From contig NZ_QOCL01000003.1 of assembly GCF_004006665.1 (NCBI RefSeq), forward strand, positions 124,001 to 188,000: DNA of 64,000 nucleotides, read 5' to 3'. Both the position numbers and the translations under genes were made by a program. Source of the stretch: Halobacteriovorax sp. HLS (lineage in GTDB: Bacteria > Bdellovibrionota > Bacteriovoracia > Bacteriovoracales > Bacteriovoracaceae). Below the pieces are notes generated by a model, which saw nothing but the letters and a program-made list of their open reading frames with translations, did not search any database and had not been told where the DNA came from. Shown here one piece after another: positions 1 to 64,000 of this stretch (the first letter of the stretch is position 1; each line of letters opens with the position of its first letter).

Positions 1-88
1 CATTTTCTAGTAAAGGATTCCCTTTTAGAGTTTTAATAAGCTCAATATTCTCATCTTCGAGCGAGCAGCAAATTACGACGTTTTTCAT
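1..88 (-). CDS. 5' end of an unidentified gene, cut by the window edge
   Basis: Only the first 29 codons lie in the window. The protein begins MKNVVICCSLEDENIELIKT and continues to the left. An AAAGGA ribosome binding site lies about 7 bases before the ATG, which supports the start. The beginning resembles small stand-alone cytoplasmic proteins (stress-protein or response-regulator-like folds), but this is too little sequence to name a family. A CRP/FNR-type half-site pair (TGA-N6-TCA, 147-158) lies about 60 bases upstream. Two CRP/FNR-type genes precede it on the same strand, so FNR-type control is a reasonable inference. Confidence 0.6.
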   Translation of the reverse strand, partial: MKNVVICCSLEDENIELIKTLKGNPLLEN

Positions 89-146
89 GCTAGAATTCCT
101 TTTATAATAATGAAATTATAATAACTTTTTTGTTTTCAATAAAACC

Positions 147-158
147 TGATATAGGTCA
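147..158. promoter_or_regulatory. Candidate CRP/FNR-family binding site
   Basis: The sequence TGATATAGGTCA has the TGA-N6-TCA core shared by CRP/FNR-family operators. It lies 59-70 bases upstream of the gene starting at 88 and close to two CRP/FNR-type genes. The outer bases do not complete the TTGAT-N4-ATCAA consensus, so this is a moderate match only. Confidence 0.35.
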
Positions 159-222
159 TGATTTTACCTAAAATTGGTAAGATAATGCTAGTTAATTAAT
201 TAATTTTATTGAAATATTGAGT

Positions 223-594
223 TTATACCGCAATGAGACTACTAAAGAATTCTTGTAATTCATCATCTTGTTCTTTGTGATTGAGAATTTCTAGTATTGT
301 ACTGCGATCTAAGAAGCAAACTTCAGTATTAGGAAGAATTTCAGCGTCCATATCTACTGCTTCATTATTCATTAATTCTTTAAACCCAAGTAGAGTCCCC
401 GGGTCAAGTATTCCTTTTATTTTATTATTCTTGGTAAGGTGAATATATCCGTTTAGAAGTAAGTAAGCGACAATTGGGGTCTGCCCTTCATAGAAAAGCT
501 TTGATTGGGTTGAGTAGCAGTGTGGGCTACTAATTTTCTTAATCTTAGTTATGAGTTCTTTTGAAATTTTAAGGTAATCATCTTTAGTATTCAT
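223..594 (-). CDS. Cyclic-nucleotide-binding-like domain protein without DNA-binding domain
   Basis: This 123-residue protein covers only the sensory beta-roll of the CRP/FNR family. The stretch from PGTLLGFKELMN to TEVCFLDRSTILEIL aligns by eye with GGDILGHRSLF...SEVCFIDKKYILKMI in the next gene upstream. There is no C-terminal helix-turn-helix, and the roughly 130 bases before the next gene are too few to hide one by frameshift. It may be a stand-alone sensor or a subunit that forms inactive heterodimers with the neighbouring regulator (inference). Its ATG lies inside the 3' arm of a perfect 11-bp inverted repeat (592-624), and no good Shine-Dalgarno sequence is visible, so translation may be controlled by that hairpin. 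Confidence 0.75.
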   Translation of the reverse strand: MNTKDDYLKISKELITKIKKISSPHCYSTQSKLFYEGQTPIVAYLLLNGYIHLTKNNKIKGILDPGTLLGFKELMNNEAVDMDAEILPNTEVCFLDRSTILEILNHKEQDDELQEFFSSLIAV

Positions 595-624
595 GCAGAA
601 ATCTTAAAATAAAATTTCTGCATG
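592..624 (-). promoter_or_regulatory. Perfect 11-bp inverted repeat containing the start codon
   Basis: CATGCAGAAAT at 592-602 and ATTTCTGCATG at 614-624 are perfect inverted copies separated by 11 A/T-rich bases. In the minus-strand mRNA the ATG of the downstream gene (594-592) falls within the 3' arm of the hairpin. No T-run follows on the minus strand, so it does not look like a terminator. It could sequester the start codon or bind a dimeric regulator. Confidence 0.55.
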
Positions 625-652
625 TAATATGTTTTAGATCATGTTTTTGTAA

Positions 653-1363
653 TTAATATGACAAGTTTGCCCATTCAAGAAGTTCTTCTTCTTTAACTAT
701 AATTAGAGTCTTGCCGTCTTGTTCGATTAGACCTTCGTCCTTAAATTCAGAAATAAATCTAATTAGAGTTTCGTTTGCCGTTCCAATCATAGTGGCCATT
801 TCTTCACGAGTAAGCTTAATATCTAGCTTCACTTTTCCATCGGCTAATTCTGTCCCATGAGTCTTTTTTAGAACAAGTAGTAGCTCTGCTAGTCTTTCTC
901 TAACATTTTTCTGGTGAAAAGAGCTTAGCTTTGTCTCAGCTGAACCCATATCTTTAGATAGCTTGTTGATGATATTAAGAGAAACAGTTGGTTTTTCTTC
1001 AATCATTTTTAGGATATATTTCTTATCAATAAAGCAAACTTCACTTTCTTCCATGGCCGTTGCAGTTGCAGTGTAGTGCTCTTCAGTAAATAGAGATCTA
1101 TGACCTAGGATATCTCCACCTTGGCAAATTCTAACGATAGATTCCTTACCATCAGGACCAACTTTGGTAACTTTCACATTACCTTTTGAAATACAGTAAA
1201 TTCCAAATGGGTGATTTCCTTGTACAAAGAGGGTTTGTCCCTTCTTGTACTTATTAGTGACTTTGTGCTTATCAATATCAGATAGGGCGAGCTCTTCAAG
1301 TTCGCAAAAGATACCTTGACCGTTAGATGGACAGCTCTCACATTTCGTTTGAGATTTCATCAT
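653..1363 (-). CDS. FNR/CRP-family transcriptional regulator, probable Fe-S oxygen sensor
   Basis: This protein has a beta-roll sensory domain, a dimerisation helix and a C-terminal Crp-type helix-turn-helix (LTREEMATMIGTANETLIRF). N-terminal cysteines in a CxxC-x8-C pattern (CESCPSNGQGIFC), together with an internal Cys such as the one in SEVCFID, resemble the ligands of the FNR [4Fe-4S] cluster. Oxygen or redox sensing is therefore likely but not proved. The reading frame extends upstream to an ATG at 1378, but an AGAGGAAG ribosome binding site sits just before the ATGATG at 1363/1360, so a start there is preferred (about 236 residues). The helix-turn-helix-free paralogue and the truncated gene follow on the same strand, probably as one transcription unit. 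Confidence 0.85.
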   Translation of the reverse strand: MMKSQTKCESCPSNGQGIFCELEELALSDIDKHKVTNKYKKGQTLFVQGNHPFGIYCISKGNVKVTKVGPDGKESIVRICQGGDILGHRSLFTEEHYTATATAMEESEVCFIDKKYILKMIEEKPTVSLNIINKLSKDMGSAETKLSSFHQKNVRERLAELLLVLKKTHGTELADGKVKLDIKLTREEMATMIGTANETLIRFISEFKDEGLIEQDGKTLIIVKEEELLEWANLSY

Positions 1364-1490
1364 TTCTTCCTCTCTCATCTCAGATTAGAGATGAATTCAA
1401 TAATTTATTTATAGGAAATACTATACCAGTACACTTTCTTTGGCCACGAAAGTTAACTTCTTTTAAGAATAATTTATCAAATAGAATCGG

Positions 1491-3527
1491 CTACTTAATG
1501 CATTGCTTTGATTTTTCAAGACTCTCTTTAGCTAATAGTGACAGCTTGTCTGCATCGAGCTTTCCATCTTTTAGTTGACTTAAGAATTGATCTTGCCATT
1601 TCTTATTGCCTGTTGAGAGCAAACCTAGGAAGTTATCAAACTCACTTGAGGAGTTCGTTCCCATTTTATCCATAGCATCTCTAATTACAGAAAGTGAATT
1701 AGGATCATTGATCCCTTCGTAGAGGTTTTTTAAATTTCTTCTTTGGTTGGCACTAAGTACAAGAGATTTACTACCTTTTGCAAGATGGCCAATGCCTTTC
1801 ATTGCTCCTAGATCAAGTGCCGAGAATCCAAGGGCCAAGGCGGCCTCAAAACGTGCTTCTTTAAAAGCAATTACTTCGTCTCTTCTTTCTATTATATTAG
1901 TCTGATCAGATGTTTGTGCCATTATAGATCTGTCTAAGGCCTGGGCCTGGGAATAATTATTGTAGGCCTTATTACTAAAGTAGGCAGACTCGGCACCTCC
2001 TAAGATAAGTGCACTTGTTGTCGTAGCAGCAAGTACAGTTCCTCCAACAGTTCCAGCTGCAACTCCTGCAGATAGTGATCCCGTAAGAAGCCAACCACCG
2101 GCCACTGCTCCAACTCCTGTTGCAATGAGAAGTCCTCCACCGATGGCACCTATGAGAATGGCCGCCTTGTGAATATTTTCATCACTTTCTTTATCACTAT
2201 TAATATTGGCAATAGCTTTACAGGCCAAAGACGAGTACTCAGGATTTTGCAATAATGTTTGTCCTGCTACAATTGGGTTTCTCTTAATAAGATCCTCGAT
2301 AGATTCCAGTCTATTACTTTTAAACCTCTTTTTCTTATATTGATTTGCCATTGCTGCGCGACCAATAGATTTACTTTCCTTAAGTAACGATTGATCTTTT
2401 TCTCTTTCGATACTGTAACTATTGAGTGAGTCAATCTGTTCATAAATCTTCTTTTCTACTTCTTTAATCGATGCTCGAATGTGAGATTTTTTTACTCTCT
2501 TATGTTTCTTATAAACGAATTTATCTCCGACTTGCTCAATATTCGAAGAATCGTCACTATAAGATTTTAATCCTCCATCATTATCTTTTATCTTATCTGT
2601 TAGTAGTAGAGCTCCGTCGCCCTGGGAAGCTTCCTGTAGATAAGTTTTTATATAGTTTTGAAAGTTAACTTTTTGATTGGTATCTTCCATTTGCGCATAG
2701 TCACTCCAGTACCAGCGCTCTTTTGCTTCAAAAGATATTTTCGATAATTTTTTGTTAATGAGATCAATCTTACCATTTAGATTCTTTTCAACCTCATCTA
2801 TAGATCGTTTTTTCTCGTTCTTAGCGAGTTCCATTGCAGAACTTTTAAGCTCCTCTTCAAGCTCATTTTTAAACTTTGTATTTTTACATATATTAGATTT
2901 TTTACAGACTCTATTTGTTAGGCGACTTAATTGACTCTTTGAAAGAGTTCCATTTTTCATAAAAGAAGGATCGTACTTATACAAGACACTTAAGAGAGTT
3001 TTTAAAGTGGTTTTGATTGCATTATTATTTAACTGCGCCTCAAAGCTATTTTCAAGATACTTATCTGTAGGACTCATGATAGATTGAACAAAACCATTTA
3101 GTTCATCATACTTTGTTATATCAGCTCTACAGGGAACTGGAATATCAAATGACTTTCCTGCAGCGTCAATTACTCGCTGCCTTAACATTAGATTGTCTTC
3201 ATCATCACTCAAACAATTTTCTAAATTATCTTTTAAAGATTTAAAGTTGACTAACTTCTGGTGATTCTCAAGTAAGTGTGACCCCTTTGGAGATTTAAGA
3301 AAAGTCTTATTCGACGGGTTTCTAATATATGCATTAACTTGATTGATAACTTTTTGTGAGTATTGATCATTTAATTTTTGAGAGCCTGTCCCGTCTAGCA
3401 ACATCGCTTGATAAGAAGTCAGGTTTTCTATTTCTTGATAAGTTGCCCATACTGATGAATTTGTAATTAAAAATACAAAAGAGTAAAGGATTGTGCTGAG
3501 GGTTTTCATTTGAAATCTATTTTTCAT
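1491..3527 (-). CDS. Secreted protein of unknown function with internal Gly/Ala-rich hydrophobic segment
   Basis: This 678-residue protein has an N-terminal signal peptide (hydrophobic core in TILYSFVFLITNSSVWA). A charged, helix-rich region follows, then a long Gly/Ala-rich hydrophobic stretch around residues 455-520 (beginning AAILIGAIGGGLLIATGVGA) that could form two to three membrane-inserting helices, and a final charged helical tail. The middle hydrophobic hairpin flanked by coiled-coil-like helices is reminiscent of pore-forming or membrane-disrupting proteins, but I recognise no family. No strong Shine-Dalgarno sequence marks either ATG (codon 1 or 7). It is transcribed away from the gene at 3655. 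Confidence 0.75.
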   Translation of the reverse strand: MKNRFQMKTLSTILYSFVFLITNSSVWATYQEIENLTSYQAMLLDGTGSQKLNDQYSQKVINQVNAYIRNPSNKTFLKSPKGSHLLENHQKLVNFKSLKDNLENCLSDDEDNLMLRQRVIDAAGKSFDIPVPCRADITKYDELNGFVQSIMSPTDKYLENSFEAQLNNNAIKTTLKTLLSVLYKYDPSFMKNGTLSKSQLSRLTNRVCKKSNICKNTKFKNELEEELKSSAMELAKNEKKRSIDEVEKNLNGKIDLINKKLSKISFEAKERWYWSDYAQMEDTNQKVNFQNYIKTYLQEASQGDGALLLTDKIKDNDGGLKSYSDDSSNIEQVGDKFVYKKHKRVKKSHIRASIKEVEKKIYEQIDSLNSYSIEREKDQSLLKESKSIGRAAMANQYKKKRFKSNRLESIEDLIKRNPIVAGQTLLQNPEYSSLACKAIANINSDKESDENIHKAAILIGAIGGGLLIATGVGAVAGGWLLTGSLSAGVAAGTVGGTVLAATTTSALILGGAESAYFSNKAYNNYSQAQALDRSIMAQTSDQTNIIERRDEVIAFKEARFEAALALGFSALDLGAMKGIGHLAKGSKSLVLSANQRRNLKNLYEGINDPNSLSVIRDAMDKMGTNSSSEFDNFLGLLSTGNKKWQDQFLSQLKDGKLDADKLSLLAKESLEKSKQCIK

Positions 3528-3654
3528 TAGCTAACTTATCGGAAATAGGTTCAAGTTATTTAGAGTTATTGTCACCAACTTTCAGATACTTAATGGCCAT
3601 TAGTCCTAATTTTTGCTATAAGCTCTTAATCAAGAATTGAGATATGGAGAATAT

Positions 3655-5337
3655 ATGACAAGTGATGGATCTAGACTTATTCAGAGCATTTTAAGTGAGG
3701 CGGAATCTTATTCAAGCCTTGAGATCATTGAATCTTATATTCAACAAGGACAGGACCTTTCAAACTTACCAACTCAACCTCTCTATGTTGCATTAAAGTC
3801 ACTTCCAACTGAAGTTGTGGCCAGTGCTCTTGGAAAATTTAGCTCTGAACAAAGACAAGTATTTCTAGATTTAGACCTTTGGAAAAAAGATGATATTGAT
3901 CCTGAATCTTTCCATTTTTGGATTGAGACTTACTCTAAAGTCACAGATGAAAAGCTCAAGAATGAATTTTTAAACAGTATTGAATTTTCAATTTTTATAA
4001 AAGGAAGACTTAGTGTTTGGACCTTTGATGTTGAAGATCCAATGTATCCTGATCATGATAATTACTTTTTAACAGAAGACAGTCTACTCTTATTTGAGTT
4101 TGAAGAAGACTATCCTTATGTGGGAGAGCTTAAGCAGTTTATTAAAGATATCTATTCCGAAAAGGGTGTTGAAGCTGCTTATCAGCATCTATTTATGATT
4201 GTCTCCGACGGTTTCTTGTCTATGCAAGAAGACGAGTACCGCTTTAAAAAGCACAGATTAAATGACTTAGGTTTCGTTGACTACTATGATGCCCTTGAGA
4301 TGAATAATTCCTTTCCTAGTATGTCCCATGTTGATCACTTCATAAAGAGTAAGGTTGAAATTACAGGGGAGCTAGAAGCAGAGAGTTTAAATCAATGTCT
4401 TGATAAAAATGCTGTTATTGCTTTTAAGAATAACTTTGATTCTATCTCTGATGAGCTGTCGAAATTGAAGAATGAAAAACGTGTAGATTTTCTGCAGTTT
4501 AATTTTACTCGTTTAATAAATGCGACGCTCACTCTAAGCGATGCTTTAAAAGATGGTAGTGTTGCCATGACAAGAGTGGGACGCGAAACTGCTAACACAA
4601 TAAAACTTGGCCTTAACTATATTAAGAATTTGTCCGAGCAAAGTGAGCAAGGGGTATTTTCTAAATTTGACTTTGTCGATATCTATAGAGTTGGAAGATC
4701 ATTAATTTATCTAACACAGAAGACAATAAAGAAGTCCTATGCTCAAAGTGGCTTCAATAGTGATAATGATGCTTTTCTTGGAGAGATTTTTTCTACGACT
4801 ATTGAAAATTCTTTCTATGGAGAAGTGAAGTATATCGAAAATAGAATTGAAAATAAGAGTACTTTAGTTGAAAGTTACTCTAGCTTCCTAAGTTGGGAAA
4901 AAGAAGTTCAACTACTAAACTCTACACTTCCTTTTATTCAAAGCTTCTATAAGACCTTTCAGGAGCTAAAAGAAGCTGGCCAACTAATGGATAACTACTA
5001 TTTAAATTTTGATGTGGCAGATATCGATTTTGAGTCCTTGATACTTAGCACCTTTATAAATTTCTGTAATAAATCTATCCAAGAAAACTCAGGAATGAAA
5101 ATTGGTGTCACAATTAGTGAGCTTAGAGATTTCTCAAAAAGATTTATTCAACAAGAAGCTATACTTCAGTCTAAGGCCATTGAGTTTAAGAATACTTTTG
5201 GACTTAGTGTCATTGATGGTTTTGAAAACTACATAGAAGATATTATTAAATACCATCTTTCAGGTTACGATTTAGAGGAACTAGACTCTAGCGAGTTTAA
5301 ACATGTTGGTGGACCTCTAATCCTTCAAGATCAATAG
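3655..5337 (+). CDS. Conserved cytoplasmic protein of unknown function, possibly DUF6178-like
   Basis: This soluble protein of about 560 residues has no signal peptide and is rich in acidic and aromatic residues. Features include a helical N-terminus, an acidic stretch around residues 110-150 (FEFEEDYPYVGELKQF) and long helices afterwards. It gives the impression of the DUF6178 family known from delta-proteobacteria-like genomes, but I cannot confirm this. The frame opens at a TTG (3637). A GGAG ribosome binding site five bases before the ATG at 3655 makes that the better start. It stands alone, followed by a regulatory region for the next gene. Confidence 0.7.
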   Translation: MTSDGSRLIQSILSEAESYSSLEIIESYIQQGQDLSNLPTQPLYVALKSLPTEVVASALGKFSSEQRQVFLDLDLWKKDDIDPESFHFWIETYSKVTDEKLKNEFLNSIEFSIFIKGRLSVWTFDVEDPMYPDHDNYFLTEDSLLLFEFEEDYPYVGELKQFIKDIYSEKGVEAAYQHLFMIVSDGFLSMQEDEYRFKKHRLNDLGFVDYYDALEMNNSFPSMSHVDHFIKSKVEITGELEAESLNQCLDKNAVIAFKNNFDSISDELSKLKNEKRVDFLQFNFTRLINATLTLSDALKDGSVAMTRVGRETANTIKLGLNYIKNLSEQSEQGVFSKFDFVDIYRVGRSLIYLTQKTIKKSYAQSGFNSDNDAFLGEIFSTTIENSFYGEVKYIENRIENKSTLVESYSSFLSWEKEVQLLNSTLPFIQSFYKTFQELKEAGQLMDNYYLNFDVADIDFESLILSTFINFCNKSIQENSGMKIGVTISELRDFSKRFIQQEAILQSKAIEFKNTFGLSVIDGFENYIEDIIKYHLSGYDLEELDSSEFKHVGGPLILQDQ

Positions 5338-5348
5338 GGCCAGCTAGA

Positions 5349-5373
5349 CACCTTGTTGACTCTGCGCAAGGTG
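5349..5373. promoter_or_regulatory. Inverted repeat upstream of a sigma-54-type promoter
   Basis: CACCTTG (5349-5355) and CAAGGTG (5367-5373) are perfect inverted 7-mers separated by 11 bases. The centre lies about 100 bases upstream of the transcription start predicted from the -24/-12 element at 5434. That is a usual place for a sigma-54 enhancer-binding protein. It could instead be a weak terminator for the preceding gene. Confidence 0.35.
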
Positions 5374-5433
5374 CTCTTTGATCCAAACCTTTATCAAAGT
5401 AGACAAAATTACACCAGTTTAGTGCTGAAAACT

Positions 5434-5449
5434 TGGCACGCTTCTCGCA
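5434..5449 (+). promoter_or_regulatory. Probable sigma-54 (-24/-12) promoter
   Basis: TGGCACG-cttc-TCGCA matches the sigma-54 consensus TGGCACG-N4-TTGCW at all but one position, and the GG and GC elements have exactly the required spacing. Transcription would start near 5460. This leaves a leader of about 110 bases containing small inverted repeats (for example ATTTTCA/TGAAAAT at 5471-5489) before the lipoprotein gene. The match is directly visible; activity and activator are inferred. Confidence 0.6.
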
Positions 5450-5571
5450 ATACCATTTTTAAAGTGAAAGATTTTCATGGATTGAAAATGACCCTTAACA
5501 ATAAGAGTTGTTTTCTATATCAATGCTAAGCGTTACACAGAGAGTTTAAAAACACAAGAGGGAGAGAGAGA

Positions 5572-6465
5572 ATGAAGAGTAAATTAATGAATGCAACAAA
5601 GAAATCGTTACTAGCTTTAACAGCACTTGCAACACTTGCGAGCTGTGGAGGCGGTGGTGGTAGCAGCAGCGGTGGTGGAGGTTCATCTTCAACTTACGGT
5701 GCTTATAGTAGTCCTTATATCTCGGCGCAGAGTTTTGTAAACTCACTTAATAGCGTTGACGGCTATAGCGATAACGAACTTGTTAAGTCTGAATGGGATA
5801 CAGTTAGATCTAGTTGGGATTCTGAAGATTTCTTCGTTATCTATGATGGAGAGTATGATGAGTATGTAGCTGTCTCTTTACAATATATAAGAGCAATTAC
5901 TTATTATGATTATTATTCGTCAAATAATAACTTAGCTTCAGAGTTTAGAGATATTCAAGATGATCATGACTTCTTTGATGGTCTAATCGGAGATGGTTAT
6001 GGTGATGATTACGAAATTGTTGATTATGACTACACAGATGCTTGGGGAGAAGATTACTATGTAGGGTTTGATTCTGGTTTCTTATATGAAGATTCAGAAG
6101 AAACTACTGACGTATCTTTAATGGCAGCTGATAAAGAAAAAGCGGCCTTCTACAAAAAAGCTGCAGACGTATCTTTTGCATATTCAATCGATATGAAAAC
6201 TTCTCTATCGCTTGTAACTCTAGGGTCTAAAGTAGAGAAAATGCTTGATCGCTCAAAAGGTGAGCAGTTAACAAAAGAAGATGAGCTTGCACTAGTGACA
6301 GATATCGAAAAAGTTACAGGAGCTAGTTATTCAGAATTTAATGAAGCTGCAAATAATACAGAACTTAAAGAAGATCTTGTTGCAAAAATCGCAGCTAAAC
6401 TTGGAACAAATGCTGATAATTTAGAAAACAGACTACTTCCAGAAGTATTCGGAATTGACCTTTAG
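5572..6465 (+). CDS. Lipoprotein with Gly/Ser linker and Tyr/Asp-rich domain
   Basis: This 297-residue lipoprotein precursor has a signal peptide ending in a lipobox (TLASC, lipidated Cys25). A Gly/Ser-only linker of about 15 residues follows. Next comes an unusual segment (about residues 65-180) dominated by Asp, Glu and Tyr (for example DGYGDDYEIVDYDYTD), then a helical C-terminal domain with Lys/Glu pairs. A GGGAG ribosome binding site precedes the ATG. The acidic-aromatic segment may bind calcium or a surface polymer; no family is recognised. It is a single-gene unit, with a sigma-54-type promoter upstream and a strong terminator at 6492-6515. Confidence 0.8.
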   Translation: MKSKLMNATKKSLLALTALATLASCGGGGGSSSGGGGSSSTYGAYSSPYISAQSFVNSLNSVDGYSDNELVKSEWDTVRSSWDSEDFFVIYDGEYDEYVAVSLQYIRAITYYDYYSSNNNLASEFRDIQDDHDFFDGLIGDGYGDDYEIVDYDYTDAWGEDYYVGFDSGFLYEDSEETTDVSLMAADKEKAAFYKKAADVSFAYSIDMKTSLSLVTLGSKVEKMLDRSKGEQLTKEDELALVTDIEKVTGASYSEFNEAANNTELKEDLVAKIAAKLGTNADNLENRLLPEVFGIDL

Positions 6466-6491
6466 TTAATAGAATCTCAGTAATACATACC

Positions 6492-6515
6492 AAAGGGCCT
6501 TTATAGGCCCTTTTT
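6492..6515 (+). terminator. Intrinsic terminator
   Basis: AAAGGGCC and GGCCCTTT form a perfect 8-bp stem with a 6-base loop, followed directly by a T-run. It closes the lipoprotein transcript. Confidence 0.9.
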
Positions 6516-6621
6516 AATTTCAGCTAGTTAGATAATTAAACATGCATGTTTTATTTACACAGTGACTTAGGTGGGAAGCCGCGCTGTGTTATAAATGACT
6601 ATTAATAAAAAGAGGAATACT

Positions 6622-9600
6622 GTGCAAAAATTATTTAATCTAATAATGATCACCCTTGTTGGGGCCCTATTATTTGCTAATACCAATGCAAAGGTAGAGT
6701 ACATTCCTCTTGATACAACAAGAATTCCTAGTAACGACCTTCTTCACCCAGAGCTTGGTAAGCTTAGCTCAGAACAAGCATGGCAATTACAAAACGATTC
6801 AAATATTGGATTGGACTTATCACTATTAAATCCAATAGAGAGTGAAGTATGGAAGAATACAGATCAAACTCTAGCAAATAGTGATATTGATGAAATCCAA
6901 GTTTCTTCGCAAACAGAGCTAGTCTTTCTAGGTGTCTTAGGCTCTCAATCTGGAACCCTACGCTTCACTGTTTTAGATAATACTACAGGTAATATTCTAA
7001 ATATTGTTCTCGATAAGAACCTTCATACATTATTACTAAGAAAGAATCTACTGCGTAAACTTGGATATGTTGTTCCATCGATGAAGTATAAGAAAAAAGT
7101 TAAAGTTGCATTTAGCAGCTTAGAGGAAAAGAATCACTTCTTAGAAAGGGTCATTCCTGAAAATACATTTGGAGCACCGTCTAGATGGATGGTTGCAGAC
7201 TCTGAAGTAACAATTGATCTGCAAGATGTGATTGTAATGCTACCTCGCTATGGTGATCATTATAATTTAGCCTTTGGTGTTCCTCCTAAGACTTTGACCA
7301 GTAGAACTCTGAGATCTCTCATTGTTCCTTACTCTCTTTTAGACGTTGATGAAGCTATTAATACTTTTAGCTTTAAGGCCGCAAGAAAAGAAGCAAATAG
7401 CATTGAACTAAGTCACTTCACGCTTGCAGATATGAATACAACTCAAGATGATGCAAAGTGGATTCTAGGTAGAATGAAAGACTTTTCTAGAGAAGACTTT
7501 GAGCAAATTGTTAAGAACTCTCATCTTCCTTATGAAGTTTCATTGCTACTAGTTGAAAAACTTATTGCTAGAAGAAATAATTTATTAGAACTCTTTGCTA
7601 TCGATTCTACTCCAATTGAATTTAATCCAAAGATTAGCTATGGTGAAAATTTAAAAAACGGAAGACTTCTTAAAGAGAATTATGATGGTTATGCATCTCG
7701 CTTTGCCTATGGTGATCCAGATTCTCCATTTAGAGAACTTAAGTATTCTCTTTTGAGTAAGCTTCAGTCCGATGCGATTGATTCTCTGATTAGGCAAGCA
7801 AATTCAAAGCTATCTGTTTTTGATGTTAACGATGCACGACTCGACTATCATAAAGAACAATTTGAAACAGGATTGAATCATTATATTGAAACGGGAGAGT
7901 TTCTAGAGCAAAAAGTTGGTACTTGGGTATCTCCAATTGTTAATGGAAATATTATCCTCTCTCGTGACGTCGTTGTCGGTAATTACCAAGGAAGTGATAA
8001 TCTTGTTCAAACATCGGATATTTTTGGATACGGAGTTTCTCTAGGTGCAAATGTTGGAATTGAGGGATTACCAGCTGGTTACACTGCCCTTGCTAGAGGT
8101 CAGGTAAGTTATTTAAAAACCTTCTCTCACTTAAAACCTGTCCGCTCATTAAAGGCCTCTTTAAAAGAGCCTTATAAGAATATGATTGTTTCACTGTTAA
8201 AGAAAAACCTAGAAAAGCGCTTGCTTGAACTTTCTAAGCTTGGAGAAGTGGAGGATCAAGAAAATCGTAATGAACGTATTCAACTAATAGCAGATGAGAT
8301 TAACGAGAACTTAGGAGTAGGTGAATCACTTATAATATCTGAAAGATTAACTCCATCTTTTCTTGTAAAGGGCGGATATTCTTGGGCCAATACTAAATTA
8401 AGTCTTGCTATCGACACAAACTCAGTTTTGATGAAGAGAGTGCATATTTATCGTAAGGATGCAGATACTGTCCAGGTTTATGTTGATAACGGAAAGCTTG
8501 GAGAAGTAGGTGTTTCAATAGAGCTTGATAGTTATATCCCTGTAACAAAACTAAACTTCAGCGTTTCAAAGGGTAACTTTAATGTTGAATTATATAATGT
8601 AAATATTAATTCTGATCCAGACCTGAATCCGAAACTATTTTCTGGGGTTAACGCAATCTACTCCTTACTCGATTCTGGGTCTAAAGAGCTACTAGGTAGC
8701 TACACAAGTCCTTATAAAATTAAGAATAGTTTTCTAGATAAGAGCTCTAAGTATGCTTTTCTTAATTGGAGAATGAAGAAATTGAAAAAGAGAGGACAGT
8801 TCTCTGTCTTTACTCCAGAAAACTATGAAGCTAAGTTTTTTAAGTATACTTATCAAAAAATGATTGGTCTTAATAATTGGGCCTTTGCTCGAGATGTGGC
8901 GAACTATTACTTAAGTAAGATTACTGAGTATATAACACTTAGAAATGAAACTTGGAAAAGGCCATCTCAAACATTTTACGGCGTAAATGCAGTAGAAGGA
9001 CTAAGGTTTGAGTCTCGTTATGATGAAACTAAAAAAGGTAGAGCACAATTTCCTGATACTTTCATGGCCCTAGAAATCTTAAAGGAAGGGTGGAAGATAA
9101 AAGAATCTAAGCTAAAGAAGATGATCTCTGAGATTAACGAAGAGTTTGGAACAAAGATTTTTTCTGATTCAGATATAAATGATGCAACAGGATTGAAGCT
9201 ATATTCAGTCTCAGTAAATTTAAATATCTACGAAAAAGGTGTGTGGAATATTTTAGATTTTAATGAAGATAAAATTCTAGAGCTTGGAAGGGAATATAGA
9301 AAGAAGTATTACGATAGAAGACACTGTTCAACAACTCGTTTAAATAGAGCTCCTATCTCTAAGAGAATTCTTTGTGGTAAGTTTCAGCCTTTCGTTGATA
9401 AGAGAGAGAGCTGTGTTAAGAAAATGAAAAAAGATGAATACGATGGTGTTGCCTGCTTAGTAGATCTTACGATGATGTATAAGAGACTATTAAATTATGA
9501 AGACTTCATTAGTATTATTGGTAAGAGTAATACTTACCTAAATGGAAAAATAACAGGCTATAGACAGGAAAGTGATATTCTATCGACTCCAATAAATGGA

Positions 9601-9717
9601 AATACTGAAGGACAAGTCAGTGGGAAGTATTGGAACGGACCTGTTGAAGAACTTAGAACTCGAATTGAGATGCAATCCAATGAATTTAACGGATCATGGT
9701 TAAGGGAGAATATGTAA
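6622..9717 (+). CDS. Large secreted protein of unknown function, coupled to a protease gene
   Basis: This exported protein of about 1031 residues has no recognised domain. The frame opens at an ATG at 6595. AGAGGA five bases before the GTG at 6622 makes that the more likely start, and it yields a clean signal peptide (MQKLFNLIMITLVGALLFAN, cleaved near ANA-K). The mature part mixes beta-rich segments (around 440-480 and 590-650) with charged helices, plus a few C-terminal cysteines. Its stop codon overlaps the start of the serine protease gene (TAATG at 9715-9719), so the two are translationally coupled. The protein could be a substrate, carrier or surface anchor for that protease (inference). 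Confidence 0.75.
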   Translation: MQKLFNLIMITLVGALLFANTNAKVEYIPLDTTRIPSNDLLHPELGKLSSEQAWQLQNDSNIGLDLSLLNPIESEVWKNTDQTLANSDIDEIQVSSQTELVFLGVLGSQSGTLRFTVLDNTTGNILNIVLDKNLHTLLLRKNLLRKLGYVVPSMKYKKKVKVAFSSLEEKNHFLERVIPENTFGAPSRWMVADSEVTIDLQDVIVMLPRYGDHYNLAFGVPPKTLTSRTLRSLIVPYSLLDVDEAINTFSFKAARKEANSIELSHFTLADMNTTQDDAKWILGRMKDFSREDFEQIVKNSHLPYEVSLLLVEKLIARRNNLLELFAIDSTPIEFNPKISYGENLKNGRLLKENYDGYASRFAYGDPDSPFRELKYSLLSKLQSDAIDSLIRQANSKLSVFDVNDARLDYHKEQFETGLNHYIETGEFLEQKVGTWVSPIVNGNIILSRDVVVGNYQGSDNLVQTSDIFGYGVSLGANVGIEGLPAGYTALARGQVSYLKTFSHLKPVRSLKASLKEPYKNMIVSLLKKNLEKRLLELSKLGEVEDQENRNERIQLIADEINENLGVGESLIISERLTPSFLVKGGYSWANTKLSLAIDTNSVLMKRVHIYRKDADTVQVYVDNGKLGEVGVSIELDSYIPVTKLNFSVSKGNFNVELYNVNINSDPDLNPKLFSGVNAIYSLLDSGSKELLGSYTSPYKIKNSFLDKSSKYAFLNWRMKKLKKRGQFSVFTPENYEAKFFKYTYQKMIGLNNWAFARDVANYYLSKITEYITLRNETWKRPSQTFYGVNAVEGLRFESRYDETKKGRAQFPDTFMALEILKEGWKIKESKLKKMISEINEEFGTKIFSDSDINDATGLKLYSVSVNLNIYEKGVWNILDFNEDKILELGREYRKKYYDRRHCSTTRLNRAPISKRILCGKFQPFVDKRESCVKKMKKDEYDGVACLVDLTMMYKRLLNYEDFISIIGKSNTYLNGKITGYRQESDILSTPINGNTEGQVSGKYWNGPVEELRTRIEMQSNEFNGSWLRENM

Positions 9718-12536
9718 TGAAGAAAACCCTTATTCTATGTCTATTATCGCTACAGACTTTTGCAAATGATCCTTTGTCATCTCTTCAGTGGGCGCTTGAA
9801 AATAATGCTCAACCAATATTTAGATCAACTGGTGAACTAACACGTGAGTTTGTTAGAGGAGTTAAGGGTGAAGACCTTGATTTACCAAAAGATTTGGTTT
9901 TAACAAAGAATAAGACCATCGTTGCGGTTATTGATTCTGGTGTTGATATTGAGCACCCTGACCTTAAAGATAATATTTGGACTAATCCTAAGTGTAATGA
10001 GTTAACTCTTGAACAAAGAGCTGATCAAGATTGTCATGGATGGAACTTCCTAGACGGAAATAATGATTTAATTGATGAAATAGGACATGGGACACATGTC
10101 GCGGGGATAATCGCTGCTACTTCTAATAATGGAATTGGTATTAAAGGGGTCGCTTCTCAAAATGCATTAATAATGCCTCTTAAGATTCTTAATCCTAAAG
10201 TAAATAGCTTCGTTTATGATAAGAAGGTTATTACTAATATCATTGCAGATGCGATTGCCTATGCGATTAAAAATGGCGCGCAAGTTATTAACTTATCTCT
10301 AGGATGGCCAAAACTAATTCATACTAAGAAGGTTCGCTTTGCTATTGATCAGGCCATTGCTAAGAATATTGCCGTAGTCGTCGCTTCTGGAAATAATAAT
10401 AAGAAGATTCCAGTTTATCCGTGCGCATATGATGAAGTCATTTGTGTCGGAGCAATGGACAATAAGGGAAATATTCCTGAATTTTCTAATTTTGGTGCGA
10501 AGGTAGATGTCATCGCTCCTGGTGAGGGTATCATAAGTACATATCCTAGAAACTTAGAATCGAGATTGCTTAGAATCCCTGGTTATGAAATTAAAAAAGG
10601 TTCTTCTCAGGCGGCACCATATGTATCGGGGCTAATCGCTCTGGATAAGTCTCGTAATTCTGATCTCTCTCTTGATGAGATTAAGCAACGTCTCTTTACT
10701 GGAGCAAGAAAAATCGAAGGACAAAAAATTATCAAGTATGGAAAGGTTTCTTTTACTGGCTATGAGTCTGTTGTTTTAGAAGACGGACACCCTGAGTTTA
10801 ATTTAAAAGGTCTCAGCGAAGTTGTTATTAATGAAGATGGTCGTTTTTCTTTTAGTCTACCTGTAAGGGCACTTGTTAAAGATATTCCTTCTCTTAATTT
10901 TAAAGTAACTCTAGGTCATCAGGGTAATACCTTATTTGAACAGAGCTTTGATAAAGTAAAAGTTTTAAACTCAAAGCATAGAGAGATTCGTGTTACTGGT
11001 ACTTTAGATAATTTTTCAATTGATTCTCATATTCCAATGACGATTGAATTTAATGAAAAATCAATTACTCATGAACTTGCTTTCGTTAGAGAAGTCGACA
11101 AGATTGATAATAAAGTAACTCTTACAACTAATCTTCCTGCAAAGAACCTTATTACAATTCAGTCTGGACGTAAGTTCTCAAGGCTTCAGAAAGTAATCTC
11201 AACAAATTATGCTTCTAAGTCTTTTGATTACTTCTATGAAATTATTGGTAGTCCAGATACAAAGGTACAGATTGCTAAAATATCAAGTACAGATGTTCTT
11301 GAAAGTGTTTTTACTATTCCTAAAGTTGGAAAGATTTTAAATATAGTAAAGAATGATTTTAACTTTGATGGAATAGATGACTATATGATTTATTCATTAG
11401 GCAAGAAGAGTGAAAACCTCATTCTTAGCTACCTCACAAATGATGGGGCACCATTATTTAATGAATACTCTCATTGGACTTTCCCTATTTCAGGCTTTGA
11501 AGGATTACCTTTCTTTAATAATGAAATTAAGTTTGATTTTTTGAAAGTAGAGACTAGCTTTATGGGAGCAGTTAAAGTTCCAACATTTATGAAAACTTGG
11601 AAGATGCCTGAGGCCGACAATACTTTGGACCCTCTTGATCGAATTGACTCTGAATTTGCGACGAAGAGACCTTACTACTTATTACCTAAGCTAGTTGACG
11701 GGAAGGTTGTCCTAGATATTAGAACTCTTTCTTCTTACAAGTTTTTAGAGGACTTTAAAAAGAAGTTTAATGTATCTTCACGAGATGAATTATATTTTGA
11801 CACAATTATAACGCAAAATTTAAATGCTGCTAAGGACGCGAAACTTTCTGCGATTGTTATTACGGGTAGAGAATTTGCCAAGCGCTATTATGAAGTGGTT
11901 TTTTCAAATACAAGTGAATACGAAGTTAAAGAAATAGGTTTATGGGGTAGAAGTCTCGAGTCAAATAAAACTCTTATCAATGATGACCTTCTTTCAAATG
12001 AGAGAGCATCTTTTGCTTTAATAGACAGACAGAAGTTAAGAGTTCAATTTTGGAATAATATTGAGACTGGTGATGTTCTTGAATTTGATACTGGAAGTTG
12101 GGGAGACTTAATTATTGATGTTCTAAATCTCTCACAGAACTTATTTAGTAAAGCTCTATTCATTGAAAGTCGCTACTTTATACATCTCGCAACAAATACT
12201 GGCGTAAAATCGAAGCTACCTATTAATAGAGAAAGTAGTTTTCCTGGTGTAAATTTCTCTGAAACGATCAAGCAAGTTAAGGTCTCTAATTCAGAGGGGA
12301 ACTCTTCAGCACTTCTTATTGATTCAAGCCTTATTTATGGTGATAGGCTATATGCAATGGTTTATGACAACGGAGAATTCTCATCACCAATTTATTCTAG
12401 TTTTAAGGTTCCGGCCAATTGTAAGCATGTTGATACGTTAAACTCTAATGATGAGTCAACTTTACTTCTGACATGTTTACAGAAAGACGGTAGTGCAACA
12501 ATTGAATTACTCAAATTAGAACAGAGAGTTGAATAA
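9717..12536 (+). CDS. Secreted subtilisin-like (S8) serine protease with long C-terminal extension
   Basis: This exported protease of about 939 residues has all subtilase motifs. The catalytic Asp73 is in AVIDSGVDIEHPDL, His124 in GHGTHVAG, the oxyanion Asn226 in ASGNNN and Ser297 in GSSQAAPYVSG. The signal peptide is MKKTLILCLLSLQTFA. The catalytic domain spans about residues 60-330. The remaining 600 residues are beta-rich and of unknown fold, with an Asp/Asn-rich FG-GAP-like patch (FNFDGIDDYMIY). The frame opens at 9696, but AGGGAG before the ATG at 9717 fixes the start there, overlapping the previous stop codon. A role in degrading external protein is expected from the family. Confidence 0.92.
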   Translation: MKKTLILCLLSLQTFANDPLSSLQWALENNAQPIFRSTGELTREFVRGVKGEDLDLPKDLVLTKNKTIVAVIDSGVDIEHPDLKDNIWTNPKCNELTLEQRADQDCHGWNFLDGNNDLIDEIGHGTHVAGIIAATSNNGIGIKGVASQNALIMPLKILNPKVNSFVYDKKVITNIIADAIAYAIKNGAQVINLSLGWPKLIHTKKVRFAIDQAIAKNIAVVVASGNNNKKIPVYPCAYDEVICVGAMDNKGNIPEFSNFGAKVDVIAPGEGIISTYPRNLESRLLRIPGYEIKKGSSQAAPYVSGLIALDKSRNSDLSLDEIKQRLFTGARKIEGQKIIKYGKVSFTGYESVVLEDGHPEFNLKGLSEVVINEDGRFSFSLPVRALVKDIPSLNFKVTLGHQGNTLFEQSFDKVKVLNSKHREIRVTGTLDNFSIDSHIPMTIEFNEKSITHELAFVREVDKIDNKVTLTTNLPAKNLITIQSGRKFSRLQKVISTNYASKSFDYFYEIIGSPDTKVQIAKISSTDVLESVFTIPKVGKILNIVKNDFNFDGIDDYMIYSLGKKSENLILSYLTNDGAPLFNEYSHWTFPISGFEGLPFFNNEIKFDFLKVETSFMGAVKVPTFMKTWKMPEADNTLDPLDRIDSEFATKRPYYLLPKLVDGKVVLDIRTLSSYKFLEDFKKKFNVSSRDELYFDTIITQNLNAAKDAKLSAIVITGREFAKRYYEVVFSNTSEYEVKEIGLWGRSLESNKTLINDDLLSNERASFALIDRQKLRVQFWNNIETGDVLEFDTGSWGDLIIDVLNLSQNLFSKALFIESRYFIHLATNTGVKSKLPINRESSFPGVNFSETIKQVKVSNSEGNSSALLIDSSLIYGDRLYAMVYDNGEFSSPIYSSFKVPANCKHVDTLNSNDESTLLLTCLQKDGSATIELLKLEQRVE

Positions 12537-12887
12537 GCTCTCTAGTTGCTTATTAAGATGACTGTCACTTGGTAACATTCTCTTAACTAGCTTTTCCTTG
12601 GCCTCGTCGCAGATTATTGTTTGTTTCTTTGCGATGTATTGAGTTTGATTAAATTTCTTATAGTTTTTAAGCTTGGTTCCAAAGAACTGTGAGAACTTCT
12701 CTAGACGTATAACTTCATTCTCTAAGAAGTTATAAAGTTGATAGGTATCGTTATATTTTTCTAGCTCTTTTTTCTTTTGTTCAGCTTGAATTTGTTCCTG
12801 TTCATCAAGAACTAAATCCATAATCTCTTCAAAACCTTTGATTTGGTCTATTTTATCTTTAGGCAGGACTTTATTTTTTTTGACCAT
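12516..12887 (-). CDS. Small charged helical protein of unknown function
   Basis: This 123-residue cytoplasmic protein is very rich in Lys, Glu and Gln, with a coiled-coil-like segment at residues 20-50. It overlaps the stop of the upstream gene by 17 bases, so it is probably translated together with it. Its 3' end runs 21 bases into the convergent protease gene. No family is recognised. Confidence 0.6.
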   Translation of the reverse strand: MVKKNKVLPKDKIDQIKGFEEIMDLVLDEQEQIQAEQKKKELEKYNDTYQLYNFLENEVIRLEKFSQFFGTKLKNYKKFNQTQYIAKKQTIICDEAKEKLVKRMLPSDSHLNKQLESLFNSLF

Positions 12888-13383
12888 CTCTAATTTCCTT
12901 TTGGTCTAGTTCTTCAAGAACATTTTCATAGAAGTTTAACTCTTTTGATTTTCTATAAAGAAGAACTTGATGAGTGTAGCCTTCTTTTAAATCAATTTCT
13001 TTTTGATAAAGATCATTATTAACCACTTTTTCAGCAAGTAGAGTGGCCTTATTCAACAGGGCAAGCTCTTTATTTTTTAATCTCTTGGCCTTTTTAAAGT
13101 AGTGTAGAGGAAGGTTTTGAACGTGTTCAACTACAGTGATAGAGATACTTCTAATGGGAGTTTCACTAATTATGTAGAATGGATAAGGATAGCGCGGATG
13201 TATCTCTAGCTCTTTAAGAACTTGCTCTATATTCATGGCCGCTGTTGGACGCTCTTTATCACTTATAAGGTGTAGAGATGTGTACATTGGAATGAGTCCT
13301 AATTTGCTCTTTCCGAGTTCTTCTCTCAGGTATTCTACATTGTATTGATTTAAAATAAGTTCTTCATAAATTGGAATTCTCAT
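12871..13383 (-). CDS. Cytoplasmic protein of unknown function
   Basis: This 170-residue protein has no signal peptide or membrane segment. The N-terminal half looks alpha/beta (strands such as RSISITVVEHV) and the C-terminal half is a charged helix. It is the first gene of a two-gene unit with the overlapping small gene downstream, and is divergent from the gene at 13486. Confidence 0.6.
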   Translation of the reverse strand: MRIPIYEELILNQYNVEYLREELGKSKLGLIPMYTSLHLISDKERPTAAMNIEQVLKELEIHPRYPYPFYIISETPIRSISITVVEHVQNLPLHYFKKAKRLKNKELALLNKATLLAEKVVNNDLYQKEIDLKEGYTHQVLLYRKSKELNFYENVLEELDQKEIRDGQKK

Positions 13384-13485
13384 AATTAACTAATTATATC
13401 ATAAGCCAGTGGAAATCTAAGACATCACTTGTTGCCGATGGCCTAAGCGGTTAAAATAGTTAAAAGATTAAAGTTGAGGAAAAAC

Positions 13486-14169
13486 TTGAAGTACCCATTT
13501 GTAAATCTACCGGATCATTTTGTTCGGCTATTAAAAGTTAATATGCAAAGTTCTGGAAAGAACTTTAGTAACTTAGAATATTATATTTCTGAAAGAAAAG
13601 GCCTTCTTTTACTTTTCCAAATGATTAGTAAAGATATCGATACTGGTGGCAATGTAAATAAGGTCATCAAGAGCTTAGGTTGGCATGGTGTTAGAGATCG
13701 TTTTGCTTGTCTTTATATAGAGAAGCTTATTAACGGTGAATACCCTAAGAATATCCAAGTCGGAAATTGTTTTGGAATTCTTGGACTTGAAGATCGACTT
13801 AAGAAATTTAGTATCGGCGGTTACTCACGAGGATTTCTGCTGGCCTTTTATTTTAAAATTGCATCGATTGAATTGAGTATTGCCGGTGACAGTTCAGGTA
13901 GCGAACTTCTTAATATTGATGATGTATTTGAAGTTCTTGCTCTTTCAACTTCTCGTACAATTAAGATCGATTGGGTAATCATTTTGATACAACATTTAAT
14001 TTTATTTCTAGGAAAGGATGAGGTTTTAGAACTTGTGAGAGCAGGTGGTAAATACCAAGATATCTATGAACTCCTTACTAGCGATCAAAAGAAAATCTAT
14101 ATAAATAACTTACTGTCCTATGGGGCATCAATCAATGAGAGAGATATTTTTATCTCTGATCACGTCTAG
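13486..14169 (+). CDS. Protein of unknown function encoded before a CpaF-type ATPase
   Basis: This soluble protein of about 227 residues is mostly helical. The frame opens at a TTG at 13474, but GAGGA sits just upstream of a second TTG at 13486, which gives a better-placed start. It lies 8 bases before the ATPase gene and is surely co-transcribed with it. A role as partner or regulator of the ATPase is inferred from position only. Confidence 0.6.
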   Translation: MKYPFVNLPDHFVRLLKVNMQSSGKNFSNLEYYISERKGLLLLFQMISKDIDTGGNVNKVIKSLGWHGVRDRFACLYIEKLINGEYPKNIQVGNCFGILGLEDRLKKFSIGGYSRGFLLAFYFKIASIELSIAGDSSGSELLNIDDVFEVLALSTSRTIKIDWVIILIQHLILFLGKDEVLELVRAGGKYQDIYELLTSDQKKIYINNLLSYGASINERDIFISDHV

Positions 14170-14177
14170 GTTTGTAA

Positions 14178-15209
14178 ATGGAAAAAGAAAATACGGTTTG
14201 GAAATTAGTTAGTGACTTAAATACGAAAAAAGGCATAACTGAGATAGTTATTAATGGGCCAAAGAGTATTTTTGTCGAAAGAGGTGGTCAGTTTATTCAA
14301 TTAAATTTCACTATAACTAAACAGGACATCAATCAATTCATTAGTGAAGTTGCTGAATATAATAAGAAAGTTTGTAATGCGGAAAATCCAATATTAGACG
14401 GAAATCTTCCTGATGGCTCTAGGATTAACGTTATAACTGAACCATTTGCAAGTGGGTTTCCTTCAATTTCTATTCGTAAGTATATTCGAAGTATCGTTGA
14501 CTTTGATTCAAGTCCTGGAATATTTGGAATTGATCCGAAGTGGATCGAGTTTTTAAAGGCCGCCGTATCGGCCAGAATGAATATAATTGTCTCGGGTGGA
14601 ACGGGTGTTGGTAAGACAACATTTATGAATCTACTATTAAAAGAAATAAGTCCTGCCGAAAGAGTTGTAACAATAGAAGATACGTTGGAACTTAGTCTTG
14701 ATATCCCAAATATAGTTAGGCTCGAAGCTGGTAGTAAGATTCAGTCCTCTGACTTATCAGTACGGGATCTTGTAAAAAATACTCTTAGAATGCGACCTGA
14801 TAGAATAATCTTAGGGGAGATTCGTGGTGGAGAGTTCTTCGACTTACTACAGGCGATGAATACTGGTCATGATGGAAGTATGACTTCTCTTCACTCGAGC
14901 TCAGCTACAGAATGTATCAACAGAATGGAAACTCTATTTCTAATGTCTGGCTATGATGTTCCTTATCATGTGGTGAGAAAGCAGATGAGTACTGCAATTG
15001 ATCTCATCTTACAGATTTCTAGAGACCGTGAAGGGAAGAGAATTCTTAAGACAGTTCAAGAGGTGACAGGAATGGAAGGGAGTAATATTCTTTCTCAAAC
15101 TATTTGTACTTATGAAGATGGAAAGCTTGTTTCTACAGGGATTACCCCTAAGAATATGGATAAGCTCCACCATATGGGAGCTCTTCCAATGGACTTTTTT
15201 AATAATTAA
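14178..15209 (+). CDS. cpaF: CpaF/TadA-type secretion ATPase
   Basis: This 343-residue member of the type II/IV secretion ATPase family normally powers assembly of Tad/Flp pili or related secretion systems at the inner membrane. It has a Walker A motif SGGTGVGKTT (about residues 139-148), an Asp box TIEDTLEL, a Walker B region LGEIRGGEF and the His box TGHDGSMTSLH. The N-terminal domain is short, as in CpaF. No pilin, inner-membrane TadB/C or secretin gene is nearby, so it works with partners encoded elsewhere or in another process. Predatory bacteria of this lineage often carry several stand-alone CpaF-like ATPases (background knowledge). Confidence 0.9.
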   Translation: MEKENTVWKLVSDLNTKKGITEIVINGPKSIFVERGGQFIQLNFTITKQDINQFISEVAEYNKKVCNAENPILDGNLPDGSRINVITEPFASGFPSISIRKYIRSIVDFDSSPGIFGIDPKWIEFLKAAVSARMNIIVSGGTGVGKTTFMNLLLKEISPAERVVTIEDTLELSLDIPNIVRLEAGSKIQSSDLSVRDLVKNTLRMRPDRIILGEIRGGEFFDLLQAMNTGHDGSMTSLHSSSATECINRMETLFLMSGYDVPYHVVRKQMSTAIDLILQISRDREGKRILKTVQEVTGMEGSNILSQTICTYEDGKLVSTGITPKNMDKLHHMGALPMDFFNN

Positions 15210-15225
15210 TTCAGTGAGTGTTTAA

Positions 15226-15636
15226 TTATTCTTCACACTGTCCGGCATAGAGAAAGTCTGCTCCTGAACTTGTCAGTTCACAGTAGTTTCCAAAAGTTCT
15301 TTGTTTAAGATCTATCGATCCACAAATAGGCATATAGACCTCAGGGCAGTAGGTCGGGCCATCATCTATTTTATCATTACAGTCATAGATTTCTACAAGT
15401 GAGTATGTATTCTTTGGATAGAAGTTTTGAACGATTTCAAATTCACCATTTTCACAAGTTTGAATTTTATGATCGAAACTAACCACATTAAAATTCCCAC
15501 CTTTAGTAAGTAGAACCATGTGAATGAGATCACTCGAACCGTTGTAAGGAACAAGTTTTCCGTTTACTGTAAATGCTACATTTGCATTTACGGTGAAAGT
15601 CATCACTAGGGCAAGAGTCATTATCATTAGTTTCAT
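15226..15636 (-). CDS. Small secreted Cys-rich protein with Kazal-like domain
   Basis: This 136-residue exported protein has a signal peptide (MKLMIMTLALVMTFTVNA). The C-terminal part, from CPEVYMPICGS through FGNYCEL to YAGQC, follows the Kazal pattern C-x-x-x-Y-x-P-[IV]-C-G-S...N-x-C-x-L...G-x-C. Kazal domains inhibit serine proteases. In a bacterium that secretes subtilisin-like proteases it could protect the cell or counter prey enzymes (inference). The N-terminal 80 residues look like a small beta domain. It is a single gene, convergent with the ATPase gene. Confidence 0.7.
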   Translation of the reverse strand: MKLMIMTLALVMTFTVNANVAFTVNGKLVPYNGSSDLIHMVLLTKGGNFNVVSFDHKIQTCENGEFEIVQNFYPKNTYSLVEIYDCNDKIDDGPTYCPEVYMPICGSIDLKQRTFGNYCELTSSGADFLYAGQCEE

Positions 15637-15778
15637 AGAGTCCTCTAGAAAAAGTTCAACGGTTTATAGTCCTAATTTTAAGTTTTTAAAAGTTATTTAT
15701 TGATTTATTTTTAATAAGCTCTACTTATGATAAAATTCTAATGACTTTAGTTCTATTAATCTTCAAGGTGTTGAAATT

Positions 15779-16693
15779 ATGTTTATTGATACTATTAATC
15801 TAAATTTGCTGCGTATTTTTGAAAGTGTCTACAGAAATAAGAGTATGACTAAAGCAGCGTTTGAACTCAATATGACTCAATCTGGGGTTAGTCAAAATGT
15901 AAAGAATCTCGAGCTAATGTTGGGAGTGAGTTTATTTGATAGAGTTAAGAAACGTCCAATCGCTACTGATAAGGCCCATCAACTTTATGAGTCTTGTCAT
16001 GACCATTTGTATGGACTCAACGATGCACTTGCTAGAACAATGGGTAAGGAGCAAGACTTTGCAGGTCAGTTAACGATCGCTCTACCTAGCGAGTATGGAA
16101 ATAATATCATTCTACCAATACTAAAAGATTTTTCGAATAAGTATGAAAAGGTGAACTATAAGATTCATTATGGCCATGCTGCAAGTATTAATAAGATGTT
16201 ACTCACTGGAGAGCTTGATTTTGCCATTGTTGATAGCTATGGCCTAGATAAGGAAATTAAAACGGTTGCCCTCTCTAGTGAAGAACTAGTTCTTTGTTGC
16301 TCCCGTGAGTATATGAATCAGAACAAGGGAAGCTCTAGAATTGATAGGGGCTTTTTTGAATCTTTAAAATTTATCTCATATATGGACGATTCCCCACTAG
16401 TTAGATCCTGGTTTTCCCATCACTATCAGTTTCAAAATATGCAAATAAATTCCTGCGCAACTTTGCTGAATGCCCAAGGGGTTGCTCAGCTTATAACTCT
16501 TGGCATGGGAGTTGGTATTTTACCCATTCACATTGTTGATAAGCTAAAAGAAAGTGGGCAGGAGTTACATGTTTTTAGAGCAAAAACAACTGCGCTATTA
16601 AACTCATTGAGCATGGCCTATCTCGAGTCTAAAACTATGAGTAAGGCGATGCATGAGTGTATTGAGTTTATTACAAAGGCCTTAAAGTCTTAA
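15779..16693 (+). CDS. LysR-family transcriptional regulator
   Basis: This 304-residue protein has the LysR N-terminal winged helix-turn-helix (LLRIFESVYRNKSMTKAAFE, then MTQSGVSQNVKNLE) and a periplasmic-binding-like effector domain (AIVDSYGLDKEI, GMGVGILPIHIV). No divergent target gene is adjacent, so its regulon is unknown. Its stop codon overlaps that of the convergent NIF3-family gene. Confidence 0.9.
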   Translation: MFIDTINLNLLRIFESVYRNKSMTKAAFELNMTQSGVSQNVKNLELMLGVSLFDRVKKRPIATDKAHQLYESCHDHLYGLNDALARTMGKEQDFAGQLTIALPSEYGNNIILPILKDFSNKYEKVNYKIHYGHAASINKMLLTGELDFAIVDSYGLDKEIKTVALSSEELVLCCSREYMNQNKGSSRIDRGFFESLKFISYMDDSPLVRSWFSHHYQFQNMQINSCATLLNAQGVAQLITLGMGVGILPIHIVDKLKESGQELHVFRAKTTALLNSLSMAYLESKTMSKAMHECIEFITKALKS

Positions 16694-17457
16694 GCAGGGT
16701 TTTCACTTGATATGAACGTACATTCCACATCAAACTTTTCTTGAACTTTTTCCATTAAGGACTGTACGCCAAATTGCTCAGTAGCGTTGTGTCCTCCTGC
16801 AAACATCGTTACTCCCGACTCGGCACTTTCATGCCAATCATGTTCACTCATCTCACCTGTTAGGTAAGCATCAAGACCATTTTTCATGGCCAGGTACCAA
16901 TCACTATTGGCCCCTCCAGTTATAATTCCTATGGACTTAATTTCATCTTCAGTTTCTGGTTTTGAATAAATAACTTCGTGATCTAGAATATCTGTTAGTT
17001 TCTTAGCAAGTTGAGCTCTTGTTAGGGGAGTTTTAAATTTCGCTTTAACTCCGGTGGGAGAGCCTTTGTAGTCTCCAAATGGGTTCAAATCAATTAGGTC
17101 TAATTTCTTTGCGATGGTCGCAGCGTTTCCAACTTCCATATGTGCATCTAGTGGGAGGTGATAGCCAAAGAGATTAATATCATTTTTTATAAGAGGAATG
17201 ACTCTCTTTGCAAAGGGGCCTTTAATTGGTTTGGTTCCGTGAAAACTCCAAAATAATCCGTGATGAACGACAAGAGCGTCGGCCCCGAATTGAACGGCCT
17301 GTGCGATCGAATACTTTGTTGCGGAAACACTAAAAGCTATTTTAGAAATTTCTTTAGTACCTTCAACTTGTAGACCGTTAGGTCCGTAGTCTGAAAATTC
17401 GTAAATATTTAGTAATGAGTTTAAAAACTTTTCGAGCTCTTTAGATTTAATCGACAT
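16690..17457 (-). CDS. NIF3/YbgI-family dinuclear metal protein
   Basis: This protein of about 255 residues has the two metal-binding signatures of the NIF3 (DUF34) family: ALVVHHGLFW near residue 65 and GGHNATEQFGVQSL near the C-terminus. The family forms hexameric toroids with two metal ions per subunit; its cellular role is still unclear, with links to GTP cyclohydrolase-type and metal-insertion functions. The frame begins at a TTG, but AAAGGA six bases before the ATG at 17457 supports that start. Confidence 0.9.
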   Translation of the reverse strand: MSIKSKELEKFLNSLLNIYEFSDYGPNGLQVEGTKEISKIAFSVSATKYSIAQAVQFGADALVVHHGLFWSFHGTKPIKGPFAKRVIPLIKNDINLFGYHLPLDAHMEVGNAATIAKKLDLIDLNPFGDYKGSPTGVKAKFKTPLTRAQLAKKLTDILDHEVIYSKPETEDEIKSIGIITGGANSDWYLAMKNGLDAYLTGEMSEHDWHESAESGVTMFAGGHNATEQFGVQSLMEKVQEKFDVECTFISSENPA

Positions 17458-17499
17458 GGCCAATCCTTTTAGGTTTTAACTATGTCGATTATTTTAACA

Positions 17500-18804
17500 T
17501 TAATTTAGAGGTGAGTCGTCATTTTCTGGTAGGTCAAAATCATTTTTAGTATTTTCACCTTGCCAGTTTACTTCCCAATCTTTTGATTCAGATTTATGAA
17601 TAGACTTCTTCAGTCTCTCGACCGTATTGTGAAGTTCCTCATGATATGGAGCGAGAGTAAGTGCTTTAGAGAACTCTTCAAGTGCCTTAGGAAGGTTCTT
17701 TAAAGTCATCTGAGCGCGTCCAGAGTTTATATATGGATACTCTCTGTTTTGATAATTGACGGCCTTCTTTGCAAGCTCAAACCATTTTAAACTTTCTTCA
17801 ACTTGTCCTTCTGTTAGAAGGTATGTACCCAAGTCATTATACGGAGGACCATAGTCACCATCTTTTTGGATGGCCTTTAAGCAGTAGGACTTGGCCTTAT
17901 CTAGACTACCTGTTAGTGAGTAAACCCATCCAACGAGTGTTAGAATCTCTGCTGTTTCTTTATAATTTAGGGCCTTAGTGAATTTCTCTAGTGCCTTATC
18001 ATAGTCTTTATCAAATACTGCTTCGTGACCTTCGTGCATGAGGTGATCATATTTTTTGTCACGTTGCCACTCAAGTGAACCAATTGAGCCTAGGCCATTA
18101 GATTCAAATCTTTTGATATTTTTTTGATCGAGCTTGAATAGTGGAATGATCGCGTCTTCACTAATATTGTGCTCATCCATTTCTTCAGAGCTTTCTTCAA
18201 CTTCGATTGTCTCTACCTTAGAGCCACCATCTATAATTGATAGACCACTTGTATGAACTCTTGGAGTAGAATCTATTTCTTCTTCGAGCTCTTGTCCTAG
18301 ATCTAAAAGGTCTTCATCATTAAGATCTTCATAGTTTCTAGCAGGAGATAAGATGGCCTCAGCTAGATTTACTCTAGGAAGTTGGATGCTTAGGTCTGTG
18401 AAGTCTGAACATAAGTGATGCCACTCATGAGCATACTCATATATTAAGTTTGTATACTCAACAGTAACTTCAAGAACTGTTTCGCTATTAAGTTCTAGCT
18501 TGATCATTTTCTCAAATAATTCAGTCGTATTGTGACACTTTTGTTTTAGATCACTTAAAGAAAGTTGAGTTACATTTTCGCTAATAAATTCTTTTTTAAA
18601 AACCTTTGTCTCAAGAAGTTCGACTAGATCAAAGTTCATTTTTTGAGTCAGCTCTCTAGACTCAGGAAGTTGAGAGAGTTTAGAGAGGTCATTCACAGCG
18701 TGAACAAGCCTTTCGAAATATGACCAGGCGCAAAGTAGCTCACTGGTTAATAATATTTTAATGTTCTCGTCCATTGAAATGTTATTTCCTTTGATGATTT
18801 TCAA
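17500..18804 (-). CDS. TPR-repeat protein
   Basis: This 434-residue cytoplasmic protein has a helical N-terminal half, an acidic linker (around residues 170-215, with runs such as ESSEEMDEHN) and three to four tetratricopeptide repeats at about 255-400 (for example ALEKFTKALNYKETAEILTL and YPYINSGRAQMTLKNLPKAL). It is probably a scaffold or adaptor. The TTG start at 18804 has AAAGGA seven bases upstream. An ATG at codon 11 is a possible alternative, but its spacing from the next AAAGGA is long. Confidence 0.85.
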   Translation of the reverse strand: MKIIKGNNISMDENIKILLTSELLCAWSYFERLVHAVNDLSKLSQLPESRELTQKMNFDLVELLETKVFKKEFISENVTQLSLSDLKQKCHNTTELFEKMIKLELNSETVLEVTVEYTNLIYEYAHEWHHLCSDFTDLSIQLPRVNLAEAILSPARNYEDLNDEDLLDLGQELEEEIDSTPRVHTSGLSIIDGGSKVETIEVEESSEEMDEHNISEDAIIPLFKLDQKNIKRFESNGLGSIGSLEWQRDKKYDHLMHEGHEAVFDKDYDKALEKFTKALNYKETAEILTLVGWVYSLTGSLDKAKSYCLKAIQKDGDYGPPYNDLGTYLLTEGQVEESLKWFELAKKAVNYQNREYPYINSGRAQMTLKNLPKALEEFSKALTLAPYHEELHNTVERLKKSIHKSESKDWEVNWQGENTKNDFDLPENDDSPLN

Positions 18805-18869
18805 GTGTCATTCCTTTGACCATGCTATATGTTATTAGGCCTCATTGGCAAGTCTGGTAGGTTATTTGT

Positions 18870-19007
18870 TCAATTAAATTTTGCCATCCAGTCTAGGGTC
18901 ACAAATACTGAATAAGCGAATAATTTCATTGAGATAACAAATGCTGGAAGCTTCCACTCAATGCTCTTTGTCCTTGTTTGTATTCTGTATTGGTTCGTTT
19001 TGTTCAT
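18870..19007 (-). CDS. 45-residue single-span membrane peptide
   Basis: A short frame starts with ATG at 19007 behind a strong AAAGGAG ribosome binding site with six-base spacing and ends at TGA (18872-18870). The peptide begins MNKTNQYRIQTRTKS, is basic at first, then has a hydrophobic segment (LPAFVISMKLFAYSVFVTL) ending DWMAKFN. This fits a small inner-membrane protein. It lies in the otherwise empty 345-base gap between the TPR gene and the gene at 19149; nothing else convincing is seen in that gap apart from the terminator at 19110-19136. Confidence 0.55.
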   Translation of the reverse strand: MNKTNQYRIQTRTKSIEWKLPAFVISMKLFAYSVFVTLDWMAKFN

Positions 19008-19109
19008 AATTACTCCTTTGAACACTTGCCTTAGGAGTATTAGTACAATTTCGATGCCAAAAAAATAATGTCTAAGTTATGGAAATTTCTATGCCGGAAC
19101 GGCACCATG

Positions 19110-19136
19110 AAAAAATGCAGTGCCTTTAGGGCACTA
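19110..19136 (-). terminator. Intrinsic terminator for the minus-strand secreted-protein gene
   Basis: On the minus strand AGTGCC and GGCACT form a short GC-rich stem, followed by CA and a T-run. It lies directly after the stop codon of the gene at 19149-20078. Confidence 0.75.
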
Positions 19137-19148
19137 CACTTAGTTAAG

Positions 19149-20078
19149 TTATCGATTTTCTTTAATAGATTGATGTCCACGTAGGTTAATAATATTAAGC
19201 GGTAGGTTAGAGTACTTCTGTCCGTCTTGAATGAGTTGCTCGTTATTCATCGGACATGTTATTTCATGGCCTGCATCCTGCGAGTACTGCTCAAGTTGCT
19301 CTTTTACTTTCTCAACCATTCTCTCAGTTCTAAACCATGAGCAATTTATGGCCTCATCCCAAGCGTGGTCTATGTAAATAGAAAAATCTATCGGGCGAAG
19401 CTGTTCCCATTTTCCATCATTACAAGTTAAGTAAGGAAGAACTTCTTCATTTGTTAATGGGTCTAAGTGCTTTGCCAGCATACGGTTCCAAAACCTCATA
19501 CCGTTGAAGTTTGCAACAAGATCAGCATAGCTCATCACACCTGTCGTATATGCTCCTAGAAGACCTGTTTCAGCACTTAGGCCGATTTTCATAGCGTCTT
19601 TTAAAGGCTTTCCTTTAATAAAGTGCTTCTTGAAATAATTGAAGCCTGAGCCTAGAAAGTGTTCGAATTTATCTGTACCAATGAGGACGCCATTGACTCT
19701 CATTGTCTGTCCAGCAGGGTCATTAATCTTGGCAATTAGTCCTGGAACAATTGCCTGATACCATTTAAAGTCTCTGTAGATAGACTCACTTGTCTTAGTG
19801 GTAATCTTTTCGATCTCATCAGTCTTAACAACCCATTTTGCAAACTCAGAAGTATAGTGATTTCTAAACTTCTTACGTAATTGCTTATATAGAATTTTCT
19901 CATCACAGCTGTCGTCTTTGGCATTGGTCTTATCTAGAGCATCTAGTAGAAGAACATTTGCCTTCGTATTCACAAGCTCAAGAGCATCTGTGAGTTGAAT
20001 ATCTCTTCCTACGAAAGGGTCAATTTCAGAAGCGTGTACACTTGTAAGTGCAAGTAGCGCAAAGATAGCTTTTTTCAT
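19149..20078 (-). CDS. Secreted protein of unknown function
   Basis: This 309-residue exported protein has the signal peptide MKKAIFALLALTSVHAS. The central block GTDKFEHFLGSGFNYFKKHF followed by TTGVMSYADLVANFNGMRFW has conserved-looking His, Asp, Gly and aromatic residues. That is the style of a membrane-associated periplasmic domain, but I cannot name the family. Four cysteines in the C-terminal third may form disulfides. An AAAGGA-type ribosome binding site precedes the ATG. It is a single gene with its own terminator. Confidence 0.75.
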   Translation of the reverse strand: MKKAIFALLALTSVHASEIDPFVGRDIQLTDALELVNTKANVLLLDALDKTNAKDDSCDEKILYKQLRKKFRNHYTSEFAKWVVKTDEIEKITTKTSESIYRDFKWYQAIVPGLIAKINDPAGQTMRVNGVLIGTDKFEHFLGSGFNYFKKHFIKGKPLKDAMKIGLSAETGLLGAYTTGVMSYADLVANFNGMRFWNRMLAKHLDPLTNEEVLPYLTCNDGKWEQLRPIDFSIYIDHAWDEAINCSWFRTERMVEKVKEQLEQYSQDAGHEITCPMNNEQLIQDGQKYSNLPLNIINLRGHQSIKENR

Positions 20079-20259
20079 TTCTTTTCCTTTTAAATATATG
20101 AACTAAAATATCACGTCTAAAGTTATGCGTGGCGCATTTTGTAAAAATTTCATTGGGTTATGGGTATTTTTTACGTATTTTTGGTGGTTTATAGTTTTAT
20201 AGGTTCAATTGGGGATGGTGTTTATCCTCGCTTTCATAATTACACAGGCCTTCACAATT

Positions 20260-20301
20260 AACTAATTATTGTGTATAAACTAGTGAACACAACAATTAGT
20301 T
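20260..20301. promoter_or_regulatory. 15-bp inverted repeat upstream of the ankyrin gene
   Basis: AACTAATTATTGTGT (20260-20274) and ACACAACAATTAGTT (20287-20301) are inverted copies matching at 14 of 15 positions, with a 12-base spacer. The repeat ends 12 bases before the ATG of the next gene, so it is either an operator over the promoter or a leader hairpin next to the ribosome binding site. Confidence 0.5.
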
Positions 20302-20313
20302 ATAGGAACTCTT

Positions 20314-20931
20314 ATGTTAAAAATTATTGCTTTTTCTATTTTCATATTCAGCAGCATTGCACAGGCATACATGCCTACCGAACAGGAAAGAATGGATTTT
20401 TACAACGCATTCAAGCAGCAGAATTATTCATATATGAAAGAGAGACTATCGGAAGGATACAATCCTGATGATGTATATTTTACCTCAAGAAACAGAGATA
20501 GTTATGTTACATTTTTAGCGGCGCAAAAAGACAATAACCCAAAAATTGATGACTTTTGTGAACTTTTAGAAGCCTTTTTAAATCATGGTGCAAACATTGA
20601 GCACACCAGTAGTAATGGATACTTTCCGGTCTTTGTCGCAGAAAGCATCAAGATCGCAACCATCCTTGAAAAACATGGAGCTGACTTCACTCGAATCCAT
20701 CATGACCCAATCTTTAATAGCTCTCAAGTTCCTGAATTTTACATCAATAACCCTAAAATTCTAGATATCGCATTCTCCCAAGGAGTATTACCGACTTGCA
20801 GAATAGCTACTGTTGTATGGGACGATGGAAGCAGAGCTGAAAAAGCCGAAAGAAGAGCGATCTACAACAAGTGGTTTATGTTTAACTTTGGGAAAAACAA
20901 AGAAGATCTTTGCGACGACTGGGACATTTAA
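20314..20931 (+). CDS. Secreted ankyrin-repeat-like protein
   Basis: This 205-residue protein has the signal peptide MLKIIAFSIFIFSSIAQA. Ankyrin-like helix pairs are visible (LLEAFLNHGANIEHTSSNGY, ILEKHGADF and an N-terminal YMKERLSEGYNPDD unit), giving about three repeats, so a protein-protein interaction role outside the cytoplasm is likely. C-ending codons (ATC, AAC, GAC) look more frequent than in neighbouring genes, which may indicate recent acquisition (an impression, not a computed index). AGGA precedes the ATG. The inverted repeat at 20260-20301 lies just upstream. Confidence 0.75.
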   Translation: MLKIIAFSIFIFSSIAQAYMPTEQERMDFYNAFKQQNYSYMKERLSEGYNPDDVYFTSRNRDSYVTFLAAQKDNNPKIDDFCELLEAFLNHGANIEHTSSNGYFPVFVAESIKIATILEKHGADFTRIHHDPIFNSSQVPEFYINNPKILDIAFSQGVLPTCRIATVVWDDGSRAEKAERRAIYNKWFMFNFGKNKEDLCDDWDI

Positions 20932-20940
20932 AAAAAAGGA

Positions 20941-20968
20941 AGCTGTGCAATTATTTCTCGGCACAGCT
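20941..20968 (+). terminator. Hairpin after the ankyrin gene, possible terminator
   Basis: AGCTGTGC and GCACAGCT form a perfect 8-bp stem with a 12-base loop, 9 bases after the stop codon. The following sequence is pyrimidine-rich but lacks a clean T-run, so termination efficiency is uncertain. Confidence 0.5.
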
Positions 20969-21033
20969 ATTTCCACTTCCACTTTCTAAGTCCCTTTTCT
21001 TATAAATTAACAAAGAGAAAGCTTTTAACATGG

Positions 21034-21073
21034 TTTTCGTGATACTAACAAAAAAATGTTAGTATCACGAAAA
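21034..21073. promoter_or_regulatory. Perfect 17-bp inverted repeat, probable operator of the toxin-antitoxin operon
   Basis: TTTTCGTGATACTAACA (21034-21050) and TGTTAGTATCACGAAAA (21057-21073) are perfect inverted copies around six A bases. A -10-like TAGAAT at 21080-21085 follows, so the repeat would cover the -35 region. Transcription would begin at or next to the A of the ATG at 21092, and no ribosome binding site is present, so the message may be leaderless. AbiE-type antitoxins are known to repress their own operon by binding inverted repeats upstream. Confidence 0.7.
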
Positions 21074-21091
21074 ATGTGTTAGAATATGTGA

Positions 21092-22054
21092 ATGGAAGCT
21101 ATAAAAATACTAAATGAATATTTACCAAATCTTAGTGTCGAGCAAGAGGAGATTCTCATAAAGGGGCTTCCTGTCTTTATTAAGCATAAGTATGAGTTCA
21201 GTCAAATTATCATAAATAAGGTGTCTTATTTATTAGTTACGCTCAAAGATAAGGCCTATGGGCCTAGAGAGCTTAAAAAGCACATGAAGATCATAAGTAG
21301 TTTCATTGATCTTCAGATTATTTGGTACTTCAAAGAGCTCCATTTTAATAAAGTTCAAAGAATGATTCAAAATGGTGAGAATTTTATAGTTGAAAATAAG
21401 CAGGTTCATCTGCCTATTATTGGTACTTCACTAAAAAAGCACAAAGAAAAGAAAGTTAGTACTGAGAAATTAAATGGTCTAGCAGAAAATCTCCTAATAA
21501 GAGAAATTCTAAAAGGTGATATTTCTGGTAAGAGTAAACGTGATATAGCGAAAGAATTCAATGTTACCGAAATGACTATGGGGCGTGCAATTAATAGGCT
21601 TTTGGCCAACGACCTTTGTTATGAACAAAAGGAAAATACTTCTAAATTGGTGAGTTTTTATTCTAGAGGCGAGCTATGGGATTTTTTGAGACGCAAAGTT
21701 GAAAGTCCTGCCAAGGAGGAAATTGGAATTGAGAAAAAACCAAAAGGCCTTCCTCTTTCTGGGATTTCCGCGTTATCGAAGTTAACAATGTTGGCCGAGG
21801 ATGACATTCCAACTTATGCCATAAGTAAGAAAGAATTTATTAAGAAGTACGACCAAGAAGTCTCTGTATTCAAAGATTTTGCCAAAGTAAGAATTCAATT
21901 ATGGAATAGAGAGCCTATTTTATTAAAAAAAGGTGTCATTAACCCATTAGATATATATCTAATTCATAAAGACGATCGGGACGAACGAGTGCAGATTGAG
22001 CTTGAAAAGCTTCTTGGTAAAATTGGATTTGAAATACGTAGGGATGATGATTAG
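21092..22054 (+). CDS. AbiEi-like antitoxin/transcriptional regulator
   Basis: This 320-residue protein has a helix-turn-helix at about residues 145-178 (KSKRDIAKEFNVTEMTMGRA). Its C-terminal domain has the pattern GLPLSGISALSKLTMLAED...PTYAIS followed by VRIQLWNREPILL and VINPLDIYLIHKDDRDERVQ. That pattern is typical of regulators encoded next to nucleotidyltransferase toxins of the AbiEii type. It overlaps the toxin gene by about 11 bases. The family's usual role is antitoxin plus autorepressor of a type IV system, often giving phage resistance. The perfect inverted repeat just upstream fits autoregulation. Confidence 0.7.
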   Translation: MEAIKILNEYLPNLSVEQEEILIKGLPVFIKHKYEFSQIIINKVSYLLVTLKDKAYGPRELKKHMKIISSFIDLQIIWYFKELHFNKVQRMIQNGENFIVENKQVHLPIIGTSLKKHKEKKVSTEKLNGLAENLLIREILKGDISGKSKRDIAKEFNVTEMTMGRAINRLLANDLCYEQKENTSKLVSFYSRGELWDFLRRKVESPAKEEIGIEKKPKGLPLSGISALSKLTMLAEDDIPTYAISKKEFIKKYDQEVSVFKDFAKVRIQLWNREPILLKKGVINPLDIYLIHKDDRDERVQIELEKLLGKIGFEIRRDDD

Positions 22055-22793
22055 AGGGCTAGATCATTTTAGAGAAAGATTTAAAAACTATTCGGATGAC
22101 TTCATCTTAGTGGGTGGGGTTGCTAGTTATGTTTTACTAGATGAAGCTGGTGCAGCTAGAGTAAGACCGACGAAAGATTTAGATATAGTCCTTATGATGA
22201 AGCCATCAGAGGGGTTTCTAAATACTCTCATAAATTATATTAAAGAAGGGAAGTATAAAGTTCAAAAGGGCGATAATGGCCAAGCGATTTTCTACAGATT
22301 TTTAGGGCCCAAGAATGAAGAGTTTCCTATTATGCTTGAGCTATTTGCAACAGCAGACAATGGCCTTGAATTATATAAAGATCAGCACATAATCCCAATA
22401 ACTACTCCAACTGAAGTTGAATCACTGTCAGCAATTTTATTAGATGATGAGTATTACGCTTTAATGAAGAAAAATACTGTTGAAAAAGATGGGATTAACC
22501 TTCTAAACCCCTTTGCTCTTATTCCATTCAAGGCCAAAGCGTATTTAGAAATCAAAAATAGAAAAGAAGATTCCAAGAATTGGAAAAAGCATAGAGGTGA
22601 CATCATAAACCTCGTAGTTACTTTTCTAAATGAAGAGACGCAGGAGAAGCTTGCGGGCAAGGTGAGGGCGCATTTTCTAGAGTTTATGGAGCAATTAAAA
22701 AAAGAGATTAACGTAGAAATTATTAAGGGAGCTTGTAAGCAGAAAATTGCAAGAGAAGAAATAATTAGTTTATTAGAGAAAACATTTCTATAA
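22044..22793 (+). CDS. AbiEii-like nucleotidyltransferase toxin
   Basis: This protein of about 249 residues has the nucleotidyltransferase signature LVGGVASYVLL followed by RPTKDLDIVL, which contains the paired Asp residues that bind metal and nucleotide. A middle PFALIPFKAKAYLEI block and a helical C-terminus follow, as in DUF1814/AbiEii proteins. AbiEii proteins transfer nucleotides to RNA targets and arrest growth. The frame extends upstream to 21996, but the ATGATG at 22044/22047, preceded by AGGG and overlapping the antitoxin stop codon, is the likely start. Confidence 0.75.
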   Translation: MMIRGLDHFRERFKNYSDDFILVGGVASYVLLDEAGAARVRPTKDLDIVLMMKPSEGFLNTLINYIKEGKYKVQKGDNGQAIFYRFLGPKNEEFPIMLELFATADNGLELYKDQHIIPITTPTEVESLSAILLDDEYYALMKKNTVEKDGINLLNPFALIPFKAKAYLEIKNRKEDSKNWKKHRGDIINLVVTFLNEETQEKLAGKVRAHFLEFMEQLKKEINVEIIKGACKQKIAREEIISLLEKTFL

Positions 22794-22802
22794 GAATAGA
22801 AT

Positions 22803-22824
22803 GAGACCTTCTAAGGAAGGTCTC
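22803..22824. terminator. Bidirectional hairpin between convergent genes
   Basis: GAGACCTTC and GAAGGTCTC form a perfect 9-bp stem with a 4-base loop. It lies between the toxin gene and the convergent secreted-protein gene, whose stop codon falls inside it. T-rich but interrupted tracts follow on both strands. Confidence 0.6.
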
Positions 22825-24877
22825 CATTAACTTTTTCTAACTCATAAGTTAGTAATCTCTTCTCTTTGTTAACAATAGAGTAACGATTAGAGATCATTTT
22901 AAAGATAGATCCCTTCTTCTTACCAACAGAGGCAACACCTCTAAAGTTAAGAACACCGTCCTTTTTCTTGCCACCTTTTTTGAAAAGGTTTGCAAATGGG
23001 TTCTTTGCTTTTTCTTTTGTCTTTCTCTTTGATGAGCTACTTCCAAATCTAAGTGCACCACCACCGCCACTGAACTTCATATTTTTAGCACTTCCAACGA
23101 AGGCCTTCTTCTCTCCTGGACCACCAGTTTGAGCTGAACCATTGGCCGGAGCGGAACCACCGCCGCCTCCGCCACCACCTCCGCCACCAAGGCCGGAACC
23201 TATTCCATTTCCACCACTTGATTTAACAGATGCCGCCGCCGCAGGACCTTCAGCAAGGCCTGAGCCTTTATCTGCGCCTGCAATTGCACTTATACCTGTT
23301 GGAGAACCATTTCTAGTTGTATCACCACTTGAGTCTACATCTCTGTTTCCAAATTCATCTAGCTCTTGCGAAGTAGAGTCAGAGGTCGCAAATTGTATTC
23401 CATCTACATTGATACCTTGATTATAGTAATCGACGGCATCATTTCTATTAATATTTGCACAAGCAGAAGAACCTGGATTGAGCTGACATTCAGTAGTAAG
23501 AACATCTTCTCCACCGTACTCTAGAGTTTCAGGGTTATGTCCATCTACTAATTTAATCGCATCAGAAACTCTTCCTGCTTGCTTGTCTAAAATTTCAGCT
23601 GTTCCTAACATTGTGGCTACATTTACACCAGCATCTATTAGGGCCTGTTGAATAACTTCTTTTGCGTGTGAGTTGTTAATCATAGCGTGAGTTGCACCAT
23701 TTTCTTGATCGTAGACATAGCTGTTACACGCATCTTCGCTTCTATAGACTTCATCGGGCTCGCTTGAAACATAGTGGTTCTTATTCTCTTCGAGAGAAGC
23801 TAGTGCGGTGCCTTGTCCGGTAAGTATTTGAGCTTCTTGCGCGTCAGTTTTAGGCACATTTATCGTAAGTTCTTTGATTCTTTTTACTTGCGCCAAAATT
23901 TGACTATGATGTTTTTTTGCTACTTCGTGTGCTGAAGCGAATATTTCCAAATATGACTTTGATCTGTCAGTACACTCTTGAGTTAAATCATCTATACTTG
24001 GGATCTTCTCCATTGAGGTCCATAGAGCTATAACAGCTGCTGTTTCTGTTGCAGCTCTAGTTCTGGCCATTTCCGCTCTCTTTTTTATGTCTGATCTTTG
24101 CGCTTTGAGACCTGCTGTGGCATCTGTTTGAGCATTCTTTGCAAGATCAGATTGAACATCCATGCTACTATCCATGTAATCAAACTGCTGAGCGACTTCA
24201 ACTGCTTTTCTACCTAAGAAAACGCCGTCATAGTACATGACTGAGTCTTTACAACCTTTGAAGTCCTGCGTCTCATAACCTTGGGATGAACACTGTAGTT
24301 TTCCATCAAATGAGCTTGCTGTAGCTGATTTATTATCTTCAGATATTTGCATTTCTCTTTTTGACGAGGCTCCCTTTATAACTGTGTACAGCGATAAGCA
24401 CTTTCTTACTTTATCTAAAGATTTTGTGACTTTAGATGAATATGTCGCATATGAGTTATAGGTTTGATCTTTAAATTTATCAAAATCATCTTTACTCACA
24501 GAAGCTTTTCCTGCTTCTGGGTTGCAAGGAGTTGTTGGACTACCATTTTTAAAACAGCCTTCCCATACTTGTTGTGATCCAGATAAATCACTTAGGGATT
24601 CATTCATTCTTCTTCGAGCTTTTTTAAGCTCTCTTCTAATGAAGGGATTAAAACTTTCTTTGCTAAGTTTTCCTCCCCAGCCGGTTTTAGCAATCTCCTG
24701 ACAGGATTCAATAACATCACCCTTGAGGACAACTCCCTCTGTTTCTGGGTCATCTGCCAGTGCTCCAGTCTCTTCACTTGAGGTAAAGAACGCATTATCT
24801 GACAAAGCGACGGGAGAGTAGCTAAATAGAATGCTCATAATTATAATGGATGAGCTTTTTGAAATTCTTTTTTTCAT
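22811..24877 (-). CDS. Large secreted protein with poly-Gly tract
   Basis: This 688-residue exported protein has a signal peptide (core SIIIMSILFSYSPVALS). It contains a long alpha-helical region with scattered cysteines (residues 55-480), a low-complexity Gly/Ser/Ala segment (about 520-610) with an uninterrupted glycine run, and a basic C-terminus rich in Lys. The layout resembles several paralogous Bacteriovorax-type secreted proteins of unknown function. A TATAAT-like -10 box (CGTATAAT on the minus strand, about 40 bases upstream of the ATG) may be its promoter. Confidence 0.75.
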   Translation of the reverse strand: MKKRISKSSSIIIMSILFSYSPVALSDNAFFTSSEETGALADDPETEGVVLKGDVIESCQEIAKTGWGGKLSKESFNPFIRRELKKARRRMNESLSDLSGSQQVWEGCFKNGSPTTPCNPEAGKASVSKDDFDKFKDQTYNSYATYSSKVTKSLDKVRKCLSLYTVIKGASSKREMQISEDNKSATASSFDGKLQCSSQGYETQDFKGCKDSVMYYDGVFLGRKAVEVAQQFDYMDSSMDVQSDLAKNAQTDATAGLKAQRSDIKKRAEMARTRAATETAAVIALWTSMEKIPSIDDLTQECTDRSKSYLEIFASAHEVAKKHHSQILAQVKRIKELTINVPKTDAQEAQILTGQGTALASLEENKNHYVSSEPDEVYRSEDACNSYVYDQENGATHAMINNSHAKEVIQQALIDAGVNVATMLGTAEILDKQAGRVSDAIKLVDGHNPETLEYGGEDVLTTECQLNPGSSACANINRNDAVDYYNQGINVDGIQFATSDSTSQELDEFGNRDVDSSGDTTRNGSPTGISAIAGADKGSGLAEGPAAAASVKSSGGNGIGSGLGGGGGGGGGGGSAPANGSAQTGGPGEKKAFVGSAKNMKFSGGGGALRFGSSSSKRKTKEKAKNPFANLFKKGGKKKDGVLNFRGVASVGKKKGSIFKMISNRYSIVNKEKRLLTYELEKVNGDLP

Positions 24878-25093
24878 AAGTAACCTAAAGTTTTAGTTTT
24901 AATAACTAAATTATACGAAACTTGTCGGTTATTTTTATGAATATCTTGAATACAAATGGGACAATCTAGTGATTTCCTAGACAAAGCGCTGAAATAACTT
25001 GAATAATGTCACTAAGAAATAAGACAAATAACGAACTAAATAAATAAAAATGTGACCACAAAATGAGTCATTTTATAAATAAGGTAAATATTG

Positions 25094-25501
25094 ATGAAAG
25101 AATTTGAATACCAACTACAAATTATTGAAAAGCATCTAGATACTTTTGGCCATGTAAATAATGCTACTTACCTGGAGCTCTACGAGCAGGCGAGGTGGGA
25201 TATTATATCCTCGCGGGGCTTTAGTTTAGAAGAAATTCAATCCCATAAAATAGGCCCTGTGGTTCTAGATTTAAACTTAAAGTTTCAAGCTGAACTTAGA
25301 AATCGTGAAACGATCACTATAAAGTCAAAGGTACTTGGAATGAAAAATAAGTACGCCATGGAGATGGAACAGCAGATGATTAAAAGTGATGGAAAGGTTG
25401 CTTCGACTATGTTGATAAGCTTTGGACTCTTTGACCTTAAAGAGAGAAAGCTCTTATTGCCGACTAAAGAGTGGAATGAGGCCATTGGTTTTGAGAGTTA
25501 G
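25094..25501 (+). CDS. Hotdog-fold acyl-CoA thioesterase (4HBT/YbgC type)
   Basis: This 135-residue protein has the 4-hydroxybenzoyl-CoA thioesterase signature DTFGHVNNATYLELYEQARW, with the presumed catalytic Asp near residue 16. Such enzymes hydrolyse acyl-CoA or acyl-ACP thioesters in the cytoplasm. The frame opens at a TTG followed by ATG; AAGG nine bases before the ATG at 25094 supports that start. It stands alone, between two minus-strand genes. Confidence 0.85.
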   Translation: MKEFEYQLQIIEKHLDTFGHVNNATYLELYEQARWDIISSRGFSLEEIQSHKIGPVVLDLNLKFQAELRNRETITIKSKVLGMKNKYAMEMEQQMIKSDGKVASTMLISFGLFDLKERKLLLPTKEWNEAIGFES

Positions 25502-25503
25502 TT

Positions 25504-26205
25504 CTACTTAGGATGGTGGATGTTGATCACAAAGCGCTCATAGATATCTTTACTATGAGCTCTTACAAGATCAAGAAGTTCGAACTGCGAAGGGTTTAAG
25601 GTGGATAGGTAATTTTCAAAAACTTCATAGCTAAGAGTTTGCAGAAATTTATTCGCTGTCGGGTAGTGTGATAGGTGCCACTTCTCGGGGGAGACACCTC
25701 CAAGGTCGTCCTTATAAGGCCTGTAGAAATTAAAACTTCTTCCATGATCAATTAGCTGATCTAGAAAACAATGTAGAGGCCCAAAGATTCCCTGTGGCGC
25801 CACTTCATCTGGCGTTAGCTCCACACAGTACTCCGAGCACGGTAATGAATTTGAATCATAAATATCAAACTCTGTTCCCCAGTGGTGTCTACTCATTCCA
25901 GGTAGAGCACTCCATCTAAGTATTGCAAAGAGAACTTCCTCTTCACTCAAAGAACTAAAAGTTAGAGGAGCTCCATACTGATCTAGAAGGGCCCGTTTCC
26001 CCTTGGCCTTAGCATTCCAAATAGATAACTGGGTCTCATAACTTCTAAAGGAGCTGTGAATAGTGAGGTTGTATCCTTCTTTTTCACATAGACCCTTTAG
26101 GGACATAAAGTCCTTAGCTGTCTCAATATGGGCCAGGTGTGTTGTCGTTTCTATAGGAATTAAGTGGGTCTGAGTTTGACCCAATACTTCTTTTAAATCA
26201 GTCAT
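25504..26205 (-). CDS. VanY-type D-Ala-D-Ala carboxypeptidase (M15B)
   Basis: This protein of about 233 residues has the LAS-metallopeptidase motifs. SRHHWGTEFD supplies His107 and Asp114, and PEKWHLSHYP supplies the catalytic Glu174 and zinc-binding His177. SSFRSYETQ is the usual upstream substrate-loop motif. It would trim peptidoglycan stem peptides. The long frame starts at a TTG at 26244, and the ATG at 26205 is preferred. Neither start has a good ribosome binding site and no signal peptide is evident, so the export route is unclear. Confidence 0.85.
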   Translation of the reverse strand: MTDLKEVLGQTQTHLIPIETTTHLAHIETAKDFMSLKGLCEKEGYNLTIHSSFRSYETQLSIWNAKAKGKRALLDQYGAPLTFSSLSEEEVLFAILRWSALPGMSRHHWGTEFDIYDSNSLPCSEYCVELTPDEVAPQGIFGPLHCFLDQLIDHGRSFNFYRPYKDDLGGVSPEKWHLSHYPTANKFLQTLSYEVFENYLSTLNPSQFELLDLVRAHSKDIYERFVINIHHPK

Positions 26206-26431
26206 AAAGACTATTCTAACTGAAAAGTTGGAAAAAATATTCAACGAGGTTAAGAAGAAAGTTAATAAACTTAACCAATCTTAAGATATTCTGTGTGGAA
26301 TATTTTGTAAGGGTGGAAAGATTGAGATTACCTTTAACTAAAGGTTAAGTTTAAGTTCTCTGATGATTTAGCTCTTTGTCTATCTGTATAAATCAGAGCT
26401 TATTGGCCGCATAACTATAGAAGCTAAATAG

Positions 26432-26447
26432 ATTTTCTTAAGAAAAT
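26432..26447. promoter_or_regulatory. Perfect 16-bp palindrome in a 312-base intergenic region
   Basis: ATTTTCTTAAGAAAAT is a perfect palindrome about 70 bases upstream of the small membrane-protein gene. A second short inverted repeat (ACCTTTA/TAAAGGT) lies at 26330-26345. The rest of the 26206-26517 gap shows no gene. AT-rich palindromes arise easily by chance, so an operator role is tentative. Confidence 0.35.
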
Positions 26448-26517
26448 GAAAATTAGTTAACCATAACTTTACTTGAGCAAAGTCTGAATTAGCCGTTTAA
26501 TAACTACAGGAGCTAAT

Positions 26518-26790
26518 ATGACAACCCCAAAGGAAAAGGACATCGATATGAATATCTCATCTCAGCACGCAGTAAGTGTATTTGGCACAAGTAATTTAGA
26601 ACAAATTAAATCTCAAAGAGCTCTTATTGAGTCTCATGAACGTAGTCATAAATTATCACTCTTTAGTCTTGTTGGTGTGGCCCTTTTAGTTTTAATGAGC
26701 TTTTTACAAATGATCTTTGGTGTTCTTCTTATTCTAGATCAAATTCCAGAAACAAGTTGGATTATGAAGTCAGCACTTTCACTATTCTAG
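26518..26790 (+). CDS. Small single-span membrane protein
   Basis: This 90-residue protein has a soluble N-terminal half and one strong hydrophobic segment near residues 48-73 (SLFSLVGVALLVLMSFLQMI and following). AGGAG with six-base spacing precedes the ATG. The long non-coding region upstream suggests a regulated single-gene unit. The stop codon overlaps that of the convergent gene at a CTAG. Function unknown. Confidence 0.7.
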   Translation: MTTPKEKDIDMNISSQHAVSVFGTSNLEQIKSQRALIESHERSHKLSLFSLVGVALLVLMSFLQMIFGVLLILDQIPETSWIMKSALSLF

Positions 26791-27626
26791 TAGGTCTGAA
26801 CTTGTTTATTAGCTTCCAAGTTTAGTATTTTCTTTTTCTTTTCGAGACAATCTATAACTGACTGCACTTTTCCAAACTGATCGTGGCATGTGTTTATAGA
26901 ACGAGCTGCGGCCGTAGCGACTGCTCTGCTGCTGCCTTTTAAGGCCTCGCTATCAGTCCCCGCTGCGAAGAAGTACTTCATGCGCTTAGGGTGTATTAGG
27001 GTATGATCAGATCTTTCTTTAAGCCCATCCGCAGGGAGAAGATAACTTCCAATAGTAATAATATTGCTCTTTCTAAAGTCCACTTGGGGCCAAAGTTTTG
27101 TGGTTTTATTAATACCTCGACCAAAAGTAGCTCCTGCCACAAAAGCAAGTGTAGGTACTTTTAAAACATGAACAGATTTAACCTTTACCCCAGCAGCGAT
27201 AATGAAAAGATCGAACTTTTTATTATCTACCAAGGCATCTTCCCAGTAGCTGGGCCTAGTAAATCCATTTTTATCAAAAATTTGAAATGGTTGAATATCT
27301 ACTTTTATTTCATTGGAGAGTTCTTCAATAAATCTATTCAAAACGAGTTGACCATGAAAGAGCCTATTGCTTGAAATCTCTTTTGCGCTAACTTTGCTAC
27401 AATCGATATTGTGAGTCTTAGTTAGATCAATTGCTCTTCTAATATGTATTGTAGGGGATGGCCTTTCACTGGTTGGACAAAATGCTGTATCTAAAATGGC
27501 CACAGTGAGAGTTTTGGCCTGGGAGTTGATACTAATAAAGAAGAGTAGGACTAGAAGTCCTACTCTTTGATAAATATTCTTATCTTCTTGAATTGTTAGT
27601 ATCTTCAACGTAAACAAATGGTGCAT
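26787..27626 (-). CDS. Secreted divergent subtilisin-like protein
   Basis: This 279-residue protein has a hydrophobic export signal at about residues 20-37 (RVGLLVLLFFISINSQA) after an unusually long N-region. Three short motifs match a subtilase triad in order: Asp in VAILDTAFC, His in RLFHGQLVLN and Ser in KGSSRAVATAAA. The core is smaller than usual and the His motif is not the canonical HGTHVAG, so it may be a highly divergent or inactive S8 protein. AAAAGGA precedes the ATG, which lies within the end of the upstream gene (47-base overlap), indicating co-translation with the large secreted protein. Confidence 0.65.
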   Translation of the reverse strand: MHHLFTLKILTIQEDKNIYQRVGLLVLLFFISINSQAKTLTVAILDTAFCPTSERPSPTIHIRRAIDLTKTHNIDCSKVSAKEISSNRLFHGQLVLNRFIEELSNEIKVDIQPFQIFDKNGFTRPSYWEDALVDNKKFDLFIIAAGVKVKSVHVLKVPTLAFVAGATFGRGINKTTKLWPQVDFRKSNIITIGSYLLPADGLKERSDHTLIHPKRMKYFFAAGTDSEALKGSSRAVATAAARSINTCHDQFGKVQSVIDCLEKKKKILNLEANKQVQTY

Positions 27627-30600
27627 GAAGTCCTTTTAAGTCTTCAACCTTCTTGTAGAGGTTCTTGTCATACTTCTTAAGCGCTTTGTAACTTTTCTTT
27701 ACTTCTTTTAAAGCGGCTTTGATAAATAGTGCACCAAACATTCTGTTGTGAATTGCGAATTGAAGTCTGTCTTCAATCGGATCATAATCACTTAGAGCAC
27801 TCTTTATAGTATAGTAGAAGTCATGAGCAAAAAGAAAGAGAGAAGCGTTATTATCTCTAGTTTTTCCGTCAACAAGCTTACTTAGTCTATTGTGAAGAAG
27901 TGAATTATCATCTCTTACTAGATCGGCAATGTCCTTGTCTCTTGAAAGACCTCCACCACTTTCTTGGTAGTGCTTGTTAATTCTCATTACTTCATCAATT
28001 GCTCTTATATTTGCCATTTGCATAAGTTGTTTCTGATCTTGATTAGCACTGAAGAAGCTCTTAGTGTTAACACCTGTTTGAATTCTTGAAAGAATTTGAT
28101 CATTGCTCAACTTCATCAGTTCAGAAAAAGAAAGGAAGTTCTTGTAGTTATTCATTGATGCAATCGCTACTGGCACTGGACTCTTTAATCCTCCAACTCT
28201 CATTGGATTTGCAAAGATCATCTTAATTCCGTTACCTAAACCTGCAACGTTGAAATCAAACTCTTCGGCATCCTTAAAAGTAGAGATTTTTCTTAAACCT
28301 GAAGTACCATTTTTTAACTCATCGATTAAAACAACTGATGTGTTTTCAGACTTCTTAAGCATTCCGTCAATTTGCTTTAAAGCACCTTTTTCAAGCAGTA
28401 GAAGTGTTTGTCCCTTAAGACCATTTCCTAGTACTGAACGATTAAGTTGCTCTAGTGAAACATCTAGTACAGAAGCTCCAGATAGACCTCCCATCGTTGA
28501 TAATAAGTCGACTAGATCTCTAGTTGAAGTTTCTGAGTTTGCTACAACGATTGGCTTTCCTCTTTTTTCAATATAAGGAGCTTTTGCCATAGTCGTGAAG
28601 GCCGAATCTAAGTGACCTAGAGTAACCCCATTTTTAGATATAATCGCTCTAAAAGTTAGAGGTGTGAAGATATCTGATTCATCATTTATAAGAAGAGTTG
28701 CATCTTTAAGAGTCGTAGACTTTCCTAGTGATGCTACTGGATTAAATCCTTTAGTGATGATCTTAGAGTTAGAATTAACATCTAAAGTTACTTTGATCTC
28801 TCCTGTGTAGTTTCTCTTTGACTCATTTACCATTGTTACTTGTAGACTATTTGCCTGTCCAATGATTGGAGTTTTCGCTGTAGATAGAGCAGTAAGCTTA
28901 AGTGGAAACTTTACTCTATTTTGTTTCTTGTCTCCTGCGTTGATTTGTCCTTGAGAAGGATTCGCAAAGTGACGACCTTGAATACCAACTTCGGCACTAA
29001 GAGGAGAGTAGGCAGTGATGATCTTCGTATCAACAGATCCGTCTTGTGCAATTACACTAGACTTTGAAACACCTTTAACTGTTGCTGTAGAGCCTGCTGG
29101 AATTGTTGGAACTTTAAACTCTTTTCCATTTTCCATTACAACTTTTACATTTGTTGCATCTACTTTTCCGTAGTTAGTGATGACAATTGAGTGAAGAGTG
29201 TTCTCACTTGGTTGGAAAACCCCATCTCTTGCAGCAACACCATTTATACCTACGTCTTCGATAGAAGATGATTCAAATTTTAGAACTGGTTTTTCAGAGT
29301 AGATTTTAGATACTTCAGCGTGTCTCTTGCTTCTGAATATTTCTGTTTGAGCTGCAATATTAGCGTTGAAAGTTTGCTCTTCAGCACTTGCGTAATTCGC
29401 TCTTCTAATAGACTCATAAACTGAGTTGTAAGTATCAGCTTCAACCTTGGCATAAGTTTGCTTGAACTCATTAGAGTTTCTATTTGGATTCATCGAGAAT
29501 TGCGTACGGTTTCTATTGTAAGCATTGTCAAAGTGTCTTTGATAATCTCTGTTATAAGCGTCTCTTTCACCGGCTTCATAACCGCTTCTTCTCATATCAG
29601 GATATGATCTATTGAAGAAATCATCGAAAGTCTCATTATAATTTGTATCATAAACTGAGTTATAGATATTTGTAATATTTGTTTCGTAAGAAGCTCTTAA
29701 TCTTCTTCTGTATCTTGCCTTGTATCCATCAGAGAATGCACTATTAACGATTCTTCTATTGAACTTTCCATTAGGATCAAAATTTCTTCCTTGGTGATTG
29801 ACAGGGAAGTTTGGAATGACTCTTGCGAATGCTCCTGCAAAATCTCCATTTAATTGAACTTTCTTTAGAGCAGCAGACTCAAATTTTTGAATAGCTTGAG
29901 TTTGTCCAATTTGTGAACCACGGCTATTTCCTGTATTGATGGCCCTTTGCATTCCTGCTAGGTTCCCTTGGTTTCTACCAACAGATGCGGCATCTGAGCT
30001 ATTTGCTCTATTTGTTCCATCGTCCTTTCCAATTCTTGTTGCTGCATCAATATTACCTTGACGAGTTCCATCTATTGTTCCGTCTTCAGATCCTTCGCTA
30101 AGTGCTCGCGCTGCTCCATCTACTTGACCATTGCTATAACCAATAGAGCGTTCTCTTTCTCTACCTTCTCTTAAACCATCATTTTGCCCATCACTGTCGC
30201 CATCTCTAGAGCCATGGTACGAACCAAGTCTATCAGCTAAGAAACGACCATCAGAATGTCCATCGTCTGCTCCTTCAAGGGCGCCTCTTCGGTTTACATC
30301 TAAAACTCTTGCGATAAGTCTTTGTCTGTATTTTTGCTTATCTTCTTTAGCAAGAGTGAGAACATTTCTTGAACTTTCTAATTGCTTCTCAACTGGAGCA
30401 AGCTCTTGCTTGGCAACTCTTAGTTGTTCGATCTTTGTTTTCTTTTGATTTTTTAAAGTAACTAGCTTCACACCATTACTAGAGATAGAGTTATCAAGCT
30501 TTGCAATGCTTTCAGTTAGTTTTCCAATTTGAGCGTCAACTCTTGCAAGAATTTGTGTTTTAGTCTTTACATTTTTTTGAGCTGTACTTTTAAACTCATT

Positions 30601-31182
30601 CTTCGTTGAAAGTTCTTTATTTGCTTGTGCTAGTTTCTGCGTCAAGCGCTCAACTTTTTTCTGGCACTGAGCTGATGGGGACGCCGTACATTCTGTTTTT
30701 GCATCAGCAAGTTTCTTTTCAAGATTTGTTACAGCGTTTTGGGCCTCTGTCGCTGCTGCTGTGGCCTGAGTTAGTGCCGCTTTAGCAAGATCAAGTTCAG
30801 ACTTTGCAGCTTGTTTTTTTTGAGTAGCAACTTTTTTCTGATTCGTTAGACCATTTTTTTGAATGACTTCTTTAGATATAAGTTTTTCAAGTGAGTCAAT
30901 AGAGCTAACGATTGAATCTCTTTCTGTATCTAGTTTTTTTACTTTATCTTTAAGTACTGATGCTTTAGCGCTTATTTTATTAAACTCATTTTGTGCTGTA
31001 TCTAGTTTTTGTATTCTACGTGCTAGATCTGGATCATCTTTAAGTTGAAAATTTAAATTACCTATATAGTCTCTTGCCCATTCAGGATTATTCGCTAGAA
31101 CTGAGGGGGAGATGGAAAATAAGATCGCTAAGGTTAGGGAACACATTTTCTTGGTTGTAATTGATGGCCTTAGTTTCTTCAT
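27580..31182 (-). CDS. 1200-residue secreted protein with coiled coil and Gly-x3 repeat array
   Basis: The signal peptide ends near residue 30 (SISPSVLANN). Residues 55-290 are a long Lys/Glu/Gln/Ala-rich coiled coil. Residues 300-430 have Gly (or Ala) at almost every fourth position, often as DG, with one phase slip near 384. Residues 480-620 carry Tyr/Asn-rich repeats (units such as NSVYDTNYN and DNAYNRN). The C-terminal half contains beta-sandwich-like domains (650-880) and a Rossmann-like/helical tail. It is probably a surface or periplasmic fibrous protein; no family is recognised. It is coupled to the divergent subtilase gene downstream. Confidence 0.8.
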   Translation of the reverse strand: MKKLRPSITTKKMCSLTLAILFSISPSVLANNPEWARDYIGNLNFQLKDDPDLARRIQKLDTAQNEFNKISAKASVLKDKVKKLDTERDSIVSSIDSLEKLISKEVIQKNGLTNQKKVATQKKQAAKSELDLAKAALTQATAAATEAQNAVTNLEKKLADAKTECTASPSAQCQKKVERLTQKLAQANKELSTKNEFKSTAQKNVKTKTQILARVDAQIGKLTESIAKLDNSISSNGVKLVTLKNQKKTKIEQLRVAKQELAPVEKQLESSRNVLTLAKEDKQKYRQRLIARVLDVNRRGALEGADDGHSDGRFLADRLGSYHGSRDGDSDGQNDGLREGRERERSIGYSNGQVDGAARALSEGSEDGTIDGTRQGNIDAATRIGKDDGTNRANSSDAASVGRNQGNLAGMQRAINTGNSRGSQIGQTQAIQKFESAALKKVQLNGDFAGAFARVIPNFPVNHQGRNFDPNGKFNRRIVNSAFSDGYKARYRRRLRASYETNITNIYNSVYDTNYNETFDDFFNRSYPDMRRSGYEAGERDAYNRDYQRHFDNAYNRNRTQFSMNPNRNSNEFKQTYAKVEADTYNSVYESIRRANYASAEEQTFNANIAAQTEIFRSKRHAEVSKIYSEKPVLKFESSSIEDVGINGVAARDGVFQPSENTLHSIVITNYGKVDATNVKVVMENGKEFKVPTIPAGSTATVKGVSKSSVIAQDGSVDTKIITAYSPLSAEVGIQGRHFANPSQGQINAGDKKQNRVKFPLKLTALSTAKTPIIGQANSLQVTMVNESKRNYTGEIKVTLDVNSNSKIITKGFNPVASLGKSTTLKDATLLINDESDIFTPLTFRAIISKNGVTLGHLDSAFTTMAKAPYIEKRGKPIVVANSETSTRDLVDLLSTMGGLSGASVLDVSLEQLNRSVLGNGLKGQTLLLLEKGALKQIDGMLKKSENTSVVLIDELKNGTSGLRKISTFKDAEEFDFNVAGLGNGIKMIFANPMRVGGLKSPVPVAIASMNNYKNFLSFSELMKLSNDQILSRIQTGVNTKSFFSANQDQKQLMQMANIRAIDEVMRINKHYQESGGGLSRDKDIADLVRDDNSLLHNRLSKLVDGKTRDNNASLFLFAHDFYYTIKSALSDYDPIEDRLQFAIHNRMFGALFIKAALKEVKKSYKALKKYDKNLYKKVEDLKGLHAPFVYVEDTNNSRR

Positions 31183-31235
31183 TTTTGTTTTCTCCTCTTC
31201 ATTAAACTAGTGTCACTTCAGACAATAATTCCATT

Positions 31236-31259
31236 AACTGGTTTCAAACTGAACCAGTT
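31236..31259. promoter_or_regulatory. Inverted repeat between divergent genes
   Basis: AACTGGTT (31236-31243) and AACCAGTT (31252-31259) are perfect inverted 8-mers with an 8-base spacer. They lie about 55 bases upstream of the large secreted-protein gene and 155 bases upstream of the methyltransferase operon. This is a candidate operator; no bound family is recognised. Confidence 0.35.
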
Positions 31260-31413
31260 TAGTTACTTATTGGCCCTAGAAGTTATCCATTACTATCTTT
31301 TGGGTTTGTTATTTAATTACTTAGCAAAGATAATGCCATGACTTGGTGCTAGATAAAATTAGTTTTGACGCATCATGTAATTAAGATAGGGTTACACTTT
31401 GTTAGTATGAAGC

Positions 31414-32067
31414 ATGAATAAGTACGATACGGCTTTTAGTAACCTAAAATCAAAGGGTTATACTTTTACACCTTCCGATTCTTTAATAGAGTTCTGTGAA
31501 TTCTATAAAAAGAGTTTTAACACTCATGAAAGACCTTCAATCTTAGAACTAGGTTGTGGTCCATATCTTCATTTCTATAATGAAGGATCAATTGGAGTTG
31601 AGCTCTCTAGTGCAGCAATAGAGATGGCCGAGCTGTCTCACTCTGAGAGAATAACTTGTAGTTCTATATTCGATTATCAAGGTAGTGGTAAGTTTGATAT
31701 TTTATTTGATTCACACTTACTTCACTGTCTAAGTTCAGTATCTGAAGTGCAAAAGTACTTTGAAGTGGTGAGTGGACTTTTAAATTGTGGTGGACACTTT
31801 CTTCTAGAGTGTATGGTTAAACCTCAGCGGCTAGTTGTAGATGAAGGTTATTTATTTGATGAAGACCAATTCACTCTGAGTCACAATGGTCTCGTTCATA
31901 GAGTCATTCTGCCAACTTTTGAATTAGAGAAAATTGTCCAGGCCTGTGGCTTAAAAATAGTTTACTTCCGAGTTGATGAAAAGATAAAATTTATACCGTA
32001 CTCACATAGAAGTGAATCTCTTCCGACTGATCCAGATCGGTTGAGAATGATCTGTTTAAAGGAATAA
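31414..32067 (+). CDS. Class I SAM-dependent methyltransferase
   Basis: This 217-residue protein has the SAM-binding motif ILELGCGPYLHF followed by an acidic strand end (GSIGVELSSAAIEMA) and a post-motif FDILFDSHLLHCL, as in class I small-molecule methyltransferases. The substrate is unknown. It is the first gene of a tight four-gene operon with MscS, RND and secreted-protein genes; one base separates it from the next ATG. Confidence 0.8.
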   Translation: MNKYDTAFSNLKSKGYTFTPSDSLIEFCEFYKKSFNTHERPSILELGCGPYLHFYNEGSIGVELSSAAIEMAELSHSERITCSSIFDYQGSGKFDILFDSHLLHCLSSVSEVQKYFEVVSGLLNCGGHFLLECMVKPQRLVVDEGYLFDEDQFTLSHNGLVHRVILPTFELEKIVQACGLKIVYFRVDEKIKFIPYSHRSESLPTDPDRLRMICLKE

Positions 32068-32068
32068 A

Positions 32069-32914
32069 ATGAATTGGATTAAAGATAATTTAAAATACCT
32101 ATCGACACCCTTATTTGAAATTAGTGGAAATAAAATTTCTTTGGTTTCTGTCTTACTTGCTTGTGTTGTTTTCTTTTTAACGACACGACTGGCGAAAATG
32201 ACTGAGAGATTTATGCTGAGGATTCTTAAAGATAAGGGGCTTGAGTCTGGTGTCAGAGGATCAATCGCTACAATTTCTAGGTATGTTGTTTTAACAACGG
32301 GGATCTTAATCACTTTAGATACTGTTGGTATCTCTTTGTCTTCTCTGACGGCACTTGGTGCAGTTTTAATGGTCGGGATTGGTTTTGGTCTCCAAAATAT
32401 TGCTCAAAACTTTATTTCCGGACTTATTATCTTATTTGAAAGGCCTATTAAGGTTGGGGATCACGTCACTGTAAATGGCGTTTCTGGAAGAGTATCTGAG
32501 GTTGGAGCAAGGTCAACTCTACTACATACTAGAGATGATGTGGCCATCATTGTACCAAATAGTCAGTTTATCTCTGAACAGGTTGTAAATCAGAGTTTTA
32601 CTGGAGAGAAGATGCGTGTGCATATGAATGTTGGGGTGGCCTATGGAAGCGACACGCAGAAAGTAGAGAGTATCCTCATGGATATTGCTCGCTCAAATCA
32701 ACATGTCTTAAAAAATCCAGAACCTAAAGTCTTCTTTGAAGGATTTGGTGATTCATCGTTGGACTTCTCCTTATCAGTATGGATAGATGACATATGGGAA
32801 CAAAGAAAAATCTTGTCAGATATTAGATTCAAGGTCGATCAGAATTTTAGAGAGCAAGATATTGTTATTCCATTTCCTCAACGAGATCTTCACATTAAAA
32901 AGAGTGAGCTATGA
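32069..32914 (+). CDS. MscS-family mechanosensitive channel
   Basis: This 281-residue inner-membrane protein has three N-terminal membrane segments. The pore helix/beta-domain signature is GIGFGLQNIAQNFISGLIIL followed by ERPIKVGDHVTVNGVSGRV, and the typical PNSQFISEQVVN follows. It acts as an osmotic safety valve. Length and motifs match small MscS proteins. AAAGGA lies just upstream, overlapping the previous stop codon. It overlaps the RND gene by 4 bases (ATGA). Confidence 0.93.
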   Translation: MNWIKDNLKYLSTPLFEISGNKISLVSVLLACVVFFLTTRLAKMTERFMLRILKDKGLESGVRGSIATISRYVVLTTGILITLDTVGISLSSLTALGAVLMVGIGFGLQNIAQNFISGLIILFERPIKVGDHVTVNGVSGRVSEVGARSTLLHTRDDVAIIVPNSQFISEQVVNQSFTGEKMRVHMNVGVAYGSDTQKVESILMDIARSNQHVLKNPEPKVFFEGFGDSSLDFSLSVWIDDIWEQRKILSDIRFKVDQNFREQDIVIPFPQRDLHIKKSEL

Positions 32915-35900
32915 GAGGGATTGTTAGTTATTTTACTAAGAATCACCTAATTTCAAATGTCTTATTTGTTGGTGTCTTTATTTTGGCCATTGCTAGTTGG
33001 CAGAAGATTGGGAAAGAAGAGCTCCCGGAGTTTGAGTCAAACTGGATACGTATTTCAGCAAGCTATCCAGGAGCTTCAGCAGAAGATGTTGAACTCTTTG
33101 TCACAAAGCCTATTGAAGATGAAATTAAAGAAGTGACAGGTATTAAAGAAGTTTATTCCACCTCATCGGTTGGAAGTTCATCTTTTAGGATTGTTCTGGA
33201 TGAAAATTTTCCAGATACTAGGGAAGTTGTCCAAGATATTAAAGATGCCACTTTGCGAGCATCTCTTCCACGAATTGTTAAGACGCCTAGTTTTAGGCAA
33301 TTCAAGTCCGCCGAAAAAGCGATCATCGATATAGGCTTCTATCTTGAAGGGCACAAGAGTTTAAGTGTTGAACAAAGAGAGGAGTTGCAAAAATTTGTTT
33401 TAAATTTTGAAGGCCAGATTAAAGTTCTTCCTGAAATTAGTGGAGTTACAAAAAAAGGATATTTAGAACCTGAGTTACATATTCTTCTAAATCCTGAAAA
33501 GATTGAGAGAAATGACTTATCAATCGATAGACTTGTAAGCATTATTGAAAATAATAATATTCGTGTACCACTCGGAACATTAGAAGATAGAGAACAGTCT
33601 AAAGTTACAGCTATTAATGAATTAGAGACTAAAGAAGATCTTCAAAATCTCTTTGTACAGGGAAACTATGATGGAAAGGGAGTTAGACTTAATGAAGTCG
33701 CCACTGTGTCTCATGGGTTTGAAAAGTCTACAGTCATAAATAAGATTCAAGGTCATGAAGGAATTGTAATAAATGTTAAAAAGAATGTTTCTACAGATAT
33801 TTTAACGGCCCAAGAGATTGTTTTAAAATTTGTGGAAAATTTCAATCGTCTTCATTCAAAGAGTAATCTCAAGATCGTTCTAATGGATGATGAGTCCTAT
33901 GATGTTAAGAATAGGCTCTCGATTGTTGCCAGTAATGGTCTTATAGGCTTTATCCTTATCTTTATAGTTCTCTTTATTTTCTTAGATTTTAAATCAGGGC
34001 TATGGGTTGGTTTAGGGATTCCTTTCACTCTTTGTTTTACAGTTATTTGCATGACCATTATTGGATATACAGTTAATAATATGACTCTTGCTGCGATTAT
34101 TATAGTAATGGGAATTGTGGTTGATGATGCCATAGTTGTAGCAGAAAATATTTCTAGAAAGAGAATTCAAGGTATTGCACCGTTTGAAGCTGCCGTTGGT
34201 GGGACGCTTGAGATCGTTAAACCTGTCTTTGGTAGTATCCTTACAACTTGTGTCGCTTTTATTCCTCTTCTCTTTTTTGAAGGATTCTTTGGTAAGTTCG
34301 TCGAGTATATTCCATTTGTTGTAATCTGTATGCTAGTGGCCAGTTTACTAGAGTCTGTGACTATTTTACCTTCGCACTTAATGGATAGAAAGAAATTTAA
34401 TAAGAACGATTCTTCTAGGCCAACATCTTGGTTTTTAAAGTATGAAGCAAAGTATTCTAAGTTCTTGTTTAAATTGTTACGCTTTCGTTCAATTGTTCTT
34501 ATCTTTTCATTGTTAATCTTAGGTGTCTCTGGCTATCTGTTTAAAACAAAAATGAAATTTGTTATGTTCCCAAGAGAAGAAGGTAAAGAAGCTCATTTAA
34601 AAGTTATCGCCAAAGAGGATTTAAATAGATTTGAGATGTCTGCATTAGTTGAAAGCGTTGAAGATATTATTTTAGCTGACTTAGACAAAGGGGTTGTTGC
34701 CGTAACGACAACTATTGGTGAAAGTAGAAGAGGTTCTGGTGTTAAGGAAAATCAAGCAAGTATAAATATTGAACTTCTCGCAAAAGAAGATAGAGAACTA
34801 TCTCTCAATCAATTTATTAAGAAGTGGGAAGCGTCAACTAGTAAGCTAGAAGGGTTTAAGAGCATTAAGTTTCTTAAGTCGAGATGGGGAAGAGATAGTG
34901 GTGCTGCTCTTGAAGTTCAGATCCAAGAAAATGACGATATCTCTCGGAACCTCATTGCTGAAAAAGTAAAGCAGGCATTTGAAAAGTCTGGCAAGCTTGT
35001 TGATATAGAAATTGAAAAGCCTCTAGTAAAGCGTGAATATAATTTTAAAATCGATCAGGAAAAACTTGTTCGATTTAATCTTCAGCCTTCGCAAGTGACG
35101 ACTTCTTTGCGTGCTTTCATTGAAGGAAATATTCTCTATACAATTAGTAAAGGAAATGAAGACGTTGAAGTTAGACTAACTGTGGATCGTAAATCTAAAT
35201 TTGACCTAAATACTCTTAGAAAACTTAGAATTGAAAATAGCTCTGGAGGATATATCACTCTTGATAAGATTGTATCAATCGAGGAGCTTAAAAAACCATC
35301 TAATATTCAAAGAAAGGATTATAAAAGAACTACTATTCTTTATGCAAATATTAAAGATGGGGTGAAACTCACTCCTCTTGAAGTAGCAGAAAATCATGAG
35401 TCTTCGACTTTTACAGAGATCTTAAAAGACCATCCTACGGCAGTTCTTTCTTTCATAGGTGAAGTTAAGGATACTAGAGAGTCTAGTGGGGATTTTGCTG
35501 TTTCCTTACTGATGGTTATTTGTTTGATTTATTTTATCTTAGTAATCATGTTCAACTCTCTAGGTGCACCTCTACTCATCATGGGAATAGTTCCATTTGG
35601 CCTAAGCGGAGTTGTATATGTTCTGCTGCTTCATGGAATGACTGTTTATGGATTTTTTGCCGCTGTTGGGGCCTTGGGTATGATCGGTGTTGTGGTAAAC
35701 GATGCTATTATTATGGTTACTAAGTTAGAGCAAGAACTAGATTTTACAAGAACTGATGCCGATAGTGGGATCGCTGAGATTTCTTCAACTAGATTACGAC
35801 CAATTATTGTGACTACATTAACTACTGTTGCCGGGGTTCTTCCGACTGCCTATGGAATTGCTGGATATGATTCAATGCTTGCAGAAATGATGCTTACAAT

Positions 35901-36012
35901 GGGTTGGGGATTACTTATTGCCACAGGTATTACACTTATACTGATTCCATGCTTGTACTCTTTCTTTCACGATATAAGAGCATACTTCTTCAAAAAGGTT
36001 AAACATGACTAG
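32911..36012 (+). CDS. RND-family efflux permease (AcrB/CusA-like)
   Basis: This 1033-residue protein has the RND architecture: a first membrane helix (VLFVGVFILAIASW), a periplasmic domain opening with YPGASAEDVE, a central block of helices including VVDDAIVVAENISRKR (motif with Asp residues for proton relay), a second periplasmic domain, and a C-terminal helix block with GMIGVVVNDAIIM. Length is normal. No periplasmic adaptor (MFP) or outer-membrane factor gene is adjacent, which is unusual. It must use components encoded elsewhere or work without them. Confidence 0.93.
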   Translation: MRGIVSYFTKNHLISNVLFVGVFILAIASWQKIGKEELPEFESNWIRISASYPGASAEDVELFVTKPIEDEIKEVTGIKEVYSTSSVGSSSFRIVLDENFPDTREVVQDIKDATLRASLPRIVKTPSFRQFKSAEKAIIDIGFYLEGHKSLSVEQREELQKFVLNFEGQIKVLPEISGVTKKGYLEPELHILLNPEKIERNDLSIDRLVSIIENNNIRVPLGTLEDREQSKVTAINELETKEDLQNLFVQGNYDGKGVRLNEVATVSHGFEKSTVINKIQGHEGIVINVKKNVSTDILTAQEIVLKFVENFNRLHSKSNLKIVLMDDESYDVKNRLSIVASNGLIGFILIFIVLFIFLDFKSGLWVGLGIPFTLCFTVICMTIIGYTVNNMTLAAIIIVMGIVVDDAIVVAENISRKRIQGIAPFEAAVGGTLEIVKPVFGSILTTCVAFIPLLFFEGFFGKFVEYIPFVVICMLVASLLESVTILPSHLMDRKKFNKNDSSRPTSWFLKYEAKYSKFLFKLLRFRSIVLIFSLLILGVSGYLFKTKMKFVMFPREEGKEAHLKVIAKEDLNRFEMSALVESVEDIILADLDKGVVAVTTTIGESRRGSGVKENQASINIELLAKEDRELSLNQFIKKWEASTSKLEGFKSIKFLKSRWGRDSGAALEVQIQENDDISRNLIAEKVKQAFEKSGKLVDIEIEKPLVKREYNFKIDQEKLVRFNLQPSQVTTSLRAFIEGNILYTISKGNEDVEVRLTVDRKSKFDLNTLRKLRIENSSGGYITLDKIVSIEELKKPSNIQRKDYKRTTILYANIKDGVKLTPLEVAENHESSTFTEILKDHPTAVLSFIGEVKDTRESSGDFAVSLLMVICLIYFILVIMFNSLGAPLLIMGIVPFGLSGVVYVLLLHGMTVYGFFAAVGALGMIGVVVNDAIIMVTKLEQELDFTRTDADSGIAEISSTRLRPIIVTTLTTVAGVLPTAYGIAGYDSMLAEMMLTMGWGLLIATGITLILIPCLYSFFHDIRAYFFKKVKHD

Positions 36013-37168
36013 AATATTATTACTTTTATTTTTACTGCTTGGACAAAATTCTTATGCTGCGAAGATTGAGCTGATTGCAAGAGCAGACAGCTTTCAGTCT
36101 TATCGATTACCACTTGTGAGCTATATTACTAATGCTACAGTTACTCATAATAGTAAAGGTGATACGGCCTTTAGTTTTGTAGCAATTATCGATAATGAAG
36201 TCAGAACATGTATTTGGTATTCGCCTATGAATTCTGAGCAAGGACGCATTATACACATAGCAAAAAAAGATAATACCCTCAGTGATCCAAGTCTTAATGA
36301 AAGTGGAGATCTCGTTTTTGCTGAATATAATGAAGCCCAAGTTCAAGGACTATTCGTATACTCTAGCTCAACTGATCAAGTAAGATCACTTCTAGTTGAT
36401 AAAAGATTTATTTCAATTAGAGATCCTAAAATTAATAGTCACGGTGGAGTAATCTTTAGAGCTTCAGATAAGGCAGGGGTTAAAAGTATTATTTATCAAA
36501 GAGATGGTGTTGATAGCACTATTATCTCTTCTAAGGATGTAGGAGTTTCTTATATCTTCTCTGCAAATTTCTTGAATGAAGATTCTATTATTTTAAAGAC
36601 TCGTAGAGGACTTGCTGGAGAAGTTACCGAAAGACAACCAGACCACATTACACAAGTGACTTTTGCTGGGGATAGAGTAGTAAGGGCCGAGGACCGAGAC
36701 TCGGATGAGCGATCTTCTATCATTCAATTTAATAATACTATTGGCTCTAGTGCTAAGAGTTCACAATTTGCTTTTATCGGGACAAATTCAAACTCTTCAA
36801 GAGCGTTATATAGAAGCGTCGGAAATAAGCTTGAACTTATTGTTGAAGAAGGTAAGCAGGGAATTAAACAACTTGAGTACTTTGCACCATCTATTAACTC
36901 CTCTGGAAATATTGCCTTTAGGGCAATAGATGACCAAGGCAAAAGAGGAATCTTTTGGAGTGATGGTAAGATTGTTAAGAGTTATTTGAAGGCCGGTGAC
37001 TTAATCGATACAGATATTACAACTGCTAAAATTCATGCCGCTAGGGGACCTAGTTTTGGTGGCGGATTAACAATTAACGAATTAGACGAAGTTGTTTTTC
37101 AGGCCAAGGTCTTTACTAAAGAATTAGAAAAAGACCTTGGAACAGTTGTTCTTAAGGCCTCTTTTTAA
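36005..37168 (+). CDS. Secreted beta-propeller-like protein
   Basis: This 387-residue exported protein has the signal peptide MTRILLLLFLLLGQNSYA. Five to six weak repeats carry the pattern Asn-x-x-Gly-x-[IVL]-x-F-x-A (for example SLNESGDLVFAEYNE, KINSHGGVIFRASDK and SINSSGNIAFRAIDD), as in beta-propellers. It overlaps the RND gene by 8 bases, so it belongs to the same operon and may act with the pump in the periplasm (inference). Confidence 0.75.
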   Translation: MTRILLLLFLLLGQNSYAAKIELIARADSFQSYRLPLVSYITNATVTHNSKGDTAFSFVAIIDNEVRTCIWYSPMNSEQGRIIHIAKKDNTLSDPSLNESGDLVFAEYNEAQVQGLFVYSSSTDQVRSLLVDKRFISIRDPKINSHGGVIFRASDKAGVKSIIYQRDGVDSTIISSKDVGVSYIFSANFLNEDSIILKTRRGLAGEVTERQPDHITQVTFAGDRVVRAEDRDSDERSSIIQFNNTIGSSAKSSQFAFIGTNSNSSRALYRSVGNKLELIVEEGKQGIKQLEYFAPSINSSGNIAFRAIDDQGKRGIFWSDGKIVKSYLKAGDLIDTDITTAKIHAARGPSFGGGLTINELDEVVFQAKVFTKELEKDLGTVVLKASF

Positions 37169-38435
37169 ATAACTCGTGCCATTGCTTTGAGAGAGTTTCT
37201 CTATCATCTGGGTGAGCTATTCGTATCAACTCTTGTGCTCTTTGCTTAAGAGTCAGGCCGTATAGATTAGTTACTCCATGCTCGGTTGCAACATAGTGGA
37301 CGTGGGCACGAGTTGTAACCACACCTGCTCCTGGCTTGAGAGTTGGAATAATCTTGGAAGTGCCCTTCTTAGTTCTAGAAGTAATCGCAATAATTGGCTT
37401 TCCTCCTGTGCTTAGAGAGGCGCCTCTAATAAAGTCCATCTGACCACCAACACCACTATAAATACTATGACCAATACTGTCCGCGCAAACTTGGCCAGTG
37501 AGATCAATTTCAATAGCACTATTAATAGCGACCACTTTTGGATTTCTTCTAATTATACTTGGATTATTCACATAGTCTGCACCAATAAGAATAGTCTCAG
37601 GGTTATCATCTACAAAGTCTAGAACGTCTTGTGATCCCATTATAAATGAACCTACTGTTTTTCCTTGATGAACTTTTTTAAGTTTATTATTCACGACGCC
37701 TTTTTTCATAAGATGCATGGCCTGGTCAGACCACATTTCTGTATGAATTCCAAGGTCCTTATGGGTGTCTAAACTCTTAAGGACAGCATCAGGAATAGAG
37801 CCAATTCCCATTTGTAAAGTTGACCCATCCTCAATAATTTCAGCAATATTCTTTCCGATGCGAAGTTCTTCATTTGATAATGAACTTTCTTTAACAGTGT
37901 GCAGCTCTTCAGTAACCTCTATCGCATGATGGATCTTCGAGACGTGAATATATGCATCCCCATGAACTTTAGGAACATTGGGGTTGATCTGAGCAATCAC
38001 AACTCTGGCCGCGGAGGTTGCCGCTTGCATAATGTCTAAACTTGTTCCTAGTGTACAATAACCATGCTTGTCAGGAGGAGATACGTGGATGAAGACTATA
38101 TCTACTTTCTTAACGCCACTACTTATGAGGTTTGGAATCTCAGATAGAAAACAAGGCAGGTAATCAACGCGGTCGTAGTCTAGCGACTTTCTCACATTTG
38201 CACCAACGAAGAAGTTTGTAACTCTAAAATCCTTATACTCAGGACTACACCAAAATGCATTCCCGTGAGTATGTAAGTGCATAATTTCTATGCCCTTTAG
38301 TACCTTTGCATATTCTTTAAAGCTCTCCAAAAGAGATGTAGGAGTGGCCATTCCTCCGTGTATGACGACACTATCGTAATCGCGAATTTCCTTAAATACT
38401 TCATTAAAGTTTGAGTGAATAATCATATATTTCAT
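37152..38435 (-). CDS. Acetyl-CoA hydrolase/4-hydroxybutyrate CoA-transferase family protein
   Basis: This protein of about 427 residues has family I CoA-transferase features: SPPDKHGYCTLG near residue 140, LQMGIGSIPDAV, GIHTEMWSDQAMHLMKKG and the C-terminal YVATEHGVTNLYGLTLKQRA. It moves CoA between acetyl-CoA and short acyl acids. The frame extends to a TTG without a ribosome binding site (38489). The ATGs at 38435 and 38426 follow AAAAAGG, and one of them is the likely start. It is divergent from the lipid operon at 38605, and its stop end overlaps the convergent propeller gene. Confidence 0.9.
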   Translation of the reverse strand: MKYMIIHSNFNEVFKEIRDYDSVVIHGGMATPTSLLESFKEYAKVLKGIEIMHLHTHGNAFWCSPEYKDFRVTNFFVGANVRKSLDYDRVDYLPCFLSEIPNLISSGVKKVDIVFIHVSPPDKHGYCTLGTSLDIMQAATSAARVVIAQINPNVPKVHGDAYIHVSKIHHAIEVTEELHTVKESSLSNEELRIGKNIAEIIEDGSTLQMGIGSIPDAVLKSLDTHKDLGIHTEMWSDQAMHLMKKGVVNNKLKKVHQGKTVGSFIMGSQDVLDFVDDNPETILIGADYVNNPSIIRRNPKVVAINSAIEIDLTGQVCADSIGHSIYSGVGGQMDFIRGASLSTGGKPIIAITSRTKKGTSKIIPTLKPGAGVVTTRAHVHYVATEHGVTNLYGLTLKQRAQELIRIAHPDDRETLSKQWHELFKKRP

Positions 38436-38604
38436 ATCCTTTTTTTTGTTGCGTATACTACTATGAATTACGCTATGCGAATAGATCAAATATCTAAATA
38501 ATATGACGCATTAAGCAGGTGGACTATTATTAGATTTCATTGGTTTTATGGCCCTTTCTTGGTAATCTTCTTCGCGATTACTCACAATTTTAAGGTTAAT
38601 ATTA

Positions 38605-40020
38605 ATGCTTTTGAAAAAGAAAGACATCATCACAAAAGACTATGATGTTGTAGTTATTGGTTCTGGACTAGCGGGAATGACGGCCGCTAATAAATTGGCC
38701 AGAAATGGTAGAAGTGTTCTGCTTTTGGAGTCGCACAATAAATTAGGTGGATTTGCTACTTGGTTTAAAAGACAAAAGGGAGATCATATCTTTGACGTTT
38801 CTCTCCATGGTTTTCCTGTGGGAATGATTAAAACATGCAAGAAGTACTGGTCTAGAGAAATAGCACAACGAATTGTTCAGGTTCATAGTGTTCGCTTTGT
38901 TAACCCACAATTTGAAATAGAGACAGACTTTACGAAAGAACATTATATAAGTGTTCTAAGAGATAAGTTTGGAATAGATGAAAAATGTGTGGTTGAGTTC
39001 TTTGATTACTTAGCTGCTATGAATTTCTATGATGATAGCGGTATGACCAATGGAGAACTCTTCGAAAAGTTCTTTCCAAATAGAAATGATGTTCATCGTT
39101 TTTTAATGGAGCCAATTGTCTATGCTAATGGATCCACTTTGGAAGACCCTGCCATTACTTATGGAATTGTTTTTTCAAACTTCATGAGTAAGGGAGTATA
39201 TATCTTCAAAGGCGGAACAGACGAGCTTATTTCGATGATGAAAGATGAGCTTATTAAAAATGGAGTTGATATTAAGCTTCATTCCAAAGTTGATGATATT
39301 CAAATTGAAAATAGAGAAGTCAAGGCCGTAAAAATTGGTGAGACATTAGTAAGAACTAAGTCTGTTCTTTCGAATTCAAATTTATTAAGCACTGTTTTTA
39401 AATTAGCGGGTAGTGAGAACTTTGATGAAGACTATATAGCTAAGGCGCAAGAGGTTCGTCTTAATACCTCTAGTTGTCAGGTCTTTATGGGAATCAAAGA
39501 AGGGGAGTCTATCCCTGATATTGGAGAACTTGTTTTCTATTCTGATGATGATCAATTTAACACTGATCTCATTCTGTCTCCAGAAGTAGGTTCCCAAACT
39601 TTCTCCGTCTATTATCCTGAAATTCGTCCTCAAAGGCCAAATCGCTATGCTGTGGTTTCTTCTAGTAATGCCAGATATGAAGATTGGAGTGGCCTAAGCG
39701 AAGAAGACTATAAAAAAAGAAAAGAGCAGGTCACCGAAAAGGCCCTTTCAACTTTAGAGAAACTTATTCCAGGTGTTCGTGAAAAAATTGACTACGTAGA
39801 TTGTTCAACTCCTCTGACTGTGGAGAAATATACTCATCATAATAAGGGAGCCAGCTTTGGAACAAAGTTTGAAGGTCTACCTATCAGTATGGAAATGCAT
39901 AAGCAGGTTAAGGGACTCTTCCATTCTGGATCGGTAGGAATCATAATGTCGGGTTGGTTGGGAGCTGCAAATTATGGAGTTATTCAATCACACGAAGTAG
40001 AGACATATTTATCAAAATAA
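38605..40020 (+). CDS. CrtI-like FAD-dependent oxidoreductase (phytoene desaturase/isomerase family)
   Basis: This 471-residue protein has the N-terminal dinucleotide-binding motif VVIGSGLAGMTAANKL, then LLLESHNKLGGFATWF as in the phytoene dehydrogenase/CrtISO/retinol saturase family, a KGGTDELISMMKDELIKNG substrate-domain motif, and a C-terminal FHSGSVGIIMSGWLGAANYG FAD-closing segment. It is the first gene of a tight operon with FabG-, FabZ- and FabI-like enzymes. No phytoene synthase or other carotenoid gene is present, so an acyl chain attached to ACP is a better candidate substrate than a carotenoid (inference). Confidence 0.85.
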   Translation: MLLKKKDIITKDYDVVVIGSGLAGMTAANKLARNGRSVLLLESHNKLGGFATWFKRQKGDHIFDVSLHGFPVGMIKTCKKYWSREIAQRIVQVHSVRFVNPQFEIETDFTKEHYISVLRDKFGIDEKCVVEFFDYLAAMNFYDDSGMTNGELFEKFFPNRNDVHRFLMEPIVYANGSTLEDPAITYGIVFSNFMSKGVYIFKGGTDELISMMKDELIKNGVDIKLHSKVDDIQIENREVKAVKIGETLVRTKSVLSNSNLLSTVFKLAGSENFDEDYIAKAQEVRLNTSSCQVFMGIKEGESIPDIGELVFYSDDDQFNTDLILSPEVGSQTFSVYYPEIRPQRPNRYAVVSSSNARYEDWSGLSEEDYKKRKEQVTEKALSTLEKLIPGVREKIDYVDCSTPLTVEKYTHHNKGASFGTKFEGLPISMEMHKQVKGLFHSGSVGIIMSGWLGAANYGVIQSHEVETYLSK

Positions 40021-40029
40021 GGATTTAAC

Positions 40030-40776
40030 ATGATTACATATAATTTTAATGAAAAGGTTGTTGTCGTAACTGGTGGTACTAGAGGTATAGGACGAGGAGT
40101 TGTTGAGAGCTTTTTAAAAAGTGGAGCAACTGTCATTGCAACTTATGCTTCTAACGATAACGCTGCCCAAGCATTTAAAGAAGAGCTAGCTCAGTTTGGG
40201 GATAAGCTTGCTCTTAGAAAGTTCGATGTATCCAAAGAAGGAGAGGTTCTTGCTTTCTATGAAGAAGTTGAACAGAGCTTTTCTAAAATTGATATTCTAG
40301 TAAATAACTCTGGAATTCGTAAAGATAATGTTCTTGCTCTTATGCCTGAAGAAGATTGGTCTCGTGTAATGGATATCAATCTTAAAGGGACTTTTCTCAT
40401 GTCCAAAGGAGCAATCCCGGTGATGATGAGAAATAGATTTGGACGTATTATAAATATGAGCTCTGTTGGTGGCTCTCTCGGTCTTGCCGGACAGGCGAAT
40501 TACGCAGCTTCAAAAGCTGGTCAAGTTGCCTTATCAAAATCCCTTGCAAAGGAAGTTGGAAAAAAAGGAATTACGATTAATAATATTTGCCCTGGCTTTA
40601 TTGAGACCGAGCTAATTGCTGATCTTCCTGCTGAACAAGTTAAAGAATATAAGAAACAGGTACCACTTAGAAGATTTGGAAAGGTTGAAGAAGTTTCCAA
40701 TGCTGTTCTCTTTCTAAGTTCTGAAGAAAGTGGTTATATCACTGGTACAACTTTAGAAATCTCAGGTGGTCTATAG
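40030..40776 (+). CDS. FabG-like 3-oxoacyl-ACP reductase
   Basis: This 248-residue short-chain dehydrogenase has the cofactor motif VTGGTRGIGRG, NNSG, catalytic Ser144/145, Tyr158 and Lys162 (NYAASKAG), and the FabG-type tail SGYITGTTLEISGG. It reduces a 3-oxoacyl group to 3-hydroxyacyl with NADPH. Its TAG stop overlaps the GTG start of the next gene by one base. Clustering with a dehydratase and enoyl reductase shows that it is the reductase of a dedicated elongation cycle rather than an isolated paralogue. Confidence 0.92.
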   Translation: MITYNFNEKVVVVTGGTRGIGRGVVESFLKSGATVIATYASNDNAAQAFKEELAQFGDKLALRKFDVSKEGEVLAFYEEVEQSFSKIDILVNNSGIRKDNVLALMPEEDWSRVMDINLKGTFLMSKGAIPVMMRNRFGRIINMSSVGGSLGLAGQANYAASKAGQVALSKSLAKEVGKKGITINNICPGFIETELIADLPAEQVKEYKKQVPLRRFGKVEEVSNAVLFLSSEESGYITGTTLEISGGL

Positions 40777-41207
40777 TGAGCAAGTTTTCTAATGAGGTTC
40801 TTGAGTCAATTCCACAAAAACCACCATTTCTCTTTGTAGACAAGGTCGTTTCAAGAGAAGAAAAGAAAATCTCCACTTCTTTTCAAGTAACAGGACAAGA
40901 GGATTTCTTTAAGGGACACTTTCCTGGTAATCCAATCATGCCTGGAGTTCTACTGCAAGAAGCTGCCTTTCAATCAGGTGCTTTGCTTATGGCAAGTGTA
41001 GGTAATGGTGGACTTGGAGTTGTAGCAAAAGTTTCAAATGCTAAGTTTAAAAACTTTGTTAAACCAGGGGATTTGTTGGAAATGGATGTTGAACTCGTTG
41101 AAGTTGTTTCTAATGCTTATTATATGAAAGCAAAGTCTAAAGTTGCAGGTAAGGTTGTTATGGCCATTGAATTCACTTGCGCTCTAGTTGGAGATACTAA
41201 TGCTTAA
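40776..41207 (+). CDS. FabZ-like 3-hydroxyacyl-ACP dehydratase
   Basis: This 143-residue hotdog protein has the FabZ signature FFKGHFPGNPIMPGVLLQEA containing the catalytic His48 and Glu62. It removes water from 3-hydroxyacyl-ACP to give trans-2-enoyl-ACP. It starts at a GTG overlapping the stop of the ketoreductase gene, with AGGTGG as ribosome binding site, which is direct evidence of coupled translation. Confidence 0.9.
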   Translation: MSKFSNEVLESIPQKPPFLFVDKVVSREEKKISTSFQVTGQEDFFKGHFPGNPIMPGVLLQEAAFQSGALLMASVGNGGLGVVAKVSNAKFKNFVKPGDLLEMDVELVEVVSNAYYMKAKSKVAGKVVMAIEFTCALVGDTNA

Positions 41208-41997
41208 TTTTGAATTTGAACAAAAATGTTTTCTCATTGCTGGAGTTGCGAATAAGAAAAGTGTTGCTTATGCCAGCGCAAAGAGTTTAATCGAAAGCGG
41301 TGCGAGATGTGTCTTTACTGTTCAATCTACTGAGCATGAAGCAAGAGTTAAGAAACTATTTGCAGACTCCCCAGTTTATGTCTTAGACGTTGAGAGCGAA
41401 GAAGCGATTGAAGAGTTTGGAAAGAAAATGAGTGCTGAAGGTTACCGTTTTGATGGGATTGTGCACTCGATTGCCTTTGCGAACTATTCTGAAGGAATAA
41501 AGCCTTTTCATGAAACTAAGCTTAGAGATTATCTACAAGCTACGAATATTTCCGCCTTTTCTCTTGTCTCTTTAACAAACTCAGTTAAGGATTTGTTAAA
41601 TGAAAATGCCTCTATTGTGACGGTGTCTATTTCTGATACAAGAGCAACTAGTTATGGTTATATGGGACCTATTAAGGCCTCACTTGATGCTACGGTGGCG
41701 TACTTAGCAAAGTCTCTAAGTAGCTTTTCAAATGCGAGGTGTAATGCTGTATGCTCTGGTCCTCTAAAGACTTCGGCATCTGCTGGAATACCTGGGTATA
41801 TTAATAATTATATCTTTGCTGAAAAATTGACACTTAGAAAGAAAGCTTTAAAAACAACAGAAGTTTCTAATACCATCTGTTTTCTATTAAGTGAGCTTTC
41901 AAGTGGGATAAATGCAACAGGTATTCTTATTGACGCTGGTATGAGCTGTAATCACTTTGATAGCGATGTCGTAAATACTGTGGCCGATAATTTATAA
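41200..41997 (+). CDS. FabI-like enoyl-ACP reductase
   Basis: This SDR of about 265 residues has the FabI arrangement: a non-standard nucleotide motif GVANKKSVAYASAKSL, HSIAFA, the catalytic pair Tyr152 and Lys159 in SYGYMGPIKASLDA, and a C-terminal GILIDAGMS. It would saturate the enoyl intermediate. GGAGA five bases before the ATG at 41200 fixes the start, 8 bases inside the dehydratase gene. Its sequence is quite divergent from housekeeping FabI, as expected for a specialised copy. It completes a KR-DH-ER set in one operon. Confidence 0.85.
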   Translation: MLNFEFEQKCFLIAGVANKKSVAYASAKSLIESGARCVFTVQSTEHEARVKKLFADSPVYVLDVESEEAIEEFGKKMSAEGYRFDGIVHSIAFANYSEGIKPFHETKLRDYLQATNISAFSLVSLTNSVKDLLNENASIVTVSISDTRATSYGYMGPIKASLDATVAYLAKSLSSFSNARCNAVCSGPLKTSASAGIPGYINNYIFAEKLTLRKKALKTTEVSNTICFLLSELSSGINATGILIDAGMSCNHFDSDVVNTVADNL

Positions 41998-43026
41998 GGA
42001 CTTCTTGGTAAGAGGCTTCTCTCCACAGTAGTCGTATGAAGCATTTTTTTCATGATCAGTGTAATTGTAAAAGAGCGCTCCACCCTTAGTTTTTTCATAT
42101 ACTTCTTCAGCATGTTCTGAAGCTACTGCGGTACAACCCCAAGTCATTCCTTGGGCCCAGTTTTCATACTTTCTACTTCCAGATTTTGAACGCTGGAATA
42201 GATGTGGGTCTTGTTCATTGGAATTGGCCTTGCCTTCCCAAACAATCTTTCTCTGTCCGTCTTTAGAAACACCTTGATGAAAAACTACGAGCCTATCACG
42301 GCTATTGTCATTCTTGTCCTTTTCTAGGCCATCAAATTTCATATGCCATTTCCAACCACTACTAAGACCATCTCGTCTTTCTGCTGAAACCATAAATCCT
42401 CTAGGAGTTAAGTTGGTTCCACTCTTATTGCTAAAGTATTGTGCATTGAGTGCGCTATTATTCATTCCGTTCTTTGTTCCCATGCCATGAGCAGAAAAGT
42501 AGGTTTCTACTTCACCTGTTTTCATATTGAGAAGGAATAATCTTTTTTTAGAAGACGGAAGGTTGAAGTCCTGAATAACCATATAGTCTTTATTATTTAT
42601 ACTTGTGCTACCGGAATATGTTCCATTTATTTTCTTTTGAAAAGTAGAGTCTTTGTGCTTATTGAAAAAACATAGGGCCTGTGTTAACGATTTACTATCA
42701 CCGCCAAGGTGGAGAAGATTCTTTCTTAGTCTATTTTCAAGGGATAGTTTATCAGGGGACTTCTTGGGAGCAGGCATTGAAATAGGGGCCTCTCTATTAC
42801 AATCACTTACTTTTGCTGATAATTGGGTGTTTAAGTAGTTATTAACTTCAGTTGAGCTTGGAATATGGTTAAACTCAGTTTCTCTTTGAATACTTCCTAA
42901 ATCAAGCTGGGCCTGTTGATATTCATAAATATCTTCACGAGAAATTTCTCCAAGTTTTGAATGCCTTGGGAAGTGTTCATCGACACAGGAACTTAATAGA
43001 AGGGTTAGTAGTAAAATTCTTAACAT
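41992..43026 (-). CDS. Lipoprotein with L,D-transpeptidase-like catalytic domain
   Basis: This 344-residue precursor has a lipobox (LLSSC, Cys14). The C-terminal domain resembles the murein L,D-transpeptidase (YkuD-type) catalytic domain: VIQDFNLPSSKKRLFLLNM, then FSAHGMGT, a candidate catalytic His250 (VVFHQG) and Cys298 (TWGCTAV). It would cross-link or edit peptidoglycan in the periplasm. Its stop end overlaps the convergent FabI-like gene by 6 bases. Confidence 0.8.
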   Translation of the reverse strand: MLRILLLTLLLSSCVDEHFPRHSKLGEISREDIYEYQQAQLDLGSIQRETEFNHIPSSTEVNNYLNTQLSAKVSDCNREAPISMPAPKKSPDKLSLENRLRKNLLHLGGDSKSLTQALCFFNKHKDSTFQKKINGTYSGSTSINNKDYMVIQDFNLPSSKKRLFLLNMKTGEVETYFSAHGMGTKNGMNNSALNAQYFSNKSGTNLTPRGFMVSAERRDGLSSGWKWHMKFDGLEKDKNDNSRDRLVVFHQGVSKDGQRKIVWEGKANSNEQDPHLFQRSKSGSRKYENWAQGMTWGCTAVASEHAEEVYEKTKGGALFYNYTDHEKNASYDYCGEKPLTKKSL

Positions 43027-43158
43027 CTATTAAATATCGACTATTTTACTTTTAATCTTAAGCTTAAAATCTGAAGAATCCGATGGAAATGCTTTACTAT
43101 TTATTCATATTCTTGTTTTAAAATGGAGTTGTTGCTACCGGGGGGAAGCTTCTAAAGT

Positions 43159-43195
43159 TCTCCATGTCTATAATTTGTAGGCATGGAGAGTTTTT
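43159..43195 (+). terminator. Plus-strand terminator-like hairpin in a gap between minus-strand genes
   Basis: TCTCCATG (43159-43166) pairs with CATGGAGA (43182-43189), and the stem can extend through G-T pairs. On the plus strand it is followed by a T-run (43191-43195). Both neighbouring genes are on the minus strand, where the following sequence is less T-rich. It may end a small plus-strand RNA, or also serve the minus-strand gene at 43194. Confidence 0.5.
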
Positions 43196-43613
43196 ATTGA
43201 TCTATGAGAGGGGTGAGCTTTTGAACCTGTTCTAGTTCTTGTTGATTAAGTTCTCGGTAACCTCTATAGGACTCCCACCCATATCCCCAGCTAAAAGGAA
43301 GACGAGCAGATGGATGTCCGCCAACTCTGACTCCGTAGTAGTAAATGAATCCTATAAAATTAGGTCCAAACTCTTTTAAACATAGATTGAAGTTTTTATC
43401 AGCAGTTCTGCGATCCTTTCTCGTTCCACCTTTCCAGTAGGCGATATCGTGCCAGAGACAACACTGTTTCCACATTTGTGGATTTCTTGGAGTCCCATCT
43501 GGAACCATTGAGCAACCATCAGTATCAAATGGATTTAAAGTACTAGCAGATACTTGGAATATTAGAAAAAATATGAGTATATAAGAATATAATTTTGATT
43601 TTAAAAAGTTCAC
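43194..43613 (-). CDS. Secreted phospholipase A2-like protein
   Basis: This 139-residue exported protein has the signal peptide core YILIFFLIFQVSAS. The segment FDTDGCSMVPDGT...WKQCCLWHDIAYW has the CCxxHD motif (His55, Asp56) of phospholipase A2-like enzymes, with paired cysteines and an upstream DGC loop that could bind calcium. It would hydrolyse phospholipids outside the cell. The only start is a GTG with AGGG three bases upstream. Both lie in the terminator hairpin of the upstream peroxiredoxin gene, so expression may depend on read-through. Confidence 0.65.
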   Translation of the reverse strand: MNFLKSKLYSYILIFFLIFQVSASTLNPFDTDGCSMVPDGTPRNPQMWKQCCLWHDIAYWKGGTRKDRRTADKNFNLCLKEFGPNFIGFIYYYGVRVGGHPSARLPFSWGYGWESYRGYRELNQQELEQVQKLTPLIDQ

Positions 43614-43638
43614 TAACCCTATTTTACTAGGGTTAGTG
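43603..43638 (-). terminator. Terminator of the peroxiredoxin gene, overlapping the next start codon
   Basis: CACTAACCCTA (43611-43621) and TAGGGTTAGTG (43628-43638) form a perfect 11-bp stem with a 6-base loop. On the minus strand AACTTTTT follows. The 3' arm contains the AGGG and GTG start of the phospholipase-like gene. Confidence 0.8.
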
Positions 43639-43658
43639 CGATATTGAAAGTCTAGCTT

Positions 43659-44390
43659 CTAGGAAAAATATTCTTCGAGCTTGTCACTACCACCAATAAG
43701 TTTTCCAGCTATGAATACCTGTGGAACTTTCTCAGATCCAGTCATAGCTAATAAAGAAACACTAGTAGCATCTTTACCTAGAATTAGTTCTTCAAACTCT
43801 AATGATTTCGAAGTTAATAATTCCTTTGCTTTTTTACAGTATGGACAACCAGGTTTAGTGATTATCGAAATTGCTTCTGGTTTCTTTGCATCACTATTGA
43901 TGTATTCAAGCATAGTATCAGCATCACTTACTTCAAATGGATCGCCTGGCTTGTCTGGTTCAATAAACATCTTCTCTACGACACCATTATTTACAAGCAT
44001 CGAGTATCTCCACGATCTCTTACCAAATCCAATGTCACTCTTATCAACTAAAAGTCCCATACCTTCAGTAAATTCACCGTTTCCATCTGCAATTAAAGTG
44101 ATATTTGCAGCTTCTTGGGCCTCGCCCCATGCTTTCATTACAAATCCGTCATTCACTGACATACAGATAATGTCATCGACGCCTTCTTTTTCAAAAACTT
44201 TTGCAAGTTGATTATATCTTGGTAAATGCGTAGAAGAACAAGTAGGCGTATAAGCACCTGGTAAGCTAAAAACGATTACTTTCTTATTTTTGAAAAGCTC
44301 GTCCGTAGTTACTGCGTTAAGTCCTTTGTCATTAACAATCTTAAACGTTACATTTGGAATTTGATTTCCTTCGCTATTTTTAAAAGTCAT
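43659..44390 (-). CDS. Peroxiredoxin-glutaredoxin fusion protein
   Basis: This 243-residue hybrid has a Prx5-type peroxiredoxin domain (residues 1-165, peroxidatic Cys51 in PGAYTPTCSSTHLPRY) followed by a glutaredoxin domain (172-243) with CPYC at 182-185 and VPQVFIAGKLIGG. Such fusions reduce peroxides at the expense of glutathione. A strong AGGAGG ribosome binding site precedes the ATG. An OxyR-like operator lies about 85 bases upstream, which suits a peroxide-induced gene. A strong terminator follows. Confidence 0.95.
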   Translation of the reverse strand: MTFKNSEGNQIPNVTFKIVNDKGLNAVTTDELFKNKKVIVFSLPGAYTPTCSSTHLPRYNQLAKVFEKEGVDDIICMSVNDGFVMKAWGEAQEAANITLIADGNGEFTEGMGLLVDKSDIGFGKRSWRYSMLVNNGVVEKMFIEPDKPGDPFEVSDADTMLEYINSDAKKPEAISIITKPGCPYCKKAKELLTSKSLEFEELILGKDATSVSLLAMTGSEKVPQVFIAGKLIGGSDKLEEYFS

Positions 44391-44453
44391 AATTTGCCTC
44401 CTAGCAATTATTGTTTCTAAAAATAGATTAATGGATTGAGTTCATAAATGATA

Positions 44454-44489
44454 ATAGAATGTTTCTTTTGTTCGATAGGTTTTATCTAT
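44454..44489. promoter_or_regulatory. OxyR-like operator upstream of peroxiredoxin-glutaredoxin
   Basis: ATAGGTTTTATCTAT (44475-44489) matches the half-operator consensus ATAGnTnnnAnCTAT at every fixed position. On the gene side a second, weaker half-site (ATAG-N7-CTTT, 44454-44468) lies six instead of seven bases away. The position before a peroxide-reducing enzyme gene supports OxyR control. Confidence 0.55.
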
Positions 44490-44561
44490 TGATATTGGTC
44501 CTCGTATTTTCAGAGGGTTACCTTCCTTTAGGACAAGACCTTTTAAGCCGATAAATTTACA

Positions 44562-46097
44562 ATGCTAATAAAGGTTATTTCTCTTATTCTACTTCTCTGT
44601 CTTAGTTCTTGTTCAAGGCAAACGACTCTTATAAGGGTTCCAAGCTCCATTGCTCAGGAGCAGAGTAGTTGTAATTCAGCGATTAAATCTCTTATGAGTT
44701 CGAAAGTTTCTTGGAAAGATAAGGTTATGGATAAAATCCCCTTTACCAAGAAGTCTGTAGAGTCTACCTCGGTTGAGACTAAAGAAGCTATTTACAGCTG
44801 GATTCATGATTCTAATAGAACCTCAGAGCAAATTATTTCACTACACAAGGAATTCTCTTCTTTGCCATTTTCCAATGAGCAATTTGGAAAAATAATTTCT
44901 CTATATCCATCTTTTCCAAAAACAAATAAGAAAAAGGATGAGCTCTATCTTTATCTTTCCTATGCAAACTCTTTTCATGCCAAGGAAAAAGAAAGAGTCT
45001 TAGATGATTTAAGATTTGTTAAGACCGGTAAGTCTAAAAAAAGTAAGTATTATAAGAAATTCAAAAACTCGCGAAAGAAGTTTTCGAAATTCGAAGATAA
45101 GCAATATTCTAAACTTGTTACAGAACTTGAATCAGAAGGTAAGTATAGCTCTGAACAAGTTAAGAGAATTAGTCGCTCTAAGGCCGTACAGGCAAGAAAG
45201 GAGTTTGAAAACCTGAGTTACGCTTGTAGTGCTAAAGTAGAGACTACTGACAATGCTGTTGCTGGGGTAAGGTTTCAAAAATTTGCTCTAGTGGTTACTC
45301 CAATTAGTACAGCGTCTATGTTTACCTATGCAAATAGGGAAGAGCTTATGAACTCTCTTGAAGAAGATGATAATGAGAGATTGCAGACTTGGATGAAGAA
45401 GTTAGGTTATGAAGTTGTACTTATGTCTACACTAAATATGATCCTGTCTAAAATTATGGCCGAGCCAACGGGAAGTTATTTTTCTAAGGTCTGGAAGGGG
45501 GCTTCTTCTGACTTAGGTTTAATAAAAGTTGATGCACTTATTTATGATAGAATCTTTGCCGCATCTGATGATGCACTTTTGAAAAGATTTAATACACTTA
45601 AAGACAGTGAAGACTATCAGAAAATGCTCGTGGACTTAAACGAAATTTTAAGTAAGGAAAATACTTATCAAAACTTTAAAAGGAATATCTATAACTCGCT
45701 AGCTTCTATGCTGAACCTTTCTACTGAAAAGGATGAGCTTATCGATATTTCAAAACTCTCAATAGAAGAGCTTGAAGATCCCAAAGCAAGAGATGCCGTT
45801 TTAAAAGCAATCACTATGCAAATGTACGAAGAAGATAAGAATGAAAAAGATGATGCTCTAGCAACTCTAATTCATACTGGAAATAAAGGTGAAGATCGTT
45901 TGTTTTTCTTTACCGAGGTTGCACCTATTTACCATTCTATTAATGTTGGTGTCGCCGCACTTATTTATAATACAATCTGTATGGGAAAGAATAATCCAGC
46001 TAAAGCGTTTAGAAATGCGGCCTTAATTTATGCGGCCTGGAGCTTTAGCTATAATCTATTCGAATTTAGCGCCAGACAACACCAAATAGGTCAATAA
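44562..46097 (+). CDS. Lipoprotein of unknown function with C-terminal membrane-like helices
   Basis: This 511-residue precursor has a lipobox (CLSSC) after MLIKVISLILLL. The mature part is highly charged and helical (Lys-rich around residues 140-220). Two weakly hydrophobic stretches (about 232-250 and 280-300) and a C-terminal segment (VGVAALIYNTICMGKNN and following) could contact the membrane. No family is recognised. One base separates it from the small lipoprotein gene downstream. Confidence 0.75.
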   Translation: MLIKVISLILLLCLSSCSRQTTLIRVPSSIAQEQSSCNSAIKSLMSSKVSWKDKVMDKIPFTKKSVESTSVETKEAIYSWIHDSNRTSEQIISLHKEFSSLPFSNEQFGKIISLYPSFPKTNKKKDELYLYLSYANSFHAKEKERVLDDLRFVKTGKSKKSKYYKKFKNSRKKFSKFEDKQYSKLVTELESEGKYSSEQVKRISRSKAVQARKEFENLSYACSAKVETTDNAVAGVRFQKFALVVTPISTASMFTYANREELMNSLEEDDNERLQTWMKKLGYEVVLMSTLNMILSKIMAEPTGSYFSKVWKGASSDLGLIKVDALIYDRIFAASDDALLKRFNTLKDSEDYQKMLVDLNEILSKENTYQNFKRNIYNSLASMLNLSTEKDELIDISKLSIEELEDPKARDAVLKAITMQMYEEDKNEKDDALATLIHTGNKGEDRLFFFTEVAPIYHSINVGVAALIYNTICMGKNNPAKAFRNAALIYAAWSFSYNLFEFSARQHQIGQ

Positions 46098-46098
46098 G

Positions 46099-46392
46099 AT
46101 GCTAAAGAATCTAATAATTTTTAACACTCTACTTCTACTATCCTCATGTTCAAAAGAAGCTCCTAAAGAAATTGAGTATGACTCTAGTGGGAGAATCATT
46201 GAAGAGTGTTCTATCAGAAATGCAGATGGTCGAGGGCCCTATCATTCAATTGGGAGAACACATGAAATAGAATGTATTAGAAAGATTTCAAAGCTTTGTA
46301 ATGAAAGTCGTTATAAGCAAGTTCATAAAACCAAGGGGCATTTCGCAAGAGGTAAGTTCGGAACAAGAATCACAATTGGAACTTGTCCCTAA
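46099..46392 (+). CDS. Small lipoprotein of unknown function
   Basis: This 97-residue precursor has a lipobox (LLLSSC) and a basic mature part with four further cysteines, probably two disulfides. It is co-transcribed with the 511-residue lipoprotein gene, whose stop codon is one base before its ATG. Its stop abuts the convergent kinase gene. Confidence 0.7.
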   Translation: MLKNLIIFNTLLLLSSCSKEAPKEIEYDSSGRIIEECSIRNADGRGPYHSIGRTHEIECIRKISKLCNESRYKQVHKTKGHFARGKFGTRITIGTCP

Positions 46393-47112
46393 CTATTCCC
46401 AGGTAGAGTTCTCTAGAAAGACACGTATCTGAGTGGCATTTCTAAATTTCTTCTTAATGAGAGTTTTCTTTAGACCACAACATATATCTTTAACAATTTT
46501 AGGCTGCGACTTATAGTTTAATTTTCCACCAATAGAGTCGTAGAGTAGGTAACATAGATCGTAGACATCTTGCTGTATACTTCCTTTTTCACCGTGGGCC
46601 AAATGAAAGACATCTACGAGTTTTAAATCATAGGAGAGACTACTTTTTTGAATGATAATATTGTCCGAATGAACATCACCGTGCCACTCTTTATTTATAT
46701 GAATTTCTTCAAGTGCCTTCACTACACTGTAGAATAAGTGTAGTGCCTGATAGAATGGCATTCCTTCTGGGTGCCAACTATTGATATAGGTATCAAATGT
46801 GTATCCCTCTACAAAGTCAGAAAGTAGATAAGTGATCACTTCATCATTGATTTCTAGAGTATCTTTAGCAATATACTTAATAAGTGAGTTACAGGCCCTC
46901 AGCTTATGAAGTTTCTTAGCATAGGCCTTAACTGTCTTGTTCTTAGGATTTCTTTCTGGATAAAAAAACTTAGCGGCCCTTTCAATATGAGTATCAATTT
47001 CTTTAACAAGATAGACTTCGCCTTCCCAGCCTTGTCCTAGCTTGTTGATTATTTCATATTTAGAAGAAACGATTCTTCCTTTCTCAAAATTGAAAGAAGT
47101 CTTATTTTTCAT
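46393..47112 (-). CDS. Small Ser/Thr protein kinase-like protein
   Basis: This 239-residue protein consists of a single eukaryotic-type kinase domain without sensor or membrane region. It has a Gly-rich loop LGQGWEGEVYLV, ATP-contacting Lys48 in RAAKFF, catalytic loop HGDVHSDN (Asp146, Asn151) and metal-binding Asp167 in LVDVF, in place of DFG. The Arg of HRD is replaced by Gly, as in kinases that do not need activation-loop phosphorylation and in small-molecule kinases. The C-lobe is short. No phosphatase partner is nearby. Confidence 0.8.
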   Translation of the reverse strand: MKNKTSFNFEKGRIVSSKYEIINKLGQGWEGEVYLVKEIDTHIERAAKFFYPERNPKNKTVKAYAKKLHKLRACNSLIKYIAKDTLEINDEVITYLLSDFVEGYTFDTYINSWHPEGMPFYQALHLFYSVVKALEEIHINKEWHGDVHSDNIIIQKSSLSYDLKLVDVFHLAHGEKGSIQQDVYDLCYLLYDSIGGKLNYKSQPKIVKDICCGLKKTLIKKKFRNATQIRVFLENSTWE

Positions 47113-47189
47113 ATTAAATCCGTTTTAATTACTTACTCTATTACAAATAAAAAAAATGGATTTGCCAATGACTATTTTGTTGAATCAAA

Positions 47190-47223
47190 GATAAAATAAA
47201 ACGGTCCTAGATGAACTAGGACC
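47190..47223 (-). terminator. Intrinsic terminator
   Basis: GGTCCTAG and CTAGGACC (47203-47223) form a perfect 8-bp stem with a 5-base loop. On the minus strand a T-rich tract follows. It terminates the small acidic secreted-protein gene. Confidence 0.85.
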
Positions 47224-47232
47224 AGGAGTTGA

Positions 47233-47484
47233 TTAAAGGTCGTCGAATGACGTTGTTTGAATTTCAGTATCACTACTAACATCTTCTGGAATTTCTTCTA
47301 GAGATGATTCTGATATTGTTTCTTCACTATCAAGTGACGTGTCGACTACTGGAGCAACTTGGTCATTTGATGCTGTTTCATATAGAGCTGATGTATCTTG
47401 AGTATTTGCTTCAGACTCTGTATTTGAATAAACGTTAACAGTTGAAAGTAAAAGTAAGCTTGCAATAAGTAGAACATTTTTCAT
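47233..47484 (-). CDS. Small secreted acidic protein
   Basis: This precursor of about 83 residues has the signal peptide MKNVLLIASLLLLSTVNVYS. The mature part is almost entirely Asp, Glu, Ser and Thr with no cysteines and is probably unstructured. The frame extends to 47505, but GAGGGG six bases before the ATG at 47484 fixes the start. It is divergent from the LysR gene at 47619; an ATAACG repeat pair in the 134-base gap could be the LysR site. Confidence 0.75.
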   Translation of the reverse strand: MKNVLLIASLLLLSTVNVYSNTESEANTQDTSALYETASNDQVAPVVDTSLDSEETISESSLEEIPEDVSSDTEIQTTSFDDL

Positions 47485-47618
47485 TTTGAACCCCTCGGTA
47501 TTCAATTGCTAATAACGCATAACGTATTAGAATTATCGTTCAGCTTGGAATTTAAGTAAAATCGTTTTATTATCTATTATAATTAGTTTAAAGCTAACTA
47601 AAAAGAGGCGAGGAAGAT

Positions 47619-48485
47619 ATGGATCGACTTAATTTCAATCACTTATACTATTTCTACATTGTTGCTAATGAAGGTTCGATTAAGGACGCTGCCTTAAAAC
47701 TACACGTGAGTCAGCCCACAATCAGTGATCAAATTAAGCTGCTAGAAGAGCACTTTAATTGCCTTCTCTTTGAGAGAAAGAATAGATCTTTGTTTCTCAC
47801 TGAACAAGGAAAATTAGCTCTGAAATACGCACAGCAAATTTTTGATCTCGGTAGTGAGCTAACAAATAGACTTAGAAATAATGTCGAAGGACCGAAGAAG
47901 GCCTTAGATATTGGAATTACCCATATGATGGGGCATTACTTTCTTTATGACTCGATTCTTCCTCTATTTAAGAGTAAGGAGTTGTCTGTCAACGTTAAGG
48001 AAAATGAAAGACATCTTCTATTGGCAGACTTAGAGGAAGAGAAAATTGACATGGTCTTTACTGATTCAAAAGAAGGTCTCACTAATAATATGGATGCTTA
48101 TAGAATTGGAGTAAATCGAACTTTTGCAATTGCACATAAAGATTTCGTAAATAGCAAAAAAACATTTCCGAAATGTCTTAACTCAATTCCTTTTTTTAAT
48201 TATACTAATGACACATTTTTAAAATACGAAATCGATTTATTTTTCTCAAAAAGTGGCATTTCTCCAAGAGTTATTGGTGAGGGAGATGATATTGACTTAT
48301 TTCAGGTGATAACAGAACAGGCCTTGGCCTTCACTATTGTTCCAGAAGTTGCGAAGAATCGAATCTGTAGAAATAAAGATGTTGTTGTTTTAGGAGAACT
48401 TGATGAATTCCAAACCTATGTTTGGGGGATTATTAAAAAGAGTTATAAGGGTCCAGGTTATAAATTACTGAGTAAGGGAAAATAG
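47619..48485 (+). CDS. LysR-family regulator, NhaR-like
   Basis: This 288-residue protein has a LysR helix-turn-helix (KDAALKLHVSQPTISDQIKL). The opening LNFNHLYYFYIVANEGSI is typical of the NhaR branch. Two bases separate its stop codon from the ATP-grasp gene, so it heads that operon and probably controls it and perhaps the divergent acidic-protein gene. The effector is unknown. Confidence 0.88.
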   Translation: MDRLNFNHLYYFYIVANEGSIKDAALKLHVSQPTISDQIKLLEEHFNCLLFERKNRSLFLTEQGKLALKYAQQIFDLGSELTNRLRNNVEGPKKALDIGITHMMGHYFLYDSILPLFKSKELSVNVKENERHLLLADLEEEKIDMVFTDSKEGLTNNMDAYRIGVNRTFAIAHKDFVNSKKTFPKCLNSIPFFNYTNDTFLKYEIDLFFSKSGISPRVIGEGDDIDLFQVITEQALAFTIVPEVAKNRICRNKDVVVLGELDEFQTYVWGIIKKSYKGPGYKLLSKGK

Positions 48486-48487
48486 TT

Positions 48488-49918
48488 ATGAGCAGAAAAA
48501 TTGAAGTTATGTCACCGGATAATTTTGAGGCAGAGGATCACTTCTATCCAAAAGCGCTGAATTCTCAGTTGCATCCTATGGTCAGTCATTTTTTAAATTT
48601 AGACTCTAAGAGAATTATCAAAAGGTATAGACATTTACATCCTCAAGTTGATGAGAAGAAGCTTGAAGAAGTTTTAAAGTATCAGTGTAAGCACTTCTTT
48701 TGGGGTGGGGCCGATTTATTCTATGTTACGACGGAGAAGGGGAATCGTAAGATGGTTGTTCTTGAAACTAACTCTTGTCCTTCTGGACAAAAGTCAATGC
48801 CTCCAAGAACTGATGCGGATGAGCATAGAGGTTATCGTTACTTAATCGAGAACTCATTCTTGCCAATATTAAAAAAGAAAAAGCGACTACCTAAAGGTGC
48901 ACTTGGCGTTATCTACGATAAGAACTATATGGAAACTTCTGGGTATGCTCAAACATTATCTGATCTAACAGGGGAAGAAGTATATCTTATACCTCACTTT
49001 AATAATGAAGATCAAAGCGCTATTTTTGAAGATGGTGTTCTTACTGTGACTTTAGATGATGGAAAGAAAGTTCCAATTCGCGCGGCCTTTAGATATGTTA
49101 CTCAAAAGCCTTGGAATAGAATTCCTGCTACAACTAAGACTTTTATTTATAACTCCACTCTCGTTTGTTTATCTGGTGGAAGAAATAAGCTCTTAGCAAG
49201 TAAGGCGTACGAAATGTACAATTCCGAAATAGCAGATAGTGGACTTAAAATTCACACTCCAGAAACAATAAGAGATGTTAGTAAGCTTGAAATTCCTCTG
49301 TGGGTAAAGAAATTTGGTGGCAAGGCCGTTATTAAAAATCCATACTCAAATGCTGGCCAAGGCGTCTTTACAATAACAAATGAAGAAGAGCTTGAAGCAT
49401 TTATGAAAGAAGAGTACACCTATGACCAATTCATTGTTCAGAGCTTGATTGGTCACTATGAGTGGAGCTCCAATAGCTCTCAAGGCAAGTTCTTTCATAT
49501 CGGTACAGTTCCTAATAAAAAAGGAAATATTTTTATTGCAGATTTGAGAGTAATGACTTACTCATCACCAGAAGGGTTTTCTCCTTGTGCAATTTATGCT
49601 CGTAGGGCGAGCTCTCCTTTAGAATCTTCTGTTCCTGAGGATAGCTGGAGAGTTCTAGGAACTAACCTTTCTGAAAAAAAGGGTGAAAATGAATGGACAT
49701 CTGATACAAGTAGACTGATGCTCATGGATAAGAAGGACTTTAATAGTTTGGGAGTGGGGATTGATGATTTAATTGAGGCCTATATTCAGACTGTATTAAG
49801 TATTATTGCAATTGATCAAATGGCGCAGAACTTAGTAAATAAGAAAGGTGCATTTAGATTGAAACTATTTAAATCTCTAGATAATGATAAATCATTATTA
49901 GATGAAATTATGAACTAA
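48488..49918 (+). CDS. ATP-grasp-like ligase
   Basis: This 476-residue cytoplasmic protein shows ATP-grasp features: GGRNKLLASKAYEMYN, the nucleotide-binding strand WVKKFGGKAVIKNPYSNAGQGVF and an acidic DQFIVQSLIGHYEW segment. The N-terminal VLETNSCPSGQKSMP may bind the substrate. ATP-grasp enzymes join a carboxylate to an amine through an acyl-phosphate. The next gene encodes an M14-type amidohydrolase, which suggests a make-and-break pair acting on one peptide-like or N-acyl amino-acid compound (inference). Confidence 0.75.
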   Translation: MSRKIEVMSPDNFEAEDHFYPKALNSQLHPMVSHFLNLDSKRIIKRYRHLHPQVDEKKLEEVLKYQCKHFFWGGADLFYVTTEKGNRKMVVLETNSCPSGQKSMPPRTDADEHRGYRYLIENSFLPILKKKKRLPKGALGVIYDKNYMETSGYAQTLSDLTGEEVYLIPHFNNEDQSAIFEDGVLTVTLDDGKKVPIRAAFRYVTQKPWNRIPATTKTFIYNSTLVCLSGGRNKLLASKAYEMYNSEIADSGLKIHTPETIRDVSKLEIPLWVKKFGGKAVIKNPYSNAGQGVFTITNEEELEAFMKEEYTYDQFIVQSLIGHYEWSSNSSQGKFFHIGTVPNKKGNIFIADLRVMTYSSPEGFSPCAIYARRASSPLESSVPEDSWRVLGTNLSEKKGENEWTSDTSRLMLMDKKDFNSLGVGIDDLIEAYIQTVLSIIAIDQMAQNLVNKKGAFRLKLFKSLDNDKSLLDEIMN

Positions 49919-49927
49919 AAGGATTAT

Positions 49928-50947
49928 ATGAATAAGATCATTACAATCAAGCTAAAAGACAAATTTAAACTTACTGATTTTAAAAGAGGTGAGAAGCATA
50001 GAGTTTATGTGAATATGTCTGAGAATGCTCTCTCTCTTCCTTGGCAGGTTCCTGTCATTGTTATCAGAGGTGCTAAGAAGGGTAAAATTCTTGGTTTGAC
50101 GGCAGCACTTCATGGAGATGAATTAAATGGAATCTCTACTATATTCAAGCTCATTGAAGAAATTGATCCAACTAAGTTAACTGGAACACTTGTTCTGTTA
50201 CCTATTTGTAATGTTCCTGGATACCTTTCTAAGACGAGACATTTTTCCGATAATGTAGACCTTAACAGAATTATGCCTGGTTCTCCAACTGGAAGTTCGA
50301 GTAATCAATATGCTCATATGTTAACGACTAAGATTCTTTCTAAGTTTCACTGTATGTTAGATCTACATACAGCTTCATATGGTAGAGTAAATAGTCTCTA
50401 CATTAGAGCAGATCTTGATAATGAAGAGTGTAGAACACTTGCCTATCTTCAAAATCCACAAATTATAGTTAAAAAATATGATGAAAATGGAACATTGAGA
50501 TCGTGGGCCAATGAAAATGGAATCCCTGCTATCACTATTGAAATTGGAAACCCTAATGCTTTTCAACACTCTCTCATAGATGAAACTCTCGAAGGTATTT
50601 TAAATACGATGAGACATTTTGAGATGATTGATGGGGAAGTTAAAGATATGGTTGCCAATGCAACAGTAGTAGATCGTTCCTATTGGATTTATTCTAGTAA
50701 GGGAGGAATTGTTGATGTGATGCCTAACCTTACTGATCATGTTAAAGAAGGTGAAGTTATTGCTCATATTTACGATGTCTTTGGCTCTATAAAGGAAAAG
50801 GTTCGCTCTGATAGGTCGGGGATTGTCATTGGAAGAAATGTTTCTCCACACTGTCATGCCGGAAGTCGTTTAGTGCATCTTGGTTTTGATGAGATTGAAC
50901 CAATGCCGGAAGAGATTCCTGGCAATGATGAATTTGATGATCTTTAG
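49928..50947 (+). CDS. Succinylglutamate desuccinylase/aspartoacylase-family protein (M14)
   Basis: This 339-residue protein has the zinc ligands His62 and Glu65 (LHGDELNG) and His147 (MLDLHTAS), the catalytic Glu205 (ITIEIGNP) and the family's C-terminal beta domain (residues 245-310). It cleaves amide bonds of N-acyl amino acids. It is encoded 9 bases after the ATP-grasp ligase, with AAAGGA as ribosome binding site. Confidence 0.9.
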   Translation: MNKIITIKLKDKFKLTDFKRGEKHRVYVNMSENALSLPWQVPVIVIRGAKKGKILGLTAALHGDELNGISTIFKLIEEIDPTKLTGTLVLLPICNVPGYLSKTRHFSDNVDLNRIMPGSPTGSSSNQYAHMLTTKILSKFHCMLDLHTASYGRVNSLYIRADLDNEECRTLAYLQNPQIIVKKYDENGTLRSWANENGIPAITIEIGNPNAFQHSLIDETLEGILNTMRHFEMIDGEVKDMVANATVVDRSYWIYSSKGGIVDVMPNLTDHVKEGEVIAHIYDVFGSIKEKVRSDRSGIVIGRNVSPHCHAGSRLVHLGFDEIEPMPEEIPGNDEFDDL

Positions 50948-50986
50948 GATTACTTTGATTTTTATTTTTTTTAGAGAGTCATAATT

Positions 50987-52015
50987 ATGTCTGAAAACTT
51001 AACTTGGATTGCAATTTTCTGTTGTGTCGTTCTGTCTGGTATTTTCTCTGGACTGAATATCGGTTTATTCGGACTGGCCCGTCTGAGGCTAGAAAGTGAA
51101 GCTGATGCGGGCAATATTATGGCCCAGAATGTACTAAAAATGAGGCAAGACTCTAACTTTCTTTTGACCACTCTTCTATGGGGAAATGTTTCCGTTAATA
51201 CTCTTCTGGCCTTGTTAACTGAATCTGTATTTTCTGGTCTTGGTGCCTTTATCTTTACAACTTTTATAATCACATTCTTTGGTGAAATTATTCCTCAGGC
51301 CTGGTTTTCTAGAAATGCTCTTCAGATTGGTAGTGCTCTTCGTCCATTGATTAAGCTTTTCCAATTCTTTCTTTACCCATTGGCCAAGCCAACGGCCTTA
51401 CTTCTTGATAGGTGGCTTGGAAAAGAAGGACTTCATTTCTTTTCCGAAGAAACGCTGAAAATTTTACTGGAAAAACATATTGAGTCTGCAGACTCTGATA
51501 TTGAAAAGTTTGAAGGTGTAGGTGCTTTGAACTTTCTTAGTATGGATGATTTAAGTATTACTGAAGAGGGTGAAGATATTCATCCAGATAGTATTATTAA
51601 AATTGACACTAATTTAGACTTGCCAAGTATTCCCGATCAATCAGAAGAAGGCTTTGATACATTCTTTAGTAAAATTGTACACTGTCCAGTGAAGTGGGCC
51701 ATCTTTGTTGATAAAGATAATTTTCCAGTATTAGTTTTAAATACTGATGCTTATATTAAATCTTACTACTCTAAAAACTTACACGATAAGTTTCAATATT
51801 GTCACAGGCCAATTGTATTTAAATCTAACGAAGCAAAGGTTGCTGATATCGCTTATCAGTTTAAAGTTGACTCAGAACATGACGAGGATGATGTTATCGA
51901 TTACGATGTTGTTATTCTTTGGAGCGAGTATCATAGAAAAGTCATAACTGGCTCTGATATTCTAGGTCGTCTCTTTAGAGGTATAGTACATAATTCTCCA
52001 AGCTATAAAATTTAA
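50987..52015 (+). CDS. DUF21/CNNM-type membrane protein
   Basis: This 342-residue inner-membrane protein has an N-terminal DUF21 domain (GIFSGLNIGLFGLARLRLES with the typical small-residue loop, and three to four helices including FGEIIPQAWF) and a soluble C-terminal region in the place of the usual CBS pair. Relatives are implicated in Mg2+/Co2+ efflux. It lies 39 bases after the amidohydrolase gene on the same strand and is probably in the same operon. Confidence 0.85.
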   Translation: MSENLTWIAIFCCVVLSGIFSGLNIGLFGLARLRLESEADAGNIMAQNVLKMRQDSNFLLTTLLWGNVSVNTLLALLTESVFSGLGAFIFTTFIITFFGEIIPQAWFSRNALQIGSALRPLIKLFQFFLYPLAKPTALLLDRWLGKEGLHFFSEETLKILLEKHIESADSDIEKFEGVGALNFLSMDDLSITEEGEDIHPDSIIKIDTNLDLPSIPDQSEEGFDTFFSKIVHCPVKWAIFVDKDNFPVLVLNTDAYIKSYYSKNLHDKFQYCHRPIVFKSNEAKVADIAYQFKVDSEHDEDDVIDYDVVILWSEYHRKVITGSDILGRLFRGIVHNSPSYKI

Positions 52016-52347
52016 CAAAATCCTAAGTTTTTTGCCGACTTTATTGGTCTCACTCTAGTTTTGAGTGTCTCTAGTAATTGGCTAAATAGCTTTCCTAAAT
52101 GATGATGAGTATATCAATAGTCATTAACTATCCTGTAACTAGCTGAATTTAGTTTACTCTTAAAATCTAAGAAAATCCTAATTGGCCGTAATCATATGCA
52201 TTGTGAAAATACTCGTAACTCCTGTAAAGATGGGCTTAGGGAACACCGATAGGCTTATGTTAGTATTCTAAATTAGCTGATAATAAACTGCACGTTTGAT
52301 CAAATGAATCAGTCTCTCTTTTGGATACTTTAACCATAGGTAGCGAC
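52016..52347. other. 332-base intergenic region without a convincing gene
   Basis: The gap between the DUF21 gene and the next secreted-protein gene contains no frame with a plausible ribosome binding site and no clear terminator. It is AT-rich with a few short inverted repeats that I judge to be chance. A promoter for the downstream gene must lie here but cannot be pinned down. Confidence 0.5.
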
Positions 52348-54471
52348 ATGAAACTTTTGCAGTTTATTCTTTTATTTTCTCTATTCAGTTCTTCTGTCTT
52401 CGCTATTGGACAATTTAAACACTTCAAAATTACGGATGCTGCAAAATTAGAAAGTCTATATGGACAAAATACAATTTCAAATAAAGGTTTCTCTGATCTT
52501 GATCTGGCAGATGATAATCCTCTGTATCGCGAGATTCTTACAGAACTTGGGCAAACCTATGATCAAATAGGACTTAGACAATCTAATGCTGTTATTAATG
52601 GAAATGATGTTTCTGTTTTTGGTGGGCTTAATAATGTTGGGATTCGTTATTCAAAGAGCTTCGTGGACTTTTCAATTAATCTTGGAAGAACTGTTGCTCC
52701 TGACTTATTTAGCGACAAGTGGATTGTCACTGATGAATTTACCATTTCAATTGATGCTTCTAAGCTCTTAAGTAATTTGAAAGAAGAGGGGACAATTGAC
52801 TTTACTGAGGCACAGTATGCAGCTTTTGCAGGGGTCTCTTTCAAGCGATTATATAGAACGGTACACTTTGCAAATTCTTATACAGAGGGTCTTACACTAC
52901 ACTTCGATAGATTGTTTTTAGGTTTTATGAAATTTCATAATAAGGATTATTTAAACCTTGGACATTATGAATTTATTCAAAAAGAAGATTACCTCTCCTT
53001 TAAGGCCGGAGGCATTGCTGGAGCACCAATTTATGGACCTATCACAGGTAGTATTGGTGTACTTGCTAGTTATGAGAAATTATCAAGAGTAGATGTCGAA
53101 GCAATTCATCCTGATGAACGATCAAGTGATGAAGAAAAGATTAGAATTAGCTTTGAAAAAACAAAATCGGCCAGTGTTGGTGTCTCTGCTAGTATCGGGG
53201 CAGAGTTTCTAAAGTTATTACAGGTAACATTACTAAAATATGATTTTACCTATAAATTAGAAGAATCTAAGAAGACTTACTTATCATTTTTTGAAAGTGA
53301 TTTTGAAAAATTAAAATCGGATTCATACTACGCTTCACAAGTGGAAAGAATTCTAAAAGGGAAGAAGGCCGATTTAATGGCGCTTAAGAAAAATATTGTA
53401 TCCCATGAATTAAGAAAGACGCAGCAGAAGAATTCAAAGTATGCAGTACTTCTGTGGGGTGGTCAAAAAGAAGCAAAGACACAGCAAATAGAAATCTCTA
53501 AAGATGGAAAAGTTAAAAGGTTCTTTAGACATTACTACGAGAAAATAAAGTTTAAGCAAAATGTTTTTTCAAGACTTATGTCAATATTAGTAAAGTCATT
53601 TCTAAAGTTAGATTCTGTTGTAAATAAAGACAGTAGTGATTCCAAAAAAATTGTCATCGAATATAGTTCGCAAGAAGATTTAGTCGCTTCAAAAGAAGAT
53701 ATTGATACAAGTGAAGAAGAGAAGATTTCAATGGCGTTTACGCATAATTTCTATACCTATAAAACAGATGGAAAAAGAAGGGCCAAGCATAAAAAAGCAG
53801 CTCTCGACATTTTATACAAGTATTCAGGTGTTGATCCACTGGCAATCACTCTATTTGAACAAGGCCATATAATTGGACCAGTTAGTATTAAGAGTGATTA
53901 CAAAGTAAATCGCGATGGAATAGATTTCTTTTTAAAGCATTCTCCTTCACAGCTAGAAGGACTGTATCGTCAAATGTGCTCAGCTAAATCTAAATCAAAG
54001 TTTAGCTGGTTTAGAAATCTCTTTAATAGCTGTCTAAGAAAGATGAAAGTCTCTTCTAAGAGATTCTATAAAGAATGGGAATTAGATGACTTTAGTGCTA
54101 GTAGTTACCAAAAATGTAAGCGTATTTCTAGAAAGTATCGATTCTTTAAAAGAAGTCGTATGAGAAGGGCCTGCATGGAGAAGCTCGCTAAAAGAGAGCT
54201 AAATAGAGATCTTAAAATTGTACCTCTATGGAGATTTAAAGATCTGGCACAGACTATTTATTTGGAGCATAAGAATAAGATCGATATTTTTAACTTTTAT
54301 GGCACTAGAAATGTCTTCCATTATGGACACTTTAAGGCCAACCGTACAGATTCAATTCCATTTGTCTCATACTTTGATGAGGGGAACTTTTCAGGTCTTG
54401 GGGTGGTTGACAATTATAGAAGCTCTAATAATCTACGCTCACCAAGTTCAGTTGGCGTAGATCGAAACTAG
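52348..54471 (+). CDS. Secreted protein of unknown function
   Basis: This exported protein of about 707 residues has the signal peptide MKLLQFILLFSLFSSSVFA. The N-terminal half (to about 290) is beta-rich with alternating hydrophobic strands, as in outer-membrane-associated domains. The C-terminal half is charged and helical with a Lys/Arg-rich, Cys-containing block (residues 540-640). The frame opens at a TTG at 52321; the ATG at 52348, preceded by AGGT, is the better start. Its stop codon overlaps the convergent oleD stop at a CTAG. Confidence 0.75.
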   Translation: MKLLQFILLFSLFSSSVFAIGQFKHFKITDAAKLESLYGQNTISNKGFSDLDLADDNPLYREILTELGQTYDQIGLRQSNAVINGNDVSVFGGLNNVGIRYSKSFVDFSINLGRTVAPDLFSDKWIVTDEFTISIDASKLLSNLKEEGTIDFTEAQYAAFAGVSFKRLYRTVHFANSYTEGLTLHFDRLFLGFMKFHNKDYLNLGHYEFIQKEDYLSFKAGGIAGAPIYGPITGSIGVLASYEKLSRVDVEAIHPDERSSDEEKIRISFEKTKSASVGVSASIGAEFLKLLQVTLLKYDFTYKLEESKKTYLSFFESDFEKLKSDSYYASQVERILKGKKADLMALKKNIVSHELRKTQQKNSKYAVLLWGGQKEAKTQQIEISKDGKVKRFFRHYYEKIKFKQNVFSRLMSILVKSFLKLDSVVNKDSSDSKKIVIEYSSQEDLVASKEDIDTSEEEKISMAFTHNFYTYKTDGKRRAKHKKAALDILYKYSGVDPLAITLFEQGHIIGPVSIKSDYKVNRDGIDFFLKHSPSQLEGLYRQMCSAKSKSKFSWFRNLFNSCLRKMKVSSKRFYKEWELDDFSASSYQKCKRISRKYRFFKRSRMRRACMEKLAKRELNRDLKIVPLWRFKDLAQTIYLEHKNKIDIFNFYGTRNVFHYGHFKANRTDSIPFVSYFDEGNFSGLGVVDNYRSSNNLRSPSSVGVDRN

Positions 54472-55451
54472 AGGGATGCTATCGTTCTGTCTATGGCCTG
54501 CTCAATAGAAACTTCAGGACTATAGTCGAAGTGCTCAAGCGCTTTACCATGAGAAAAATAGTGACTCTTTGATAATTGTAGGGCGACGAAACGACTCATT
54601 GGCGGATGAACATTCCAAATTCTAAAACTTCTAAGGATAAATTCAATAACGGAACCGATAAAATATGCTTTTCTAAGAGAGATCTTCTTCTTTACAGGAG
54701 CAATTGCTTTCTTTTCAAGAATAGTATTAATAAAGCTCCAAAGCTTTACTGGTTTTTCCTGAGCTATAAAGTAGGCCTGACCACATACCTTCGATCCACT
54801 TCCTAGTTTGTCGAATGCCTGGACATGAGCTTTGGCCGCATTTTCTACATAGATAATATCTACTAGATTCTCTCCATCTCCAACTATTTTGAGCTTGTTC
54901 TTTTGAGCAGCATCTAGCAGGCGAGGAATAATATTTTGATCCCCTGGCCCAAAAATAAGATGTGGCCTTAGCGCACATGTGTAAAAATTCTCACTATTGC
55001 TCTCAAGTACATATTTTTCGGCCATCATTTTGGATTTCGCATATAGACTTAGGTATTCTTTTGGATAGTTAAGAGTTTCATTTTCTCCGTGTATTTCTTC
55101 TTTTCCAAAAACAACACTAGGAGTAGAGGTGTAGACAAATTTTGAAATACCTCTTCTCTTAGCACATTTGATTAAGTTCATTGTTCCGACAGTATTCACA
55201 TTGTAGAAATCTTCCCACTTTCCCCACATGGCAACCTTTCCTGCTACATGAAAAATGCCAGTAATCCCTTCTAAGGCATTGTCAATTGAAGCTAGATCTT
55301 GCAGATCTCCTGTACGGTTTTCAACTCCAAGTTCTTCAAGTTCTGGATATGAGTTTCTAGAAAAATTCACAACATGATGTCCCTGCTCTATGAGCAGTTT
55401 TGCTATATATTTTCCAAGGAATCCTCCGGCCCCTGTAACAAGAATGCTCAT
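54468..55451 (-). CDS. oleD: OleD: 2-alkyl-3-oxoalkanoate reductase
   Basis: This 327-residue extended SDR has the motif LVTGAGGFLGKYIAKLL, Ser/Thr in VYTSTPSVVFG and the catalytic Tyr137/Lys141 (LYAKSK). In olefin synthesis OleD reduces the 2-alkyl-3-keto acid made by OleA to the 3-hydroxy acid, using NADPH. The assignment rests on both the SDR type and the neighbours: it overlaps oleC by 4 bases and is the last gene of an oleA-B-C-D array. Confidence 0.9.
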   Translation of the reverse strand: MSILVTGAGGFLGKYIAKLLIEQGHHVVNFSRNSYPELEELGVENRTGDLQDLASIDNALEGITGIFHVAGKVAMWGKWEDFYNVNTVGTMNLIKCAKRRGISKFVYTSTPSVVFGKEEIHGENETLNYPKEYLSLYAKSKMMAEKYVLESNSENFYTCALRPHLIFGPGDQNIIPRLLDAAQKNKLKIVGDGENLVDIIYVENAAKAHVQAFDKLGSGSKVCGQAYFIAQEKPVKLWSFINTILEKKAIAPVKKKISLRKAYFIGSVIEFILRSFRIWNVHPPMSRFVALQLSKSHYFSHGKALEHFDYSPEVSIEQAIDRTIASL

Positions 55452-57076
55452 TTTAATTCACCTTGTGAGACCATCTGAGATAACTTAACTCGATCAATCT
55501 TTATATTATGTCTCACATCGACAGGAAAAGAAGGGTGAAACCAAAAATCTTCAATATCTTGTGTATGACTATACTTCTTACCAAGTGACTTCAGCTCTTG
55601 TTTAAGCTGATTCTTATCTACTTTACTATCGTTAAGTTCAATTACGATGCCTGGCTTTTGAGCTCCAAAAGGGCCAATTCCAACGAGCGCACTTCTTTTT
55701 ACTTTTTCGTGATTGTTAAAAATGGCCTCTGCTTGAATTGAAGAGATGAGCTCTTTTTGAGTTTCTACTCTATGAGTTTTTCTTCCACAGAACCATAGGT
55801 TATTATCTTCATCCAGATAACCTATGTCTCCAATTCTATGCCAAAGAGAATCTGTGTCATAAATCTTTGCTTCTTTTGTTTTGTCGGCCAAGTCGAAGTA
55901 GCTCTTAGTAACTGTATCTCCTTTGACTATAATTTCTCCGATCTCATTTATAGGTAGCTCATGCATTTGATCGACAGACTCAATAGGAGCGTCGGTAATT
56001 TTAATGATTTTTATTTCACATCCGGCGACAGCTGGACCTAGACAAGTTCCCTTTCCTTCTTTATTTCTCTGGGCATACTTTTCTAAAATTTCTTTACCTG
56101 AGATGCAAGCAACTGGAAGCGACTCCGTTGCTCCATAGGGCGTATAAGTTGTACCATTAGTAAGTATTTTAGAAAATTGTTCGTGGATTTTTAAACTTAC
56201 AGGAGCACCAAACATTACTAAGTACTTAACACTTGGTAATGTTAACTTATTCTGTTCACAGTACTTTCCAACCCTTTCCCAGATAGCAGGTGATCCGGCG
56301 ACAAAAGTTGCTCTATTATCATTAATATTATGAATTAATTTCTTTGGGTCAGCACTGGCAGGTTTAGAGGGATTCATGTCTGGAATACAGCTTGTCATCC
56401 CCATTGCCATAGTAAAGAGTGCAAATAGTGGAAAACCAGGTATATCAATATCTGATTCTGTGAGAGAGAACATTTTCTGCAGCATTTTTGTTTGTGTTGT
56501 GAAAATCTTATGCGTGTATTCGACACCTTTTGGAGAGCCTGTACCACCAGAAGTAAAAAGAATTGCAGCTAGATCATCATCATTCTTTGGAGTTTCAAAA
56601 TTCTTTGCTGGATATGTTGTAAGGGCCCTAAGTGTTTTCATTGAAGACCATCTTAATTTTCCTGTGGTCACAAAGTGTTTAACAGATTTAAACTTCTTTC
56701 TAAATACCAATCGTAATATGTGTACTTCTGGAACAGCGATCAGGCCAACGGGTTTAACTTGTTCAATACATTTTAAAAGGTTCTTTCGTCCCATCCCCGG
56801 ATCTATAAACACAGGTACAATACCAGTTGCGAATAGAGCAAATGTAATAGCAGGGAAATCAAGTCCTGGTCTGACAAAAACGAGTGTCTTGTCACCTTTT
56901 TTTAACCCCATCTCTAATAGGCCATTAGCAATTGACTGTGCCTTTGCAATGAGTTCACTAAAAGTTAGAGACTCATAGATATATGAATTGTCTTTTAGTT
57001 GTTTAATTGGTGCTTTAATAGCAATCTTATTCGGATTTCTATTTGCTTGTTCAATTAAAATATCTGCAATATTCAT
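55448..57076 (-). CDS. oleC: OleC: beta-lactone synthetase (AMP-binding family)
   Basis: This 542-residue ANL-superfamily enzyme has the P-loop LFTSGGTGSPKGVEYTHK (about 173-190), a TPYGATESLPVA motif and the hinge/lysine domain with WHRIGDIGYLDEDNNLWFCGR. Unlike acyl-CoA synthetases, OleC converts the 2-alkyl-3-hydroxy acid into a cis-beta-lactone. The unusual GATESLP in place of the common GxTE-[AG] is consistent with the OleC branch. It ends 4 bases inside oleD and begins 5 bases after oleB. Confidence 0.92.
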   Translation of the reverse strand: MNIADILIEQANRNPNKIAIKAPIKQLKDNSYIYESLTFSELIAKAQSIANGLLEMGLKKGDKTLVFVRPGLDFPAITFALFATGIVPVFIDPGMGRKNLLKCIEQVKPVGLIAVPEVHILRLVFRKKFKSVKHFVTTGKLRWSSMKTLRALTTYPAKNFETPKNDDDLAAILFTSGGTGSPKGVEYTHKIFTTQTKMLQKMFSLTESDIDIPGFPLFALFTMAMGMTSCIPDMNPSKPASADPKKLIHNINDNRATFVAGSPAIWERVGKYCEQNKLTLPSVKYLVMFGAPVSLKIHEQFSKILTNGTTYTPYGATESLPVACISGKEILEKYAQRNKEGKGTCLGPAVAGCEIKIIKITDAPIESVDQMHELPINEIGEIIVKGDTVTKSYFDLADKTKEAKIYDTDSLWHRIGDIGYLDEDNNLWFCGRKTHRVETQKELISSIQAEAIFNNHEKVKRSALVGIGPFGAQKPGIVIELNDSKVDKNQLKQELKSLGKKYSHTQDIEDFWFHPSFPVDVRHNIKIDRVKLSQMVSQGELK

Positions 57077-57081
57077 TAAGT

Positions 57082-57957
57082 CTATCCTCTAAGAAATGAA
57101 GAGATCTCTGCATTTACATCATTCTTTGCATCTTCAAGAATGTAATGACCTGCTTTGGGATAGGTCTTACTCTTTGCTGTTGGATAAATTTCTTTCCATC
57201 TCTTATAGAAATGCATATTGAAGCAAAAATCTTTTTCACCCCATAGAAGTAATTTTGGACAATTCACTTTATCTAAATTGTCTTCAATATCTTTTAGAAC
57301 CTGCCATGTTGGATGATTCTCTTTCATTGGTATATCTTTTACGAACCTGGCCGTTGCAATACGGTTGGCATAGTTATTATATGGAAGTAGGTAGCCTTCT
57401 TTTATTTCTTTGGCCAGAGGCTTTTCAACTGCCATAAAAGTTGCAGGCCAAGCAAATGCATTGAATTTTCTAACCATCCACTCACCAAATAGAGAGTTCT
57501 TGCATAGATTAATGGTCTTAGGAATAAATGTGTCTGTAAAGGCCGCTGTGTTTAAGATAACTGCCTTATTGACTCTGCTTGGGTTTCTTGTTGCGAGACC
57601 CATTCCAATTGCACCTCCCCAGTCGTGAACAATAAGACTAAAGTCTTTAATCTGTAAGTGATCTAGTAGTTCACTCAAATTTTTAATATGATTATCTAGA
57701 GTGTAATCATAGTCTTGGGGTTTATCTGACAGACCACAACCAATATGATCTGGAACGATAACTCTAAAGTCTGTACGTAACTTTTTAATGACATTTCTAT
57801 AATAGAAAGACCATGTTGGATTTCCATGAACCATCACAACGACAGGCCCTTGTCCTTCATCAACGTAGTTAAGTTTGTGGCCGCTACCAAGCTCTATTTG
57901 CTTAGGAGAAAAAGGGTACTCATACTTTAAACTACTCGGTATTTTTAAACTCACCAC
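57082..57957 (-). CDS. oleB: OleB: beta-lactone decarboxylase (alpha/beta hydrolase)
   Basis: This 291-residue haloalkane-dehalogenase-like hydrolase has the oxyanion motif VHGNPTWSFYYRN, nucleophile Asp112 in VHDWGGAIGMG and catalytic His271 in KAGHYILEDA. OleB uses the Asp to open the beta-lactone and release CO2, giving a cis-olefin. Its start overlaps oleA by 7 bases. Confidence 0.92.
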   Translation of the reverse strand: MVSLKIPSSLKYEYPFSPKQIELGSGHKLNYVDEGQGPVVVMVHGNPTWSFYYRNVIKKLRTDFRVIVPDHIGCGLSDKPQDYDYTLDNHIKNLSELLDHLQIKDFSLIVHDWGGAIGMGLATRNPSRVNKAVILNTAAFTDTFIPKTINLCKNSLFGEWMVRKFNAFAWPATFMAVEKPLAKEIKEGYLLPYNNYANRIATARFVKDIPMKENHPTWQVLKDIEDNLDKVNCPKLLLWGEKDFCFNMHFYKRWKEIYPTAKSKTYPKAGHYILEDAKNDVNAEISSFLRG

Positions 57958-58982
57958 TCAACTCCTAGCATTATTGAAGTTAGTCCACTACCTATTCCAA
58001 GTAGAGCAACTTTTTGTCCTGTTTCTATTTGATCGGTCTCACTAAGCTTGGCAAGAGTCACTGGAAGTGCTGCTGAGCCTGTGTTACCTAAAGTTTCATA
58101 TGTTGTGTATGTTCTATGATCAGAAAGCTCCATAGCTTCCATTGTTAGCTTTTCATGTGCAGTCCCAACTTGGTGTCCGATAACCCAATCTACATCGGCA
58201 TTTGTCCATCCAAGCGAATCCTTAGTCTTATTCCAGTTCTTCTTGGCCAGAATGAGTCCATGCTTTAACAACTCTTCTGAATCTGTCTCCATCATAAGTG
58301 AAGTTGTATCTCCATCACCTTGGCAAAGTGTATTTGCACTTGAGTCTGTACATACAGCTCCACCGAGTAATTTATGACCATTGGGACTTAAATCTTTGTG
58401 TGTGAGAAGATATGCAACAGAGGCAGAGCCTATTGTTAGATTAGCTATATATTTCTTGATTGATTTTCTAGTAATCGTTTCATCACTTTTTAGATGTTCA
58501 AGTGTTTGAGTTAAAAGGGGACCACCATTTTCACCACTAACGATTAGTGCAGCTTTTATCTGGCCTAGTTCAATCATATTGGCGGCAGTAACCATTGCGT
58601 TTACAACACCTAGACATGCATTAGAAAGGTCATAAATCATGGCATCTTCACTTAATTCCAAGTTGGCATGAACAACGCTAGCTGTGGATGGTTCTAGAAA
58701 ATCGCGACAAACACTTGCGTGGATGAGTAGGCCAATATCTTCTTTTGTAATTTCACTCTTTGCAATGACTTTCTTTGCGACAGCGCTTGAAAGATCACTA
58801 GGTCTTGTTCCGTTTGGCCACAGACCTCGTGTTTTAATTCCTGTCATAAGCTCAAGTCTTCCGTGTGGAAGCTTGATCCTCTCATATAATTCATTTAACT
58901 CTACTTCGATTTGTTCTGAGGAGAGAAAAGTTTCAGGTAAAATATAATCATAACTATGTAATCGAACATTTTTGTATTTCAT
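57951..58982 (-). CDS. oleA: OleA: head-to-head acyl-CoA condensing thiolase
   Basis: This 343-residue thiolase/KAS III-like enzyme has Cys123 (NACLGVVNAM), Glu97 (CRDFLEPSTA), His270 (GHQVGTAHEK) and Asn300 (LGNTGSAALP). The spacings between these residues equal those of the characterised OleA catalytic set (Cys143, Glu117, His285, Asn315 in Xanthomonas). The complete set supports a true non-decarboxylative condensing enzyme rather than FabH. It joins two fatty acyl thioesters to a 2-alkyl-3-keto acid. It begins 2 bases after the CrtI-like gene. Confidence 0.94.
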   Translation of the reverse strand: MKYKNVRLHSYDYILPETFLSSEQIEVELNELYERIKLPHGRLELMTGIKTRGLWPNGTRPSDLSSAVAKKVIAKSEITKEDIGLLIHASVCRDFLEPSTASVVHANLELSEDAMIYDLSNACLGVVNAMVTAANMIELGQIKAALIVSGENGGPLLTQTLEHLKSDETITRKSIKKYIANLTIGSASVAYLLTHKDLSPNGHKLLGGAVCTDSSANTLCQGDGDTTSLMMETDSEELLKHGLILAKKNWNKTKDSLGWTNADVDWVIGHQVGTAHEKLTMEAMELSDHRTYTTYETLGNTGSAALPVTLAKLSETDQIETGQKVALLGIGSGLTSIMLGVEW

Positions 58983-58984
58983 TT

Positions 58985-60361
58985 TTATTCCATTAATCCG
59001 TAGAGATTTGCCATTGAGATTCCTGAAAGCATCGAGCCTACGATTCCCAGAAAACCTTGATCTGTTCCACAGAGGTAGAGGCCATTTATAGGAGTTGAGC
59101 CATCACGTGATTTTTGTGTAGAACCATAAACTGTTCCACCAAAGTGTGATGTGTATTTCTTTATAGTAGTAGGGGAGAAGATATCTTTAAAAGCGACCTC
59201 TTCGTTCCAATTTGGCATTATCTTCTTGGTAATCTTTAGCGCATTTTTATAGACATCTTCTTTCTTTGCTTTATATTCGCCGCGCTCATAGTTATTCCAA
59301 ATATCAAAGTTTGCCATATTCGTAATTCTTATCCAACCATCATCAAAATCATCATGGGTAAAGTTATTCGGAAGACATATAACTGCTGAAGCAGGGTCAA
59401 AGAACTCTGTTGGATTTCTATAGAGATACTTTGGTCTATCATTATAGAAAATAATAGTACTATCTAAACCAAAATCAATAGGTTTCTTATCTAAAAGTAA
59501 AATAGATTCAGTAAAGGTCATCTTCCCTACAGCTGGGCTTGGAAGTTCTTGTTGTGTGTTTACCACACTCAGAGTTTCTGGATATCCCATTGAGGAGATG
59601 ACTTTATCAGTTTCTAGATATTGTCCATTCTTTAAGTGGACTCCACAGACGACACCGTTCTTTGTTTCTATACTTTTTACCTCGGATCTAAAACGAACTT
59701 CAGCACCTAGGGAGTCAAGTTTATCTAGGAGAAGGTTAATAATTGTTCTTACGCCACCTTTTGGCCTTGAAAAACCTTCTATATATATACTCTTAAACAT
59801 AATCGCAAACTGGGAAAAGTCCATATCATTTTCCCAGGCCGAACCGTAGATCAGTAATGGGCAAAAAATCATCTCTAGTAATTGCTCATTAGTTATATAT
59901 TTTCTGACAAGATCTTTGGCCATCACTTGTTCATTATTAAGTGCCGTCTCGTTAAAGTTATTAATGTAATTTACAAGAGCAAGGAAACCATCTACTTGAT
60001 TAGGGAATTTACTTGCGATTTCATCTACAAAATCATTTAAGTCATTTGTAAATTTTAACTCTTTATCTGGAAAGAGTATTTTTGAGTGTCGTTGTGGAGA
60101 TAGTTGTAACTCATCATAGGGTATGCGAAGTTGTTTGAGGAGTTTGGAAAGGGGTTTTTTCTTCTCACCTTTTTCCATGTAATTTGTAAGTGCGTGAAGA
60201 CCTACATCAAAATCCTTCTTCGCTCTCGTGTAGTATGAGTTGAGTCCACCACTAATAATATGTTTCTCAAGTAGAAGTACTTTCTTGTCAAACATAGCCA
60301 GGCGAATGGCCGCTGCCATTCCACTCATTCCTGCGCCGATAATAATTGCGTCGTATTTCAT
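58985..60361 (-). CDS. CrtI-like FAD-dependent oxidoreductase of the ole cluster
   Basis: This 458-residue protein has the dinucleotide motif IIIGAGMSGMAAAIRLAMF, LLLEKHIISGGLNSYY, the substrate-domain motif FSRPKGGVRTIINLLLDKL and a C-terminal LYLCGTDQGFLGIVGSMLSG. It belongs to the phytoene desaturase/CrtISO family but is clearly a different branch from the copy at 38605. It lies between the ACP and oleA genes with 2 bases to oleA, so it very probably acts on the acyl chains that OleA condenses, as desaturase, isomerase or saturase (inference). It comes just after a strong terminator (60371-60400). Confidence 0.85.
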   Translation of the reverse strand: MKYDAIIIGAGMSGMAAAIRLAMFDKKVLLLEKHIISGGLNSYYTRAKKDFDVGLHALTNYMEKGEKKKPLSKLLKQLRIPYDELQLSPQRHSKILFPDKELKFTNDLNDFVDEIASKFPNQVDGFLALVNYINNFNETALNNEQVMAKDLVRKYITNEQLLEMIFCPLLIYGSAWENDMDFSQFAIMFKSIYIEGFSRPKGGVRTIINLLLDKLDSLGAEVRFRSEVKSIETKNGVVCGVHLKNGQYLETDKVISSMGYPETLSVVNTQQELPSPAVGKMTFTESILLLDKKPIDFGLDSTIIFYNDRPKYLYRNPTEFFDPASAVICLPNNFTHDDFDDGWIRITNMANFDIWNNYERGEYKAKKEDVYKNALKITKKIMPNWNEEVAFKDIFSPTTIKKYTSHFGGTVYGSTQKSRDGSTPINGLYLCGTDQGFLGIVGSMLSGISMANLYGLME

Positions 60362-60370
60362 CTATACCTT

Positions 60371-60400
60371 AAAAAAATGCCCACTCATTTTGAGTGGGCA
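60371..60400 (-). terminator. Strong intrinsic terminator inside the gene cluster
   Basis: TGCCCACTCA and TGAGTGGGCA form a perfect 10-bp stem with a 3-base loop, followed on the minus strand by seven T residues. It sits just after the ACP gene and only 10 bases before the CrtI-like gene, so oleABCD expression requires read-through or a separate start. Confidence 0.9.
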
Positions 60401-60407
60401 AGTCATA

Positions 60408-60662
60408 TTACATTTGTGCTACAAACTTAGGTGTTAAGTACTCAACACAGCTATTCATACTAGCTAGTTGAGGGTAGTCTTCTTGAGGAACTTCGATTTT
60501 ATGTCTCTTCTTAAGCTCCATTACGATATCTAAGAAGTCCATTGAGTCTAAGTCAAGTTGGTCTCTAAGAGCAACTCCATCATCAATTGTTGTTACATCA
60601 TCATCTAATGCTACATCTGCGATAATATCTAATACGTGCGCTCTTACTTGTTCTTTTTCCAT
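60408..60662 (-). CDS. Acyl carrier protein of the ole cluster
   Basis: This 84-residue acidic protein has the phosphopantetheine attachment motif LDLDSMDFLDIVMEL (Ser40) and four-helix ACP proportions. A perfect AGGAGG ribosome binding site five bases before the ATG predicts high translation. It is encoded 9 bases after the ketosynthase gene and is not the housekeeping ACP by context. A strong terminator follows immediately. Confidence 0.93.
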   Translation of the reverse strand: MEKEQVRAHVLDIIADVALDDDVTTIDDGVALRDQLDLDSMDFLDIVMELKKRHKIEVPQEDYPQLASMNSCVEYLTPKFVAQM

Positions 60663-60671
60663 TTCTGCCTC

Positions 60672-61901
60672 CTAATGGGTATATTTCTTTAAAATTAAGC
60701 TTGAATTTATTCCTAGCATTCCAAATGAATTATTTAGAATGTAATTAACTTCTTTATCAATCTTCTCACCGTTAACTAGGTTCTTAAGATCACACTTTGG
60801 GTCAATATTTTCAATTTTCTTGCAAGGGTGAATCATATTGTCACTGAAGCTTGGAAGATTTCCTGCAAGCTCTAAGGCACCTGCTGCTCCCATTGAGTGA
60901 CCGATAAAACCTTTTGTACAATTAATATAAGTGTTCTCGCTGTAACCAAAAACCTGACTTACAGCTTCACATTCTTGAATATCACCCATAACTGTTCCAG
61001 TGGCGTGAAGATTTACTATGTCAATATTCTCTGCCTTAAGACCTGCTCTTTCGATGGCCTTATTCATACATTGAATCTGTCTCTCAGTATTTGGTAGAAC
61101 AAAGTCTGTAGCGTCACTATTGGTGTGATAGCCAACAACTTCTGCGTAGATTTTTGCGTTTCTTTTTAGAGCATCATCTAATCTTTCAAGAGTGTAGACT
61201 GCACCACCTTCAGAGATGACAATTCCATTTCTATCTTTATCCAGTGGCATTGTTGCCTTTGTTGGGTCTTCGTGTTGTCCTAGTGCTCCTTGAGCAGCAA
61301 ATGCTGCAAAGATACCAAAAGTTTGTGGAGACTCACTAACACCACCTGCAAGAGCAACATCAACTTCTTCTAGTTGAAGCATCTGGCACGCCTGAATAAG
61401 TCCAATATTTCCGGCAGCACAGGCCGCTCCAATTGTGTAGTGTGGACCAGTGATATTTAAGTTTAAAGTTACTTCTCCGGCCGGGTTATTTGCAACTGTT
61501 CTTGGATTATGATGATGAGACCAAAACTCAGTCTTTAAATCATTTTGATATAATTCATGAATTTCATTTTCCGTCTCGACATTTCCATGCTCTGTTATAC
61601 CAAGATAAACACCAACACGATCTTTATCAGTGTTGTCCCAGTCAAGGCCTGCATCTACAACTGCTTCATTAGCACAGTAAATTGAAATCGCACCCACACG
61701 AGTTCCACGCTTTCTTGTTTTACGGCTTTGGTACTTAGACTCATCAAAGTCACATAAACCTGCAGCTTGAATACCCATATGTCTTATTTCTGTATGGGTA
61801 ATTCCAGACTTTCCTTCTAGTAAGGCTTGTCTATATTCAGTGAGGTTATTACCGTTTGGAGCTGTTAGTCCTACACCGGTGATGACGATTCTATGTTTCA
61901 T
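60672..61901 (-). CDS. FabF-like beta-ketoacyl-ACP synthase
   Basis: This 409-residue ketosynthase has the complete Cys-His-His triad: Cys161 (IGAACAAGN), His299 (NLHATGTVMGD) and His335 (GFIGHSMGAAGALE). It extends acyl chains by decarboxylative condensation of malonyl-ACP. It is a single KS without chain-length-factor partner. It overlaps the regulator gene by 4 bases (ATGA) and is followed by its ACP. Confidence 0.92.
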   Translation of the reverse strand: MKHRIVITGVGLTAPNGNNLTEYRQALLEGKSGITHTEIRHMGIQAAGLCDFDESKYQSRKTRKRGTRVGAISIYCANEAVVDAGLDWDNTDKDRVGVYLGITEHGNVETENEIHELYQNDLKTEFWSHHHNPRTVANNPAGEVTLNLNITGPHYTIGAACAAGNIGLIQACQMLQLEEVDVALAGGVSESPQTFGIFAAFAAQGALGQHEDPTKATMPLDKDRNGIVISEGGAVYTLERLDDALKRNAKIYAEVVGYHTNSDATDFVLPNTERQIQCMNKAIERAGLKAENIDIVNLHATGTVMGDIQECEAVSQVFGYSENTYINCTKGFIGHSMGAAGALELAGNLPSFSDNMIHPCKKIENIDPKCDLKNLVNGEKIDKEVNYILNNSFGMLGINSSLILKKYTH

Positions 61902-62563
61902 TTTGATATATCTCCTGAAAGCTTTTCTAAGCTTCCCATTAGTTTGCTGGTTAAACCTTTCTTAACTTGCTCGGTCAGGTTGGTCATTGGTCCAACACCA
62001 CTAGTTAGCAGTTGAAAAGTTTTTGGTAATTGTTTAACGATTTGAGGGTAGTCATTTGGAAGTTTACTTTGAGTCAACTCAACAACAAAACTCATGACAC
62101 TTTCAGCAATTTCACAAGTTGTGATAATTGAGCTGAGTCTCTTTTTTCTAACTTCACTTTTTACTTCAGATTGGGCCGATATTCTCTCAATTTTCTTAGC
62201 AACAAGTTTGAACTCAGAGATAATCTCTTGCTCTCTTTTTCTAAAAACAGAAGATACAATAGATAGGCTATCCTCTTTGACTGTATGAACTTTTAGTCGT
62301 CTGTCCACATTGTCTTTTTTAATATCTCTAGAAATAACAGCACCGTAATGAGTTAGTACTTTCAGTGCATTTGAAACTGCTGGCTGAGACAGATTAAGAG
62401 TCTTTTCGATTTCAACACTTGTTAGCGCTACTGGAGAGAGAACGAGAAGACCGTAAACTGATCCTTCAACTCTTTTAAAACCTATTTGATTCAGAAATAT
62501 CTCAAAAGCTGGTAGCTCTTTGAGTAGCTCTTCTTCAACAGGGGATTTATAATCCTGCGTCAT
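61898..62563 (-). CDS. GbsR/MarR-type transcriptional regulator of the ole/fab cluster
   Basis: This 221-residue protein has the GbsR-like opening GFKRVEGSVYGLLVLSPVALT, followed by the winged helix-turn-helix EIEKTLNLSQPAVSNALKVL and a helical dimer region. It is translationally coupled to the ketosynthase gene (4-base overlap), so it is the first gene of the cluster and probably its repressor. A perfect 9-bp inverted repeat (62586-62607) just upstream is the natural candidate for its operator. Confidence 0.85.
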   Translation of the reverse strand: MTQDYKSPVEEELLKELPAFEIFLNQIGFKRVEGSVYGLLVLSPVALTSVEIEKTLNLSQPAVSNALKVLTHYGAVISRDIKKDNVDRRLKVHTVKEDSLSIVSSVFRKREQEIISEFKLVAKKIERISAQSEVKSEVRKKRLSSIITTCEIAESVMSFVVELTQSKLPNDYPQIVKQLPKTFQLLTSGVGPMTNLTEQVKKGLTSKLMGSLEKLSGDISK

Positions 62564-62585
62564 CTTAAGTCCTTGAAAATTAACT

Positions 62586-62607
62586 TATATTACAAATATG
62601 TAATATA
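62586..62607. promoter_or_regulatory. Candidate operator of the GbsR/MarR-type regulator
   Basis: TATATTACA and TGTAATATA are perfect inverted 9-mers separated by AATA, centred about 33 bases upstream of the regulator's ATG. Size and symmetry fit a MarR-type dimer. The sequence is AT-only except for the paired C/G, so chance occurrence is possible. Confidence 0.5.
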
Positions 62608-62789
62608 TTTAATATTTTGAATAGAGATTAATGCTTAGACTTTAGAGAGTCAATCTGTTTTGAATAAGGTCTACAAATTATCAAAGCTCGATATTTCTAA
62701 TTAATGTACTTTTGATTGATTTTTTGACAGTGGTGTATAAACCTAGACGATTTTTAATTAAATAAGTTACTGAAATCATGTAAAGCAAA

Positions 62790-62805
62790 TGGTCTGATTT
62801 TTGCT
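62790..62805 (+). promoter_or_regulatory. Probable sigma-54 (-24/-12) promoter
   Basis: TGGTCTG-attt-TTGCT keeps the TGG and TTGC boxes of the sigma-54 consensus with exact spacing. Transcription would start near 62816, leaving a leader of about 23 bases containing the GGAG ribosome binding site of the next gene. The match is weaker than the one at 5434 in the CAC part. Confidence 0.45.
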
Positions 62806-62838
62806 TTTATATCTCCATTCACTATTTTTGGAGACTCT

Positions 62839-64000
62839 ATGAATTATTTAATTATTATGCTGGTGGCACTCATGCCATTTAGTTCATTTGCAAAAAGTAA
62901 TAAAGGTAATACCGCTAAGAAGATTGTGCACTTATTTGATAATGCAACTGTCGGTGCAGTACAGACTGTACTAGGTGCTTCTCATATCGTTTGGTATATG
63001 ATTTTTGATGATGGGCCAGAGTTTCAAGTTCATAATGATGAAGAAACAGAAGTTATTCAAATGGGAATCGAGAATTCACCGCCTTTTTTTAGTGGAGCTT
63101 ATTCTTTAGGTCTTTTCCAAGTGGGAGGCTATGCTCATAAACATGAGGGGGGTCACTCTGTAGCTAGTGCAACCTTAGGTCCTTTATACTTACCTACTGT
63201 AGGTCTGTCTTATTTGGCAGAAGGACATGGAGGAAGTTTTATTGAGGATTGGGCCGATTTAGAGGCCTATGCTGGCGGTAATTATAATGTAATGAATGAC
63301 TTCACTGTCTCGCCTGGAAAGATTAGCGTAAATGGTAAAGACTATAATGTTGTTGCCTTTAAATATAGTTTGAATGAAGAGCAAAATGCTAAAGGTTATG
63401 GACTGGAGTCGCAAAAGATTTATCGGTGGTTTAATACCAATGTGATTGTTCCTCTAGCAAATAAGAATAGTGATATTGAAAGTGTTCCAGTAGTTGAATT
63501 TGATCTTCTAAAAAAAGAGTTTAACTTAATTATTGATAATGTTGCCATTTATCTAGCAGGTGATCAGGATTTACGTTGGCAGATTAAAACCTCACAAGAG
63601 TACTTGAGTTATGATCAGAATAAATTTCATGATATCGTCAGAATGAAAGCGGCGTCTTGGCAAGCTAGCTATGGACTTATCTATAATATTAATGATCAAA
63701 TTCAAATGGACTTTAACGTAGGTGTTGGAGCTGCTGTAGAGTCATTAAAATTTGATTCTATTGATCAAGAAAGAAGAGGTATGTCTCTTGGAGCTAAATT
63801 TGATTTTAATATCTCTTTTGAAGAAAATTACAAAATGACATATGAGTATGAAAAATGGACTCTAGGTTCTAACACGACGATTACAGAAGAGTTTTTTGGA
63901 GCAACTTATCAAAGAAATCAACCGTTCAAGTTCTTGCATAAAAATAGTCAGCTTAAATTGAAACTTGGAAAAAAAGAGATAGAGTACGAGACTAATGGGT
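62839..64000 (+). CDS. Secreted HExxH metalloprotease-like protein, 3' end outside the window
   Basis: 387 codons are open to the window edge without a stop codon. The signal peptide is MNYLIIMLVALMPFSSFA. The motif AHKHEGGHSVASATLGPLYLP contains HEGGH, an HExxH zinc site, followed about 37 residues later by EDWADLEAY, a plausible third-ligand helix. Similar HE-GH...LGP-Y proteins occur as membrane-associated metalloproteases. The later part has alternating strands (residues 260-380: FNVGVGAAVESL, MTYEYEKWTL) like an outer-membrane barrel. GGAG precedes the ATG. Confidence 0.75.
   Translation, partial: MNYLIIMLVALMPFSSFAKSNKGNTAKKIVHLFDNATVGAVQTVLGASHIVWYMIFDDGPEFQVHNDEETEVIQMGIENSPPFFSGAYSLGLFQVGGYAHKHEGGHSVASATLGPLYLPTVGLSYLAEGHGGSFIEDWADLEAYAGGNYNVMNDFTVSPGKISVNGKDYNVVAFKYSLNEEQNAKGYGLESQKIYRWFNTNVIVPLANKNSDIESVPVVEFDLLKKEFNLIIDNVAIYLAGDQDLRWQIKTSQEYLSYDQNKFHDIVRMKAASWQASYGLIYNINDQIQMDFNVGVGAAVESLKFDSIDQERRGMSLGAKFDFNISFEENYKMTYEYEKWTLGSNTTITEEFFGATYQRNQPFKFLHKNSQLKLKLGKKEIEYETNG

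Follow-up and report, generated by a model that had tools for sequence, protein, structure and literature searches.

An apparently exported protein with a conserved array of glycine at every fourth residue, and its linked subtilisin-fold gene, in Halobacteriovorax and relatives

Repeats of glycine at every fourth residue are known from Yae1/Lto1 and from FliH. The deca-GX3 motifs of Yae1 and Lto1 mediate complex formation and are needed for partner binding, as PMC4523923 describes. FliH proteins carry from 0 to 12 GxxxG repeats, predicted to be helical, and among the 7,963 proteins of the 2009 FliH study no helix in the PDB was reported to have repeats approaching those of FliH in length (PMC2674601). 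Soluble proteins with long GxxxG arrays are structurally little explored. Here we describe such an array in a 1200-residue protein, hereafter the rod protein, encoded in a stretch of 64,000 nucleotides (the window) from Halobacteriovorax sp. HLS, a member of a group described as predatory in PMC5760749. Our literature search, with most subscription journals outside its scope, found no publication on the rod family.

An earlier note, made from the letters of the window, had placed Gly or Ala at nearly every fourth position of residues 300 to 430, and its particulars are accurate. G300, 304, 308, 312, A316, G320, 324, 328, 332, 336 and 340 are as it named them, and residues 300 and 430 lie where it put them, at 30283-30285 and 29893-29895. 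Gly or Ala occupies 32 of the 33 register positions, with E344 as the sole exception, and the register slips by one residue twice, from 380 to 385 and from 393 to 398. The longest strict run of Gly at four-residue spacing is 6, or 11 when Ala is counted. Counting Gly by phase over residues 296-432 gives 17 in the best phase; shuffling the sequence 20000 times gave a mean of 8.6 and at most 15, and thus never reached the observed phase bias (0/20000). For background we used 165 other ORFs of at least 150 residues, which come from loci L021-L035 and a 20-kb part of the window. In the best 25 register positions the rod protein has 20 Gly/Ala versus a background maximum of 17 and median of 7; its count is only slightly above this background, whereas its length and conservation are far beyond it. 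Tandem Repeats Finder reported no DNA repeat with the period of the array in the rod gene and the Gly codons of the array are mixed, and the GX3 pattern is therefore maintained at the protein level. Between the glycines, polar or charged residues predominate, unlike in a membrane GxxxG helix, and a transmembrane helix of this kind is disfavoured. A PDB sequence search with the array stretch of the window's protein returned no match at E<=10. Mirror symmetry of the Gly positions around the turn described below was also computed, and is discounted as evidence because it is a consequence of the period.

The array is retained across the family. An initial search of 59 relatives gave matches in 17. 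With a 15-sequence profile, orthologues at E<=1e-100 were found in 49 of the 129 genomes of the window's family; including weaker matches, 108 of the 129 are hit, the weaker ones being mostly coiled-coil-only or array-only by query range. Register scoring covered 60 homologues of at least 900 residues (the shorter L087, L145 and L147 were excluded), made up of 48 family orthologues including that of the window, 10 homologues from other families and 2 weak family hits. Array length is 32-35 register positions in 47 of the 48 family homologues, with 28 in L089, and 33-44 in the ten from other families, whereas the number of FliH repeats varies from 0 to 12. The figures for the weak hits L093 and L035 are 20 and 23, respectively. 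In the 15-sequence alignment (A1), residues 300-430 contain 19 of the 47 invariant positions (Fisher p 7.5e-8). In a 26-sequence alignment, Gly/Ala reaches at least 90% at 29 of the 33 register columns; those below are 316, 344, 414 and 430, and column 344 is mostly neither residue. Mean entropy is 0.30 for register columns versus 2.14 for the other columns of the array. Both the near-fixed length and the invariant columns persist down to 26% identity. Periodicity in homologues, a check named in the earlier note, thus holds, and the GX3 feature is real, strongly conserved, unusual, and understated by that note. As side observations, the rod gene of genome G059 is broken into two ORFs (L061, L101), and two long frames of 1287 and 1230 residues, with weak array matches at G042:C3:142977-143255 and G015:C10:470516-470812, lie outside the orthologue set.

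The rod protein has a second, weaker four-residue array, of Tyr/Phe, absent from the earlier note. One phase of residues 480-640 contains 11 Tyr, a number reached in 9 of 20000 shuffles, and in the best 25 register positions the rod protein has 16 Tyr/Phe versus a maximum of 8 and a median of 5 in the 165 background ORFs. Conserved aromatic positions include 483, 487, 491, 499, 507, 511, 515, 519, 527, 543, 547 and 555 in a first phase, and 573, 577, 585, 589, 597 and 605 in another. With the window protein shuffled 200 times, only 33 of the 60 homologues, among them 23 of the 48 family orthologues, score higher than the best shuffle in an aromatic chain score. In a sample of the phylum, 51 of 290 genomes match the rod family at E<=1e-20, and 12 of these lie outside the window's family. 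Both arrays are kept in these 12 genomes of other families, whose homologues have 22-25 Gly/Ala and 13-20 Tyr/Phe per 25 positions in their best 100-residue stretches; the architecture of the protein is likewise common to these more distant families. In five of eight distant homologues examined, Gly/Ala fills 31 successive register positions and Gly alone 17. A search with one distant homologue, L137, hits 5 of the 66 genomes of its own family at E<=1e-10, and the large genus g83, which may be Bdellovibrio, contributes none of these. With only those 5 of 66 matching, a role as a core predation gene is unsupported.

An AlphaFold2 (AF2) model of the rod protein, built from 26 sequences, has a mean pLDDT of 82.5 and a pTM of 0.45, and the placement of its domains is therefore uncertain. 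Its helices span residues 51-167, 171-393, 398-435, 477-523, 528-564 and 571-630, with a break at 394-397, and past residue 630 the chain becomes beta-rich and then alpha/beta before it ends in a helical tail (features are collected in the table). The helix 171-393 runs from the coiled-coil hairpin into the GX3 array. The GX3 region is thus predicted to be an ordered helix-turn-helix hairpin. When 301-430 is divided into 13 ten-residue blocks, 10 have pLDDT of 82-91, and the three near the turn (381-410) have 72, 54 and 67. The earlier note had named a purely disordered prediction as the contrary outcome and had pictured a tightly packed helical fibre. The array is ordered in the monomer model and its helical character stands by prediction, but a single uniform helix does not, since the model turns at 394-397. 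The coiled coil that it placed ahead of the array is borne out, as residues 49-285 of the model align to the SMC arm 5xg2 (Z 15.5, rmsd 4.2, 235 aligned). Cys165 and Cys173 at the hairpin tip are nearly invariant in A1, although the shorter orthologue L029 lacks the tip, and the model breaks there at 168-170. The protein is apparently exported, as the earlier note had it, judging from a signal peptide recognised by reading; this and the near-invariant Cys pair fit an exported protein. Within 632-868, some parts align at Z about 10-11 to the beta-sandwich domains found in transglutaminases, HAP2 and glycosidases. Residues 876-1190 gave no convincing match in Pfam or PDB sequence searches. Searches of the whole model with Foldseek and VIA-align matched the coiled coil and the beta domains and listed none for either array or for the C-terminal region; in a 1200-residue model this is not evidence of a new fold.

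Table. Features of the rod gene and its partner, in window coordinates
Feature	Coordinates	Strand	Basis
Apparently exported GX3/aromatic-x3 rod protein, 1200 aa	27580..31182	-	ORF; orthologues in 49/129 family genomes
Predicted Sec signal peptide, residues 1-30 (...SPSVLA)	31093..31182	-	Reading of sequence and orthologue alignment
Conserved N-terminal motif PxWAxxYIGxxxFxLxDDP, residues 34-53	31024..31083	-	A1 consensus
Predicted antiparallel coiled-coil hairpin, residues 51-285	30328..31032	-	AF2; SMC arm match
Hairpin tip, Cys165 and Cys173, proposed disulfide	30664..30690	-	A1 alignment; AF2
GX3 array, predicted outgoing helix, residues 300-393	30004..30285	-	Register, conservation, AF2
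Predicted turn between the two GX3 helices, residues 394-397	29992..30003	-	AF2, low confidence: block 391-400 pLDDT 54
GX3 array, predicted returning helix, residues 398-430 (helix 398-435)	29893..29991	-	Register, AF2
Aromatic-x3 array, residues 483-628	29299..29736	-	Conserved aromatic columns; AF2 helices 477-523, 528-564, 571-630
Two predicted beta-sandwich domains, residues 632-868	28579..29289	-	AF2; structural matches
Predicted C-terminal alpha/beta stretch and helical tail, residues 876-1190	27613..28557	-	AF2
Putatively exported subtilisin-fold partner, 279 aa	26787..27626	-	ORF; AF2; fold match; co-occurrence
Partner Asp46, triad Asp	27489..27491	-	Conserved 24/24
Partner His91, triad His	27354..27356	-	Conserved 24/24
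Partner Ser233, triad Ser	26928..26930	-	23/23 rows with a residue; gap in the 24th row

Against the described systems, the rod array resembles each in part. The earlier note had likened it to deca-GX3, and at the level of the motif the likeness stands: Yae1/Lto1 (PF09811, Yae1_N) likewise have Gly at every fourth residue, and at least 10 GX3 units in a soluble segment are also present in the rod protein when Gly or Ala is allowed. The Yae1/Lto1 motif, however, spans 40 residues in cytosolic Fe-S assembly proteins, whereas the rod protein has 33 register positions in 1200 residues, a longer array as the earlier note had said, and is apparently exported. Yae1_N finds no match at E<=1 in the window's rod protein, matches 2 of the 15 A1 members (best E 0.54) and stays below cut-off in all four distant homologues scanned (best 26.5 versus 27.5 bits). 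With no match above the gathering score in the scanned members, Yae1/Lto1 membership is rejected. FliH/YscL proteins share soluble segments predicted to be helical, of the form AxxxG(xxxG)mxxxA in PMC2674601; the rod protein differs from them in its apparent export. FliH has a C-terminal domain (PF02108) that gives no match at E<=1 in the window's rod protein, and the genome's own FliH is located elsewhere, at G000:C4, with only a short repeat by reading. FliH membership is likewise rejected, given the lack of this domain and the near-fixed array length. The SMC arm shares the antiparallel coiled coil, but the rod protein differs from SMC in its apparent export, in the two-Cys loop at the tip and in having no SMC ATPase domain matched: Pfam SMC has no match at E<=1, and the NCBIfam SMC match covers 55-289 only, far under its cut-off. 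Only the coiled coil is alike, and SMC membership too is rejected. A defence system was also considered and rejected, since PADLOC matches neither the rod protein nor the partner described next at E<=0.01.

Directly downstream of the rod gene, and overlapping it by 47 nt at its start, lies a gene that the earlier note did not mention. Its predicted model (pLDDT 89.3) is a subtilisin fold, aligning to PfSUB1 (4lvo_A) with Z 19.6, rmsd 3.1 and 221 residues aligned, from residue 37, where the signal peptide ends by reading. The partner shares the fold and the Asp-His-Ser triad of subtilases (Peptidase S8). It differs from them in lacking a propeptide, in that the window's partner gives no Pfam S8 match at E<=1, and at position 167, which aligns to the oxyanion Asn of subtilisin DY and reads R13 T5 Q3 V1 N1 K1 in 24 sequences. 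With the oxyanion-site Asn in only 1 of 24, catalysis by the partner is uncertain. Peptidase_S8 matches 4 of the 13 partner members of set A2 (best E 5e-4), short of membership by gathering score. By reading, some partner relatives have a lipobox-like Cys (L102, L104, L111, L032 and L034), of which a simple lipobox pattern flagged only L102; such a Cys would mean membrane anchoring.

The two genes are closely tied. Among the 129 family genomes, 46 have both, 3 the rod gene only, 1 (G073) the partner only and 79 neither. The partner is thus present in 46 of 49 genomes with the rod gene versus 1 of 80 without (Fisher p 4e-30, a value that treats related genomes as independent). In 39 of the 46 genomes with both, the partner immediately follows the rod gene on the same strand; in 3 it is upstream, in 2 it lies nearby on the opposite strand and in 2 it is on another contig. 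The rod gene abuts a contig end in all three rod-only genomes, on its 3' side in G111 and G093 and on its 5' side in G092, and G026 and G091, genus-mates of G092, have the partner upstream of the rod gene. Of the 12 distant loci, 7 have readable sequence beyond the 3' end, and 5 of these 7 have an adjacent subtilase. In L136, L137 and L139 it is on the same strand and overlaps or abuts the rod homologue. In L140 and L146 it is on the opposite strand with more ordinary Peptidase_S8 scores, and its adjacency could be due to chance. Four of the five subtilases pass the Pfam Peptidase_S8 cut-off, and that of L139 fails. L141 (6 ORFs scanned) and L145 (2 ORFs scanned) showed no adjacent Peptidase_S8 match.

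Taken together, the best reading, to which we give a probability of roughly 45%, is that the rod protein is an exported rod or scaffold acting with a dedicated exported subtilisin-fold partner. In the predicted model, the second helix of the coiled-coil hairpin would continue as a helix with a Gly stripe, another such helix would fold back along its end, and the aromatic-striped helices, the two beta domains and the alpha/beta tail would come next in the chain. The Gly stripes may allow close packing of the two helices. This packing would be right-handed, because by helix geometry each repeat shifts a four-residue stripe by about 40 degrees, which makes one turn in nine repeats. The outer, unpaired stripe (about 300-360) might dock the aromatic-striped helices of the same chain or of a second copy and so produce a stiff rod, periplasmic or on the surface, and the rod may hold, position or be matured by the subtilisin-like partner. 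A bolder form of this reading, which we find somewhat doubtful, makes the GX3 and aromatic-x3 arrays matching halves of one packing code, with aromatic ridges lying in a glycine groove to form a long right-handed extracytoplasmic rod, and makes rod and degenerate subtilisin-fold partner an undescribed two-component envelope machine across several families of the phylum. Our results suggest that rod and partner make up a cell-envelope system of two parts that has not been described, encoded by an unstudied module of two genes for exported proteins, in a bacterial group that is known for its predators. Because arrays of near-fixed length are tied to a subtilisin-like gene in the rod family, the packing of soluble glycine-striped helices becomes directly testable.

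Other explanations must be weighed against a scaffold. Subtilisin-like proteins with a dedicated binding partner have a precedent in PopC of Myxococcus, which is compared here by description only. PopD binds PopC and inhibits its secretion, and PopC has no signal peptide, in the account given in PMC6434023. The rod protein might similarly be a carrier, chaperone or inhibitor that keeps the subtilisin-like partner folded or silent until needed. The near-obligate pairing would fit, as would a partner fold that starts right where the signal peptide ends by reading, leaving the partner without a propeptide of its own. However, Pfam matches no inhibitor or propeptide domain in the rod protein, PopC lacks the signal peptide that both members of the present pair appear to have, and inhibition leaves the conservation of 33 register positions unexplained; we consider this account unlikely. 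Nor do we favour a homo-oligomeric fibre built on the GX3 stripe, perhaps with cleavage by the partner triggering assembly. The long rod architecture of the AF2 model agrees with a fibre, but the single-chain model folds part of the array back on itself and large beta and alpha/beta domains come after the array, which makes this an improbable reading as well.

A Yae1/Lto1-like or FliH-like adaptor that acquired a signal peptide by fusion would account for a weak NCBIfam FliH match at residues 259-337 (E 5e-6, 26 bits versus a cut-off of 192) and for the near-threshold Yae1_N score in a distant homologue. It is at odds with the unmatched FliH domain, with a FliH encoded elsewhere in the genome and with the scarcity of Yae1_N matches in A1, and is very unlikely. 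Finally, compositional bias is all that speaks for a low-complexity or slippage product without function. Neither the missing DNA repeat and mixed Gly codons nor the near-fixed length and invariant columns agree with such a product, which the orthologues already contradict, and we give it almost no credence. The scaffold acting with its partner remains the preferred reading.

A separate group of GX3/Tyr proteins was seen in other genomes of the family, at L090, L091, L092, L094 and L095. Like the rod protein they combine very long GX3 arrays, which make up most of their length, with Tyr, and by lipobox reading they would be exported lipoproteins. They differ in length, the complete ones having 358-502 residues, and by reading have another C-terminal domain and no coiled coil or beta domains. 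They form four tandem pairs (L090 952-2460 and 2497-3981; L091 1363-2838 and 2851-4001; L092 1-1090 and 1106-2557; L094 7-1191 and 1214-2407) and one single gene (L095 1208-2284), some cut by the fetched stretch, and in their longest uninterrupted series 25 Gly follow one another at intervals of four residues. Yae1_N scores above the Pfam cut-off in three of the four scanned. A search of the window's genome with one of these proteins as the query matched the rod gene only.

Elsewhere in the window, a second overlapping pair lies on the plus strand, encoding a 1040-residue protein (6595-9717) followed by a 946-residue Peptidase_S8 protein (9696-12536, 169 bits). The 1040-residue protein has no Pfam match at E<=0.001 and by reading no GX3 array. 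A protein with a VanY-type D-Ala-D-Ala carboxypeptidase domain is encoded at 25504-26244 on the minus strand, and a methyltransferase-like gene, an MscS-type channel and an AcrB-type transporter occupy 31414-36012 on the plus strand. Of the 15 loci L021-L035, 7 have the methyltransferase-like gene and the MscS-type channel next to the rod gene.
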